Of a stretch of DNA of 55,694 nt, positions 1-55,694 are shown one piece after another (within the stretch, counting starts at the first letter, position 1; each line of letters opens with the position of its first letter). Position numbers and translations under genes: made by a program. The DNA lies in the NCBI GenBank assembly GCA_004299235.1, contig SCQL01000025.1, positions 1 to 55,694 on the forward strand, in the 5' to 3' direction. The DNA is from a bacterium (GTDB lineage Bacteria > Chloroflexota > Dormibacteria > Dormibacterales > Dormibacteraceae). The notes beneath the pieces were generated by a model, which saw only the letters and a list, made by a program, of their open reading frames with translations, had not been told where the DNA came from and did no database searches.

Positions 1-223
1 TGACGACCGGCCAGCCCACGTTAACAACGAGCTCCCTCGCACCAAAGAAAGTCGGGCCGTTCCCACCAAGCCCCATTTTCATTGCTGTCGGTTCACCCCG
101 CGGGTGGCGTGTCGTTAACAGGCGGGGTTTCGGATCGCTTGGCGCTGTGATTCAGTGGCTGCCGGTGTGCCGGTTGGGAGTGGGAACGGCCCGGGAGGAG
201 GGTAGGCCCCGCGCGAGGTGGCG
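1..223. other. Left-edge stretch with no recognisable gene
   Basis: I see no convincing coding frame here. The short open frames in this stretch are proline/arginine-rich and look like GC-rich noise. The heptamer GTTAACA occurs twice (around 20-26 and 115-121). The stretch lies downstream of nth, so it probably holds only the 3' flank of that gene. Confidence 0.5.
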
Positions 224-892
224 TCAGGCCGGTTGGCGGCGCCTCGGGCGGGTCGTGGAGGACGGGCAGAAGTCGTTGAGGACGCACTCCTCGCATCGCG
301 GCCGGCGCGCCACGCACACCCTGCGCCCGTGGAGGATCAGGCGCAGCGACAGCCCGGTCCACTCCTGCTCCGGCACCATCGCGCACACCTGGTGCTCGAT
401 CTTGACCGGGTCTCGGGTCGCCACCAGCTTCAGCAAGTTGGTGAGCCGCGTGACGTGCGTGTCGACGGCAAAGCCAGGCACCTCGAACCCGACGCCGAGG
501 ATGACGTTGGCGGTCTTGCGGCCGATACCGGGCAGCTTGACCAGGTCTTCCATGGTCGAAGGCACCTCACCCCCGAACAGCTCCACGAGCTTGCGGCTGG
601 CGGCGATGATCGTGCGCGCCTTGGCGTGAAAGAATCCCGTCGGTCTGATCAGCTGTTCGATCACCGCCGGGTCGGCCGCGGCAAGGTCCGCGGGCGTCGG
701 GTGGCGCGCGAAAAGCTCTGGCGTGACCAGGTTGACGGAACGATCTGTCGTCTGGGCCGACAGGATGGTCGCGATCAGCAGCTGAAACGGGTCGTGGTGG
801 GCCAGCTCCGTGACCGCCGGATACAGGTCGCGCAGCCGTTCATAGGTGAGCCGAGAGCGCGTCCGGGCTCCACGCGGGGGCGCCGGGAGCAT
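224..892 (-). CDS. nth: Endonuclease III, DNA base-excision repair glycosylase/AP lyase
   Basis: A 222-residue protein of normal length for the family. It removes oxidised pyrimidines and cleaves the resulting abasic site. The helix-hairpin-helix LPGIGRKTAN is near residues 119-129 and carries the catalytic lysine (about K126); the catalytic aspartate is in AVDTHV (about D144). Four cysteines near 193, 200, 203 and 209 with spacing C-X6-C-X2-C-X5-C form the [4Fe-4S] cluster. I chose the ATG at 892 because the longer frame to 952 would run back into the upstream YqeY-like gene and adds a basic, unconserved tail. That upstream gene ends only 16 bases away, so the two are probably co-transcribed. 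Confidence 0.93.
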   Translation of the reverse strand: MLPAPPRGARTRSRLTYERLRDLYPAVTELAHHDPFQLLIATILSAQTTDRSVNLVTPELFARHPTPADLAAADPAVIEQLIRPTGFFHAKARTIIAASRKLVELFGGEVPSTMEDLVKLPGIGRKTANVILGVGFEVPGFAVDTHVTRLTNLLKLVATRDPVKIEHQVCAMVPEQEWTGLSLRLILHGRRVCVARRPRCEECVLNDFCPSSTTRPRRRQPA

Positions 893-908
893 CCACGCCT
901 TCTTCGGC

Positions 909-1361
909 TTAGGAGCCAAGCAGTTTGCGCGCCGCAGCCGCGACCTGCGCACCCTCGGCCCTGCCCGCGAGCCGCGCCGTCGCGGCCTTCATCACGGCGC
1001 CAAATGCCTTGGGTCCTTGCGGTTTGAGGTCGGCGATCACGGCCCCCACCTCCGCCTCGACCTCCTCCGCGCTCATCGCTGCCGGAAGGTATGCGCGCAG
1101 CAACTCCATCTCGGCTTCTTCGCGACGGGCTGATTCCTCACGCCCGGCCTTGCGGTACTGGTCGATCGCCTCCTCGCGACGCTTCACCTCTTTGCGCGCC
1201 ATGCGCACGACCAGCTCGTCGTCGATGCTGCCGGTGGCACCGCCCTCTTTGCTCGCCTTCACCAGCTCGCTCTTGAGCAGCGACAGAGTGCTCAGCACGA
1301 CCTCGTTGCGCTGCCTGCGCGCTTCGACGAGTTGCACCTGAATGCGGTCGAACAGAGCCAC
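909..1361 (-). CDS. GatB/YqeY domain protein
   Basis: A 150-residue protein matching the stand-alone YqeY family: an N-terminal helical region (residues 1-90, including RREEAIDQYRKAGREE) and a C-terminal region ending in ATARLAGRAEGAQVAAAARKLL, typical of the tRNA-binding tail of GatB. The molecular function of free-standing YqeY is not settled; a link to tRNA amidation is inferred from the shared domain. The start is GTG at 1361, since the frame continues open to 2171 only as low-complexity antisense of the next gene. It lies directly upstream of nth. Confidence 0.85.
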   Translation of the reverse strand: MALFDRIQVQLVEARRQRNEVVLSTLSLLKSELVKASKEGGATGSIDDELVVRMARKEVKRREEAIDQYRKAGREESARREEAEMELLRAYLPAAMSAEEVEAEVGAVIADLKPQGPKAFGAVMKAATARLAGRAEGAQVAAAARKLLGS

Positions 1362-1392
1362 TGCGGCGATTGTCACACATGCACCGATCGCC

Positions 1393-1398
1393 GATAAT
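1393..1398 (+). promoter_or_regulatory. -10 box (GATAAT) of a leaderless promoter
   Basis: GATAAT ends 8 bases before the ATG at 1407 and no Shine-Dalgarno sequence lies between. The predicted transcript would begin at or very near the start codon. Confidence 0.6.
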
Positions 1399-1406
1399 CG
1401 GCCCCT

Positions 1407-2180
1407 ATGCCTGTCGCTCTTCTCGTCGGACCAGCCGTGGCTCTGGTCGGTGTGGTGGCGGTCTTGTTCGTCATGCGACACAAGTCGGTGGAGAAGCGCT
1501 CCATGTATTCGGCGCGACGGTCGCAGATCGAACACAAGGTGCGCGCCGCACGTCAGCGCACGCTGGAGCCGCACGGCCGGTCTGAGAAACCGGCAGAGGC
1601 CGAAGCCGCACAACCTGCCGGCACGTCGAGCTTCTCGCCCAGCACCACCGCGCCGAGCGTGACCTACGAGCCCTCGGCCTACGAACCCCCGCCGGCGGCG
1701 CCGCCGCCCGGCGTCAGGCCACCGCCTGAAGCCGCGCCGCCGCAGACCTGGGGGGTCGGACCCACCGCACCGGCACCCAGCCCCTTCGCCGCCCCCCCGT
1801 CGGCGCCCGAACCGGCCTACGCGCCCCCGGAGAAACAGCAGGACTGGACCCCGGCCCCGGCTTCGGCCGAGCCTGCGGCCCACGCCGAACCTGTCCAGCC
1901 TGCAGCGCCGGCCGCCGGCGGCGCCTCGTGGTCGATCGTCGGCGACAGCAGGGGAAGCGCCGAAGCGGCCGAACCGGGCTCGAAGCAGAAGCCCAAAGAA
2001 GCCGTCGCCTCGGGCTCCTGGCAGCTCGCCTCCGGCGAGGCGCCCGGGGCCGAGACCGGCGAGGAGGTCAAGAGGCCGAGCGCCGCAATCGCGATCGCTC
2101 AGTACGCGGTGCTGGTCGTCGGCCTGGTGATGGTGCTCATCGGCGTCCTGGTCATGGTCGCCAACTCGCACGTCACCTAA
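1407..2180 (+). CDS. Proline/alanine-rich protein with a membrane segment at each end
   Basis: A 257-residue protein I do not recognise. A hydrophobic helix spans about residues 3-23 and is followed by a basic stretch (MRHKSVEKRS). About 150 residues rich in Pro, Ala and Glu follow, and a second hydrophobic helix lies at about 230-252. The layout suggests an extended linker tethered to the membrane at both ends; no catalytic motif is visible. It is transcribed alone, diverging from the YqeY-nth pair, and its stop codon overlaps the end of convergent cofD by 4 bases. The clear promoter and start favour a real gene despite low complexity. Confidence 0.7.
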   Translation: MPVALLVGPAVALVGVVAVLFVMRHKSVEKRSMYSARRSQIEHKVRAARQRTLEPHGRSEKPAEAEAAQPAGTSSFSPSTTAPSVTYEPSAYEPPPAAPPPGVRPPPEAAPPQTWGVGPTAPAPSPFAAPPSAPEPAYAPPEKQQDWTPAPASAEPAAHAEPVQPAAPAAGGASWSIVGDSRGSAEAAEPGSKQKPKEAVASGSWQLASGEAPGAETGEEVKRPSAAIAIAQYAVLVVGLVMVLIGVLVMVANSHVT

Positions 2181-3103
2181 GCGGACCCGGCCGCACCTCC
2201 GAAAGCGCCAAGGATCGCGGCGGCCAGGGCTGCGCCGCCGTCCCTCATGACGGTGTCGCAGACGAGCGTTCGATAGCCCAGGTCCTCGATGGCCGATCGG
2301 AGGCCGCTGTCGCGGCTGTCGAGCACGAATCCCGCCGCCAGGTCGCGATACGTGCGCGCGACCTCGAGCGGCGTCGGCTCAGTGCCCATCGCCCGCAGCA
2401 TCTCCACGGTCGGCCCTTTGAGCGCCATGCCACCGACGATTGGGGTCACCGCCGTCGTGCGGTCGCGTGGCAGGTGTGAGCCGATGACCTTGAGGATCGG
2501 CGCGATGGAGATCAGAGGGTTGGACGGGCCGATGACGATGAGGTCGGCTTCGTCCAGGGCGGCAAGCACTTCGCGCGTCGGCCGGGCCGAGTCGACGCCG
2601 GCGAATTCGATCCGTTGCAGGGCCGGCGCGAGACGCTCGCGCACGAAGTACTCCTGAAACGACAGCTCTCCCTTGTCGGTGAGAAAGCGCGTCCTCACCG
2701 GCTCGTCGCTCATGGGCAGCACAGGCGTGTCGACCCCGAACCGGCGGCACAGCTCGAGCGAGGCCTCGGTCAAGGTGCTGCCACGCCGCAGCATGTCCGC
2801 GCGCAGCACGTGCGTCGCGAGGTCTTTGTCGCCGACTCTGAACCACGCTTGCCCGCCCAGCCGGGCGAGCTCGTCGAGGACGCGAAACGAATCACCCTCG
2901 ACGCCGTATCCGGCGTTTTCGTTGAAGACGCCGGCCAGCCGGTAGATCGCGGCGTCCACATCCGGGCAGACCAGCAGGCCCCAGAACTCGTCGTCATCGG
3001 CGGTGTTCGCGACCACCGTGACGTGCCCGCCCGGCACGATCGTCCGGATGCCGGCGGCGAGCTTGGCGCCCCCGGTGCCGCCCGCCAGGACGACAGTTCT
3101 CAG
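2177..3103 (-). CDS. cofD: 2-phospho-L-lactate transferase (CofD), F420 biosynthesis, probable CTG start
   Basis: CofD joins the activated lactyl (or related) phosphate to the deazaflavin Fo to give F420-0. The conserved N-terminus RTVVLAGGTGGAKLAAG is present, as are ANTADDDEFWGLLVCPDVD and the later GPSNPLISI-type segment. The first GTG in frame (3037) would delete the glycine-rich N-terminus. No ATG, GTG or TTG lies between that motif and the upstream in-frame stop. The only sensible codon is CTG at 3103, which overlaps the cofE stop as CTGA, the same geometry as the other junctions in this operon. With it the protein is 308 residues, normal for CofD. Confidence 0.9.
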   Translation of the reverse strand: MRTVVLAGGTGGAKLAAGIRTIVPGGHVTVVANTADDDEFWGLLVCPDVDAAIYRLAGVFNENAGYGVEGDSFRVLDELARLGGQAWFRVGDKDLATHVLRADMLRRGSTLTEASLELCRRFGVDTPVLPMSDEPVRTRFLTDKGELSFQEYFVRERLAPALQRIEFAGVDSARPTREVLAALDEADLIVIGPSNPLISIAPILKVIGSHLPRDRTTAVTPIVGGMALKGPTVEMLRAMGTEPTPLEVARTYRDLAAGFVLDSRDSGLRSAIEDLGYRTLVCDTVMRDGGAALAAAILGAFGGAAGSA

Positions 3104-3837
3104 CGGAACAGGTCCTCGGTCGCGGGCCGGACCAGATCACGACCCCGCCCGCTGCCTTGCAAGCCAAGGCCGCGCACGATCACCACGGGCGCCCGGCCGG
3201 TCTTGCCCATCACGAGCCCGGCGGCGGCGGCAACGTCGTCGGCGACCGCAAGCACCGTCGCGTGCAGCGGCTTGCCGGCGTCGTCCAGGGTGCCGCGCAG
3301 GTCTAGCAGCGCGGGCAGGCCGGCGATGCCAAGGGCGACGTTCACGATCCCCAACCTCCACGGCCGCCCGAACGTGTCGGACACGATCACCGCCACGTCG
3401 GTCCCGTTGAGCCGCCGTATCCGTGCGCGCACGCGCTCGGCGCTCGCGTCGGGATCCTCCGGCAGCAACGTCACCACATCAGAGCCGGCGACGTTGGAGT
3501 GGTCGACGCCGGCGTTCGCGCAGACGAAGCCCTGTCGAGTCTCGGTGATCAGGACACGCGTCGAGCGCAGGATGCGAACGCTCTCGTCGAGCACCACCTG
3601 AACCAACCGTGGATCAGGCGCCGCGAGCAGTTGGGTCGAGAGCCGCACCGCCTCCTCGCCAGCGGTCACCGAGCCCAGGTTGCGCAGCCGGCCTTCGGAC
3701 TTGGACACCACCTTCTGCGCGACCACCAGCACGTCACCGGCTTCCAGCGTGGTCCTGGCGGCGATCAGCTCGCCGAGGTCGTCGCCAGGTCTGACCTCAG
3801 GCAGGCCCTCGACGGCGTGGAGCTCGAGACGCTTCAC
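3100..3837 (-). CDS. cofE: Coenzyme F420-0:L-glutamate ligase (CofE)
   Basis: A 245-residue protein that adds gamma-linked glutamates to F420-0. The family signature VIVSDTFGRPWRLG is around residues 150-163, and the C-terminal MGKTGRAPVVIVRGL segment is typical. Its length matches the archaeal-type single-domain CofE, without the nitroreductase-like domain found in actinobacterial FbiB. It starts with GTG at 3837 in a GTGA overlap with the cofC stop, and its own stop overlaps cofD, which indicates translational coupling. Confidence 0.93.
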   Translation of the reverse strand: MKRLELHAVEGLPEVRPGDDLGELIAARTTLEAGDVLVVAQKVVSKSEGRLRNLGSVTAGEEAVRLSTQLLAAPDPRLVQVVLDESVRILRSTRVLITETRQGFVCANAGVDHSNVAGSDVVTLLPEDPDASAERVRARIRRLNGTDVAVIVSDTFGRPWRLGIVNVALGIAGLPALLDLRGTLDDAGKPLHATVLAVADDVAAAAGLVMGKTGRAPVVIVRGLGLQGSGRGRDLVRPATEDLFR

Positions 3838-4439
3838 ACCGCACGCCGCAGGCGCGCCAGGTCGGCGGGCTCGTCGAGGTCGAGTGCCATCGCGTCCGAA
3901 TGGTGGATGACGAAGTTCACGCCGCGGACCTCCGCCTCATGGCGGAACCGCGCCAGCGAGTCCGCGCCGAAATGGAGGGTAATGGCATCCGGAGGTCTGA
4001 GGTACAGCGCGTTGGTGCCTCCCCGACCGACGGCGGGCACCGCCACCGCCACCGGCCCTTCGAGGCGAACGCCGGCTTGGAGCACCTCGCTCACCGACTT
4101 CCGCGTCACCAGCGGGAGATCGCTGGACAGTAGGAGGATCGCTTCGGCGCCGGCTTCTACCGCGTGGGCGATGCCGCGCTTGGCGGCCACGTTCTGCCCC
4201 TCCTGTCGGGGCTCCACGATCGCCTCCACCCCCATCTGCCGCGCCAGCGCCGCGACCTCATCGCTGCCTGCAACCACGAGGCGCCGTTCCGCGGCCGCCG
4301 CGGCACGGATGGCCCGGCTGGCGTTTCGGCGCGCGAGATCCCGCCGCGACTTCGGATCCAGAGCCGGTCCCAACCGCTGCTTGGCCGAATCGAAGTCCTT
4401 GACCAGGACGATGACCCAACCCGCGATGTCTACCCCCAC
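3834..4439 (-). CDS. cofC: 2-phospho-L-lactate (or PEP) guanylyltransferase (CofC)
   Basis: A 201-residue nucleotidyltransferase that activates the phospholactate or PEP unit with GTP for CofD. The N-terminal [17 protein letters not shown] motif resembles CofC/FbiD (residues 11-27), and [10 protein letters not shown] around 97-106 gives the metal-binding aspartate of the MobA-like fold. It overlaps fgd by 10 bases and cofE by 4, in the order fgd-cofC-cofE-cofD. Whether its substrate is 2-phospholactate or phosphoenolpyruvate cannot be read from the sequence. Confidence 0.9.
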
Positions 4440-5428
4440 TGCTGGCGAATACGGGGCAGGATCTGCGCACCGTAGAGCTCCAGGAATCGAGCCTGGTCGT
4501 CACCCGGAGCGTGGAACACTAGGTGGTTGAAGCCCAGCTCGAGGTACGGCCGCAGCTGCTCCAGGTGCTCTTCGGGGTCGTTCGACACGAGCCAGCGACG
4601 ATGCGCGACGTCCTCCACGCCGCGGGCGAGCCTCTCCATCTCCCGTGGGTCGTCGATGCTCGCCTTGGATTCAGCCGGCAGCGCCAGCGCGGCCCAGATC
4701 TTCGTGTCCTCCATCGCCCGCGACCGATCGGTGTCGTACGACACCTTGACCTCGATCATCCTGTCCAGCGTGCCGGCCTCGCGCCCGGATTCGGACGCGC
4801 CTGCGGCGAACGACGGCAGCAACTGCTCGGAGTAGAGCTCCATGCCCTTGCCCGAGGTGCAGATGAGACCGTCCGCCGCGCGCCCGGCGAATTTCGCGAC
4901 CTGCGGCCCGCCGGCTCCAACGTAGATCGGAACCGGGTCGTCCGGCCGGTCGTAGATGGTCGCGTTGCGCGTGTGGTAGTACTCGCCGTCGAACGTCACG
5001 AGCTGCTCGGTCCAGAGCTGCCTGATGAGCCGCACCGCCTCGCGCAGCCGCGCGAAACGCTCCTTGTTGTCGGGCCACCGCACACCGAGAGCGCCCTCGT
5101 TGAGATGCTCCCCCGTCCCGACTCCAAGGATGACCCGACCTGGAAAGAGCGATCCCAAGGTTCCGAACGCCTGAGCCACGATCGCCGGGTGGTAGCGAAA
5201 CGTCGGCGTCGCCACGGACGTTCCGAGCAGCACCCGCTCCGTCCGCTCGCCGGCGGCCGCCAGCCAGGCGAAGGCAAAGGGCGCATGGCCGTCGGAATGC
5301 CGCCAAGGCTGGAAGTGATCACTGACGAAAACGCTGTCGAAGCCATTGGCCTCGGCCGCATTCGCGTAATCGAGCAGCTCGCGCGGGCCGAACTGCTCGG
5401 CCGAAGCCTTGTAACCGAGCCGCAGCAC
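4430..5428 (-). CDS. fgd: F420-dependent glucose-6-phosphate dehydrogenase
   Basis: A 332-residue luciferase-like (LLM) TIM-barrel enzyme that oxidises glucose 6-phosphate and reduces F420. It shares the diagnostic N-terminus [15 protein letters not shown] and the catalytic SDHFQPWRH (H38, W42) with mycobacterial Fgd1. It also has the GVGTGE glutamate (about E107), the phosphate-binding lysine in CTSGKG, the KASIDDP segment, and the C-terminal [10 protein letters not shown]. Because these residues follow Fgd1 so closely, the specific call is stronger than a generic LLM oxidoreductase. It lies in the F420 biosynthesis operon, so cofactor synthesis and reduction are co-expressed. The GTG start is one base after the upstream gene's stop. 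Confidence 0.92.
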
Positions 5429-5429
5429 C

Positions 5430-5633
5430 TTACCGGCCCTGGTCTGAGGTGCGCCTGTAGTAGCGCTTCCAGCTGAAGGCGATGCCGCCCGCGGCAGCGC
5501 CCGCGATGACCACCCCGAGCGCGATGAGGCTGTGGGCGTCCAAGCGCCCGATCGCGCTCGAAGTCAGCAGGACGAATGCCCCCACGGCCAGCAGCATCAT
5601 CACCACGAGCGTGACGGCTCGGTGGAGCTTCAT
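5430..5633 (-). CDS. Small two-helix membrane protein, first gene of the F420 operon
   Basis: A 67-residue protein with hydrophobic helices at about 7-28 and 35-53 and a basic C-terminal tail ([13 protein letters not shown]). I do not recognise a family. The stop codon is one base from the fgd start, so it is the promoter-proximal gene of the F420 operon. A role in that operon is only suggested by position. Confidence 0.7.
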
Positions 5634-5642
5634 CGCCCAGCT

Positions 5643-5648
5643 AGCTTA
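5643..5648 (-). promoter_or_regulatory. -10 box (TAAGCT) for the F420 operon
   Basis: TAAGCT on the minus strand lies 9 bases before the ATG at 5633 with no ribosome binding site between. It is back to back with the birA promoter, the two -10 boxes being about 33 bases apart. Confidence 0.5.
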
Positions 5649-5680
5649 CCGGCGCACCGCCACCGGCGTCCCCTGCGCGC

Positions 5681-5686
5681 TAGTGT
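5681..5686 (+). promoter_or_regulatory. -10 box (TAGTGT) of the leaderless birA promoter
   Basis: TAGTGT is followed after exactly 6 bases by the GTG start of birA. No Shine-Dalgarno sequence is present. Confidence 0.6.
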
Positions 5687-5692
5687 CGGTGC

Positions 5693-6310
5693 GTGGAGAG
5701 CGCTACGCCAGGGATCCTCTGGCGGGACTCGGTCACGTCGACGCAGGATGTGGCCCGCGACCTGCCCATCGGCGCGGTCGTGATCGCCGATCACCAGACC
5801 GCCGGCCGCGGGCGGCTCGACCATCGCTGGGAGGCGCCCGCGGGCACGGCGCTTCTGGTCTCGTTCGTGCTGGCCCCGAACCCGCTGCTCAGCCTGGCGG
5901 CGGGGGTCGCGGCCGCCGAGGCCTGCGACGCGGAGGTCCGGCTGAAATGGCCGAACGACCTGCTCCTCGGCGGCCGCAAGGTGGGCGGCATCCTGGTCGA
6001 GAGCACACCCGCGAAGGCGATCTGCGGGATAGGCATCAATCTCACGTGGGCGCCCCCAGGCGCGGCGCAGCTGAACCAATCCCGCGAGCCGCTGCTCGAC
6101 CGCCTCCGCCGCCAGGTCGAGCGCTGGTGCTCAGCCCCGCCGGAGGAGGTGCTGGCGCGTTGGCGCCAGCTCTCCGACACCCTGGGCAGAAGGGTGCGCG
6201 TCGAGCTGCCCGGACGAGTCGTCGAAGGCGTCGCTCAGGACATCGGCAGCCGGGGTGAGCTCATCGTCGACGGCGCGCCGGTGGTGGCGGGCAGCGTCAT
6301 CCATCTATGA
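5693..6310 (+). CDS. birA: Biotin--[acetyl-CoA-carboxylase] ligase
   Basis: A 205-residue ligase that activates biotin as biotinyl-AMP and transfers it to the carrier lysine of biotin-dependent carboxylases. The biotin/ATP-binding loop GRGRLDHRW is at 38-46, KWPNDLLL at 85-92, and the active-site lysine is in GRKVGGILVE (about K96). The small C-terminal SH3-like domain follows at 165-205. There is no N-terminal helix-turn-helix, so this is the monofunctional type that does not regulate transcription. It is transcribed alone and converges on the NUDIX gene. Confidence 0.92.
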   Translation: MESATPGILWRDSVTSTQDVARDLPIGAVVIADHQTAGRGRLDHRWEAPAGTALLVSFVLAPNPLLSLAAGVAAAEACDAEVRLKWPNDLLLGGRKVGGILVESTPAKAICGIGINLTWAPPGAAQLNQSREPLLDRLRRQVERWCSAPPEEVLARWRQLSDTLGRRVRVELPGRVVEGVAQDIGSRGELIVDGAPVVAGSVIHL

Positions 6311-6360
6311 GATCGCACCTCCGGTGAGCTCGCGACGCGCTCGACGCGATCGAGGAGCAT

Positions 6361-6390
6361 CTCACCCGGCCCCTTGCCGAGGGGAGAGGC
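6361..6390. repeat. REP-like palindromic element, copy 1
   Basis: Read on the minus strand it is a C/T-rich arm, a short loop, a G-rich arm and then CCGGGTGAG. The CCCCT and AGGGG arms pair around TGCCG. Related copies lie at 21130-21160, 34122-34152 and 41067-41100. This copy encodes the last codons and the TGA stop of the NUDIX gene. Confidence 0.6.
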
Positions 6391-6874
6391 CATTGAGGTA
6401 TTCCGCCAGCACGGTCCGCTGACTCGGAAATGCCAGCGGCGGGAGCGAGTCGACGGGAAAGACCGCGACCTCGAGCATCTCCACGCCCGGCGCGGGTTTG
6501 ACGTCACCGGCAAGGCGGCCGCGGTACGCGATCCCGACCATGCTCGGCGCCCCGCTCTTGGCGATGTGATAGACGCCGATCAGGCCGGTCAGCTCGACCG
6601 GGGCTCTGATCTCCTCCATGCACTCGCGCGCCGCGGCGCCGGCCGGGTCCTCGTCATCGTTGACAAACCCGCCTGGCAGGCACCACAGGCCGTAACCCGG
6701 CTCGATGGCGCGCCGTCCCAGGACGACGCCGCCGTCCGTCTCCACGACCACCGCGGTCGCGACCTTGGGGTCACGCCACAGCACGAAGTCGTCGTGCGGG
6801 CACGCCTCGAGCTCGCGGCCCTCGAGGATCCGCGGCACCAGCTGGGTCCCGCAGTTGACGCAGTAATGGGCCAC
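6362..6874 (-). CDS. NUDIX hydrolase with an N-terminal zinc-ribbon-like segment
   Basis: A 170-residue protein of the NudC/ADP-ribose pyrophosphatase-like group that hydrolyses nucleoside diphosphates linked to another moiety. The NUDIX box G-x5-E-x7-REUxEE reads GFVNDDE ... RECMEE (residues 69-89). The N-terminus carries CVNC at 5-8 and a second half-site CPHD at about 25-28, where the usual fourth cysteine is replaced by aspartate, so zinc may be bound atypically or not at all. The last residues (SPRQGAG) and the stop codon are encoded by a REP-like palindrome. Substrate not predictable. Confidence 0.88.
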   Translation of the reverse strand: MAHYCVNCGTQLVPRILEGRELEACPHDDFVLWRDPKVATAVVVETDGGVVLGRRAIEPGYGLWCLPGGFVNDDEDPAGAAARECMEEIRAPVELTGLIGVYHIAKSGAPSMVGIAYRGRLAGDVKPAPGVEMLEVAVFPVDSLPPLAFPSQRTVLAEYLNGLSPRQGAG

Positions 6875-6931
6875 GGGTCGACTCTACCGTCTTGACGGGA
6901 GGCGGTCCTTTCAGATCGGAGGGCCCCTGTG

Positions 6932-6951
6932 CCCGCGAACGAAGTCGCGGG
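6932..6951 (-). terminator. GC-rich hairpin downstream of the diguanylate cyclase gene
   Basis: A perfect 7-base stem (CCCGCGA/TCGCGGG) with a 6-base loop begins 5 bases past the GGDEF stop codon. It has no U-tract, so intrinsic termination is only probable. Confidence 0.5.
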
Positions 6952-6956
6952 GGGCT

Positions 6957-8093
<1,137 letters not shown>

Positions 8094-8163
8094 CCCTCCC
8101 CGGTTTCCGAACTCGTCATAGGGTAAACGCCCAGCTCTCGCCGGTTGATCTGGCGATTAGGGC

Positions 8164-8169
8164 TATACT
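8164..8169 (+). promoter_or_regulatory. -10 box (TATACT) for the MaoC-like gene
   Basis: TATACT is near consensus. Transcription would begin about 8175-8178, immediately before the CTG at 8180 proposed as start codon. Confidence 0.6.
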
Positions 8170-8179
8170 CGCTCCCGAT

Positions 8180-8947
8180 CTGGAGCCCATTTCTTTCGAC
8201 GACCTTCCCCTGGGCGGCGAGTGGACCAGCCGCCGGCGCACCATCTCCGAGTCAGAGATCGCATTGTTCGCCGGAGTGGCGGGCGATTTCTCACCGCTGA
8301 CGATCGAAGCGAGCCATGGTGGCGCCCGCGTTGCGCCGCCGGCGCTTCTCGTCGCGGTCGCGGTCGGCCTCGGCTCGATGGACATGCCCACCCCCGCGGT
8401 GGCCGCATGGGACTGGCTGAACTGGAAGTTCCCTCGCCCCGTGCACGCCGGGGACACGATTTACGCCCGCTGGACCCTGACCCAGAAGCGCCCGCCCGCC
8501 GGCGGCGCGCCTTCGTCGACCGTGGTCTGGCGCGTCGACGTGCTCACCGCCGATGGCGCGCTGTGCGCGGAGGGCGAGATGGGCGCAAGCGTCAGGCGCC
8601 AGGTCGGCTCGGGCGCGCAGCCGCGATCCCAGGCGGCGACCACGGCAACCGCGGTCGCCCCACCCCGGCGGCGGCGGCGCCGGCGAGCATCGCCGCCCGC
8701 GGGCGCTCCTGCCGTCGAGACGCCGGTCGTGACCGCACCGCCGGTGCCCGCCACCACGGCGGAGCAGGCGGCGGTTCCGGCCAGACGGAGGCGCAGGCGA
8801 CGCTCTCCAAGCTCATCCGCGGCACGAGACGGTGGTGCCGCACCGACCGGGAGCCAGGTGGCGGAGCCGGCTCCGCCGCAGGCGGCGCCGGCGGCGGCTG
8901 AACCCGGCGCCCTGAGCCGTGTGATCCGGCGGCTGCGCCGGACCTAG
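8180..8947 (+). CDS. MaoC-like hot-dog domain protein with an arginine-rich C-terminal tail
   Basis: About 255 residues. The N-terminal half resembles MaoC-type hydratases/dehydratases: a DDLPLGGEW lead-in, RTISESEIALFAGVAGDFSPLTIE, and FPRPVHAGDTIYARWTLTQKRP. The second half is low complexity with two runs of arginines (about residues 160-167 and 201-208) separated by Ala/Pro-rich spacers. The first canonical start (TTG at 8264) would cut the hot-dog domain, and no ATG, GTG or TTG lies upstream in frame. CTG at 8180, just downstream of a good -10 box, is the best candidate. The tail may bind nucleic acid or acidic surfaces. The stop overlaps convergent ispH by 4 bases. Confidence 0.7.
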   Translation: MEPISFDDLPLGGEWTSRRRTISESEIALFAGVAGDFSPLTIEASHGGARVAPPALLVAVAVGLGSMDMPTPAVAAWDWLNWKFPRPVHAGDTIYARWTLTQKRPPAGGAPSSTVVWRVDVLTADGALCAEGEMGASVRRQVGSGAQPRSQAATTATAVAPPRRRRRRRASPPAGAPAVETPVVTAPPVPATTAEQAAVPARRRRRRRSPSSSAARDGGAAPTGSQVAEPAPPQAAPAAAEPGALSRVIRRLRRT

Positions 8948-9816
8948 GCTCCCGGGGCTTCCAGAGCCTCCAGGTACTCGATCACCCGGCGCGTGAGCTG
9001 GGTCGGGGTCGAGGCCCCGCTCGTCACTCCAACCTTGCGCGCCCCGGCGAACCAGCTGAGGTCCAGGTCCTCCATCTTGTCGACCAGGTAGGCCGGCTTG
9101 CGGCCGAGCTTCTTCACGACTTCGACCAGCCGCAGGGAGTTCGAAGAGCGGGGGCTGCCGACCACGATCACCAGGTCGACGTGCTGCGCCGCCTCGACCG
9201 CCGCCTCCTGCCGCTCCTGTGTCGCGCGGCAGATCTCGTTGTGGACCTCCGCCTGCGGGTAGCGCGCCTTGACGCGGCCGATCAGGTCCTCGGTGTCCCA
9301 CACCGAAAGAGTCGTCTGGCAGGTGACGGCGACCCGATCGCCCGTCAGATCCAGCTGCTCGATGTCCGCGGAGTCCTGGACCAGGTGCACCTTGCCGGGG
9401 GCCTCACCCATCACGCCCTCGGGCTCGGGGTGCCCCTTGCGCCCGATGTACACGACCTCGTAGCCCTTGCCGGCGAGGTCCGCGACCAGCTCGTGGGTGC
9501 GCACCACGTCGGAACACGTGGCGTCGATCGGCTTCAGGCCGAGCTCGACCGCGCGCTGCTTGACCTGCGGCGAGACGCCATGCGCCGTGAAGATGACCGT
9601 CCCTTCGTTGATCTGGCTGAGACCGGCGAAGCGGTCGGGTTGATCGATCAGGGCGATGCCCTGCTGCTGCAGGTCGTCTGTCGCGTGAGTGTTGTGCACC
9701 AGCATGCCGAGCATGTGGACCGGCCCATCGGTCTCCTCACGCACCCGTTTGGCGATGCGAAACGCGTCCACCACGCCATGGCAGTACCCGCGAGGCGTGA
9801 TCTTGACGACTTCCAT
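8944..9816 (-). CDS. ispH: 4-hydroxy-3-methylbut-2-enyl diphosphate reductase, last step of the MEP pathway
   Basis: A 290-residue iron-sulfur enzyme that produces IPP and DMAPP. Three cysteines bind the [4Fe-4S] cluster: C12 in RGYCHGV, C101 in DATCSDV and C196 in NEICRAT. Substrate-binding histidines are in VHNTH (about H41) and TAHGV (about H79), with GSPRSSNS later. The start is ATG at 9816; the frame is open further upstream, but that part is antisense of the PIG-L gene with no homology. It shows that this organism makes isoprenoids by the non-mevalonate route. Confidence 0.95.
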   Translation of the reverse strand: MEVVKITPRGYCHGVVDAFRIAKRVREETDGPVHMLGMLVHNTHATDDLQQQGIALIDQPDRFAGLSQINEGTVIFTAHGVSPQVKQRAVELGLKPIDATCSDVVRTHELVADLAGKGYEVVYIGRKGHPEPEGVMGEAPGKVHLVQDSADIEQLDLTGDRVAVTCQTTLSVWDTEDLIGRVKARYPQAEVHNEICRATQERQEAAVEAAQHVDLVIVVGSPRSSNSLRLVEVVKKLGRKPAYLVDKMEDLDLSWFAGARKVGVTSGASTPTQLTRRVIEYLEALEAPGA

Positions 9817-9863
9817 GTCTTCTGCCTCGAGTCTACGCGGTGAGCTTTGGCGCCTGGTCGGAG

Positions 9864-10667
9864 CTAGCGGATGCCGGCGAAGAGGTCTTCCTCCGGAAGC
9901 TCTGAACCCGGCTTGCCCCTCGCCAGCTGGAAATACTCCGTGCCGAAGGCCAGCTCGTAGATCTGGCTGGCCATCGTGGTGAACCACGAGTTCGGATCGT
10001 TCTGGCTCACGTGCGCGCCGAAAGCCTGGCGTTTGGAGTCGACGTAATCGTGGACGTCGACGCGAGTCGTGACCAATTCATCGGGCGTCCCGGCGATCCG
10101 CATGTTCTGGTTCTGGCGCGCGGCTTCCTCGGGCATCTGGCTCATGAACGCTTCCATCATCGAGCGCGGGATGGCCGTGTAGTAGAGCTTGGCGGGAGTC
10201 CAGCCCTCCCGCACGAGGAGATCCAGCGCCGCGTTGGTGACCTGGTGAGCCTTGATGTGGTCCGGGTGCCCGTACACGCCGTCTTCGGCGTACGTGACGA
10301 CCACGTCCGGCCGCTCCTCTCGCAGCAGCACCGCCAGCCTGCCGGCCGCCTCGTCCAGGCGGGCCTGGTGAAACGACCTCGGGTCCTTGTTGTCGGCGGT
10401 GTCGACCATGCCTGAGTCGCGATACCCCAGGAACTCGATCCGATCGACGCCGAGGATCTCCCCCGCCGCTTTGAGCTCTTCGGTTCGGATCTCGCCCAGC
10501 CGCGGGCGCGCCGTTTCGGGATCCATGTTGTGGATCTCCCCCACCTCACCCCGTGTGGCGGTGACCAGCACCACGCGATGGCCGTGGGTCTTCGCCTTCA
10601 TCATCACACCGCCGGTCGAGATCGCCTCGTCGTCGGGGTGAGCATGGACGAGAAACAGCGTCGCCAA
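9864..10667 (-). CDS. PIG-L/LmbE-type deacetylase, Mca/MshB-like
   Basis: A 267-residue zinc hydrolase. The metal site is AHPDDE at 9-14 plus HPDHIKAH further on, with the TATRGEVGE loop at about 37-45. Overall length and C-terminal segments (FAFGTEYFQLARG-like) resemble mycothiol S-conjugate amidase and MshB, which act on GlcNAc-inositol conjugates. A mycothiol role is only suggested: inositol-phosphate synthase lies upstream in the same orientation, but no mshC or mshD is in the window. The TTG start directly follows the TAG stop of the HAD gene, so the two are coupled. Confidence 0.82.
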   Translation of the reverse strand: MATLFLVHAHPDDEAISTGGVMMKAKTHGHRVVLVTATRGEVGEIHNMDPETARPRLGEIRTEELKAAGEILGVDRIEFLGYRDSGMVDTADNKDPRSFHQARLDEAAGRLAVLLREERPDVVVTYAEDGVYGHPDHIKAHQVTNAALDLLVREGWTPAKLYYTAIPRSMMEAFMSQMPEEAARQNQNMRIAGTPDELVTTRVDVHDYVDSKRQAFGAHVSQNDPNSWFTTMASQIYELAFGTEYFQLARGKPGSELPEEDLFAGIR

Positions 10668-12459
<1,792 letters not shown>

Positions 12460-12463
<4 letters not shown>

Positions 12464-13035
12464 GGATTCAGGCCCAGTTCCTGCGCAATCGGCCTCAGCG
12501 CATCGCGAACCACCAGCACGTGTTCGTCAAAGGGTATCCCGAGAGCTTCGGCGCCCGCGACGAGCTCGTCGCGGTGGACGCCGCGCGCGAACGCCTTGTC
12601 CTTCATCTTCTTGCGCACGGTGCTCGGCTCGACCGAGCCCAGGGATCGGTCCGGCTTGACCAGGGCGCAGGCGATGATGAAGCCACACATCTCGTCCACC
12701 GCATACAGCGTTTTGCGAGCCGGCGTGTCGCGCGGCACGCTCAGGTAATCGGCATGCGACGCGATATCGTCGAGGATGTCTTCGGGCCAGCCTTTATCCC
12801 GGAGCATCTGGATGCCGCGCAGCGGGTGAAGGTCCTGGGTCGGGCCGGATTCGTAATCCCAGTCGTGGATGAGACCGAGCACGGCCCATCGCTCTTCGTC
12901 CTCGCCGAAGCGCCTGGCATAGGCGCGCATCGCCGCCTCCACGCTGCGCATGTGGCGGCGCAGCTGGTCGGATTGGGTCATGGAGGTCACGAGCTCCCAG
13001 GCCTCGTCGCGCCCCGGCGTCCAGCGGTCGGTCAA
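12460..13035 (-). CDS. HD-domain phosphohydrolase-like protein
   Basis: A 191-residue protein with an HD metal site: the first histidine in QLRRHMRSV, the HD pair in LGLIHDWDYE (about 54-63) and a later histidine and aspartates in IASHADYL and AVDEMCGF. This family includes predicted hydrolases of nucleotides and small phosphates with no firm substrate. Both ends overlap neighbours by 4 bases (hisC upstream, the dehydrogenase downstream), so it is translationally coupled within the long operon. Confidence 0.82.
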
Positions 13036-14084
13036 ACGATCTCCTTGAGTGCCGCCAGCAGGCGTTCGTGTTGCGCTCGGGTCCCGATCGTGATGCGGAA
13101 CCAGCCGGCGATTGGGTCCCGATCGTAATGGCGGATCAGGATTCGCCGCTCACGCAGCGCGTCCGCGACCGCGGCGGCGGTGCTGCCTGGCGGTGATTTG
13201 ACGAAGACGAAGTTCGCCGCCGATGGCGAATGCTCGAAGCCAAACTCGTGAAGCCGGTCCCCCAGCCAGGCGCGCTCGGCGACCACGTGGTCGACGATCC
13301 GGCGATGGTGGTCCTCGTCCTGGATCGCCGCCGCCGCCGCGACGACCGCGAGGCGGTCCAAGTTGTACGAATCCTTGACCGCGTCCAGCGCCTCGATGAG
13401 GTCGGGGTGGGCGAGCGCGAATCCAATTCGCATGCCCGCCAGCGCGTACGACTTGGACATCGTCCGAGTGATGAGGAGATTGTTGTATCGGGCGAGGAGC
13501 TCCACCTGCGACTCGGCGGCGAAATCGACATAGGCCTCGTCCAGCACGACCACGCCGCGTGATCGCGCCAGGACGTGCTCGACCGACGCCCGGTTGTGCC
13601 ATGTGCCGGTGGGCGAGTTGGGATTGACGAGAAACTTGAGCGGAGCCGGGTCCTCGGCAAGGCTGGGGGTCCAGCTCCAACCGTCAGCGGTCGGATGGGC
13701 GGCGGGCGCCGCCTCGTGCAGCCGGCACAGGGGTTCCAGCAGCGGATAGGTCGGGGTCGGATACGCGACGCGGTCGCCGGCCCCGGCGAACGCCCGAAAG
13801 CACATCTCGATCAGATCGTCAGCGCCATTGCCGACGGAGACCTGCCTCGCGTTCAGGCCGAAGTGACCGGCGATGGCCCGGCGGGCCGGCGCCGCCGTCG
13901 GGCTGGGGTAGAGCCGCAGCGAATCGTCAGCCGCGGCCCTGATCGCTTCGATGACCCTCGGCGATGGCGGCAGCGGCGACTCGTTGGTGTTGAGCTTGAC
14001 CCAGTCCTCATCGTCGGGCGGCTGCTCGCCGGGGACGTATGCGTGAAAGCCCGCGAGGGCCTTCCTCAAGAAGCTTGGCGGCAT
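13032..14084 (-). CDS. hisC: Histidinol-phosphate aminotransferase
   Basis: A 350-residue PLP-dependent fold-type I aminotransferase of the histidine pathway. LNTNESPLPPSP near the N-terminus is a hallmark of HisC. NPNSPTGTW, LDEAYVDF and the PLP lysine in TRTMSKSYALAGMR (K211) are in order, and FRITIGT near the C-terminus carries the substrate arginine. It overlaps holB by 19 bases. The other his gene in the window, hisA, is 24 kb away, so the histidine genes are scattered. Related acyl-class aminotransferases (e.g. CobD) are less likely given the NESP motif. Confidence 0.9.
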   Translation of the reverse strand: MPPSFLRKALAGFHAYVPGEQPPDDEDWVKLNTNESPLPPSPRVIEAIRAAADDSLRLYPSPTAAPARRAIAGHFGLNARQVSVGNGADDLIEMCFRAFAGAGDRVAYPTPTYPLLEPLCRLHEAAPAAHPTADGWSWTPSLAEDPAPLKFLVNPNSPTGTWHNRASVEHVLARSRGVVVLDEAYVDFAAESQVELLARYNNLLITRTMSKSYALAGMRIGFALAHPDLIEALDAVKDSYNLDRLAVVAAAAAIQDEDHHRRIVDHVVAERAWLGDRLHEFGFEHSPSAANFVFVKSPPGSTAAAVADALRERRILIRHYDRDPIAGWFRITIGTRAQHERLLAALKEIV

Positions 14085-15016
14085 TCGAGCAAGAAAGTTT
14101 CGAGAGCGAGGCGGGGGCTGACATTCTGCTCGAGATAGCCGAGCGTGTCGTAGGAGAGCTCAACCAGCCGTGCCCACCGCCCCTGCTCGCGGCCGCGGCT
14201 CGCCAGCATCCGGCGGCGAAGCTCGATCTGCCAGCTGGCGATCGCAAACAACGCCGGGTCTTCGACCTCGCCCTCAACGCGGCGCCAGGCCATCTGGCCC
14301 CCGTCCAGCTCGGCGGCGATGCGAAGGGGCACGTCGGCGGGCGCCCCGAAGACCTCTTCAAGGCGGCGCGTCCACGTTCGGTGGAGCTCGATCACGGCGT
14401 CATCGCCCGCCACGCGAACCGCCCAGCCGGGCCGGCCGCGCGCCAGCTCCGCCACCACGTGCCCGCGGTCTGGCGCGATGCCGCTGGCCGTCAGCAGCCT
14501 CTCGATCTCGGGCGCGGGCACCGGGTGAAAGAAAACCCGCTGGCAGCGTGAGACCACCGTGGGCAGGACGACGAAGGGGTTGAGGCTTGGCGTGGTCAGG
14601 ATGACGACGCGGTGCGGGTGCGGCTCCTCGAGCGTCTTGAGCAGCACCCCCTGGTCCTGGTCTCGCAGGCGGCCGACGTTGACGACAATCGCGACGCGCC
14701 GCGAGCCCACCGCCGGCTTGAGGTTCAGGAACGCCTGCAGGGACAGCTCGTGGAACTCGGGCGGCTTGTCGGGCAGAAGCCGGATCTCATTGATGGACAG
14801 GGGCTTGATCCGGTCGTCCTCCCAGTAGTCGGGATGGCGCTGCAGCGGAGCCTCGGGCAGCAGGCAGGCGGCCAGCGCGCGCGCCGCCGTCGCCTTGCCG
14901 AGGCCGGATTCGCCGACGAAGAGGTAGGCGTGCGCGAGGCGCCCACCGCCGAGCTGCGACCGCAGCTGCTCCAGCGCCTGCGCGTGGCCGATGACGCCGC
15001 TGAACGGGTCGGTCAC
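14066..15016 (-). CDS. holB: DNA polymerase III delta-prime subunit (clamp loader)
   Basis: A 316-residue AAA+ protein of the clamp-loader complex. GVIGHAQALEQL and HAYLFVGESGLGKATAARAL (Walker A about 35-43) open the ATPase domain, and the SRC motif occurs in VVSRCQRVFF (about 155-164). The zinc-finger cysteines that usually follow Walker A in DnaX and many delta-prime subunits are absent: only one cysteine is left, before the residual RHPDYWED. The C-terminal collar domain (about 210-316) looks normal. It overlaps the phosphatidyltransferase by 4 bases upstream and hisC by 19 downstream. Confidence 0.85.
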   Translation of the reverse strand: MTDPFSGVIGHAQALEQLRSQLGGGRLAHAYLFVGESGLGKATAARALAACLLPEAPLQRHPDYWEDDRIKPLSINEIRLLPDKPPEFHELSLQAFLNLKPAVGSRRVAIVVNVGRLRDQDQGVLLKTLEEPHPHRVVILTTPSLNPFVVLPTVVSRCQRVFFHPVPAPEIERLLTASGIAPDRGHVVAELARGRPGWAVRVAGDDAVIELHRTWTRRLEEVFGAPADVPLRIAAELDGGQMAWRRVEGEVEDPALFAIASWQIELRRRMLASRGREQGRWARLVELSYDTLGYLEQNVSPRLALETFLLECRQAS

Positions 15017-15687
15017 GGGGTGGCCGTCGTCCCGCTCTTGGGCGCGGCCTGGGCGGCCTCGGCCGCGCTGGCCTCGCGTTCGACGGCCAGGCGCTGCGCC
15101 CGGCCTTGCAGCCAGACCTCGCGAATGCGCTGCAGAGCCGTCAGGTTGGTCAGCACCGCCAGTAGAAATACCACGGCGTAAAGCACGACCCCGCCGAAGA
15201 TCAAGCCCACCACGGTCACCACCACCCGCTCCGGCCGGGCGAAGAGGCCGGAGTCACATGTGAAACCGAGGCTCTGGGCGCGGGCACGCACGTAGCTCAC
15301 CAGAAACGAGCCGGCCAGCGCGGCCAGCGTCGCGAGCACGAGCCACCGCTCGAGCGGCCCGCCCGCGCTGACGAAATATGCGGTCAGCCCGATGTAGATG
15401 GCGCCTTCGGAGTAGCGGTCGAGGGTCGAGTCGAGGAACGCTCCATACGGGTAGCTGGCGCGGGTCGAGCGCGCGAGCGCGCCGTCGAGGATGTCGCACG
15501 TGCCGGCGAAGATCAGCACGACGCCCGCCCACCGCAGGTGGTCGAACGCCGTGAGCGCCGCGGCGGCGAAGGTCAGCGCCAGCCCCACGACGGTGACCTG
15601 GTTCGGCGTCAGCGGAACCCGGCCGACAGCAGACACCAGGGCCTCCGCCTTCCGGCGGACCCAGGCCTCAAACCGCGTGGTGAACAT
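15013..15687 (-). CDS. CDP-alcohol phosphatidyltransferase, phosphatidylinositol-phosphate-synthase-like
   Basis: A 224-residue integral membrane enzyme with about six hydrophobic helices. The catalytic motif is complete: D65-xx-D68-G-xx-A-R73 and G82-xxx-D86-xxx-D90. It transfers a phosphatidyl group from CDP-diacylglycerol to an alcohol. The neighbouring inositol-phosphate synthase, PimA-like glycosyltransferase and acyltransferases point to inositol 1-phosphate as acceptor, as in the mycobacterial pgsA1-acyltransferase-pimA cluster. Phosphatidylglycerophosphate synthase is the alternative. It overlaps the glycosyltransferase by 20 bases. The last 25 residues are Ala-rich. Confidence 0.85.
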   Translation of the reverse strand: MFTTRFEAWVRRKAEALVSAVGRVPLTPNQVTVVGLALTFAAAALTAFDHLRWAGVVLIFAGTCDILDGALARSTRASYPYGAFLDSTLDRYSEGAIYIGLTAYFVSAGGPLERWLVLATLAALAGSFLVSYVRARAQSLGFTCDSGLFARPERVVVTVVGLIFGGVVLYAVVFLLAVLTNLTALQRIREVWLQGRAQRLAVEREASAAEAAQAAPKSGTTATP

Positions 15688-16870
15688 TCGTCACTTCCTT
15701 GGTGAGCGCGGCCGCCGGGCGAGCCGCTTCGCCGCCCCTGACGAGGCGGGCGGCGGCGGCCCGCCGAGCGTCCTGATAGACCTCGATCACCTGCGCCGCC
15801 ACAGCATCCCATGCATATCGCCGCGCTTTGTCATGCGCGTACGCACCCATGCGCCGCCTCAGCTCGGCGTCCCTGGCCAGGATGATCAACGCGGCTCCGA
15901 GCTCGGCCCAACCCTTGGGCCGGACGGTCATGCTGTCGCGTCCCGGTTCGAGCACCGAGAGATAGCCCTCGATCTCGGTCGCCACGACGGGCAGCCCGGA
16001 CGCCATGGCCTCCAGCAGCACGATGCCGAAGCTCTCTCCCCCCGTCGCCGGCGCGCAGAAGATGTCCGCGCTGTTGTAGTAGCGCGGAAGTACGCTGTCC
16101 GGAACGTAGCCCGCCAGGACGACATCCGGGACGCGGTGCTTGGCGATGTACGCCTCGACCCGGCCGCGCAGCGGTCCGTCGCCGACGACGATCAGACGGC
16201 TCTGCGGCACGCGGGCGCGCATGAACTCGAAGCCGCGCAGCAGGTCGCCGAGGCCTTTGCGCTTTTCGAGGCGGCCGACGAACAGGACGTTGATGCTCTC
16301 GTCTCGAAGGTGACGGATGGGAGCCAAGCCGGGTTTGAAAACGTCGACGTCAATCCCGTTCGGGATGACCCGCAGCGGGAAGTCGGGGAAGTAGCGGTGC
16401 AAGAATTCGCTCGCCGGCCGGCTGACCGCGATCCCCCTATCGATATGGGCAAGGTTCGGCGCGAGCCAGCGCCGGCCGTAGTAGTAACCGACGTTGGAGC
16501 GTGCGAAGGCATGGAACGTGCCGACGTTCGCGGTGGTGGACATGCGCAGCATCGTCATCGGCAGAGCCGGCATGAGCGGCTCGTGGAAATGGAGGACGTC
16601 GAAGCGCTCTCTCTCGACGATGGCGGCCACCCGGCTGGCGAGGTGGAAGCTCAGCGTGATCCGCGCGACTGATTCGTTCACCGGGATGGCGATGGGGCTG
16701 CCGATGCGATAGAAGCGCGCGGTGTCGAAGTCGATGTCGGCGCGGCTCGAGGGGGCGAAGATCCGCGTCTCGTGCCCGGCGTGGCGAAGCTGACGCGCCA
16801 GGTGCCGCACATGGTCGTTCACGCCGCCCGGCGACGCGAAGTCGTAAGGCGAAACCAGCCCGACCCTCAT
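15668..16870 (-). CDS. PimA-like GT4 glycosyltransferase
   Basis: A 400-residue GT-B enzyme. The N-terminus MRVGLVSPYDFASPGGVNDH and VLHFHEPLMP closely follow the PimA pattern, and the nucleotide-sugar site FCAPATGGESFGIVLLEAM (about 290-308) holds the EX7E motif. PimA mannosylates phosphatidylinositol from GDP-mannose on the inner membrane face, and the gene order fits that role. MshA-like transfer to inositol phosphate is an alternative. The ATG at 16870 is preferred; the frame is open to 17158, but that extension is only the translated 107-base repeat pair. Confidence 0.87.
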   Translation of the reverse strand: MRVGLVSPYDFASPGGVNDHVRHLARQLRHAGHETRIFAPSSRADIDFDTARFYRIGSPIAIPVNESVARITLSFHLASRVAAIVERERFDVLHFHEPLMPALPMTMLRMSTTANVGTFHAFARSNVGYYYGRRWLAPNLAHIDRGIAVSRPASEFLHRYFPDFPLRVIPNGIDVDVFKPGLAPIRHLRDESINVLFVGRLEKRKGLGDLLRGFEFMRARVPQSRLIVVGDGPLRGRVEAYIAKHRVPDVVLAGYVPDSVLPRYYNSADIFCAPATGGESFGIVLLEAMASGLPVVATEIEGYLSVLEPGRDSMTVRPKGWAELGAALIILARDAELRRRMGAYAHDKARRYAWDAVAAQVIEVYQDARRAAAARLVRGGEAARPAAALTKEVTNVHHAV

Positions 16871-16890
16871 CTCGATCCCCAGCACGGCCG

Positions 16891-16997
16891 GCAGGCCGGA
16901 TTCCATCCGGCCGTCCCCCAGGCGTCCCAGTTCAAGGTGCCACCCAATCGTCGTGGGGAGAGGGGGGCCCGTGGGGCGACCCTGATCCCCCCGCGCC
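16891..16997. repeat. 107-base direct repeat, copy A
   Basis: About 100 of 107 positions match copy B at 17020-17126 by eye, a start-to-start period of 129 bases. It opens with a perfect 8-base inverted repeat (GGCCGGAT/ATCCGGCC, 3-base spacer). It ends in GATCCCCCCGCGCC, which is repeated alone at 17131-17144. It lies between the acyltransferase and the glycosyltransferase, inside the operon. Confidence 0.85.
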
Positions 16998-17019
16998 TTC
17001 CAGATTCCCCGCGCCGCCT

Positions 17020-17126
17020 GCAGGCCGGATTCAATCCGGCCGTCCCCCAGGCGTCCCAGTTCAAAGCGCCACCCAATCGTTGCGGGGAGAGGGGGGCCCG
17101 TGGGGGGATCCTGATCCCCCCGCGCC
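17020..17126. repeat. 107-base direct repeat, copy B
   Basis: Second copy of the repeat at 16891-16997. The hairpin arms GGCCGGAT and ATCCGGCC are unchanged, and one of the differences from copy A falls in the hairpin loop. The pair nearly fills the 277-base gap upstream of the PimA-like gene. Confidence 0.85.
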
Positions 17127-17147
17127 TCGTGATCCCCCCGCGCCGTT

Positions 17148-18014
17148 TCATGGTGCACCGTCCCAGATGCGGTGCGGCACGTGCCACTGTTCGGGGTGCC
17201 GCCGGATGAAACCTTCGATGTGATGGAGCAGCTCCTGGGTGGCGCGGATCTGGTCCGCCTTCGGGTCGCCGGTATGCCTGGCGATCACGGGCGGTGCGCC
17301 CTCGGCCACGTAGGTGTCGTCCGGCAGCCTGTACACACAGACCGGAACGAGTGGCGTGCCGAGCCGCAGCGCCATGGCCGCCGGGCCCAGGGGAATCGGC
17401 GCCGGCCGGCCGAAGAACGGCATCATGTGGCCCGTGCCCGTGATATCGCGGTCGATGGCAGTGATGACCATCTCCTGGTCCCGCAAAGCCTGCAGCACCT
17501 TGCGGATGCCGCCAAGATCGAGCGTCAGCACGCTGATCCCCAGGCGCGCTCGCGTATCCCGATACCACTCGAAAAGCGCGCGCGGCTCCAGTTCTTCGGC
17601 GAAGAAGCTGACCGGCGTCATGGTCGCCGACCAGATGGCCGAGACGACCTCGTACGAGCCCATATGGCACGAGACCGCCAGCACCCCCTTGCCGTAGGCC
17701 CGGGCCTCCTCGAGATACTCCGCACCCTTCACCGTGAGCCGAGAGCGCATGGCCTCCACCGGCGTGCTCGGCAGCATCATCAGGTCGGCGTACGCCTTGG
17801 CGTGGTTGCGGAAGTTCAACCATGAGATGCGGCGCAGTTCGCCCGGGGTGAGCTCCGGGCACGCGACCTTGAGATTGCACTCCAGGCGAGGCCGGGCCAG
17901 GGGCGAGAAGAGCCAGGCAAAGCGGGCGGCCAGCACGGCCAGGGCGTACGCCCACGACCGGGGCAGCCGCTCCACCAGCGACTGCACGGCCTTGAACGCT
18001 CGGTAGCGCCACAC
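17148..18014 (-). CDS. LPLAT-superfamily acyltransferase (PatA/HtrB-like), downstream copy
   Basis: A 288-residue membrane-associated acyltransferase. The catalytic H-x4-E is H117-MGSY-E122, and MPFFGRPAPIPLGPAAMALRLGTPLVPV is the acceptor-binding segment. Proteins of this type acylate lipid A or, in mycobacteria, the mannose of phosphatidylinositol mannosides (PatA). The position next to a PimA-like gene and a phosphatidyltransferase favours the second role. The start is GTG at 18014, 74 bases after the other acyltransferase; the two are clearly distinct paralogues. Confidence 0.87.
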   Translation of the reverse strand: MWRYRAFKAVQSLVERLPRSWAYALAVLAARFAWLFSPLARPRLECNLKVACPELTPGELRRISWLNFRNHAKAYADLMMLPSTPVEAMRSRLTVKGAEYLEEARAYGKGVLAVSCHMGSYEVVSAIWSATMTPVSFFAEELEPRALFEWYRDTRARLGISVLTLDLGGIRKVLQALRDQEMVITAIDRDITGTGHMMPFFGRPAPIPLGPAAMALRLGTPLVPVCVYRLPDDTYVAEGAPPVIARHTGDPKADQIRATQELLHHIEGFIRRHPEQWHVPHRIWDGAP

Positions 18015-18088
18015 TCAGGGATGTACCGGTGGGCCCGCTGCTGGACGGGGCCGCCCGGCCGCCAGACATGCGGCTGGGATCCACCGGC

Positions 18089-19003
18089 TCATCCCTCAGC
18101 GCGAAACATTCGACGGAACGCATACCACTGGTCGGGGCGCTCCCTGATGAAATCCTCGAAGCGATCGACGACGCGCTGCATCAAGCCTTCTCTGGTTTCG
18201 CCGTCGAGCCGCGCGAGGGGTGGATCGAGGTGAACGTGATGGTGGCCTGGCGACGTGACGTACTGATAGGCGGGCATCAGCGGGGCGCCCGTCTTGAGCG
18301 CGATCGAAGCCGGGCCCGCCGGAACGATCGCGCGGCGGCCGAAGAAGCGCACCTCGACGCCCGGGCCCTGCTCCAGGTCGCACAGAAGAGCCACGATGCT
18401 GTTGGCCTCGAGCGCCTGGGTGATCGCACGGACCGCCGAGCGGCCGAGCATCACGACGTTCAGGCCGAAACGTTGACGTGTCCGCACCACCGCATCGTTG
18501 AGCGAGCCGGGAAAGCGTTCCGCGACGGCGGCGATGCGATAGCCCATGGTTCCGGCGTACGAGCCGGCCATGTCCCAGGACCCCATGTGCGGGACGGCCA
18601 TGATCGCGCCGCGACCACACCCCATCGCCGCATCGAGATGCTCGCGACCGTCCATGGTCATGCGCCGCATGAGCTCGTCCGGCGTGAGGCTACCCAGGAG
18701 CAAGAACTCCATGAGCATGCGCCCGTAGTTCTGAAAGGCGCGCCGCGCCACGCGTGCCACCTCCGGGTCAGACCCCTCGCGACCGAGCGCGGCGGCGTAG
18801 TTCTCCAGGGCCGCGCGCCGCTGGGCGACGCTGAGCCAGTACCACGCGCTGCCCCCCGGAGCGGCGGCGGCATGGCGGAGCCCCGGCGGCACGACCCGAA
18901 GGGCACGCGCACCGAAACGGTAGGCCGCCTCACCCAGCGCCGGTTTAGCGCCGATCAGGGGCGGTCGCCGTCTTCGCGCGGGGGACGGGGCGGACGCGGC
19001 CAT
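18089..19003 (-). CDS. LPLAT-superfamily acyltransferase (PatA/HtrB-like), upstream copy
   Basis: A 304-residue paralogue of the following gene, with catalytic [11 protein letters not shown] (H139, D144). [26 protein letters not shown] follows, and the C-terminus [12 protein letters not shown] matches the family end EQWHVPHRIW. It has D instead of E in the H-x4-D/E motif, which is common in HtrB. The gene overlaps the end of inositol-phosphate synthase by 59 bases, because no ATG, GTG or TTG lies between ATG 19003 and the conserved region; GTG 19021 is possible. Two acyltransferases could acylate two different positions of an inositol glycolipid. Confidence 0.85.
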
Positions 19004-20114
19004 CGGCTCCCGCCTTACCACCTTCGATGAACTCCTCCACCAAACGCCTGGCGTCGTTGTCGCTGTACTGCACCGGGGGCGACTTCATGAAGTAGGAGGC
19101 CGGCCCCTCCAGCGCCCCTCCGATGCCCCGGTCGAGCGCCAGCTTGGCGCAGCGGACGGCGTCGATGACGATCCCCGCCGAGTTGGGCGAGTCGTGGACC
19201 TCGAGCTTGAGCTCGACGTTGAGCGGAACATCGCCGAACGAGCGGCCCTCCAGCCGGATGTACGCCCACTTTCGGTCGTGCAGCCAGGGCACGTAGTCGG
19301 AGGGGCCGATGTGCACGTTGTCGGCGCCCACTTCGTAGTCGAGCTGAGAGGTGACGGAGCGGGTCTTCGAAATCTTCTTCGACATCAGGCGGTCCCGCTC
19401 GAGCATGTTCAGGAAGTCGGTGTTGCCACCGAAGTTGAGCTGGTAGGTGCGCTCGAGCTTGACGCCCCGATCGCTGAAGAGGCGGGTCAGGACCCGATGG
19501 AGGATGGTCGCGCCGACCTGCGACTTGATGTCGTCGCCGATGATCGGCAGGTTCTTCTCCTGGAAGCGCTTCTGCCAGTAGGCCTCGCGGGCGATGAACA
19601 CAGGGATGCAGTTGACGAATCCGACTCCGGCCGCCAGCGCTTGCTCGACGTACCACTTGGTCGCCTCTTCGGATCCGACGGGCAGGTAGCTGACGACGAC
19701 GTCGGCCTGCGTCTCCTTCAAGATGCCGACCACGTCCGACGTCTCGCCCGGCGCCTTCTGGACGATGTCGGTGAGGTATTTGCCGATGCCGTCGTGCGTC
19801 ATGCCGCGCTGGACCTTGACGCCGAGCGAGGGGACGTCGGTGAACTTCACGGTGTTGTTGGCGCCCGAGAATATCGCCTCTGAGAGGTCGAGGCCGACCT
19901 TCTTCTTGTCGATGTCGAACGCCGCGACGAACTCGATGTCGCGAATGTGGTAGCCGCCGAGGTCGACGTGCATGAGACCGGGCACGGTGTCCTTGGGTGA
20001 AGCGTCGCGATAGAAGTGCACGCCCTGCACGAGCGAGGAGGCACAGTTGCCGACACCCACTATCGCAACGCGCACCTTGCCGTTTCGTTCACCGTTCTTC
20101 CGATCGTCTGTCAT
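18945..20114 (-). CDS. ino1: myo-inositol-1-phosphate synthase
   Basis: A 389-residue NAD-dependent enzyme that converts glucose 6-phosphate to inositol 1-phosphate (L-myo/1D-myo-inositol 3-phosphate). The NAD loop [16 protein letters not shown] is at 16-31. [25 protein letters not shown] and [11 protein letters not shown] are the family's conserved blocks, and [20 protein letters not shown] holds the C-terminal active-site region. The length and these blocks fit the actinobacterial/archaeal type. It begins in an ATGA overlap with the ArsR-family gene, so the regulator and the enzyme are coupled. It supplies the inositol needed by the downstream lipid genes. Confidence 0.93.
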
Positions 20115-20434
20115 GCGCCGACCTCCTCACGAACTTTTACTCGTCCGGTAATTCCAAGCAACTCGTCCAGGCGCGCGCGCTCGCGCGCGATGTTCTCGAC
20201 GTCCAGCGAGCAGTAAACCTGGCGGCCGTCCCGCCGAGTCCTGATCACCCCGCCGACCCGGAGCATCCGCAAATGCCACGAGATGCGCGGCTGGCTCATG
20301 CGGAGGTGGGCGGCCAGGTCGTTGACGTTCTCCTCTCCGACCTTACCCAGCCGCTCAAGAATGCGCAGACGGGTGGGGTTGGCCAAGGCCAGGAAGTGAT
20401 CGGGGAGCTCGTGCCGCTGGCTCGGTAGAAACAT
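20111..20434 (-). CDS. ArsR-family transcriptional regulator of the inositol operon
   Basis: A 107-residue winged-helix regulator: [14 protein letters not shown] (about 16-29), recognition helix [19 protein letters not shown] (about 45-63) and wing [14 protein letters not shown]. It has a single cysteine and none of the ArsR/SmtB metal-site cysteines, so metal sensing is unlikely. It is the first gene of the inositol-lipid operon, and its promoter and start codon carry two palindromic sites, which suggests autoregulation. The ligand is unknown; an inositol or lipid precursor is a guess from context. Confidence 0.87.
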
Positions 20435-20448
20435 AAAGCTTGCTTTAT
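20433..20448. promoter_or_regulatory. Operator-like palindrome 1 (ArsR-type)
   Basis: ATAAAGCTTGCTTTAT is a perfect 7-base inverted repeat with a 2-base centre. It overlaps the start codon of the ArsR gene (20434-20432) and most of a TATAAA -10 box on the minus strand (20449-20444). Confidence 0.7.
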
Positions 20449-20461
20449 ACGCAGTTTAATG

Positions 20462-20479
20462 CATAAAGGCTTGCTTATG
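20462..20479. promoter_or_regulatory. Operator-like palindrome 2 (ArsR-type)
   Basis: CATAAAGGCTTGCTTATG is an imperfect inverted repeat sharing ATAAAG...GCTT.AT with site 1. The two sites are about 30 bases apart, near three helical turns, and flank the promoter of the ArsR-ino1 operon. Confidence 0.6.
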
Positions 20480-20504
20480 TGTGGCTGCGCCGGCGGACCT
20501 GGAA

Positions 20505-21083
20505 CTAGGGCTGGCGGACCAGGTCCAGGAACTCGGCGCGGGTGCGCGGATCCTTGCGGAAGGCACCGAGCATGCACGACGTGATCATCTGGCCGCCCGG
20601 CTTCTGCACGCCTCGCATCTCCATGCACAGGTGCCGCGCCTCCACCACCACGCCGACACCCTTGGGCGCCAGGGCGCCGTTCAGCGCCTCGGCGATCTCC
20701 TTCGTCATCCGCTCCTGGACCTGCAGGCGGTGGGCGTAGACGCTGACCAGGCGTGGGATCTTGCTCAGGCCGACGACTTTGCCCTTCGGCAGGTAGCCGA
20801 CGTGGCAGCTGCCGAAGAACGGCAGCATGTGGTGCTCGCACAGGCTGTAGAAGGGAATGTCCTTGACCAGCACCATCTCGTCGTAGTCCTGGTCGAAAAC
20901 GGCATCCGCGATGACGTCCTCGGGACGCATCCCGTAACCGTCGGTGAGCTCGCGCAAGGCTCGAGAGACGCGACGCGGCGTGGCCCTGAGCCCCTCACGG
21001 GCGGTGTCCTCGCCCAGCTCGGCGAGAAGCGATTCGACCAGGTTGGGGATCGGATCGCCATGGACCTGCTTCGGCTTAGCCAT
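20505..21083 (-). CDS. folE: GTP cyclohydrolase I
   Basis: A 192-residue enzyme that converts GTP to 7,8-dihydroneopterin triphosphate, the first step of folate/pterin synthesis. Zinc ligands are the cysteine and histidine in YSLCEHHMLPFFG (about 84-96) and the cysteine in VEARHLCMEMRGVQKPG. KVVGLSKIPRLV and RLQVQERMT are further signatures. The start is ATG at 21083; the frame continues upstream to 21635 only as antisense of the PHP gene. It ends 25 bases from the second ArsR-type palindrome. Confidence 0.95.
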   Translation of the reverse strand: MAKPKQVHGDPIPNLVESLLAELGEDTAREGLRATPRRVSRALRELTDGYGMRPEDVIADAVFDQDYDEMVLVKDIPFYSLCEHHMLPFFGSCHVGYLPKGKVVGLSKIPRLVSVYAHRLQVQERMTKEIAEALNGALAPKGVGVVVEARHLCMEMRGVQKPGGQMITSCMLGAFRKDPRTRAEFLDLVRQP

Positions 21084-21116
21084 GCGCAGATCCTCACACA
21101 ATGTGCGGGTACAAGG

Positions 21117-22172
21117 ATGATTGCGCCCCCCCACCTGGGCTCTCCCCGCGGCGGGGAGGGCGATATCGACGCGATCGCAGCCGCGCAGGCCCTGTCGGAG
21201 ATCGGATACCTGCTGCGGCAAGACCCGAAGGAGGTTTTCCGCGCCAAGGCGTTCTCGGCCGCCGCCTGGGCGCTCGCCGTTCAGCGGCCAGACCTCACGG
21301 CCCTGCATCGCGCCGCCCGCCTCACGTCGATCGAGGGCGTCGGCGCCGGCATCGCCAAGGTCCTGGCCGACCTCGTCGAGACCGGCGGCAGCCGGTACCT
21401 GGAGCGGTTGCGCACCGAGAACCGGCAGCCGGCGCGGCCCGATGAGTCCACCATCGAGCTGGCCGCCTACCAGGGCGACCTGCACTCGCACACGGATTGG
21501 AGCGACGGGCGGGCGACCATGCTCGACCTCGCGCGCGGCGCCGAAGCCCTCGGCTACCGGTACCTGGGGATCACCGACCATTCGCCGCGCATCAAGGTCG
21601 TGCACGGGCTTGACGCCGAACGCCTGCTGGCGCAATCACGCGAGATGGCGGACGTTCAGGCTCAGCTCGATGGGCTGACGCTGCTGCAGGGAATCGAGGT
21701 CGACATCCTGGAGGACGGTGCGCTCGACCTCCCCGACACCGTGCTGGAACTGCTTGACGTCGTGATCGCCTCGCCTCACGTCAAGCTGCGACAGGAACCG
21801 GCGGCGATGACGGAACGGATGCTGCGCGCGGTCTCCAACCCGCACGTCGACGTCATCGGTCACCCGACGGGCCGGCGTCCCGGAGCGAGAGAAGGCGCGA
21901 CCTACGACTTCGAGGCGGTCTTCAAGGCGGCGGCGCGGCATAACGTGGCGCTCGAGATCGACTGCGACCCGGCTCGCATGGACCTCTCGCCGGAGATGGC
22001 GCGGCTGGCACTCGAAAGCGGCTGCGACTTCGCGCTCGACGCTGACGCCCACGCTCCCGCCGAGCTGGCCTACGTGCCGATGGCGGCGTGGATAGCGCGG
22101 CGGGCGGGCATCCCGCAAGCACGCATCCTCAACTGGCGATCGCTCGACGAACTTACGATGGCTCTGCACTGA
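21117..22172 (+). CDS. PHP-domain phosphoesterase with an N-terminal helix-hairpin-helix region (PolX C-terminal-like)
   Basis: A 351-residue protein. Residues 16-105 contain a PolX-like 8-kDa/HhH region with TSIEGVGAGIAKVLADL (about 70-86). The PHP domain follows: DLHSHTDWSDG (121-131), GITDHSP (151-157), the ASPHVK histidine, VIGHPTGR and DADAHAP. It lacks the nucleotidyltransferase domain of bacterial PolX, so it looks like the nuclease/phosphatase half of that protein. The first 15 codons are encoded by a REP-like palindrome, and the start at 21117 is uncertain. Its stop overlaps the next gene's ATG (TGATG). Confidence 0.83.
   Translation: MIAPPHLGSPRGGEGDIDAIAAAQALSEIGYLLRQDPKEVFRAKAFSAAAWALAVQRPDLTALHRAARLTSIEGVGAGIAKVLADLVETGGSRYLERLRTENRQPARPDESTIELAAYQGDLHSHTDWSDGRATMLDLARGAEALGYRYLGITDHSPRIKVVHGLDAERLLAQSREMADVQAQLDGLTLLQGIEVDILEDGALDLPDTVLELLDVVIASPHVKLRQEPAAMTERMLRAVSNPHVDVIGHPTGRRPGAREGATYDFEAVFKAAARHNVALEIDCDPARMDLSPEMARLALESGCDFALDADAHAPAELAYVPMAAWIARRAGIPQARILNWRSLDELTMALH
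21130..21160. repeat. REP-like palindromic element, copy 2
   Basis: A CACCTGGGC lead-in is followed by CTCCCCG, CGG and CGGGGAG, a 7-base stem. It is related in inverse orientation to the elements at 34122 and 41067. It lies inside the predicted N-terminus of the PHP gene. Confidence 0.6.
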
Positions 22173-23080
22173 TGGCGAAGGTCGGGATCATGATCGAGGG
22201 CCAGGAAGGACTCACCTGGGATCGCTGGCGCCGCATCTGCTTCGACGCCGACACGCTCGGCTTCGACTCGCTGCGTCGCAGCGACCATCTCGTCTCGTTG
22301 ATGGGAGCTCCCGAACGGGACTGCATCGAATGCTGGGTCTCGCTCGCGCTCGCGGCGCAATGGACGAGCAGGATCGAGTTCGGGCCGATGGTGAGTCCGA
22401 TGACGTTTCGCCCCGCATCATTGCTGGCACGCATGGCCGCGTCGGTGGACGGGCTCTCGGGCGGCCGGCTCATCCTCGGTGTCGGCGCCGGGTGGAACGA
22501 GCATGAGCACGCGGAGTTCGGCATCCCGTTCTTCACCCTCAAGCAGCGATTCGACCTGCTCGAGGAGGGCGTGCGGACGCTGCGTGCCACGTGGCTCAAA
22601 TCCAACCCCAAGCCGATCCGGAACCCGATCCCGCTCCTGATCGGCGGCAAGGGCGAGAAGCGAACACTTCCGATCGTGGCGCGCGAGGCATCGGAGTGGA
22701 ACCTGTCGCGACTTGACGCGGACCTGTACCGGCAGAGGCGTCAGGTGCTCGACGCGTGCTGCCGCGAGATCGGCCGCGACCCGGCGTCGATCCGCCACTC
22801 GGTGCTGACGAGCTACCTCATCGGGCGCGATCGGTCAGACCTTCGCGAGCGGGCGGCCCGGGTCAGCGAAATCGTCCGCGCTTTGCGGGGCATGACTCCT
22901 GAAGAAGTGATCGCAGACCGGAAAGGCCGGTGGCTTGTCGGCACGCCGGAGCAGATCGTGGACCAGATGCGGGGCCATGCCGCGCTCGGCGTCGACCTCT
23001 TCATGCTGCAGCACTTCCTCCTCGACGACCAAGACGCCCTGCAGCTGCTCGCTGAGGAAGTGATTCCGGCGGTTGCCTGA
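22172..23080 (+). CDS. LLM-class F420-dependent oxidoreductase
   Basis: A 302-residue luciferase-like TIM barrel. The N-terminus MAKVGIMIEGQEGLTWDRW, RSDHLVS around 44-50, FGPMVSPMTFRPASLLARMAAS and the GRLILGVGAGWNEHEHAEFG loop (about 95-114) are typical of F420 rather than FMN members. The substrate is unknown. It starts one base inside the PHP stop. It shows F420 use outside the cofactor operon. Confidence 0.87.
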   Translation: MAKVGIMIEGQEGLTWDRWRRICFDADTLGFDSLRRSDHLVSLMGAPERDCIECWVSLALAAQWTSRIEFGPMVSPMTFRPASLLARMAASVDGLSGGRLILGVGAGWNEHEHAEFGIPFFTLKQRFDLLEEGVRTLRATWLKSNPKPIRNPIPLLIGGKGEKRTLPIVAREASEWNLSRLDADLYRQRRQVLDACCREIGRDPASIRHSVLTSYLIGRDRSDLRERAARVSEIVRALRGMTPEEVIADRKGRWLVGTPEQIVDQMRGHAALGVDLFMLQHFLLDDQDALQLLAEEVIPAVA

Positions 23081-23097
23081 ACGCCTGGCGCACTCGC

Positions 23098-23103
23098 TAA
23101 GGT
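23098..23103 (+). promoter_or_regulatory. -10 box (TAAGGT) of a leaderless promoter
   Basis: TAAGGT is followed after exactly 6 bases by the GTG at 23110; no ribosome binding site is present. Confidence 0.6.
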
Positions 23104-23109
23104 AGAGCC

Positions 23110-24258
23110 GTGGACTTCGACCTGAGCGAGTCCGAAAGGGCGTTTCGGGACGAGGTCCGCGCGTGGCTGAGGGCCAACGCCCCTCGCCGGGAGGACCCGG
23201 GCGAGACCGACCTGAAGGCCCTCATCGACGGCCGGCGCGCCTGGCAAAAGCGGCTCCATGACGCGGGCTATGTCGGCATCACCTGGCCCCGGGAATACGG
23301 CGGCCGCGGCGCCGGCTTCATGGAGCAGCTGATCTTCAGCGACGAGATGATCCTGGCCCGGGCGCCGGAGCCGATCAACGTCATCGGCCTCGGCATGGGC
23401 GGTCCGGTGGTCATCGCCCACGGCACCGAAGAGCAGAAGCGACGTTACCTGCCGCCGCTGCTGTCAGCCGAGGAGATCTGGTGCCAGGGCTTCAGCGAAC
23501 CCAACGCGGGGAGCGACCTCTCCGGCCTCCAGACGCGGGCTGAAGACAGGGGCGACCACTACCTGGTCAACGGACAAAAGGTGTGGACCACGCTCGCCCA
23601 GGTCGCCAGGTGGTGCATGTTGGTCGCCCGCGAGCGCACCGGGGCGAACCCCCGCGACGGGCTCACCTATCTGCTGGTCGACATGGAAAGCCCGGGGGTC
23701 GAGGTGCGGCCGCTGGTCCAGATCACGGGCGACGCGGAGTTCAACGAGATCTTCTTCAAAGACGTCCAGGTGCCGAAGTCGCAGGTCCTGGGCGAGGCGG
23801 GCAACGGCTGGGCGGTGGCCATGACCACGTTGCTGCACGAGCGCGGAACGCTGGGCATGGCGCTGAGCACGCGCGCCCAGATCACCGCGGCCGAGCTGGC
23901 TCAACACGCTCGCAGGCTGGGACGCGGATCGGATCCTCTCGTGCGGCAGAAGATCGCGCAGTACACGATCGAGGCGCGGGCGCTGCAGCTCAACGGCTAC
24001 CGCGCCGTCACCGCCATGAAGCGCGACGGCATCCCCGGACCAGAGGGTTCCATCCTCAAGCTCATGTGGTCGGAGCTCAACCAGCGGATGGCGGAGACGG
24101 CGGTGGACCTCGCCGGCCCGGCCGGCCAGGTGGGCGACGGCGAAGGCTGGAAGTACCAGTTCCTGCGCTCGCGGGCGAACACCATCGAGGCCGGCACCTC
24201 TGAGGTGCTACGCAACATTCTTGCCGAGAGGGTGCTGGGCCTGCCGCGAAGCCGCTAG
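23110..24258 (+). CDS. Acyl-CoA dehydrogenase
   Basis: A 382-residue FAD enzyme that introduces a trans-2,3 double bond in acyl-CoA esters and passes electrons to ETF. CQGFSEPNAGSDLSGLQTRA (about 124-143) is the FAD/substrate loop and VNGQKVWTT is the beta-domain strand. The C-terminal IEAGTSEVLRNILAERVLGLPR is the family end. The N-terminal FDLSESERAFRDEVRAWLR resembles the FadE branch that acts on steroid or long acyl side chains in actinobacteria; actual substrate unknown. It is monocistronic with a leaderless-type promoter. Confidence 0.92.
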   Translation: MDFDLSESERAFRDEVRAWLRANAPRREDPGETDLKALIDGRRAWQKRLHDAGYVGITWPREYGGRGAGFMEQLIFSDEMILARAPEPINVIGLGMGGPVVIAHGTEEQKRRYLPPLLSAEEIWCQGFSEPNAGSDLSGLQTRAEDRGDHYLVNGQKVWTTLAQVARWCMLVARERTGANPRDGLTYLLVDMESPGVEVRPLVQITGDAEFNEIFFKDVQVPKSQVLGEAGNGWAVAMTTLLHERGTLGMALSTRAQITAAELAQHARRLGRGSDPLVRQKIAQYTIEARALQLNGYRAVTAMKRDGIPGPEGSILKLMWSELNQRMAETAVDLAGPAGQVGDGEGWKYQFLRSRANTIEAGTSEVLRNILAERVLGLPRSR

Positions 24259-24293
24259 CCCAAGGACCGCGCCCAAAGCTTTCGCTTTGCTGA

Positions 24294-24316
24294 ATAGTTT
24301 GGTAGGGTAAAACTAT
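24294..24316. promoter_or_regulatory. MarR operator and leaderless promoter
   Basis: A perfect inverted repeat, ATAGTTT and AAACTAT separated by 9 bases, encloses the -10 box TAGGGT (24303-24308) and runs into the ATG at 24315, 6 bases after that box. A bound dimer would block the promoter and the start codon together. A second inverted repeat (CAAAGC, 4 bases, GCTTTG) lies just upstream at about 24274-24289. Confidence 0.72.
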
Positions 24317-24773
24317 GGGGCGGGGTTCGGTGGATGAGGCGCTGGCCGGCTACAGGCGTGTGCACCGAGCGCTGCTGACCTCCACCGCGAGCCGCTGGCG
24401 TGACCTGGACATCTCCATGCAGCAGCTGCGAGCGCTGTACGTGCTGCGCGACGAGGAGGTGGCCTCGGTGGGGCGCCTCGCGGAGCTGTTCGGCGTCGGC
24501 CTCCCCGCCACGAGCCTGCTGGCGGACCGGCTGGTTCGCGCCGGATTCGTCGAGCGCCACGAAGACACCGCGGATCGGCGGCGCGTCCTGCTCAGCCTCA
24601 CGCGAGCGGGCGTCCAGCTGGTGACCGACCTTCGCGAAGGCAGCCATTCCCTTCTGCGCCGGTGGATGGCCGAGCTTCCCGCCGAAGATCTCGCGGCCCT
24701 CGGGCGCGGATGGCGCGCTCTCGCCGACGTGGCCGCGCGCCACGGCCAAGCCTTGGAGAACACCGCCCCATGA
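24315..24773 (+). CDS. MarR-family transcriptional regulator
   Basis: A 152-residue winged-helix regulator. SMQQLRALYVLRDEEVASVGRLAELFGV (about 34-61) leads to the recognition helix GLPATSLLADRLVRAGFVER, and the wing DTADRRRVLLSLTRAG is textbook MarR. It overlaps the exporter gene by 4 bases (ATGA). A palindrome around its own promoter suggests autorepression relieved by a small lipophilic ligand, most likely an exported compound. Confidence 0.9.
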   Translation: MGRGSVDEALAGYRRVHRALLTSTASRWRDLDISMQQLRALYVLRDEEVASVGRLAELFGVGLPATSLLADRLVRAGFVERHEDTADRRRVLLSLTRAGVQLVTDLREGSHSLLRRWMAELPAEDLAALGRGWRALADVAARHGQALENTAP

Positions 24774-26377
24774 GCGCGCTCGCCACCCACGACATGGCCG
24801 CGGCCCCGGCCCAAGGGGGCATCGACCGCGGCGTGCTGGCGGTCTTCGCCGGCCTGATGCTCGGGTCCCTGATCGCCTCCCTCAACCTGACGCTGGTCGC
24901 GCCGGCTCTGCCCACCATCGTCGCCGAGCTGGGCGGCATCGCCGACTACAGCTGGATACCGATCTCCGCGATGCTCGCCTCGACGATCGTCGTCCCGGTC
25001 GCCGGCAAGTTGTCGGACATCTACGGTCGCCGGCCGCTCTACATGACGGGGATCGTCGTCTTCACCCTCGGCTCGGTGCTCTGCGGCATCGCTCCGAACT
25101 TCTGGTTCCTGGTGTTCGCCCGCTTCGTGCAGGGCGCCGGCATGGGGTTCATCATGCCGCTCTCGCAGGCCATCATCGGCGACATCATCTCGCCGCGCGC
25201 GCGGGGCAAATACCAGGGCATGATGGGCGCCTCCTTCGGACTGGCCTCCATCGTCGGGCCTGCGGCCGGTGGATTCATCACCGACCATTTCACGTGGCGC
25301 TGGCTCTTCTTCGTCAACGTGCCGTTCGCCGCTCTGACGCTGCTCGTGGTCGCCCTGTACATGCACGTGCCGAACGAGCGGCGCAAGCACGCGATCGACG
25401 TCTGGGGCAGCATCACCCTGTCGCTGGGGATCACCTGCGCGCTGCTGGCGACCGTCTGGGGAGGCGGCCAGTACGCATGGAACTCCTGGCCGATCGTCGG
25501 GCTGTACTCGACGGCCGCGATCTCGTTCGTGGCGTTTGCCTGGATCGAGACACGGGCGCCCGAACCGGTGCTGCCCCTTCATCTCTGGAAGAGCAGCATC
25601 TTCACCTTTTCGAACATCGCCGGCATGGGCGTCGCCATGTCGATGTTCGGCGCCATCTACTTCCTGCCCGTCTTCGTCCAGGGCGTGATCGGGAACAGCG
25701 TCACCAACTCCGGCGCCATCCTCGTGCCGATGCTCGTGGCGATGATCGTGACCAGCGTTGGCAGCGGCCAGCTGATCTCACACACGGGTCGCTACAAAGT
25801 CCTGGTGCTCGGCGGCCTGGCCGTGATGGGCGCTGGTTTCTACATGCTGACGACCTTCGACATCAACACCACCAACCAGACCGCGATCGAGGCCATGATC
25901 CTCATCGGGCTCGGCCTCGGCGTCACGATGCAGACCTACACGCTCGTGGTGCAGAACTCGGTCAGCCGCACCGACATGGCCGTGGCGACCTCGGCCACGC
26001 AGCTGTCACGGTCCATCGGCGCTGCCGTGGGACTGGCGATCCTGGGCACGATTCTCACTTCGGGAATGGCCTCCTCGCTCGCCCGCTACCTCCCGGCCTC
26101 GGCATTGGAGAAACTCCAGTCGTCCGGCGCCTCGTCCGGCGCCGGCGCCCTGTTCGATCCCGCGCAGCTGGCACACCTGCCTCCCGTGATCGCCGCCGGC
26201 ATCCGCCACGGGCTGGCCGACGCGCTGCACCCGGTGTTCGCGGCCGGCCTGCCGATCATTGCCGCGGCCTTCGTCGCCACGCTGTTCATCAGAGAGCTGC
26301 CGCTGCGACAGACGGCCCACGTGACCGCCGGCAAGGCGCGGGCCAAAAGCGAAGACGACGCGGAGGCGGCGGTCTAA
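24770..26377 (+). CDS. MFS multidrug exporter of the DHA2 (EmrB/QacA) type
   Basis: A 535-residue proton-driven transporter with about 14 predicted helices. Motif A is GKLSDIYGRRPLYMTG (about 77-92). Motif C-like ASIVGPAAGGFITDHFTWRWLFFVNVPF (about 157-184) is characteristic of the drug/H+ antiporter branch. The ATG overlaps the marR stop, giving a classic marR-exporter operon. The C-terminal tail is short and charged. The substrate range is not predictable. Confidence 0.9.
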   Translation: MSALATHDMAAAPAQGGIDRGVLAVFAGLMLGSLIASLNLTLVAPALPTIVAELGGIADYSWIPISAMLASTIVVPVAGKLSDIYGRRPLYMTGIVVFTLGSVLCGIAPNFWFLVFARFVQGAGMGFIMPLSQAIIGDIISPRARGKYQGMMGASFGLASIVGPAAGGFITDHFTWRWLFFVNVPFAALTLLVVALYMHVPNERRKHAIDVWGSITLSLGITCALLATVWGGGQYAWNSWPIVGLYSTAAISFVAFAWIETRAPEPVLPLHLWKSSIFTFSNIAGMGVAMSMFGAIYFLPVFVQGVIGNSVTNSGAILVPMLVAMIVTSVGSGQLISHTGRYKVLVLGGLAVMGAGFYMLTTFDINTTNQTAIEAMILIGLGLGVTMQTYTLVVQNSVSRTDMAVATSATQLSRSIGAAVGLAILGTILTSGMASSLARYLPASALEKLQSSGASSGAGALFDPAQLAHLPPVIAAGIRHGLADALHPVFAAGLPIIAAAFVATLFIRELPLRQTAHVTAGKARAKSEDDAEAAV

Positions 26378-26380
26378 ACT
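26375..26380 (+). promoter_or_regulatory. Possible -10 box (TAAACT) for the GT2 gene
   Basis: TAAACT includes the exporter's TAA stop and lies 9 bases before the ATG at 26390. It could give an independent leaderless transcript. Confidence 0.4.
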
Positions 26381-26389
26381 GGGCGGAAC

Positions 26390-27208
26390 ATGGCGCGACG
26401 GGAGCGAGTTCTCGGCGTCATCGTTCCGGCCTTCAACGAGGAGCGATCCCTCGAGCAGATAGTCCGGAGGGTGTTGCACGAGCCGGCGGTCCAACAGGTC
26501 GTGGTGGTGGATGACGGCTCGACCGACGGCACGCTGGCAGCCGCGCGCCGCTGCACCACGGACCCGCGCGTCATCGTCAGGCACCACGAGACCAATCGCG
26601 GCAAGGGAGCGGCGATACGCACCGGGCTGGAAGCGATCACGGCTCCGCTGGTCGTCATCCAGGACGCCGACCTCGAGTACGACCCGGCGGACTACGAGAA
26701 GCTGATCGCGCCCATCCTGCGCGGCCGCGCCGACGTCGTGTTCGGCACGCGCGGTTTCGCCGGCCACAGCGCGTACTCGTACTGGTTTGTCGTCGGCAAC
26801 CGCCTGGTGACCACGGCCACCAACATCCTCTTCAACTGCTACATCCAGGACATGGAGACCGGGTTCAAGGTCATGCGGACGTCCCTGATGCGGCGTCTGG
26901 GACTGCGCGGCGACCGCTTCGACGTCGAGCCGGAGATCACCGCTCGCATCCTCCGTCTTGGTTATCGGATTTACGAGCTCCCGATCGAGTACTCAGCGCG
27001 CAACCGGGAGCAGGGCAAGAAATTGACGTGGCGCGATGGCGTGAAGGCGCTGTTCGTGCTTCTGCGCATCCGGCTGATGACGGCGCAGGGACTCTTCGGC
27101 CGGCCGGACCCGTATCACCGCGAACGGCAGAACGCGCTGAACGCGACCCTGATGGGCGCATCTCCAATAGCGGGACCCGGCGATCAAGGCGCCGGCGACC
27201 GCAAATAG
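26390..27208 (+). CDS. GT2-family glycosyltransferase, polyprenyl-phosphate mannosyl/glucosyltransferase-like
   Basis: A 272-residue GT-A enzyme. GVIVPAFNEERSLEQIV opens the fold, VVVDDGSTDGT (about 38-48) binds the nucleotide, QDADLEYDPADY holds the DxD motif, and QDMETGFKVMR plus SARNREQGKKLTWRDGVKAL follow dolichol-phosphate mannose/glucose synthases. It lacks C-terminal membrane helices, as in the soluble DPM1 type. It could make the polyprenyl-linked sugar donor for outer-face glycosylation, which would fit the PimA-like pathway, but this link is inference. Confidence 0.87.
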   Translation: MARRERVLGVIVPAFNEERSLEQIVRRVLHEPAVQQVVVVDDGSTDGTLAAARRCTTDPRVIVRHHETNRGKGAAIRTGLEAITAPLVVIQDADLEYDPADYEKLIAPILRGRADVVFGTRGFAGHSAYSYWFVVGNRLVTTATNILFNCYIQDMETGFKVMRTSLMRRLGLRGDRFDVEPEITARILRLGYRIYELPIEYSARNREQGKKLTWRDGVKALFVLLRIRLMTAQGLFGRPDPYHRERQNALNATLMGASPIAGPGDQGAGDRK

Positions 27209-27270
27209 AGTTCGGTGATGGTTCATCGATCTCCTTCCGAACGCCCTTGTGCGCCGGCGGCGCGCGCGAC

Positions 27271-27858
27271 ATGATTCCGCACGTGAGTCCAGCTTCCGAC
27301 CAGGACCGGCGAGTGGTCTGGTCTTTCTGGATCGCCGGCGGCCTGGCGGTGCTCGGCGGAATCGTGCCCCTGCTTGCTGGCGGGACGTCGAGTCGCATCG
27401 GCGGCGTGATTCTTCCCTTCGCGATCGCGGCGTTGGCGCTCGGGGCGTGCGCGTCGCTGTATCGGCAGGGCCGTCCGATCACGGCCGCTCTGTACTTCAT
27501 CGCGGGCCTGGCGATCGTATACGGCATTCTTTCGATGATCGCCGTGCCGCTCCGGCTCGCCGTGATCGGGACCTGCCCCCCCGCGCCCGCGCAGTGCGTG
27601 CTCGGTTACGAGCGCCCCATGACGGGCGCGGAAACCACCGGGCTCCAGTTCGCGGTCAGCATGGGCGTCGTCTCCGTCATCACCGGTTTTTTCGGCCTGG
27701 TCACGTGGTTCCGCCACCGGCCGAAAGACTCTTCGCCGCCGCCTGCCCGCCGCATCGCACCGCCGCCGGCCACGGCCGAGCCGGCGTCCGAAGCGGCCCT
27801 GGCATTGCCGGCCCCTGACCGGGCGCCGGGACCAGACTCCGACCCGCCGGCGATGTAA
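27271..27858 (+). CDS. Four-helix membrane protein of unknown function
   Basis: A 195-residue protein with hydrophobic segments at about 16-35, 41-60, 66-92 and 127-150, and a Pro/Ala-rich cytoplasmic tail (160-195). No family recognised. A lone CPPAPAQC pair sits in a loop between helices three and four. The start could also be GTG at 27283. Its TAA stop overlaps the ATG of the following acyl-CoA dehydrogenase by one base, so the two are coupled. Confidence 0.65.
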   Translation: MIPHVSPASDQDRRVVWSFWIAGGLAVLGGIVPLLAGGTSSRIGGVILPFAIAALALGACASLYRQGRPITAALYFIAGLAIVYGILSMIAVPLRLAVIGTCPPAPAQCVLGYERPMTGAETTGLQFAVSMGVVSVITGFFGLVTWFRHRPKDSSPPPARRIAPPPATAEPASEAALALPAPDRAPGPDSDPPAM

Positions 27859-28988
27859 TGGACTTCGCCTTCTCGCAGGAGCAGGAGATGCTCCGCCGTT
27901 CCGCTCGAGACTTCCTCGCCAGGGAATGCACCCCCAAGGTCGTTCGGAGGCTGATGGCCGGCCCTGACGCGCACGACACGGCCCTGTGGAAGAAGGTCGC
28001 GGCCCTCGGCTGGACAGCCCTCGGCATCCCCGAGAAGTACGGCGGGGTGGGCAGCTTCCTGGACCTCATCGTGGTCCTCGAGGAGGCTGGGCGCGCGCTG
28101 CTCCCGGGGCCGTTCTTCGCCACCATGGGCCTTGCCGCTCCGGTTCTCATCGAGGCCGGCACCGAGCCGCAGAAGGAAGAGGCGCTCGGCGCCATCGCGC
28201 AGGGCGCCGCCCGCGCCACGGTGGCGTTCACGGAGCCATCCGGCAGGTGGGACGCGAACGGGGTGACGCTTGCCGCCAGGCCGGTCGCGGGCTCATGGCG
28301 GCTCGACGGGGTGAAGGCCTTCGTCCCCGATGCCGAGGGCGCCGACTACACGGTGGTGGCGGCCCGGACGCGGGGCGATGGCGAGGACGGGATCTCCCTG
28401 TTCCTCGTCAAGGGCAAGCCGAAGGGTATGACCGTAACCCGGCTCGAGACCCTGGACATGACCAGGCGCTGGCACGAGGTCCGGTTCGACGGAGTCGAAC
28501 TCGATGCGGATGCCTTGATGGGGGCACCGGACCGGGCCTGGCCGTCTTTGAAGCGCGCGCTGGAATGGGCGACCGCGGCGCTGTGCGCGGAGATGGTGGG
28601 CGGCACGCAGAAAGTTCTGGAAATGTCGACCGAGTACGCCAGGACGCGACACCAGTTCGGCAAACCGATTGGCATCTACCAGGCGGTCTCGCACCGGCTC
28701 GCCGACATGCTGGTGCTGTCGGAGAGTGGACGGTCCGCGACCTACTACGCCGCCTGGACGGTGGACGCGGACGCGCCCGACCGCTCGTTGGCGTCCTCAA
28801 TGGCGAAGGCGTACGTCTCCGACGCCTACCGCAAGGTGGCGGGCGACGGGATCCAGGTGCACGGCGGCATCGGCTTCACGTGGGAGCACGACCTGCACCT
28901 GTACTTCAAGCGGGCCAAGGCGTCGGAGGTCACGCTCGGCGACGCCACCTACCACCGCGAGCTGGTCGCCCAGGCGCTCGACCTCTAG
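27858..28988 (+). CDS. Acyl-CoA dehydrogenase, second copy in window
   Basis: A 376-residue FAD enzyme, not closely similar to the copy at 23110. The N-terminus MDFAFSQEQEMLRRSARDFL, VAFTEPSGRWDANGV at about 117-131, the ALCAEMVGGTQKVLEMS helix, RHQFGKPIGIYQAVSHRLADM, and the end QVHGGIGFTWEHDLHLYFKRAK match family members that work as alpha/beta pairs in actinobacterial steroid or acyl catabolism. The usual partner gene is not adjacent here. Substrate unknown. Confidence 0.9.
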   Translation: MDFAFSQEQEMLRRSARDFLARECTPKVVRRLMAGPDAHDTALWKKVAALGWTALGIPEKYGGVGSFLDLIVVLEEAGRALLPGPFFATMGLAAPVLIEAGTEPQKEEALGAIAQGAARATVAFTEPSGRWDANGVTLAARPVAGSWRLDGVKAFVPDAEGADYTVVAARTRGDGEDGISLFLVKGKPKGMTVTRLETLDMTRRWHEVRFDGVELDADALMGAPDRAWPSLKRALEWATAALCAEMVGGTQKVLEMSTEYARTRHQFGKPIGIYQAVSHRLADMLVLSESGRSATYYAAWTVDADAPDRSLASSMAKAYVSDAYRKVAGDGIQVHGGIGFTWEHDLHLYFKRAKASEVTLGDATYHRELVAQALDL

Positions 28989-29021
28989 CCCAGGCACCGG
29001 CCTCACGCCAAATCGACTCGG

Positions 29022-29351
29022 TCAGATCTTCTCGAACGAATCCACGGGAACCACGAAGACCGTCGCGCCGCCGACCTGGACCTCCACCGGATAGGCCATG
29101 AAGAACTCTCCCGGCTCCGCCAGCGGCGCTACCGGCGTCAGGTAGCGGCTGCGCTCGTGACAGTTCTGGCGGATGATCTTGAGCGCCACCTGCACCTGCG
29201 CGTCCTCGACGCCGATCAGCAAGGTCACATTGCCCTGCTGGAGAAAGCCCCCGCTCGAGGCCAAGCGCGTCGAGCTGATCCCCGCCTCGGTCAGTGCGCC
29301 CGCCGTGCGCTGAGCGTCCTCGCCCTGCACCACCGCGATCACGAGTTTCAA
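29022..29351 (-). CDS. darA: Cyclic di-AMP receptor (DarA/PstA family)
   Basis: A 109-residue PII-like protein. MKLVIAVVQGEDAQRTAGALTEAG, RLASSGGFLQQGNVTLLIGVED (about 29-50) and the C-terminal FVVPVDSFEKI match the stand-alone c-di-AMP receptors. It binds c-di-AMP as a trimer; the downstream partner is unknown in most organisms. It overlaps tmk by 4 bases, an arrangement also seen in Firmicutes, where the two are neighbours. No diadenylate cyclase is in the window. Confidence 0.9.
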   Translation of the reverse strand: MKLVIAVVQGEDAQRTAGALTEAGISSTRLASSGGFLQQGNVTLLIGVEDAQVQVALKIIRQNCHERSRYLTPVAPLAEPGEFFMAYPVEVQVGGATVFVVPVDSFEKI

Positions 29352-29953
29352 TCCGCCGCCTCGAGCAGGGACGTCAACCGGTCCCGGACCGCAAGGTGGA
29401 TCTGCTCGCGCGACCCGCTTGCATCCAGGCGCACGATGCGGGCCGGCTCGGCGGCGGCCAGCCGCTCGTACTCGGCGGCGACGCGGCGGTGGAACTCGAT
29501 CGATTCGCCCTCCATCCGATCGGCGCTCTTGCCCGCCAGCACGTGGCGTTCGAGCCCATCCTCGACCGGCCCATGGAGCAGGAAGGTCACGTCGGGGCGG
29601 GGAAAGGTCGGCGGCCAGGCGGCAGGCACGCCGCGACCGCCACCCTGGTAGGCGAGGGTGGAATCGTGGTAACGGTCGGCAATCACGACGCGCCCGCTCG
29701 CGAGCGCCGGCTGGATCACCTCGCCGATGAGCTGGCGGCGTGCGGCCATGAAGAGATACATCTCGGCCTCGCCGTCGATGTCGAGCCCGGCGAACAGCAC
29801 GACCTCGCGGATCCGCTCGCCAAGCTCGGTGCCGCCGGGTTCGCGGACCACCACCGGCTCACGGGACGCAAGCCACTCCCCGAGCATCTCGACCTGAGTG
29901 GTCTTGCCCGAGCCCTCCGTGCCCTCGAACGTGATGAACAGGCCGCTCCCCAT
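29348..29953 (-). CDS. tmk: Thymidylate kinase
   Basis: A 201-residue P-loop kinase that phosphorylates dTMP to dTDP. The P-loop is FEGTEGSGKTTQ (about 9-20), VREPGGTELGERIRE is the dTMP-binding DR(E/P)GG segment, and IADRYHDSTLAYQGGGRG (about 90-107) is the DRY motif. DRMEGESIEFHRRV is the lid region. It lies 13 bases after the SpoIIIAA-like gene and is coupled to darA. Confidence 0.95.
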   Translation of the reverse strand: MGSGLFITFEGTEGSGKTTQVEMLGEWLASREPVVVREPGGTELGERIREVVLFAGLDIDGEAEMYLFMAARRQLIGEVIQPALASGRVVIADRYHDSTLAYQGGGRGVPAAWPPTFPRPDVTFLLHGPVEDGLERHVLAGKSADRMEGESIEFHRRVAAEYERLAAAEPARIVRLDASGSREQIHLAVRDRLTSLLEAAD

Positions 29954-29966
29954 CAGTGACGTGACA

Positions 29967-31547
29967 CTATGCGGGTTCTTCGGGCGACGGGGTGATGCGA
30001 AGCCGGCGCTGAGGTTCCTTGCCCGTGCTGCGGGCCGACAGCTCGTTCTCGGCGACCAGCTGGTGCTGCAGCCTTCGCAGGTAGGCGTTCTGGGGCGAGA
30101 TCTCGACCGCTCGCAGAGTGGTCTTCACCGTCTTGATGGCGGCCGCCGCCTCGGCCAGCGCCCTGGTCGTCGCCTCGTCGTGCCGGTCGACGCCGTAGAT
30201 GCGAGAGAGCGCATCACGAACCTGGGTCACCGAGTTGCTCTTGAGGATGTGGATGGGGAGGCCGCGGCTCTCCGCCTGGCGGAGACTGTCAGGACGGCGC
30301 CGGTAATGGTTCTTCAGCGTCAGGACGGCGCCCGCCCCGTCCAGGTTGCCCAGCACCCGCACCGGCAGCTCAAGCTCGCGAATGGACTGCTCGACGTGGT
30401 GCCGGCTCACGCCGTACGGAAAGATGCCCAGCGGCTTGCTCGTGGCCGCGGACGCCGGTGGCGGCTCGGAAGTCTGGACGACCGGCGCGTCGACGTTGGA
30501 GATGACCCTGCCGTCGCGTGTACGCATCCGGATCTTGGGCGTGAGCAGCGGGCCGCGAAGAGCGGTGTCGACGACATCCGCAAGCGGCATGTGAATCGCG
30601 ACCCGGTCGCGATCCTGGATCTCCACGAGCACGTCGAAGGTTGGCGGCGCCTTGCGCTCCAGAACCGACTTCTGCGTGCCTCGGCGGCGCGCCTCCTCAT
30701 CGGAGAGCGTGACGCTCTGGATGCCGCCGAGCAGGTCGTTGAGCGTCGGGTTGACCAGCAGGTTCTCCAGCGTCTGACCGTGCGCGGTCGCGATGAGCTG
30801 CACTCCCCGTTCGGCGATCGTGCGCGCGGCCGCCGCTTCGAGCTCGGTGCCGATCTCGTCGATGACGATCACCTCGGGCATGTGGTTTTCCACCGCCTCG
30901 ATCATCACCGCGTGCTGGAGCAGCGGCGTGCTCACCTGCATGCGCCTCGCGCGGCCGATGCCCGGGTGCGGGATGTCGCCATCGCCGCCGATCTCGTTGG
31001 ACGTGTCGACGATCACGACCCGCTTGCGCAGCTCGTCGGCGAGCAGCCGGGCGCACTCGCGCAGCATCGTCGTCTTGCCGATGCCCGGGCGGCCGAGCAG
31101 CAGGATGCTCTGCCCGCTGACGACGATGTCGCGGATGATCTCGCCCGTCCCGGTGACGGCGCGTCCCACACGCATCGTCAGTCCTGTGATTCGACCCGAC
31201 CGGTTGCGGATGGCGGAGACGCGGTGCAGCGTGCGCTCGATGCCGGCGCGGTTGTCGTCACCGAACTGCCCGACGTTGTTGGCGACGTGCTCGAGGTCGG
31301 GGGCCGACACGGGATGGTCCGCCAGCAGCACCTCGCGTCCCGGCACGCGCGCTTCAGGCTCTCGCCCTAAGTCGAGCACGATCTCCAGCAACTCGCTCGG
31401 ATCGGTGCGTTCGTGCAAGGCACGCGCCAGGTCGGTGGGCAGCGCGCGAGCGAGCAGCTCGATCTCCTCGTCCCAGTTGGTGGCGCGCGCCGATTTGGGG
31501 CTTGCCACAGACCCGGCTGGAGGCTTGGGCGGGGTCGGGCGGCTCAC
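29967..31547 (-). CDS. SpoIIIAA-like AAA ATPase with a C-terminal R3H domain (Ycf45-like)
   Basis: A 526-residue protein. The N-terminal third includes VGQFGDDNRAGIERTLHRVSAIRNR. A RecA/GspE-like ATPase follows with Walker A LLLGRPGIGKTTMLREC (about 148-164), VVIVDTSNEIGGDGD, Walker B VIVIDEIGTELE (about 225-236) and LIATAHGQTLENL. A C-terminal R3H single-strand nucleic acid-binding domain (ISPQNAYLRRLQHQL, about 485-499) ends it. Homologues occur in cyanobacteria/plastids (Ycf45) and relate to SpoIIIAA; the function is unclear in non-sporulating bacteria. It overlaps the GNAT gene by 4 bases. Confidence 0.87.
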   Translation of the reverse strand: MSRPTPPKPPAGSVASPKSARATNWDEEIELLARALPTDLARALHERTDPSELLEIVLDLGREPEARVPGREVLLADHPVSAPDLEHVANNVGQFGDDNRAGIERTLHRVSAIRNRSGRITGLTMRVGRAVTGTGEIIRDIVVSGQSILLLGRPGIGKTTMLRECARLLADELRKRVVIVDTSNEIGGDGDIPHPGIGRARRMQVSTPLLQHAVMIEAVENHMPEVIVIDEIGTELEAAAARTIAERGVQLIATAHGQTLENLLVNPTLNDLLGGIQSVTLSDEEARRRGTQKSVLERKAPPTFDVLVEIQDRDRVAIHMPLADVVDTALRGPLLTPKIRMRTRDGRVISNVDAPVVQTSEPPPASAATSKPLGIFPYGVSRHHVEQSIRELELPVRVLGNLDGAGAVLTLKNHYRRRPDSLRQAESRGLPIHILKSNSVTQVRDALSRIYGVDRHDEATTRALAEAAAAIKTVKTTLRAVEISPQNAYLRRLQHQLVAENELSARSTGKEPQRRLRITPSPEEPA

Positions 31548-32515
31548 CCGAATGAGGGCACCAGCCCTTTCTCGCGCACCGGCACCCGCAAAGCCAGCTC
31601 CCTGACCAGGAGCAGCTGCGTCAAGAGGACGCTGAACCCACGCCCGCGCAGGGCGTCGATCATGTGCGCATCATAGTGGCGGAGACTCGACCAGGCCGGG
31701 GCCACGGACTCACGCAGCAACGACAGACCGAAGTCCGCCAGCTCACCCGGGAGTGGACCTTCGGGCAGCGCCAGAAAGTTCAGGGTGTCGGGCCGGGCTC
31801 CCGAGCCGCGCTCCAGCTTGACCCAGCCCACCAGCTCGCCGCGGTCGACGACGTGTTCCTGCGTGTCCGAGCCTCGAGCCGCCAGCCGGCCCGTCCACTC
31901 GCCACCGTGCAGCGCCCTCCATTCGCCGTACGTGGGCGCTTCCAGCTGCGAAACCCCCTGCGGCGTCACTTTGCGGTACAGCTGGTAGAGCATCCGGTTG
32001 TCCCCGCGGCGCATGGGCCGGATGCCGTCTGGAAACTGCTCGGACCCCAACTTTGGCTTGTCCGCATACACGACGACCTCGGTCGCGTACTGGCGGAAGC
32101 CACGCAAGCGGAATGCGGGCAGCAGCGGATCGCGCTCTGGCAGCCGGACGAAGAGCCGCAATGCGCCGCGTGCCAACGCCAGGTTGCACAGGTGCTCGAC
32201 CAGCGCCGCCGCCACGAGATCGGCATCGGAGCCCTCCGCCACCTGCAGGTTCAGAACCTGCAGCACCCTCGCCCGGCGCAGATCGAGGCCGAGTGGCTGG
32301 CCGGACGCCTGGATGAACCCGACAACCTTCCCGTTCTCCTCAGCGACGTACATGAGAGTCTCCTGCGACAGGGGTAGGAGGGCGGAAAGGGTCGCACTCA
32401 GCAGCGACCAGAGCCTCGCGGCCGGCGGAGCCGCCGCGCTCAGGCGGATGTCCGCGGAGCGGTGCATCTCCTCGATGCGGGCGAGGTCCAGCAGACCAGC
32501 GGCGCGCAGCTTCAC
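31544..32515 (-). CDS. Protein with tandem GNAT acetyltransferase-like domains
   Basis: A 323-residue protein. The first half contains LMYVAEENGKVVGFIQASG (about 57-75) and LARGALRLFVRLPERDPLLPAFRLRGFRQY, a GNAT-type strand/helix series. The second half (about 160-320) repeats the pattern with GELVGWVKLERG and a C-terminal YDAHMIDALRGRGF. Neither half shows a strong Q/RxxGxG/A motif, so activity is uncertain. The start is GTG at 32515, in a GTGA overlap with the pdxT stop. Substrate unknown. Confidence 0.7.
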   Translation of the reverse strand: MKLRAAGLLDLARIEEMHRSADIRLSAAAPPAARLWSLLSATLSALLPLSQETLMYVAEENGKVVGFIQASGQPLGLDLRRARVLQVLNLQVAEGSDADLVAAALVEHLCNLALARGALRLFVRLPERDPLLPAFRLRGFRQYATEVVVYADKPKLGSEQFPDGIRPMRRGDNRMLYQLYRKVTPQGVSQLEAPTYGEWRALHGGEWTGRLAARGSDTQEHVVDRGELVGWVKLERGSGARPDTLNFLALPEGPLPGELADFGLSLLRESVAPAWSSLRHYDAHMIDALRGRGFSVLLTQLLLVRELALRVPVREKGLVPSFG

Positions 32516-33111
32516 GTGGGCGATGAAGCCAGGCGCACGAACTCGCGGTGCAGGCGGAGGTCGCCGGTGAGCTCGGGATGGAAGCACAGGGCGACGATGC
32601 GACCCTGCCGGACGGCGACCGGGTGTCCGCCGTGCGTGGCCATCACCTCCGCCCTGCCCGTCGACTCGACGAGCGGCGCGCGGATGAAGACGCCCGGGAA
32701 CGCCTTGGTGCCCAGGCCCGCGACATCGAGCGCGGCTTCGAAGCTTTCCACCTGGCGCCCATAACCGTTGCGCCGGACGCCGATGTCCAGAAGCCCCAGG
32801 CTCTTTTGGCCGGCCATGCCGTCCGAGACCTCGCGCGCCAGCACGATCATCCCCGCGCATGTGGCCAGAGTCGCCAGGCCGCCGGCGATGGCGGCCCGCA
32901 GCGGCGCCAGGAGGCCCATCCGCTCCATGAGCATGGTCATGGTCGTGCTCTCACCGCCCGGGAGCACAATCCCGTCCAGGCCCTCCAGGTCTTCAGCCGA
33001 GCGCACGAGGCGGGCCTTCGCCCCGCATCGCTCGAGCGCGCGCATGTGCTCAGCAAAGGCACCCTGCATCGCCAGGACCCCGATGACGGGACAGGGATTG
33101 GAGGAGCGCAC
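32512..33111 (-). CDS. pdxT: Pyridoxal 5'-phosphate synthase glutaminase subunit
   Basis: A 199-residue class I amidotransferase that releases ammonia from glutamine for PdxS. IGVLAMQGAFAEHMRAL opens the protein, LPGGESTTM is the glycine-rich loop, the nucleophilic cysteine is in LATCAGMIVLA, and the His-Glu pair is in LCFHPELTGD. GTG at 33111 is the best start; it adds eight residues before the conserved core, and the longer frame upstream is low complexity. The gene follows pdxS after 67 bases. Confidence 0.92.
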   Translation of the reverse strand: MRSSNPCPVIGVLAMQGAFAEHMRALERCGAKARLVRSAEDLEGLDGIVLPGGESTTMTMLMERMGLLAPLRAAIAGGLATLATCAGMIVLAREVSDGMAGQKSLGLLDIGVRRNGYGRQVESFEAALDVAGLGTKAFPGVFIRAPLVESTGRAEVMATHGGHPVAVRQGRIVALCFHPELTGDLRLHREFVRLASSPT

Positions 33112-33178
33112 CGCGCGCGCTCTTGAATTTGAGGTGCGCCCTGCGCGCGCCTGGCTAACCGTCTCCTCGGGAGCGGGC

Positions 33179-34096
33179 CTACCAGCCTCTGGCAGCGAGC
33201 AGCTCTTCCTTGGGGATGGCTGGAATCTCGAGGCCGTGCATCGCCTTCCCCAAACCCGCGGAGACCTCGGCCAGGACCTCCGGCTTGTCGTGGTATGTGG
33301 TCGCCGCCACGATCGCCTTGGCACGCTTCAAGGGGTCCTCTGACTTGAAGATGCCGGACCCGACGAAGACGCCGTCGACACCCAGCTGCATCATCAGCGC
33401 GGCGTCAGCCGGGGTGGCGATCCCACCGGCGGCGAAGTTGACCACCGGCAGGCGCCGCAACCGCTGGCACTCGGCCAGGACCTCCACGGGAGCGCCGATC
33501 TGCTTCGCTTCGTGGACGAGCTCGGCCTGGTTCATTCCCTGGAGCTTGCGGATGCCGGCGTTCACCGCCCGCGCATGGCGGACCGCCTCCACCACGTTGC
33601 CGGTGCCCGCCTCGCCCTTGGTCCGGATCATCGCCGCGCCCTCGGCAATCCGTCGCGTCGCCTCTCCGAGGTCGCGGCAGCCGCAGACGAAGGGGATCTT
33701 GAACGGGTGCTTGTCGATGTGGTTCTCCTCGTCGGCCGGCGTGAGCACCTCGGACTCGTCGATGTAATCGATCCCCAGCGCTTGCAGAATCTGAGCTTCG
33801 ACGAAGTGGCCGATGCGGCACTTGGCCATGACCGGGATGGTGACGGCGGCCATGATCGACCTGATCAGCTCGGGGTCGGACATCCGCGCGACGCCGCCCT
33901 CCTTGCGGATGTCGGCGGGCACGCGCTCCAGCGCCATCACGGCGCAGGCTCCCGCCTCCTGGGCGATCTTCGCGTGCTCCGGCGTGACGACGTCCATGAT
34001 CACGCCGCCTTTGAGCATCTGGGCGAGCCCGGCCTTGACCTTGAAGGATGCCTTCACGGCGCCGTGCCCATTCGTCGATCCGTTGCGCTGAGCCAC
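33179..34096 (-). CDS. pdxS: Pyridoxal 5'-phosphate synthase subunit PdxS
   Basis: A 305-residue (beta/alpha)8 enzyme that builds PLP from ribose 5-phosphate, glyceraldehyde 3-phosphate and ammonia. [37 protein letters not shown], the catalytic lysine in [21 protein letters not shown] and [31 protein letters not shown] are all present. GTG at 34096 is preferred because it lies 7 bases after a TAGAAT box; an upstream extension would encode part of the REP-like element. Confidence 0.95.
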
Positions 34097-34103
34097 GATC
34101 GGA

Positions 34104-34109
34104 ATTCTA
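34104..34109 (-). promoter_or_regulatory. -10 box (TAGAAT) of the leaderless pdxS promoter
   Basis: TAGAAT on the minus strand is followed after 7 bases by the GTG of pdxS. It drives the series pdxS-pdxT-GNAT-SpoIIIAA-tmk-darA. Confidence 0.62.
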
Positions 34110-34121
34110 CGCCGCGCCTCT

Positions 34122-34152
34122 CCCTCTCCCTTGAGGGAGAGGGCCGGGGGGA
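34122..34152. repeat. REP-like palindromic element, copy 3 (possible terminator)
   Basis: CCCTCTCCC, TTGA, GGGAGAGGG forms a perfect 9-base stem with a 4-base loop (34122-34143), followed by CCGGGG. It lies after the 34184-34744 gene and before the pdxS promoter, so it may also stop transcription, though no U-tract follows. Confidence 0.75.
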
Positions 34153-34183
34153 CAGTGGCGGAACTCACCAGCCACCGTCGCTT

Positions 34184-34744
34184 CTACAGCCGCTCGAGCA
34201 CCAGGGTGCGCTTGGAGGCGTATTCGTGGTCGGAGAGCAGTCCATCCCGGTGGAGCCTGGTCAGCATGTCCATCTCCTCCAGGACGTCCAGGAGCGGCGC
34301 CATGGTCCGGCGGGCGAGGTAGGCGTCCGAGGCGGTGCCGGCCTCCTCGCCGCGGGCGTCGAACTCGCGGATGAAGAACAGGGCCTTGACGGCCGAGAAC
34401 GGGATGCCGAGCTTTCGAATCGGGCTGTCGCTCTGCTCCGCGTGAAGGTGAAGGACGACCCCGTAGCGATGTCGCTCAAGCGTCCCGTCCAGGTGGCCGC
34501 GCAAGACCTCGCCGTCGAGGAACCGGATCGCGACCTTGCGCGTCGGGGTCTCAGAAGCCAGGTCCTTGTCGCGTGGGAGCTCGACCCATTTCACCGCGGT
34601 CAGAGGGATCCACGCCGTCTCGTTGTTCTCCAGGCCCCCGGCGTCGTCGACCTCGACGAGGAAGTCCGGTTCGTCGAAGTCGAGGTCGCGCGCGACCCCT
34701 TCGAGGGTCTCGTCGTCGAAGAAACGCACGACTACCTTCGCCAT
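34184..34744 (-). CDS. Conserved-looking protein with a C-terminal SHOCT-like helix pair
   Basis: A 186-residue protein. Two beta-rich repeats (KVVVRFFDDETLEGVARDL at 3-21 and KVAIRFLDGEVLRGHLDG at about 70-87) look like duplicated PilZ/Sm-like barrels. Its last 25 residues (MLTRLHRDGLLSDHEYASKR) resemble the SHOCT oligomerisation motif. Function unknown. It lies 24 bases after the sigma-factor gene and may be its partner or target. Confidence 0.7.
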   Translation of the reverse strand: MAKVVVRFFDDETLEGVARDLDFDEPDFLVEVDDAGGLENNETAWIPLTAVKWVELPRDKDLASETPTRKVAIRFLDGEVLRGHLDGTLERHRYGVVLHLHAEQSDSPIRKLGIPFSAVKALFFIREFDARGEEAGTASDAYLARRTMAPLLDVLEEMDMLTRLHRDGLLSDHEYASKRTLVLERL

Positions 34745-34768
34745 TTCAAATCCCTACTCTACTAACCC

Positions 34769-35539
34769 TCATTTGTCGATACTCCTGCGTACGCGGCGTC
34801 GCCCGATCCGCCGAGCGCACTTCATGCACACGGCAATGTGCTTGCGGACGGCCTCGGCCTGGGGACGGCGGAGCTTGCCGGCCAGGTAAGGAGCCAGGAG
34901 TGGGACCGCTTCGTGATGGCTGAGCTCGCCCTCCCCCTCGGCGGCGATGTACTCCTCTTTGAAGCGCAGGCGCGCTCGGTAGAGGAGCGTTTCGACCGCG
35001 CTTTCGGACATCTTGAGGGTGCGGGCGATCTGACGGTAGCTGAGGTCCTGCAGCTCGCGAAGCGTGAGCACCAACCGGTATTTCTCCGGCAATCGCTGCG
35101 CGACCGCCCACACCTGCCGGCGCATCTCGTTCGACTCCTGGACCACGACCGGGTCGAAGCTCTTGGAGGTCGACGGCAGGTTGGCAAGCAGCTCGCCTTC
35201 CTCCTCCTCCACGCCGTCGGCCCTGAGGTCGCGCTGCCGGCGCCTGAGCTCGTCGAAGCAGAGGTTTCGGGCCACCGTGTGCACCCAGCCGCCGAAGTTG
35301 AACGATTCGTCGACCCGGTCCATCATCTTCAAGGCCTTCATGAAGGTCTCCTGCGCGATGTCCTCGGCGAGGAGCGCATCGCCGAGCTTGCGGCGCACCA
35401 GGCGGTAGATCGACGCGACGTAACGCCGGTGCAGCTCCTCGAACGCGTGGACGTCACCGCCGCGGTATGCCCGGACGAGTTCGACGTCGGAAGGCTCCAC
35501 GCCCGCTTTCGGGGACGGTTCCTCTTCGTCTACGCCCAT
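34769..35539 (-). CDS. ECF-like RNA polymerase sigma factor with a C-terminal zinc-finger-like tail
   Basis: A 256-residue sigma-70 family protein. Region 2 is FEELHRRYVASIYRLVRRKLG...AEDIAQETFMKAL (about 33-70), with FGGWVHTVARNLCFDELRRR next. Region 4 is LPEKYRLVLTLRELQDLSYRQIARTLKMSESAVETLLYRAR (about 149-189). Residues 205-250 then add HHEAVPLLAPYLAGKL and HIAVCMKC, an H-x3-C-x2-C arrangement as in anti-sigma ZAS domains. The regulator and its possible redox/zinc control module may thus be one chain. It overlaps the glycerate kinase gene by 10 bases. Confidence 0.88.
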   Translation of the reverse strand: MGVDEEEPSPKAGVEPSDVELVRAYRGGDVHAFEELHRRYVASIYRLVRRKLGDALLAEDIAQETFMKALKMMDRVDESFNFGGWVHTVARNLCFDELRRRQRDLRADGVEEEEGELLANLPSTSKSFDPVVVQESNEMRRQVWAVAQRLPEKYRLVLTLRELQDLSYRQIARTLKMSESAVETLLYRARLRFKEEYIAAEGEGELSHHEAVPLLAPYLAGKLRRPQAEAVRKHIAVCMKCARRIGRRRVRRSIDK

Positions 35540-36660
35540 TGGTGCCTGCGGCAGGCTACTACGGCGGCCCGGGTCAGCATCCGGCCCGCATCCCGCATGA
35601 CCTGCTGCAGATTGTCACCTTCCTCTTCCAGCGTCACGACCGAGTTGACGCCCAACCCGCTCAACGCCTCCCAGCCCGGGCCCTTGCTCCCGGCCAGGAG
35701 GAGCACCGGGACGCCGGCCGCCCGAGCGCGCTTGGCCACTTCGCCGGGAGCCTTGCCGTAAGCCGTCTGCGAGTCGGCGCGTCCTTCACCGGTGATCACC
35801 AGCTGCGCCCCCTTCAGTTTCTCGTCGAACCCGCTGGCCTCGACCACGAGCGGCGCCCCGGGCACGAGGGTCGCGTCCAGGAAGGCGATCAACCCGGCAC
35901 CCGTGCCGCCGGCCGCGCCCGCGCCCGGCACGTCCGCGACCCGTTTGCCGAGATCGCGCTCGATGACCGCCGCCAGCCTCGCCAATGCCTGGTCGAGCTC
36001 CGCGACGGCGGTTTCGTCGGCACCCTTCTGGGGTCCGTAAACGGCGCTGGCGCCCTGCCGCCCGGTCAGGGGGTTGGTCACGTCACAGGCGACCTTCACC
36101 TTCACGGAAGACCAACGACGATCCAGGCCGTGCGAGTCGATTCGGTCCAGCCGAGCGAGGGCGGCGCCGCCTCGCGGCAGGTCTCGACCGGCGCCGTCCA
36201 GCAGGTGGTAACCAAGGGCCTGCGCCATGCCGGCGCCTCCGTCGTTGGTCGCGGAACCGCCGATACCGGCAATCACCGCGGCGACCCCGGCCTCTCGCAC
36301 CGCCGCCAGGAGCTGACCGAACCCATACGTCGACGCCTTGCGCGGATCGCGACGCGACGCCGGGATGAGGGTCAGGCCGCTCGCCGCCGCCAGCTCGACC
36401 ACCGCGGTCCGCCCGCCGTCGATCAGCCCGTACGCGGCCTTCACCGGGTCCCCATCGGGTCCCTCGACCTCCGCCGAGCGGTATTCGCCGCGGTGGGCGG
36501 TGACCAGCGCCTCCACCGTCCCCTCGCCGCCGTCCGCGACCGGGACCTCGACCACCTCGGCGTCGGGAAAGACCTCGCGCACGCCGCGCGCGATGGCGGC
36601 CGCGGCCTGTGGCGCGGTCAGCGTCCCCTTGAAAGCGTTCGGGGCCACGACCACTTTCAT
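35530..36660 (-). CDS. Glycerate kinase, type 1 (GarK/GlxK family)
   Basis: A 376-residue kinase that phosphorylates D-glycerate. VVVAPNAFKGTLTAPQAAAAI (about 3-23) is the family N-terminus, PVADGGEGTVEALV follows at about 41-54, and GIGGSATNDGGAGMAQALG and the C-terminal GRADSQTAYGKAPGEVAKRA are signatures. It can link glyoxylate/serine catabolism to glycolysis; the hydroxyacid dehydrogenase at 11480 could provide glycerate, though it is not linked. It follows ilvE after 18 bases. Confidence 0.93.
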   Translation of the reverse strand: MKVVVAPNAFKGTLTAPQAAAAIARGVREVFPDAEVVEVPVADGGEGTVEALVTAHRGEYRSAEVEGPDGDPVKAAYGLIDGGRTAVVELAAASGLTLIPASRRDPRKASTYGFGQLLAAVREAGVAAVIAGIGGSATNDGGAGMAQALGYHLLDGAGRDLPRGGAALARLDRIDSHGLDRRWSSVKVKVACDVTNPLTGRQGASAVYGPQKGADETAVAELDQALARLAAVIERDLGKRVADVPGAGAAGGTGAGLIAFLDATLVPGAPLVVEASGFDEKLKGAQLVITGEGRADSQTAYGKAPGEVAKRARAAGVPVLLLAGSKGPGWEALSGLGVNSVVTLEEEGDNLQQVMRDAGRMLTRAAVVACRRHQWA

Positions 36661-36678
36661 CGCGGCCTCATCGAGCCC

Positions 36679-37644
36679 TTAATAGACGGGGATCGTCCAG
36701 TCCTTGTACTTCTGCGACTCGCCTCGCACGGCGCCGAAGTAGATGCTCTGCAGCTCCTGCGTGAACTCGCCCACCTTGCCCGTGCCGACCCGGCGGCGGT
36801 CGACCTCGATCACAGGCGAGACCTGCGCGCCGGTGCCGCACAGCAGCAGCTCGTCACACGTGTAGAGCTCGGTGCGGTCGATGCTGCGCTCCACCAGCGG
36901 CATGCCCAGCTCGTCCTTGACGAGTCGCATCAATAGCCCCCGCGTCACCCCCTCGAGGATGTCGTCGGTGACCGGCGGGGTGACGAACACGCCGTCTTTG
37001 ACCATGAAGAGGTTCTCAGCCGAGCCTTCAGACACGTGACCGTCGACGGCGAGGACGATGGCCTCGTCAAAGCCGGATTCGACCGCTTCGGACTTGGCCA
37101 GCGCCGACTGCGCGTACGAACCGGTGATCTTGGCGCGCGCCGGCAGCGCCTGGTCGGGGACCCGGCGCCACGAGCTCACCATGCACCGGATGCCCGCTTC
37201 GACCTCCACGTAGTTGCCGAAGGGAACCGCGTAGATGACAAAGCTGTGGTCGAGGTTGTGCAGGCGGACGCCGATCTCCTCGCTGGACGCGAAGAGCAGA
37301 GGGCGCACGTAGACGTCGGACTTGAACTGGTTGCGCCGGAGGAGCTCAACGGTGAAGTTGACGAGCTCCTCGGTCGAGTGCGGGAGCGTCATGCGCATGA
37401 TGCTGGCGGAGCGCCGCATCCGTTCGTAGTGGGCGGGCGCCTGGAGCAGGTGGAGCTGTTCCTGCTGCGGGCTCCAGTAGGCGCGGATGCCCTCGAAGAC
37501 CCCCGTGCCGTAGTGAAGCGCATGGGTCATCAGCCCGAGCTTGACGTCGTGATAGCGGCCGAATTCACCGTCGTGAAAGACCCAGGTGTTGGGATGGACC
37601 ACTGGCTTCTTCAAGGCGGTCTTCGCTTTCGTTTCCACACTCAT
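36679..37644 (-). CDS. ilvE: Branched-chain amino acid aminotransferase
   Basis: A 321-residue fold-type IV PLP enzyme that interconverts Leu/Ile/Val and their keto acids. MTHALHYGTGVFEGIRAYW (about 39-57), VYVRPLLFAS, the PLP lysine in ARAKITGSYAQSALAK (about K173), EGSAENLFMVKDG and LLLCGTGAQVSPV all fit. It has its own promoter with a TACACT box and leads the ilvE-glycerate kinase-sigma factor series. Confidence 0.93.
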   Translation of the reverse strand: MSVETKAKTALKKPVVHPNTWVFHDGEFGRYHDVKLGLMTHALHYGTGVFEGIRAYWSPQQEQLHLLQAPAHYERMRRSASIMRMTLPHSTEELVNFTVELLRRNQFKSDVYVRPLLFASSEEIGVRLHNLDHSFVIYAVPFGNYVEVEAGIRCMVSSWRRVPDQALPARAKITGSYAQSALAKSEAVESGFDEAIVLAVDGHVSEGSAENLFMVKDGVFVTPPVTDDILEGVTRGLLMRLVKDELGMPLVERSIDRTELYTCDELLLCGTGAQVSPVIEVDRRRVGTGKVGEFTQELQSIYFGAVRGESQKYKDWTIPVY

Positions 37645-37653
37645 CTCGCGGTA

Positions 37654-37659
37654 AGTGTA
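37654..37659 (-). promoter_or_regulatory. -10 box (TACACT) for ilvE
   Basis: TACACT on the minus strand ends 9 bases before the ATG at 37644; no ribosome binding site is visible. Confidence 0.5.
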
Positions 37660-37741
37660 GGGCGCTCCATGGGGCCCGGACCCACCGGCATGCCGGGTGT
37701 GATCTGCACGGGAACCCCGGGTTCTGCTATGAATCGCGACT

Positions 37742-38122
37742 GTGAGTCTCTACGGGATCGTCGCCGACCTTCGCCGGGAAAACCCGACTCCCGCCGCCAC
37801 CCAGACCCTCGACATGGTCGTCGCCGAGCTGGGGCGGACGCGTGACAACCTCAAGGATGCGGTCGAGGCCCTGAGCGCCAAGAACCTTCCCCCCGGCGGC
37901 AAGCCGGTGCTCGAGGGGCTGGTCGACCGAGCCCGGAAGGATGGCGTGTACGACCTCGACTACGGAGCGGATCCTTACGGCGGGCCGCCGACCGAGCCTC
38001 TGGACGAGGCCACGGCCGGCATCGGCGCCCTGCTGGCGCTGACCTCGGCGGTGGGCATCGCACTGGCGGGCGCCGCTGTGGTGGTCGGCCTGAATGCGAT
38101 CTTCCACTTCGCCAGTGGCTGA
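37742..38122 (+). CDS. Small protein with a C-terminal membrane anchor
   Basis: A 126-residue protein of unknown function. The first 85 residues are helical and charged (LGRTRDNLKDAVEALSAKN), a DYGADPYGG linker follows, and a hydrophobic helix of about 25 residues (about 93-117) ends it. The GTG start lies 8 bases after a TATGAA stretch. Its stop overlaps the start of the YajQ-like gene. Confidence 0.65.
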   Translation: MSLYGIVADLRRENPTPAATQTLDMVVAELGRTRDNLKDAVEALSAKNLPPGGKPVLEGLVDRARKDGVYDLDYGADPYGGPPTEPLDEATAGIGALLALTSAVGIALAGAAVVVGLNAIFHFASG

Positions 38123-38606
38123 GTACTCCTTCGACGTCGTCTCCGAGTTCGATCCGGCCGAGCTGACCAACGCCCTCGACCAGGCTCGCCGTGAGGTGGG
38201 CACTCGATACGACTTCAAGGACACGGCCACGGCTTACGACCAGCGCGACGAGACGATCGTCATCGAGTCCGCCAGCGAGGACCGCGCCAAGGCCGCGCTC
38301 CAGGTGTTGCGTGAGAAGGCGGCGCGCAGGCAGCTCTCACCCAAGCTTTTCCAGGCGGGCGAGCCCAAAACCGTGGGCAAGGGCCGCGGCCAGATCGAGG
38401 TGCAGCTGAACGCCGGCATCACCGACGAGCTCGCGCGTGACCTGCGCAAGCGAATCCAGAACGTGACGCCCAAGGTGCAGGTGCGCATCCAGGGCGATCA
38501 GCTGCGCGTCGTGGGCAAGGACAAGGACGCCCTGCAGCTGGTGATCAAGTCGCTGCGCGATGCCGAGGACATCCCCGTCCCGCTGCAGTTCACGAACTAC
38601 AGGTAG
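38115..38606 (+). CDS. YajQ-family nucleotide-binding protein (candidate c-di-GMP effector)
   Basis: A 163-residue protein with the YajQ signature: YSFDVVSEFDPAELTNALDQARREVGTRYDFK at the N-terminus, QVLREKAARRQLSPKLFQAG and KVQVRIQGDQLRVVGKDKDALQ later. Family members bind nucleotides, and some bind c-di-GMP and act with a transcription factor in proteobacteria; here that is only a possibility. GTG 38115 is chosen because it begins at the conserved AEYSFDVV and overlaps the preceding stop. A diguanylate cyclase is encoded at 6957. Confidence 0.9.
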   Translation: MAEYSFDVVSEFDPAELTNALDQARREVGTRYDFKDTATAYDQRDETIVIESASEDRAKAALQVLREKAARRQLSPKLFQAGEPKTVGKGRGQIEVQLNAGITDELARDLRKRIQNVTPKVQVRIQGDQLRVVGKDKDALQLVIKSLRDAEDIPVPLQFTNYR

Positions 38607-38627
38607 GGGCCCTGCCGTAGCCACACT

Positions 38628-39341
38628 ATGAGCACCGTGGTGGTCATCCCCGCCATCGACCTCCTGGGGGGACGCTGTGTGCGCCTGCTGCGCGGCGACT
38701 ACGAGGACGTGACCGTGTACTCGGACGACCCCGTGGCCGTGGCCGGCCGCTTCGCCGAAGCCGGCGCGCAGCGCATTCACGTCGTCGATCTCGACGCCGC
38801 TCGTGGTTCGGGAGACAACCGGGCGGTGATCGAGTCCATGCTGCGGCGCCAGGACGTGGCGGTCGAAGTTGCGGGCGGCGTCCGCAGCGCCGGCGCGGTC
38901 GACGGCTGGGTGGATGCCGGGGCGCACGCGGTGGTGATGGGCACGGTCGCGGTCCGCGACCCGCGGCTCCTCGAACGGTGCGCGCGCAAGCACCCCGGGC
39001 GGGTGCTCGCGGCCCTTGACGTGCGTGACGACAAGGCGGCGGTGAGCGGCTGGCTGGAGACCGAGCCGGTCCTGATCGGAGCGCTGCTCGGGCGCTGGGA
39101 CCGCCTGCCCCTGGCAGGCGTCATCCTGACCTGCATCGACCGCGACGGGACGCTTGGCGGCCCCGATCTCCAGACCCTGGCCAGGGTGCGCGCGATGACC
39201 GGCCTTCCGGTGCAGTATTCGGGCGGTGTGTCGTCGGCGGAGGACATCGGCCGCATCGCCGCCGCGGGGGCGCAGGCGGTGATCCTCGGCAAGGCGCTCT
39301 ACGAAGGTAGGCTGACACTGGAAGAAGCGCTGGCGCAGTGA
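38628..39341 (+). CDS. hisA: Phosphoribosyl isomerase A (HisA, possibly PriA-like)
   Basis: A 237-residue (beta/alpha)8 isomerase acting on ProFAR in histidine synthesis. PAIDLLGGRCVRLLRGDYE (about 8-26) holds the general-base aspartate, VEVAGGVRS and VMGTVAVRDP bind phosphate, TCIDRDGTLGGPDL (about 163-176) holds the acid aspartate, and YSGGVSSAEDI is the second phosphate loop. In Actinobacteria the same protein (PriA) also serves tryptophan synthesis; I cannot tell which applies here. It overlaps the lipoprotein gene by 4 bases. Confidence 0.92.
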   Translation: MSTVVVIPAIDLLGGRCVRLLRGDYEDVTVYSDDPVAVAGRFAEAGAQRIHVVDLDAARGSGDNRAVIESMLRRQDVAVEVAGGVRSAGAVDGWVDAGAHAVVMGTVAVRDPRLLERCARKHPGRVLAALDVRDDKAAVSGWLETEPVLIGALLGRWDRLPLAGVILTCIDRDGTLGGPDLQTLARVRAMTGLPVQYSGGVSSAEDIGRIAAAGAQAVILGKALYEGRLTLEEALAQ

Positions 39342-39733
39342 CGAGGCTCGCCTTCGCCGCCGCCGTCGCGCTCGCGCTGATGGCCTGCGGCGGACGCGAC
39401 GCCCCCGACGACCAGGGCCTTCATCAGGACGTGGTCAACGACGCCAACGGCGCCGAGGTGACCTTCGACGCCACCGTGGTGGACAACCCGGTCGAATCCG
39501 GCGGGCACGAGCGGTTCGAGGTCAAGGCGCCCACGGGCGAGCTGCTGGAGATCGACCACAACACCAGCCTCGCGGCATACGTCCCGGTCCACGCGGGCGA
39601 CCGCCTGGTGATTCACGGCCGGCTGTACATCGACCCAGGCCCACGCGCCGGCGTGCACTGCACGCACGCGCAGACCTCCGGTGGCTGCCCCGACCCGGGC
39701 TGGATCATGTTCGGCGGCAACTACTACGAATGA
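39338..39733 (+). CDS. Probable lipoprotein with a DUF3465-like OB-fold domain
   Basis: A 131-residue exported protein. A short signal peptide ends in the lipobox LMAC (C17). The mature part contains HERFEVKAPTGELLEIDHNTS and GDRLVIHGRLYIDPGPRAGVHCTH, with a second cysteine pair (C108, C116), which matches the DUF3465 group. Function unknown. It is coupled to hisA by an ATGA-type overlap, an odd pairing with a histidine gene. Confidence 0.75.
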   Translation: MTRLAFAAAVALALMACGGRDAPDDQGLHQDVVNDANGAEVTFDATVVDNPVESGGHERFEVKAPTGELLEIDHNTSLAAYVPVHAGDRLVIHGRLYIDPGPRAGVHCTHAQTSGGCPDPGWIMFGGNYYE

Positions 39734-39778
39734 ACGCAGGCGGGGAGGGCGGTCTGAGAGGCTGAAAGTGGCTCTCCG

Positions 39779-40576
39779 CTAACTCTTCGCCGGTTGCCGT
39801 GCCACCACCGTCGCGGTCGCCTGGGCGACCGGCCTGACCACGATCTCGTCAATGTCCACGTGCGGGGGGCGCGTGACCGCGAAGACGACGCAGTCCGCCA
39901 CGTCCTTCGCGGCCAGCGGCTTCATCCCCTGATACACCGCCTTGGCCGCCTGGTGGTCGCCGTGGAACCGCACGGCGCTGAACTCCGTCTCCACCAGCCC
40001 GGGAGCGATCTCGGTGACGCGGATGGGCTCGCCGTTGAGCTCGAGTCGCAGCGTGCGTGTGATCGCGCGCACCGCGTGCTTGGCGGCGGTATAGCCGGCG
40101 CCACCCCGGTAGGTCTCGAAGCCCGCGATCGAGCCGATGTTGACGATGTGCCCGTGCTTCGCCTTGCGCAGCAGGGGCAAGCACGCGCGCGTCATCCACA
40201 TGAGTCCCATCACGTTGGCCTTCCACATGCCCATCCAGTCCTCATCCGCCGCCTCCGCGATGGGAGTGAGCCCCAGCGCCCCGCCCGCGTTGTTGACGAG
40301 GACGTCGATCCGGCCGAACCTGGTGGTCACCTCGTGGACGAAGGCATTGACGCTCTCCAGGTCGGTGACGTCGAGCGCCAGCGCAACGCCATCCTCACCG
40401 GCGACGCGCTTGAGGCGCTGCAGCCGGCGCGCCCCGACCACGACCTGATAACCCTGACGGCCAAGGGCTCCGGCGGTGGCGGCCCCGATGCCTGAAGAAG
40501 CTCCGGTGATGACTGCGATCGGCGTTGACTTGCTCGTTTCCGTACCCCCCGTTGATGACGACTGCGATGGTTTCAA
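39779..40576 (-). CDS. Short-chain dehydrogenase/reductase (YdfG/serine dehydrogenase-like)
   Basis: A 265-residue SDR oxidoreductase. The NAD(P) motif is VITGASSGIGAAT (about 22-34), followed by NNAGGALG (about 95-102), the catalytic serine in GSIAGFET, and YTAAKHAV with the Tyr-Lys pair (about 161-168). Arginines in GARRLQRL after strand two suggest NADP preference. The TTG start at 40576 is the only start upstream of the Rossmann motif and lies directly against a palindrome shared with the divergent gene. Confidence 0.87.
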   Translation of the reverse strand: MKPSQSSSTGGTETSKSTPIAVITGASSGIGAATAGALGRQGYQVVVGARRLQRLKRVAGEDGVALALDVTDLESVNAFVHEVTTRFGRIDVLVNNAGGALGLTPIAEAADEDWMGMWKANVMGLMWMTRACLPLLRKAKHGHIVNIGSIAGFETYRGGAGYTAAKHAVRAITRTLRLELNGEPIRVTEIAPGLVETEFSAVRFHGDHQAAKAVYQGMKPLAAKDVADCVVFAVTRPPHVDIDEIVVRPVAQATATVVARQPAKS

Positions 40577-40586
40577 AGCGTACGCT
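40577..40586. promoter_or_regulatory. Palindromic promoter element AGCGTACGCT between divergent genes
   Basis: This perfect 10-base palindrome contains a TACGCT hexamer on both strands. On the plus strand that hexamer is 8 bases before the ATG at 40595. On the minus strand the palindrome directly abuts the TTG of the SDR gene. Confidence 0.5.
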
Positions 40587-40594
40587 TAGGGCGA

Positions 40595-41059
40595 ATGCTG
40601 GAGCTCCTGGTCGGGGTGGTGGTCGGTCTGCTGTTGGTGGCCGGCGTCCTCGTCATGATGGGCCCAAGCCTGACGGGGATGATGCCGCGCCTGCGATCGA
40701 TCCACCGTCCGGCGCGAGTGCCGGCGGTGTTCCAGGCCGGCCACCGGCGCGAGGTCGTCCCGCCCGGGCTCAACCCCAAGACGCAGCGGGTGCTCGTCGC
40801 CTCCGCGCGACTGGCCAGCTGGTTGCGCGCGCACGGCCACGACGACGTGTCGCGCGAGCTCCGCCACGCCGCCGCGCGGATGACGGGCAACGAGCCCGCC
40901 GGGCTTTACGCGCTGCAGACGGTGCTGCGGAAGCTGCGCATGCTCAGCCTCGACGACGGCGGCTCGCAGGAACGCTTGCGAAGCCTGTCGAATGAGCTGC
41001 GGACGGCGGTGCAGGACCGATTCGAGCAGCTCGAGCTGCTGCCCTTCCGCCGCCCCTGA
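40595..41059 (+). CDS. Membrane-anchored protein of unknown function
   Basis: A 154-residue protein. One hydrophobic helix (about 3-23) is followed by a basic linker (MMPRLRSIHRPARV) and a helical cytoplasmic domain of about 95 residues. I recognise no family. The gene diverges from the SDR gene and ends 3 bases from the convergent SRPBCC gene. Confidence 0.65.
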   Translation: MLELLVGVVVGLLLVAGVLVMMGPSLTGMMPRLRSIHRPARVPAVFQAGHRREVVPPGLNPKTQRVLVASARLASWLRAHGHDDVSRELRHAAARMTGNEPAGLYALQTVLRKLRMLSLDDGGSQERLRSLSNELRTAVQDRFEQLELLPFRRP

Positions 41060-41062
41060 CCT

Positions 41063-41551
41063 CTAACCCTTCTCCCTGGAGGAAGGAGGGCCTGGGTGAG
41101 GCTGTGGGCCCTTGCCCGACTCCACGTACTTCTTGAGCGAGGCCATGTTGTCCCGGATGCCCTCGGAGTACTGGCGGGCGAGCAAGCCGCCGGCCAAGCG
41201 CAGCAGGCCGCCGAGCTCGTAGTCCATCTCGTACAACACATGGGTCGTGCCCTTCCGCTCTGTGTACGTGTAAGACCACGTGCCCTTGAGCGGTCCCCGC
41301 GTGAATATGCCGGCGCACCGTTTCGGTTTCACGTAGGTGGTCTGCTCAACTTCGAGCGTCTCCTTGATCCCGCCTGGAAGATCGAGGTGATACCGGTAGC
41401 GGGTGCCCTTCCCGGGCGGCTCCTGGTCGAGCTGCTCGGCCTTCTTGAGATGGGTGGTCCACTTCGGGGCGTTCTTGACGTCTTCCTGCACGACCGCCCA
41501 GACCCGTGACGCCGGGGCTTCGATGTCCACCGTCTCGCGCAGCTTGGGCAT
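41063..41551 (-). CDS. SRPBCC-family (polyketide cyclase/START-like) protein
   Basis: A 162-residue lipid-binding-fold protein. MPKLRETVDIEAPASRVWAVV (1-21) and the late helix GLLARQYSEGIRDNMASLKKYVE are typical of the SRPBCC/coenzyme Q-binding group. The ligand is unknown. Its last 13 codons and stop come from a REP-like element (41067-41100), so the C-terminal tail PHPGPPSSREKG is probably not functional. The ATG stands only 6 bases from the ATG of the divergent MFS gene. Confidence 0.82.
   Translation of the reverse strand: MPKLRETVDIEAPASRVWAVVQEDVKNAPKWTTHLKKAEQLDQEPPGKGTRYRYHLDLPGGIKETLEVEQTTYVKPKRCAGIFTRGPLKGTWSYTYTERKGTTHVLYEMDYELGGLLRLAGGLLARQYSEGIRDNMASLKKYVESGKGPQPHPGPPSSREKG
41067..41100. 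repeat. REP-like palindromic element, copy 4
   Basis: CCCTTCTCCC, TGGA, GGAAGGAGGG, CCTGGGTGAG matches copy 3 in layout and most bases. It encodes the C-terminus of the SRPBCC gene on the minus strand. Confidence 0.65.
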
Positions 41552-41557
41552 GGTGAC

Positions 41558-42889
41558 ATGATCCCACCGGTGCGAGAGGCCAAGGCAGGCCGGATGCCCG
41601 GAGCGCTGCGTCATCGGAACTACCGCCTGTTCCTGACCGGGCAGATCATCTCCACGATCGGGACCTGGATGCAGAGCGTCGCCATGCCCTGGCTGGCGCT
41701 GCAGCTCACCCACAGCGGACTGCTCGTCGGGCTCGTCCTCGCCGCGCAGTTCATGCCGGTGATGGTCGGCGGCCAGTTCGGCGGCGTGGTCGCGGATCGG
41801 TACCGCAAGCGAAACGTTCTGCTGGTCACGCAATCGCTGTTCACCCTGCCTTCGTTCGCGCTCTTTGCGGTCAGCGCCACGGGCCACGCGCAGTACTGGA
41901 TGGTCATCGTCGCGGCAATCGCGACCGGCACCATCAACCTTTTCGACGTGCCCTCGCGCCAGGCGTTCGTCATCGAGATGGTGGGCAAGCAGGACCTGAT
42001 GAACGCCATCGCGCTCAACTCATCCGTCTTCAACGGCGCGGCGGTGATCGGGCCCGCGGTGGCCGGGATGATCATCGGGGTGGTGGGCGTGCCGCTCTGC
42101 TTCCTGGCCAACTCCGTCAGCTACCTGGCCGCGGTCGCCGCGCTATTGCTCATGCGAAATCTCCCCGCGCTGGCGCCTGAACGCCATGAACCCTGGATCG
42201 CCCGGCTTGCGCAGGGGTTCTCGTACACACGTCGCGAACCGGTGGTCGGCATGCTCCTGCTCGCCGTCGCCGTGTTCTCACTGTTCGCCATGAACCGCCT
42301 GACGCTGATCCCCCTGTTTGCGGACCAGGTCCTGGGCGTCGGCGCCCAGGGATTCGGGTTCCTGATGGGATCGATGGGATTGGGCGCGTTGACCGGGGCT
42401 TTGACGCTCGCCTTCTCTCCCTCGCTCGGTGCCGCTCCCCGGCGCCAGCTGTGGATGGCCGCGATCTGGGTGGCCGCATTGCTCGAGTTCTCGAGCTCGC
42501 GGTTCTTCCTCATCTCGATGGCCACGCTCTTCGTCGCCGGCTACTGCCAGATCTCGTTCGTCGCGACGGCCAACAACCGCATCCAGACGATCACCCCCGA
42601 CCACCTGCGCGGGCGGGTGATGGCGCTCTACGCCCAGGCCCTCATCGGTGTTGGGCCCATCGGCAGCACCCAGGCGGGGGCGCTGGCCACGTTGCTGGGC
42701 GCACCCTGGGCGATGGCCATCGGCGCTGTCATCGCCGGCGCCGTCGTGGGCGGAATCTGGTTCGCCCGGCCGGAGGTTTTCGGTTCAGCCCCGCGCGGCC
42801 TTCGCGCCCGGCCGGACCCCGCCCCTCATTCCACGGCTCGAGGGCAAGATGAGCCCAAAGCCGGCCCGCTCGGGTCACCACCTCACTGA
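41558..42889 (+). CDS. MFS transporter (EntS/tetracycline-efflux-like)
   Basis: A 443-residue permease with about 12 helices. ALRHRNYRLFLTGQIISTIGTWMQ (about 16-39) is the usual N-terminus of the DHA3-like EntS group. GGVVADRYRKRNVLL (about 75-89) is motif A, and AVIGPAVAGMIIGVVG is motif C-like. The last 35 residues are a disordered Pro/Arg tail. The start may be ATG 41594 (MPGALRHRNY), which is better placed against the conserved start than 41558. Substrate unknown. Confidence 0.85.
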   Translation: MIPPVREAKAGRMPGALRHRNYRLFLTGQIISTIGTWMQSVAMPWLALQLTHSGLLVGLVLAAQFMPVMVGGQFGGVVADRYRKRNVLLVTQSLFTLPSFALFAVSATGHAQYWMVIVAAIATGTINLFDVPSRQAFVIEMVGKQDLMNAIALNSSVFNGAAVIGPAVAGMIIGVVGVPLCFLANSVSYLAAVAALLLMRNLPALAPERHEPWIARLAQGFSYTRREPVVGMLLLAVAVFSLFAMNRLTLIPLFADQVLGVGAQGFGFLMGSMGLGALTGALTLAFSPSLGAAPRRQLWMAAIWVAALLEFSSSRFFLISMATLFVAGYCQISFVATANNRIQTITPDHLRGRVMALYAQALIGVGPIGSTQAGALATLLGAPWAMAIGAVIAGAVVGGIWFARPEVFGSAPRGLRARPDPAPHSTARGQDEPKAGPLGSPPH

Positions 42890-42905
42890 GGTCGATTCGA
42901 TGGCG

Positions 42906-44237
42906 TCAGCCGAACCAGACCTCGATCGCGGCCGCCAGCGCCAGGGCAGGGACGAGCCACCGCAGCGCTCGGACATAGTCGGCCACGGCGGCCAGGACGC
43001 GCGCGTTCCAACCACCCTGTGGGTCCATGTGGATGGCCGCGGCGCCGATCTGGATCGCCAGGCCGCCGGCGACGATGGCGACGGGGATCTCGATCACGCC
43101 GTTGGGCAACACGCCGGTCAGCGCGAGGCTCCACGAAGAGAGCGCGGCCGCGAATCCGAGCAAGAACCCGGGGGCGAAGTTGAGCAAGAACCCGCTCACC
43201 CCCGCCGTCAGGATGGCGAGGAAGGCAGCCAGCACGAAGGCGAGGAGGTTATGGCTGAAGATGGCGAGGACCTGCTGGCCCTGGCCGTCATCGCCGGCCG
43301 CCTTGAGCAGGCTCGATAGCACAGGGCTGACCGCCGCCGCCGGCACGGCCCCGGTCGAGCCAGCCAGGAACCCGACCCCCATGCCGAGGGGAAATCCGAG
43401 CGCGGCCAACAGCATGGGAATGCGGCGCAGCCAGATGAGGCGCGCGATGCCGGGACGGCCGCTGAAGCTCCAGCGCAGGTTGGCGACCGCGCGATGCAGC
43501 GGGCGGCGCAGCCCGACTTCTCGGGCCAGCAGCGCCTCACGCGAGAAGCCGTTGAAGCCCATCCGGAGCAGGAGCACCGCAATCGCGGTCATCAGGGCGG
43601 CAAAGCCCCACAGGAACTCGGGCCTGCCCAGCAGGATGAGAGCCGCCTCGACCTGGAGGACGACCGACATCGGCAGGATGATGAACGACGCCATCACGTT
43701 GGCCGCGCGCATCGTTCGGGCGTTGAGGCTGATGATCACAGCGCCGGCGACCATCGCCGCCACCTGGCAGATGGTGGAAAGAGCGAGCGCCACGAGGATG
43801 CCGAGCGGGAAATAGCCCAGACCCGGAAAGACCGCAGCGCAGTAGACGATCAGCCCGCCGTAACAGAGGGCCAGCGAAACGGCGAGCACCGCGGCGACCT
43901 TGCCGGCGTAGATCTCGGCCTCCTTCAGGGGCGTCGAGAGCAGGACTTCGAGCGTGGTGCGCTCCCGCTCGCCGACGAAAGATTCCAGCGCCAGCACCAA
44001 AGAGAAGCTGGCCGGAATGAAGACGACGAAGAAGGCGCCGACGAGCGCCAGGCGGTTGACGACCGCGGTGCCGCCGCCGAAATAGGCGAGCCCCCGGATG
44101 CCCACCCCCGCGCCGATCGGGATCGCAAGCGTGAGCGCCACCATCGCCACGATCAAGCGGAGCTCGCTGACCGCATCGCGAAGATCGCGACTCGCGACCA
44201 ATCCGGCCTTACGCCGATTGAGGCTCGGCCAGCTCAT
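42906..44237 (-). CDS. ABC-2-type exporter permease
   Basis: A 443-residue membrane protein with roughly ten hydrophobic helices. The cytoplasmic motif FVGERERTTLEVLLSTPLKEAEIYAGKVAAV (about 97-127) is characteristic of ABC-2 permeases of the NatB/YhaP type. A second half from about 245 repeats a set of helices. ATG 44237 overlaps the ATPase stop by 29 bases. The substrate is unknown; sodium or peptide/lipid export has been seen for relatives. Confidence 0.82.
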   Translation of the reverse strand: MSWPSLNRRKAGLVASRDLRDAVSELRLIVAMVALTLAIPIGAGVGIRGLAYFGGGTAVVNRLALVGAFFVVFIPASFSLVLALESFVGERERTTLEVLLSTPLKEAEIYAGKVAAVLAVSLALCYGGLIVYCAAVFPGLGYFPLGILVALALSTICQVAAMVAGAVIISLNARTMRAANVMASFIILPMSVVLQVEAALILLGRPEFLWGFAALMTAIAVLLLRMGFNGFSREALLAREVGLRRPLHRAVANLRWSFSGRPGIARLIWLRRIPMLLAALGFPLGMGVGFLAGSTGAVPAAAVSPVLSSLLKAAGDDGQGQQVLAIFSHNLLAFVLAAFLAILTAGVSGFLLNFAPGFLLGFAAALSSWSLALTGVLPNGVIEIPVAIVAGGLAIQIGAAAIHMDPQGGWNARVLAAVADYVRALRWLVPALALAAAIEVWFG

Positions 44238-44982
44238 CGTGGTTCCCGACAATCGCGAGGTAGATGTCCTGCAGGCTCGGCAGCTCGCGCATCTCACGCC
44301 GCGGCTCGAGGCCGGAGCGCCGGCGGAGCTCTGAGATGTCGCCGACGGCCAGCGCCCGCCCGGCGGACATGATCCCGATGTGACCGGCGAGGTTTTCCGC
44401 CTCCTCCATGCTGTGGGTGCAGATGACGAGCGCGCAGCCCTCCTTCTGCAGGTCCTTGAGGTAGATCCACGCCCGGCGCGCGCTGTCCGGGTCGAGAGCG
44501 GACGTTGGCTCGTCAGCGAGGACCAGCCGCGGGCGGTGGAGCGTGGCCCGGATGAGCGCCACCTTCTGCCGCATGCCTTTCGAATACGTGCCGAGCCACC
44601 GATCACCCGCGTCGGCGAGCTCGAAGAGCTCGAGCAGATGCTCGATCCGCCGGCGGCGTAGCGCCGGCTCCAGGTCGTAGATGGCTCCGAAATGGTCGAG
44701 GTAGGCGCGCGCGGACATGCGCTCGTAAAGACCCGGTACCTCGGGCATCAGACCCACGCGTGCCCTGACGGCGGCGGGGTCGTCCGCCGCGTCGATGCCA
44801 TCGACCTTGACCGAACCCGCCGACGGCCCCAGAACGCCCGCCATGCAGCGCAGCGCCGTGGTCTTGCCGGCGCCGTTGCGACCGAGGAGCACGAGGCAGC
44901 GACCGGCTTCGACTCGAACGGTCAGGTCCCTGAGCGCCAGCACCTCGCCATATCGCTTGGCCAGGCCGTCAACCTCCAGCAC
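44209..44982 (-). CDS. ABC transporter ATP-binding protein
   Basis: A 257-residue ATPase. Walker A is LLGRNGAGKTTALR (about 32-45), the signature is YSKGMRQKVALIRA (about 134-147), Walker B is LVLADEPTSALDP (about 154-166) and the switch histidine is in VICTHSMEEAE. Signature YSKGM instead of LSGGQ is common in exporter ATPases of the NatA/drug type. It pairs with the overlapping permease gene. Confidence 0.93.
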   Translation of the reverse strand: MLEVDGLAKRYGEVLALRDLTVRVEAGRCLVLLGRNGAGKTTALRCMAGVLGPSAGSVKVDGIDAADDPAAVRARVGLMPEVPGLYERMSARAYLDHFGAIYDLEPALRRRRIEHLLELFELADAGDRWLGTYSKGMRQKVALIRATLHRPRLVLADEPTSALDPDSARRAWIYLKDLQKEGCALVICTHSMEEAENLAGHIGIMSAGRALAVGDISELRRRSGLEPRREMRELPSLQDIYLAIVGNHDELAEPQSA

Positions 44983-45021
44983 GCTAGGGATTCTGAGGGT
45001 TGGACCCTGGAATCGAGCCGG

Positions 45022-45933
45022 TCAATCTTTCGGCAGGTGACGCGGAAGATCGGCCGGCGAACCCAACCCCTTCGCCTTCAGGTAGGCGGCGATGCCGTCG
45101 TGCACGTCGGCGATGGCGCGTGGGTTCACGAACGTGGCGGTGCCGACCTGCACCGCGGCGCAGCCCGCGACCAGGAACTCGAGCGCGTCCTCGGCGCGAG
45201 CGATGCCGCCGATCCCGATCACCGGGATGTTCACCGCCCGCGCCGCCTGATGCGCCAGATACACGGCAAGCGGCCGGATCGCCGGCCCGGACAGGCCCCC
45301 GGTCCGAAAGCTCAACCGCGGCCTGCCGGCGTTCAGGTCGATCGACATGCCGACCAGCGTGTTGATCGCGCACAGGGCGTCGGCGCCGGCTGATTCGACC
45401 GCCCGGGCGATGACTCCGATGTCGCTGACCATGGGCGTGAGCTTCACCCACACCGGCAGCGTGGTTCGCTTGCGCACGGCCTCGGTCACGGCTGCGGCCG
45501 CGCGCGGATCGTTGCCGAAGTAAAGGCCGCCCTGTTCTACGTTGGGGCACGAGATGTTGATCTCGAAGCCGGAGATGCCTGGAACTCCGTCCAGGCGGGC
45601 CGCCAGCTCGCCGTATTCCGATGCCGACTCGCCGTTGATGTTGACCAGGACGGGGAAATCCCAATCCGCCCACAGAGGCGCATAGTCGCGGATGAGGGCG
45701 TCGGCGCCTGGACCCTGCAGCCCGATGGCGTTGAGCATCCCGCTGGGCGTCTCGACGATGCGCGGTGGCGCGGTCCCCCGCCGCGGGCGCAGGAAGATGC
45801 CTTTGGAGACCATCGCCCCCAGCGCCCTGCGCTCGAGCAGCGGCACCTCCGTCCCGTAGCCGAATGTGCCTGAGGCCGCGAGCACCGGCCCGCGCAGCTT
45901 GAGGTCGCCGATCGTGACCGCCATCCCGGTCAT
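45022..45933 (-). CDS. pyrD: Dihydroorotate dehydrogenase, catalytic subunit (class 1B)
   Basis: A 303-residue FMN (beta/alpha)8 enzyme that oxidises dihydroorotate to orotate. AASGTFGYGTE (about 19-29) and the catalytic cysteine in INISCPNVEQGG (C129) mark the class 1 type. KLTPMVSDIGVIA, NTLVGMSIDLN and GIGGIARAEDALEFLVAGC follow. The presence of pyrK next to it makes it class 1B with NAD as acceptor. It starts in an ATGA overlap with pyrK. Confidence 0.95.
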   Translation of the reverse strand: MTGMAVTIGDLKLRGPVLAASGTFGYGTEVPLLERRALGAMVSKGIFLRPRRGTAPPRIVETPSGMLNAIGLQGPGADALIRDYAPLWADWDFPVLVNINGESASEYGELAARLDGVPGISGFEINISCPNVEQGGLYFGNDPRAAAAVTEAVRKRTTLPVWVKLTPMVSDIGVIARAVESAGADALCAINTLVGMSIDLNAGRPRLSFRTGGLSGPAIRPLAVYLAHQAARAVNIPVIGIGGIARAEDALEFLVAGCAAVQVGTATFVNPRAIADVHDGIAAYLKAKGLGSPADLPRHLPKD

Positions 45934-46687
45934 GCCGTCACCGCATAGGGCAGATGCGCGGGTAGGGCCGTCCAATCGATGTCGGCGGCGCGATAGACCG
46001 GACCCTCCTTGCAGGCGCGGTCGTATCCGCCGCGCTTGAGGGGGACCGCACAGCCCAGGCACACCCCGGTCCCGCAACCCATGTACGTCTCGACGGCGAC
46101 CAGCGCGTCCGGCCAGCGATCGGCCGCGGCCGCGAGCATCGGGTTCGGACCACAGGCGAGCACGAGGTCGGCATCGGGGGCCGCGGCGACCGCCGTGCCG
46201 GCCAATCCCTGGGAGCCGTCGTCGGTGGCCCAGATCACCTCGTCGCCGCCGGACTCCGTGCACAGCTCCTCCCGGCTGCGAGCGCCGTGCACCCAGGTCA
46301 CGCGCATGCCCAGCGCCGTGGCCTCCCTGGCGGCGAGGGGCATGGGTGCGACCCCCAGGCCGCCGCTCACGAGGACGATGCTTCGCGGACCGGCCCCGAG
46401 ATCGAAGCCACGCCCCAGCGGGCCGAGGCAGCTCACGCGATCGCCGCGGTCCATGTCCAGCAGCTGCGCGGTGCCGGCGCCCACGGCCTTGAGGACGATC
46501 TCGATGCGATCGTCATCTACGCGGTAGACCGAGAAGGGACGGCGCAGCAGCGGCCCCGGGGTCCAGCCGAGGTTGACGAACTGCCCGGCGCGGACCGAAG
46601 CCGCGATCTCCGGCGCGTCCATCGCGAGCACCCACATTTCCCGCGCCACCCTCCGCTTGCCGGCGATCCGGGCGTCCACGAGAAACA

Positions 46688-46688
<1 letters not shown>
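45930..46688 (-). CDS. pyrK: Dihydroorotate dehydrogenase electron-transfer subunit
   Basis: A 252-residue ferredoxin-reductase-like protein that transfers electrons from PyrD to NAD. An FAD-binding barrel includes LLRRPFSVYRVD (about 47-58); the NAD site has VLVSGGLGVAPMPLAA. The [2Fe-2S] cysteines are in YMGCGTGVCLGCAVP plus a fourth in DRACKEGP. I prefer GTG 46688, which shares one base with the carAB stop (TAGTG); GTG 46724 would overlap carAB by 37 bases. Confidence 0.92.
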
Positions 46689-52531
<5,843 letters not shown>

Positions 52532-52585
52532 GAAAAATCCTCCTTCCTGGTCTCTCGGGACCAGACTTAAAGGAACTGACCGCTC
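52532..52585 (-). promoter_or_regulatory. pyr operon leader RNA with a PyrR-binding hairpin and sequestered ribosome binding site
   Basis: About 53 bases of leader precede the pyrB ATG. The hairpin at 52564-52547 has a CUGGUC/GACCAG stem and the loop CCGAGA, which fits CNGNGA; GGUCCCGAGAGACC matches about 11 of 14 positions of the Bacillus PyrR consensus ARUCCNGNGAGGYU. The UUCC before the stem can pair with GGAA of the Shine-Dalgarno AGGAAGGAGG, so PyrR binding would stabilise an RBS-masking structure. No terminator is visible, so translational control is likelier than attenuation. Confidence 0.75.
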
Positions 52586-52590
52586 GCAGC

Positions 52591-52596
52591 ATTTTA
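52591..52596 (-). promoter_or_regulatory. -10 box (TAAAAT) of the pyr operon promoter
   Basis: TAAAAT on the minus strand would start transcription near 52584, giving the leader described above. No clear -35 is seen. Confidence 0.55.
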
Positions 52597-52631
52597 GCAG
52601 CCGGAAGCAACGCCGGGCGGCACCGCTCAGC

Positions 52632-52637
52632 TACCGT
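52632..52637 (+). promoter_or_regulatory. -10 box (TACCGT) for the CxxC protein gene
   Basis: TACCGT lies 8 bases before the ATG at 52646; an AGGTGG stretch overlaps the gap, so either leaderless or SD-led initiation is possible. Confidence 0.4.
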
Positions 52638-52645
52638 AGGTGGCC

Positions 52646-52993
52646 ATGAACAAGAGGCCGGGGCAGATCAAAGTCACGATCGACGCGGGGCATTGCTCCT
52701 TCTGCGCCCGCACGCGCAACCTCCGCCGCGAGGAGCGGCACCTCGGCACGCTGGTCCGCACCGTCGTCACGTGCGAGAGCTGTCACCGGACGCTGTCGAG
52801 CTCGATGGGCCTCGCCGGCGCCGACACCCCGGCGGTCGCCGAGCCGGCCCCAACGACTGAAGACGCGACCCCGGCCGCGGCCGCGGTCGAAGACCCGCCT
52901 GAGCCCAAGCCGGCCAAGCGGGCAGCGGCGCCTCGCGCCGCCGCCGCCGCCAAGCCGAAGGCGCCCAAGAGCCGAGCTCCCAAGACGAAGTGA
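52646..52993 (+). CDS. Small zinc-ribbon-like protein with an Ala/Pro/Lys-rich tail
   Basis: A 115-residue protein. Two CxxC knuckles, HCSFC (about 16-20) and TCESC (about 42-46), can bind one zinc. The last 60 residues are an Ala/Pro/Lys tail like those of some histone- or ribosome-associated proteins. The CSFC form resembles the N-terminal zinc domain of ClpX, but no ATPase follows. Function unknown; RNA or protein binding is a guess. GTG 52640 is an alternative start. Confidence 0.7.
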   Translation: MNKRPGQIKVTIDAGHCSFCARTRNLRREERHLGTLVRTVVTCESCHRTLSSSMGLAGADTPAVAEPAPTTEDATPAAAAVEDPPEPKPAKRAAAPRAAAAAKPKAPKSRAPKTK

Positions 52994-53075
52994 GCCCGGA
53001 GGCGGTCAAAGTCCATCGCCTGGACATTCCCGTCGTTCTCGCACGCCGCGGCCGTTCCGGCGCCGGTAAGGGGAC

Positions 53076-53081
53076 GATAAT
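53076..53081 (+). promoter_or_regulatory. -10 box (GATAAT) of the leaderless thiolase promoter
   Basis: GATAAT is followed after exactly 6 bases by the ATG at 53088. No ribosome binding site is visible. Confidence 0.62.
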
Positions 53082-53087
53082 TCGGGC

Positions 53088-54251
53088 ATGACTGAGGCTG
53101 TGATCGTCGCTTGCGGCCGCTCTCCGATCGGCAGGGCCAGAAAGGGATCGCTCGTCGACGTCCGGCCTGACGACCTCGCGGCCCACGTGGTGACCAAGGT
53201 GCTGGAGCAGGTGCCCGAGCTCGACCGCGCCGAGATCGAAGACCTCATCTGCGGCTGTGGCTTGCCGGGTGGTGAGCAGGGTCACAACATCGGCCGGGTG
53301 GTCTCGATCCTCGCCCGCCTCGACGTCCCCGGCGTCACCGTGAACCGGTATTGCTCCTCCTCGCTGATGACGACGCGGATGGCTGCGCACGCCATCGAGG
53401 CGGGCGAAGGCGACGTTTTCCTGTCGGTCGGCGTCGAGTGCGTATCGCGCTACGGCAGCGGCTATCCGGACGCACCTGACACCTACAACTCCAGGCTGGT
53501 CCCCGGGAACACCGACGAGTATCCCGACATCTACATCGCCATGGGACAGACCGCCGAGAACGTGGCGAGTCGCGAGGGGATCAGCCGCGCAGAGCAGGAC
53601 CGCTTTGCCGTCAAGAGCCAGGAGGCGGCGGTCAGGGCCCGAGACGATGGTTTCTTCGACCGCGAGATCGTCCCGGTGCCTCTCCCCAACGGCCAGCTTT
53701 TCACCCGGGACGACGGACCGCGGCCGGGGACGACCATGGAGGTGCTGGCCGCGCTGAAGCCGGCGTTCCGCGAGGACGGCACCGTGACCGCGGGCAACGC
53801 GTGCCCGCTCAACGATGGCGCCGCGGCGGTCGTTGTCATGTCCGACCGCAGGGCCAAGGAGCTCGGGCTCAGGCCCCTGGCGCGCATCGTGTCGACGGGC
53901 CTGTCGGCGCTGGCGCCGGAGTTCATGGGCCTGGGTCCGATCGACGCCTCGAGGCAGGCGTTGAAGCGCGCCAAGATGACCATCGACGACATCGACATCG
54001 TCGAGATCAACGAGGCCTTCGCCGCCCAGGTCATCCCCGCGGCGCGCGGGATCGGCGTCGACCCGTTCAGCGACAAGCTCAACCCTCACGGCGGGGCGAT
54101 CGCGCTGGGTCACCCGTTCGGCATGACCGGCGCCCGCATCCTGTGCACGCTGCTCAACGGCCTGCGTGAGAAGAACAAGGCTTATGGGCTGGAGACGATG
54201 TGCGTCGGCGGCGGCCAGGGGATGGCGATGATCGTGGAGCGGCTCAACTAG
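53088..54251 (+). CDS. Acetyl-CoA C-acyltransferase (thiolase)
   Basis: A 387-residue thiolase that cleaves 3-ketoacyl-CoA (or condenses acetyl-CoA). The acyl-accepting cysteine is in TVNRYCSSSLMTT (C89), with VEINEAFAAQ, the histidine in GGAIALGHPFGMTGAR, and the second cysteine in ETMCVGGGQGMA. The length and motifs fit the FadA/degradative branch. It is monocistronic and ends one base from the convergent LysR gene. It complements the two acyl-CoA dehydrogenases elsewhere in the window. Confidence 0.93.
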   Translation: MTEAVIVACGRSPIGRARKGSLVDVRPDDLAAHVVTKVLEQVPELDRAEIEDLICGCGLPGGEQGHNIGRVVSILARLDVPGVTVNRYCSSSLMTTRMAAHAIEAGEGDVFLSVGVECVSRYGSGYPDAPDTYNSRLVPGNTDEYPDIYIAMGQTAENVASREGISRAEQDRFAVKSQEAAVRARDDGFFDREIVPVPLPNGQLFTRDDGPRPGTTMEVLAALKPAFREDGTVTAGNACPLNDGAAAVVVMSDRRAKELGLRPLARIVSTGLSALAPEFMGLGPIDASRQALKRAKMTIDDIDIVEINEAFAAQVIPAARGIGVDPFSDKLNPHGGAIALGHPFGMTGARILCTLLNGLREKNKAYGLETMCVGGGQGMAMIVERLN

Positions 54252-54252
54252 C

Positions 54253-55212
54253 TCAGGCGTGCGGTCGCTTCGGCCTGCTCTTCAAGAATTCGTTGTGCGC
54301 CCGCTCCACCTCGCCCGCAACCGCCGCCACGGTCTCGACGAATGCCGCCGCCGCCGGGGGGCGATACCGGTCGCGATGCCAGACGGCGGCCAGCACGCGC
54401 GGCGGAATCGGCTCGGCCAGCTCGATCACCACGGTCTTGGGATCGGTCTCGTCGATCGCCAGGAGTGGGGCCAGGGCCACGCCCAACCCCGCCGCCACCA
54501 TCGCCTGCACGGTCCCGTTGTCATTCGTTCGAAAGATGAAGTTCGGCCGCACGCCATGCCCCAGCAGGTAGCTCTCCGCCAGGTCTTCGGTGCGCCCCGG
54601 GTGGTAGCCGATCATGGGCACGCCCGCCAGGTCGGCAACACTGGGCCGGCGCGCCGCCAGCTCGGAATCTGAAGGCGCAAGCAGCACGTAAGCGTCACGC
54701 ATCAGGTCACGCACTTCGAAGGGGCCGGACGGGATGGGCTGGACCGCGAAGCTGACGTCCAGCTCGCCCTGCTCGACGGCGCCCACCTGCTCCTCGTCCT
54801 GCGCCTGCTCGGACAGCCGGATGTCCACCTCGGGTCCGCGCTCGGTGAAGCGGCGCATCACCTCGGGCAGGATCTTATTGGCGATGCTCTGGTAGATGCC
54901 GATTCGCAGCCTCCCCGAACGTCCGGCGGCGAAGGCGCGGAAGTCGGCCTCGGCGGCCAAGAGACGGGCCTCGATGGCGGTGGCGTGGCCGAGGAGGAGC
55001 TTGCCGGCGGCGGTCAGCTCGACCGTCCGGCGCCCGCGCGAACGCTCGATCAGACGCTGACCGGTCAGGGCCTCCAGGGCCGCCACGTGGTCGCTGACGG
55101 TCGACTGAGCCTCGTTGAGCTGCTCGGCGGCGGCCCAGAACGTGCCGCTGGCGGCGATGGCGCGAAGGGCGTGGAGGTGTTTCAGGTCGATCGAACGCCA
55201 ATTAACCGGCAT
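54253..55212 (-). CDS. LysR-family transcriptional regulator
   Basis: A 319-residue regulator. The N-terminal winged helix-turn-helix is DLKHLHALRAIAASGTFWAAAEQLNEAQSTVSDHVAALEALTGQRLIERSRGRRTVELT (about 9-67). The effector domain (about 90-300) has RLRIGIYQSIANKILPEVMRRF and DLSEQ-like strands. Its target is not obvious: the divergent gene at 55275 encodes a small membrane protein, and the thiolase is convergent. The promoter region shared with the divergent gene is AT-richer than its surroundings. Confidence 0.92.
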   Translation of the reverse strand: MPVNWRSIDLKHLHALRAIAASGTFWAAAEQLNEAQSTVSDHVAALEALTGQRLIERSRGRRTVELTAAGKLLLGHATAIEARLLAAEADFRAFAAGRSGRLRIGIYQSIANKILPEVMRRFTERGPEVDIRLSEQAQDEEQVGAVEQGELDVSFAVQPIPSGPFEVRDLMRDAYVLLAPSDSELAARRPSVADLAGVPMIGYHPGRTEDLAESYLLGHGVRPNFIFRTNDNGTVQAMVAAGLGVALAPLLAIDETDPKTVVIELAEPIPPRVLAAVWHRDRYRPPAAAAFVETVAAVAGEVERAHNEFLKSRPKRPHA

Positions 55213-55262
55213 GGCGATATTTTCTCATGAAAGACGCCGTTGCTCCGGAGATTGGCTGGGGG

Positions 55263-55268
55263 CAGAAT
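55263..55268 (+). promoter_or_regulatory. -10 box (CAGAAT) for the small membrane protein gene
   Basis: CAGAAT is followed after 6 bases by the ATG at 55275, the same spacing as other leaderless starts here. Confidence 0.5.
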
Positions 55269-55274
55269 CGGGGC

Positions 55275-55502
55275 ATGGACGCGTTGATGATCTTGCTGGC
55301 GCTGGCGGGCGTCGCGGTCGCGGGGGCGCTTTTCGGCGCCGACTCCCGGCCTCTGGACGACGATCGGCCGACGCGCTGGTGGCCCGCCACGTGGCCGCAA
55401 GAGAGCCCAGACCAACACGCCGCGGACGAGGTTTGGGCCAGGGTTCAGACCGTGCTCGGACCAGTCTGCCCGGCACCTGGAGCGACTGTCCGCGCGGCGT
55501 AG
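55275..55502 (+). CDS. Small membrane-anchored protein
   Basis: A 75-residue protein with one N-terminal hydrophobic helix (about 2-22, ALMILLALAGVAVAGALFGAD) and a short acidic/Trp-rich tail (RWWPATWPQESPDQ). No family assigned. The start at 55275 is preferred over GTG/ATG 55227 because it lies 6 bases after a -10 box. Its C-terminal residues are low complexity. Confidence 0.6.
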   Translation: MDALMILLALAGVAVAGALFGADSRPLDDDRPTRWWPATWPQESPDQHAADEVWARVQTVLGPVCPAPGATVRAA

Positions 55503-55592
55503 CCCGCTTCCGCGCATGCGCCGCGGTGGCGCGGTGGCGGTGGCCCACCGGCTCGAGGCCGGCACCGCCTAGGGTGAACGGCTCACAAGATC
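55503..55592. other. Short gap with a GC-rich inverted repeat
   Basis: GGCGGTG and CACCGCC flank about 20 bases near 55535-55570, and CGGTGG/CCACCG pair inside it. It could be a terminator for the small membrane protein gene. No gene is seen. Confidence 0.4.
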
Positions 55593-55694
55593 TGTAGACA
55601 CCTGGGGACTTCCCAGATGTAGAAGCGGCGGCCCATCCTGTGGGTGCTTGACGCCCATGAGGAGGTGCCGCCGTGACTAATGATGATCTGCTCT
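55593..55694 (+). mobile_element. Probable left end of an insertion sequence (IS481-like guess)
   Basis: From TGTAGACACCTGGGG the base composition and structure change: an imperfect hairpin (ACACCTGGG/CCCAGATGT), then CGGCGGC and GCCGCCG arms, then a strong GAGGAGG ribosome binding site and a GTG. IS481-family elements begin with TGT, but the right end and the transposase core lie outside the window, so the family is only a guess. Confidence 0.45.
55673..55694 (+). CDS. Start of a gene cut by the window edge (possible transposase)
   Basis: GTG at 55673 follows a GAGGAGG ribosome binding site by about 7 bases and opens VTNDDLL before the sequence ends. Strong Shine-Dalgarno initiation is unlike most genes in this window, which fits a mobile element. 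Seven codons are too few to assign a function. Confidence 0.4.

Follow-up and report, generated by a model that had tools for sequence, protein, structure and literature searches.

In the window (the whole stretch of DNA that was analysed, 55,694 nt), a spacer occupied by repeats separates two minus-strand genes, encoding a lipid acyltransferase and a PimA-like glycosyltransferase, in a gene row that also carries an inositol-3-phosphate synthase, a second acyltransferase and a phosphatidylinositol-phosphate-synthase-like gene. The repeats belong to a GC-rich element of about 122-140 nt with no protein evident inside, consisting of a hairpin (H1), a core, a terminal hairpin (H2) and a short T-rich tail, for which we built a covariance model (R1). 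The features of the locus are as follows:

15668..16870 (-), gene for a PimA-like GT4 glycosyltransferase; start placed at 16870 from conservation
16871-17147, spacer with repeats, flanked by two minus-strand genes (acyltransferase and PimA-like)
16871..16892 (-), leader, from H1 to the PimA start; G-rich stretch inside
16877..16997 (+), tandem duplicate, pimA-proximal; R1 84.3 bits, non-standard pairs in H2; H1 intact, H2 broken
16894..16912 (+), hairpin H1 of the duplicate copy; sequence, pattern match, fold
17006..17126 (+, H1-first strand), intact element copy, nearer the acyltransferase gene; R1 101.4 bits, E 1.4e-23
17023..17041 (+), hairpin H1 of the intact copy; sequence, pattern match, fold
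17099..17124 (+), terminal hairpin H2 of the intact copy, CGTGGGGGGATC CT GATCCCCCCGCG; covariation across 33 copies
17127..17144 (+), extra 18-nt tail, which repeats part of the 3' arm of H2
17148..18014 (-), gene for a lipid acyltransferase (PF03279), with its stop codon towards the H2 side of the element

The acyltransferase (17148..18014) had as its best NCBIfam match phosphatidylinositol mannoside acyltransferase, at a score below that model's cut-off. Judging from the gene arrangement, the repeats are probably transcribed as part of the operon, as the initial annotation had stated, and no intrinsic terminator was called within the window. The G-rich stretch in the leader (16871..16892) is possibly Shine-Dalgarno-like. 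A coding extension of pimA through the repeats was rejected: upstream of 16870 the reading frame remains open across both repeats to 17158 on the minus strand, yet conservation starts only at 16870. The 129-nt period equals 43 codons, and over 16871-17158 (minus strand) gene callers may append a false N-terminus of about 96 residues to PimA.

The repeat pair first noticed by the initial annotation (16891-16997 and 17020-17126) is real, with 100 of 107 positions identical, and repeat finding lengthened it to 125 nt at 90% identity with a spacing of 129. The 8-base hairpin arms described there (GGCCGGAT/ATCCGGCC) are indeed the same in both copies, with a single change in the 3-nt loop (TCC/TCA), and the tail motif GATCCCCCCGCGCC occurs exactly three times in the window (16984, 17113 and 17131), its third, lone occurrence being the 18-nt tail; with two mismatches allowed, the window holds six matches vs 4.2 expected in shuffles. 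H2, which was absent from that annotation, is perfect in the distal copy save for one T-G pair and broken in the pimA-proximal copy. R1, whose alignment contains both window copies plus 31 copies from other genomes, scores the window copies at 101 and 84 bits, far above chance. Relatives have single orthologous copies, which share 83-87% identity with 17006..17126; the pair in the window is a local tandem duplication of one family member, and not two insertions. As to identity with a known RNA family, Rfam gave zero matches in the window at gathering scores and no match on the element in eight loci at E up to 0.5, and this candidate was dropped. Elsewhere, at locus L050, a TPP riboswitch (5364-5477, minus strand) scored above its gathering threshold.

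Searches for further copies and for empty sites found both in relatives, the window's own genome being almost single-locus, with one further copy only, degraded, at C9:162559-162633. BLAST located the element in 29 of 37 genomes from the window's family and in 2 of 24 genomes from other families. R1, built from 33 copies and run with 58 candidates scored per genome (copy numbers are therefore lower bounds), detected it in 35 of the 37, at 1 to at least 48 copies each, and in 3 of the 24, as single weak matches. The genomes are fragmented, and MAGs where named; gene calls came from a home-made codon model. Scanning named genomes with a pattern yielded at least 120 loci, all of them, among the matches listed, in genomes titled as Dormi(i)bacterota, Dormibacteraeota or Chloroflexi MAGs. 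Searches of viral contigs, plasmids and phages gave no element match, and carriage by any of these was set aside. We found no published description of the element in the open-access literature. With many dispersed copies in relatives, unrelated flanks, empty sites and flanking target duplications, the suggestion of a mobile interspersed element holds; the family is neither confined to a single locus nor devoid of conserved structure. We read it as a small, protein-free mobile DNA of soil Dormibacterota, belonging to one family of Candidatus Dormibacterota.

Several variants were seen in passing. A second element type has the H1 half in common and another 3' half that ends in a long GAGAAGGAACC..GGTTCCTTCTC-like hairpin (loci L042, L055, L078, L096, L126, L134 and others). 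A repeat starting GCAATCAGTAAGGACC lies inside H2 of two copies (L086, near 6962-7127, and L153), apparently as a nested insertion. Tandem copy number differs at the same site between the close genomes G034 (L125/L215) and G033 (L123/L222), as well as at L065 and L062.

The hairpins reveal which strand of the element folds. H1 is invariant in the R1 alignment as part of the search pattern, so that this is not evidence for its conservation there; H1 variants of the form GCCCGGA..TCCGGGC in two loci (L023 and L034) retain pairing. In H2, 6 of 10 pairs are changed on both sides across the 33 copies, and the hairpin is maintained by compensatory changes. Read on the H1-first strand, the non-Watson-Crick pairs of H2 comprise 17 G-T vs 0 A-C (44 distinct arm pairs; p 1.5e-5), and an earlier, overlapping set of arm pairs gave 20 G-T vs 2 A-C. 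Because the wobble is G-T and not A-C, the folding that matters is that of the H1-first strand, whether in RNA or in single-stranded DNA; in the window, this strand is antisense to the pimA operon. After H2, T content at +2 to +4 is 53-62%, and the H1-side boundary shifts by some 15 nt or more between copies.

Across relatives, the pimA site is filled in 7, truncated in 2 and empty in 15 of 24 tree rows, counts that leave out two outgroup rows. Filled sites are confined to one supported clade of 18 genomes, and 'empty' takes 4 changes on the tree and 'filled' takes 5, which fits one old insertion with several losses; repeated insertion is the alternative. The orthologous copies at this site all point the same way, with their H1 end 21-22 nt ahead of the pimA start in nine loci by pattern and in a tenth by alignment (G033, where the pattern missed the element), the two truncated sites included. 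The orthologous elements have a mean identity of 84% (21 pairs), while pimA itself is 74-84% identical in the 15 valid pairs, the element being higher in 14 of them; the six G024 pairs were left out of this comparison (contig end). At third positions, pimA identity is 38-65% over all 21 pairs, the G024 pairs being short. Constraint is likelier than conversion at the window's pimA site, because the genome itself lacks another good donor; unlike the window's genome, relatives do have donor copies. The element may plausibly affect pimA expression.

Strong conservation of the pimA copy, whose H1 end stands at -21 or -22 in every relative with a filled or truncated site, and the covariation of H2 are in keeping with a mainly cis-acting RNA, in which the folded spacer transcript would govern how stable the pimA portion of the message is or how it is translated, and copies elsewhere would persist because they do likewise. 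We consider this unlikely, given that the strand that folds is the operon's antisense strand and that most of the tree genomes have an empty site, two more a truncated one. On the RNA structure that the initial annotation had offered as its other option, the evidence is mixed: the window copies fold barely better than shuffles (z -1.8 to +0.4), which counts against such a role, yet H2 is conserved across the family. The distribution over gaps cuts both ways as well. Gaps that carry the element are co-directional in 56, convergent in 38 and divergent in 8 cases, vs 165, 34 and 53 for element-free gaps of at least 60 nt, so that convergent and co-directional gaps are enriched and divergent ones depleted, which favors a role in transcripts; within the co-directional gaps, 33 sense and 23 antisense copies give no clear orientation preference, which counts against it.

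Placement next to genes was assessed on the set also used for target duplications, obtained by reducing 178 hits to 141 distinct ones with 170-nt flanks and these to 119 solitary copies, some of which are orthologous and hence not all independent. A stop codon is abutted by 88 of the 119: 57 copies have, on their H1 side, a sense gene that stops no more than 35 nt from H1, and 46 have an antisense gene on their H2 side that stops no more than 10 nt from the element's end; 15 copies belong to both groups and 31 to neither. Among copies with free room of 30 nt or more, placement at the stop was seen for 19 of the 23 co-directional sense copies and for 7 of the 13 antisense ones, vs 2.4 and 0.4 expected under uniform placement. 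At the stop of one gene, five genomes have the element directly downstream (in sense in three, in antisense in two) and two have an empty site; the same stop being filled in both orientations across genomes, insertions therefore recur. TGA is rarer at the abutted stops (13/57 and 11/46) than among genes in general (323/709), which fits a TA-containing target preference, or stops that derive partly from the element. Adjacency to stop codons is not new as such, since known REPs, too, are found no more than 20 bp from the ends of ORFs and can contribute the stop codon, according to the accessible text of PMC3733652.

Evidence for mobility comes from aligned empty sites at pimA and at several other loci, from dispersed copies within one genome that are up to 92% identical with unrelated flanks, and from direct repeats of the flanks. 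At locus L128, a 50-bp gene end is present on both sides of the element, and it occurs once only in the empty sites of L093 and L140. Over the whole set, a flank-to-flank direct repeat score of at least 18 was reached by 22 of the 119 copies vs 12 of 3000 mismatched pairs and 7 of 3000 random positions at the same loci; a first duplication test, on another selection, had placed 24 of 95 copies above the control's 99th percentile. Eighteen of the 119 show a constant geometry, with the right copy starting a few nt at most from where the element ends and the left copy ending 10-41 nt before H1, and with duplications of 20-101 bp that are mostly 83-100% identical; the remaining hits at this score are residual element sequence or have another geometry, and 101 of the 119 copies carry no detectable duplication of the right geometry. 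Target-site duplication, a trait of classical MITEs, is thus present in 18 of 119 copies and unusually long, and the ends that the duplications define bear no inverted repeat by eye. By class, duplications accompany 13 of 42 left-only copies, 0 of 15 abutting on both sides, 0 of 31 right-only and 5 of 31 abutting on neither, i.e. 13 of 57 left-abutting vs 0 of 31 right-only copies (p 0.003), an asymmetry that is not explained by plain cut-and-paste.

We infer that the duplications arise at insertion. They could also stem from tandem duplication of gene end plus element, followed by loss of the second element, since the element often occurs in tandem (the window; L065, L125, L141) and its copy number is not the same in the close genomes G033 and G034. 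This seems rather improbable: the 18 right-hand duplicates start no more than a few nt from the element end, where loss would have to stop every time, and empty sites hold the segment once (L128 vs L093 and L140; also L119 and L148). A composite transposon between two elements was rejected, the genes checked being housekeeping ones (a penicillin-binding protein at L099, Tad-type pilus or secretion genes at L128).

Candidate enzymes were sought by profile. Palindromes, location at 3' ends and strand-specific folding would suit a true REP moved on a single-stranded hairpin by a RAYT (an IS200-like tyrosine transposase), and GTAG is the commonest tetranucleotide before the H1 palindrome; it precedes H1, however, in a minority of copies (45/132), and a conserved GTAG tag was not found. 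Y1_Tnp (PF01797) was above cut-off in just 1 of 61 genomes, G011, itself without the element, and target duplications are not mentioned for REPs in the accessible text of PMC3733652, all of which makes this origin quite improbable. As a separate observation, G011 is a family member without any element copy and has eleven Y1 transposase matches (L162, L164-L173). The IS1634-family transposase (NF033559) was above cut-off in 3 of 41 genomes (G011, G037 and G049), none with R1 matches. RVT_1 was present in 14 of 61 genomes, just one of them among the genomes with flanked copies; G025 alone has it among the 14 genomes putatively linked to copies with duplications. The occurrence of RAYT/Y1_Tnp, IS1634 or RVT_1 does not track the element, and each was rejected as its mobilizer.

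Taken together, the window most probably holds two tandem copies of a non-autonomous, REP/MITE-like mobile element that inserts beside gene ends and can duplicate 20-101 bp of target, with an old insertion at pimA. Some machinery would place the element next to gene ends; insertion could duplicate 20-101 bp of target, usually a gene 3' end when the element is in sense, and such a duplication would leave an intact gene end and stop codon beside it. At pimA, an ancestral insertion between the acyltransferase stop and the pimA start would have been lost or truncated in several lineages, conserved where intact, and tandemly duplicated in the window's genome. A very improbable alternative is a SINE-like bacterial retroposon, a short structured RNA that would be reverse-transcribed into genes, joining mRNA 3' ends at stop codon or terminator. 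The hairpin and T-rich tail might then be an RNA 3' end, and the sharp 3' and looser 5' boundary, the strand-specific wobble pairs, and long target duplications in sense with none in antisense would follow; the enzyme would be of a kind missed by the profiles used. Returning to the REP/MITE-like element, the spread of palindromic repeats between genes has long posed a question, so far tied to RAYT transposases. Here is a family without a RAYT in step, whose long, readable duplications at defined gene ends make boundaries, targets and orientation rules testable from sequence, and it suggests a way for a mobile element to enter tight operons with both genes left unbroken.

Among known systems, REP/BIME of the GTAG and CGTC super-families are described in the accessible text of PMC3733652 as single palindromes of 20-40 bp within about 20 bp of ORF 3' ends, with termini that can supply stop codons, the CGTC REPs too being without a known transposase. 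The element shares with them palindromes, a position between convergent or co-directional genes and location at ORF 3' ends, and is unlike them in its 122-140 nt, two hairpins, absence of a conserved tag and long flanking duplications. A CGTC REP, as given there, has an unpaired CGTC tag, an 8-9 bp palindrome and a CCA-like tail; in the element, H1 is followed by GTC, so that CGTC overlaps the last base of H1, and no CCA tail is evident. Long and variable direct repeats on insertion (8-514 bp) are known for IS1549/IS1634, with no mechanistic model proposed in the accessible text of PMC2266710; these insertion sequences are autonomous, of the DDE type, and carry terminal inverted repeats, and no such ends were seen on the element. 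ERIC, RUP and Correia-type MITEs are likewise 100-200 bp long, mainly non-coding, strongly folded and intergenic, but most of them, as far as the accessible text of PMC2229807 goes, have terminal inverted repeats and TA termini and are A+T-rich, whereas in the GC-rich element no terminal inverted repeat was seen. The same text describes YPAL/RU-2 of Yersinia, which is 168 bp long, with variable target duplications of 3-26 bp and both empty and filled sites. Small size, absence of terminal TA, internal inverted repeats, a composition that is not A+T-rich, target duplications of variable length and empty sites are common to both. YPAL/RU-2 belongs to another phylum, makes shorter duplications and targets sites at or next to dyad symmetries, whereas the element's targets are at stop codons; by analogy with its description, we call the element closest in behavior to YPAL.
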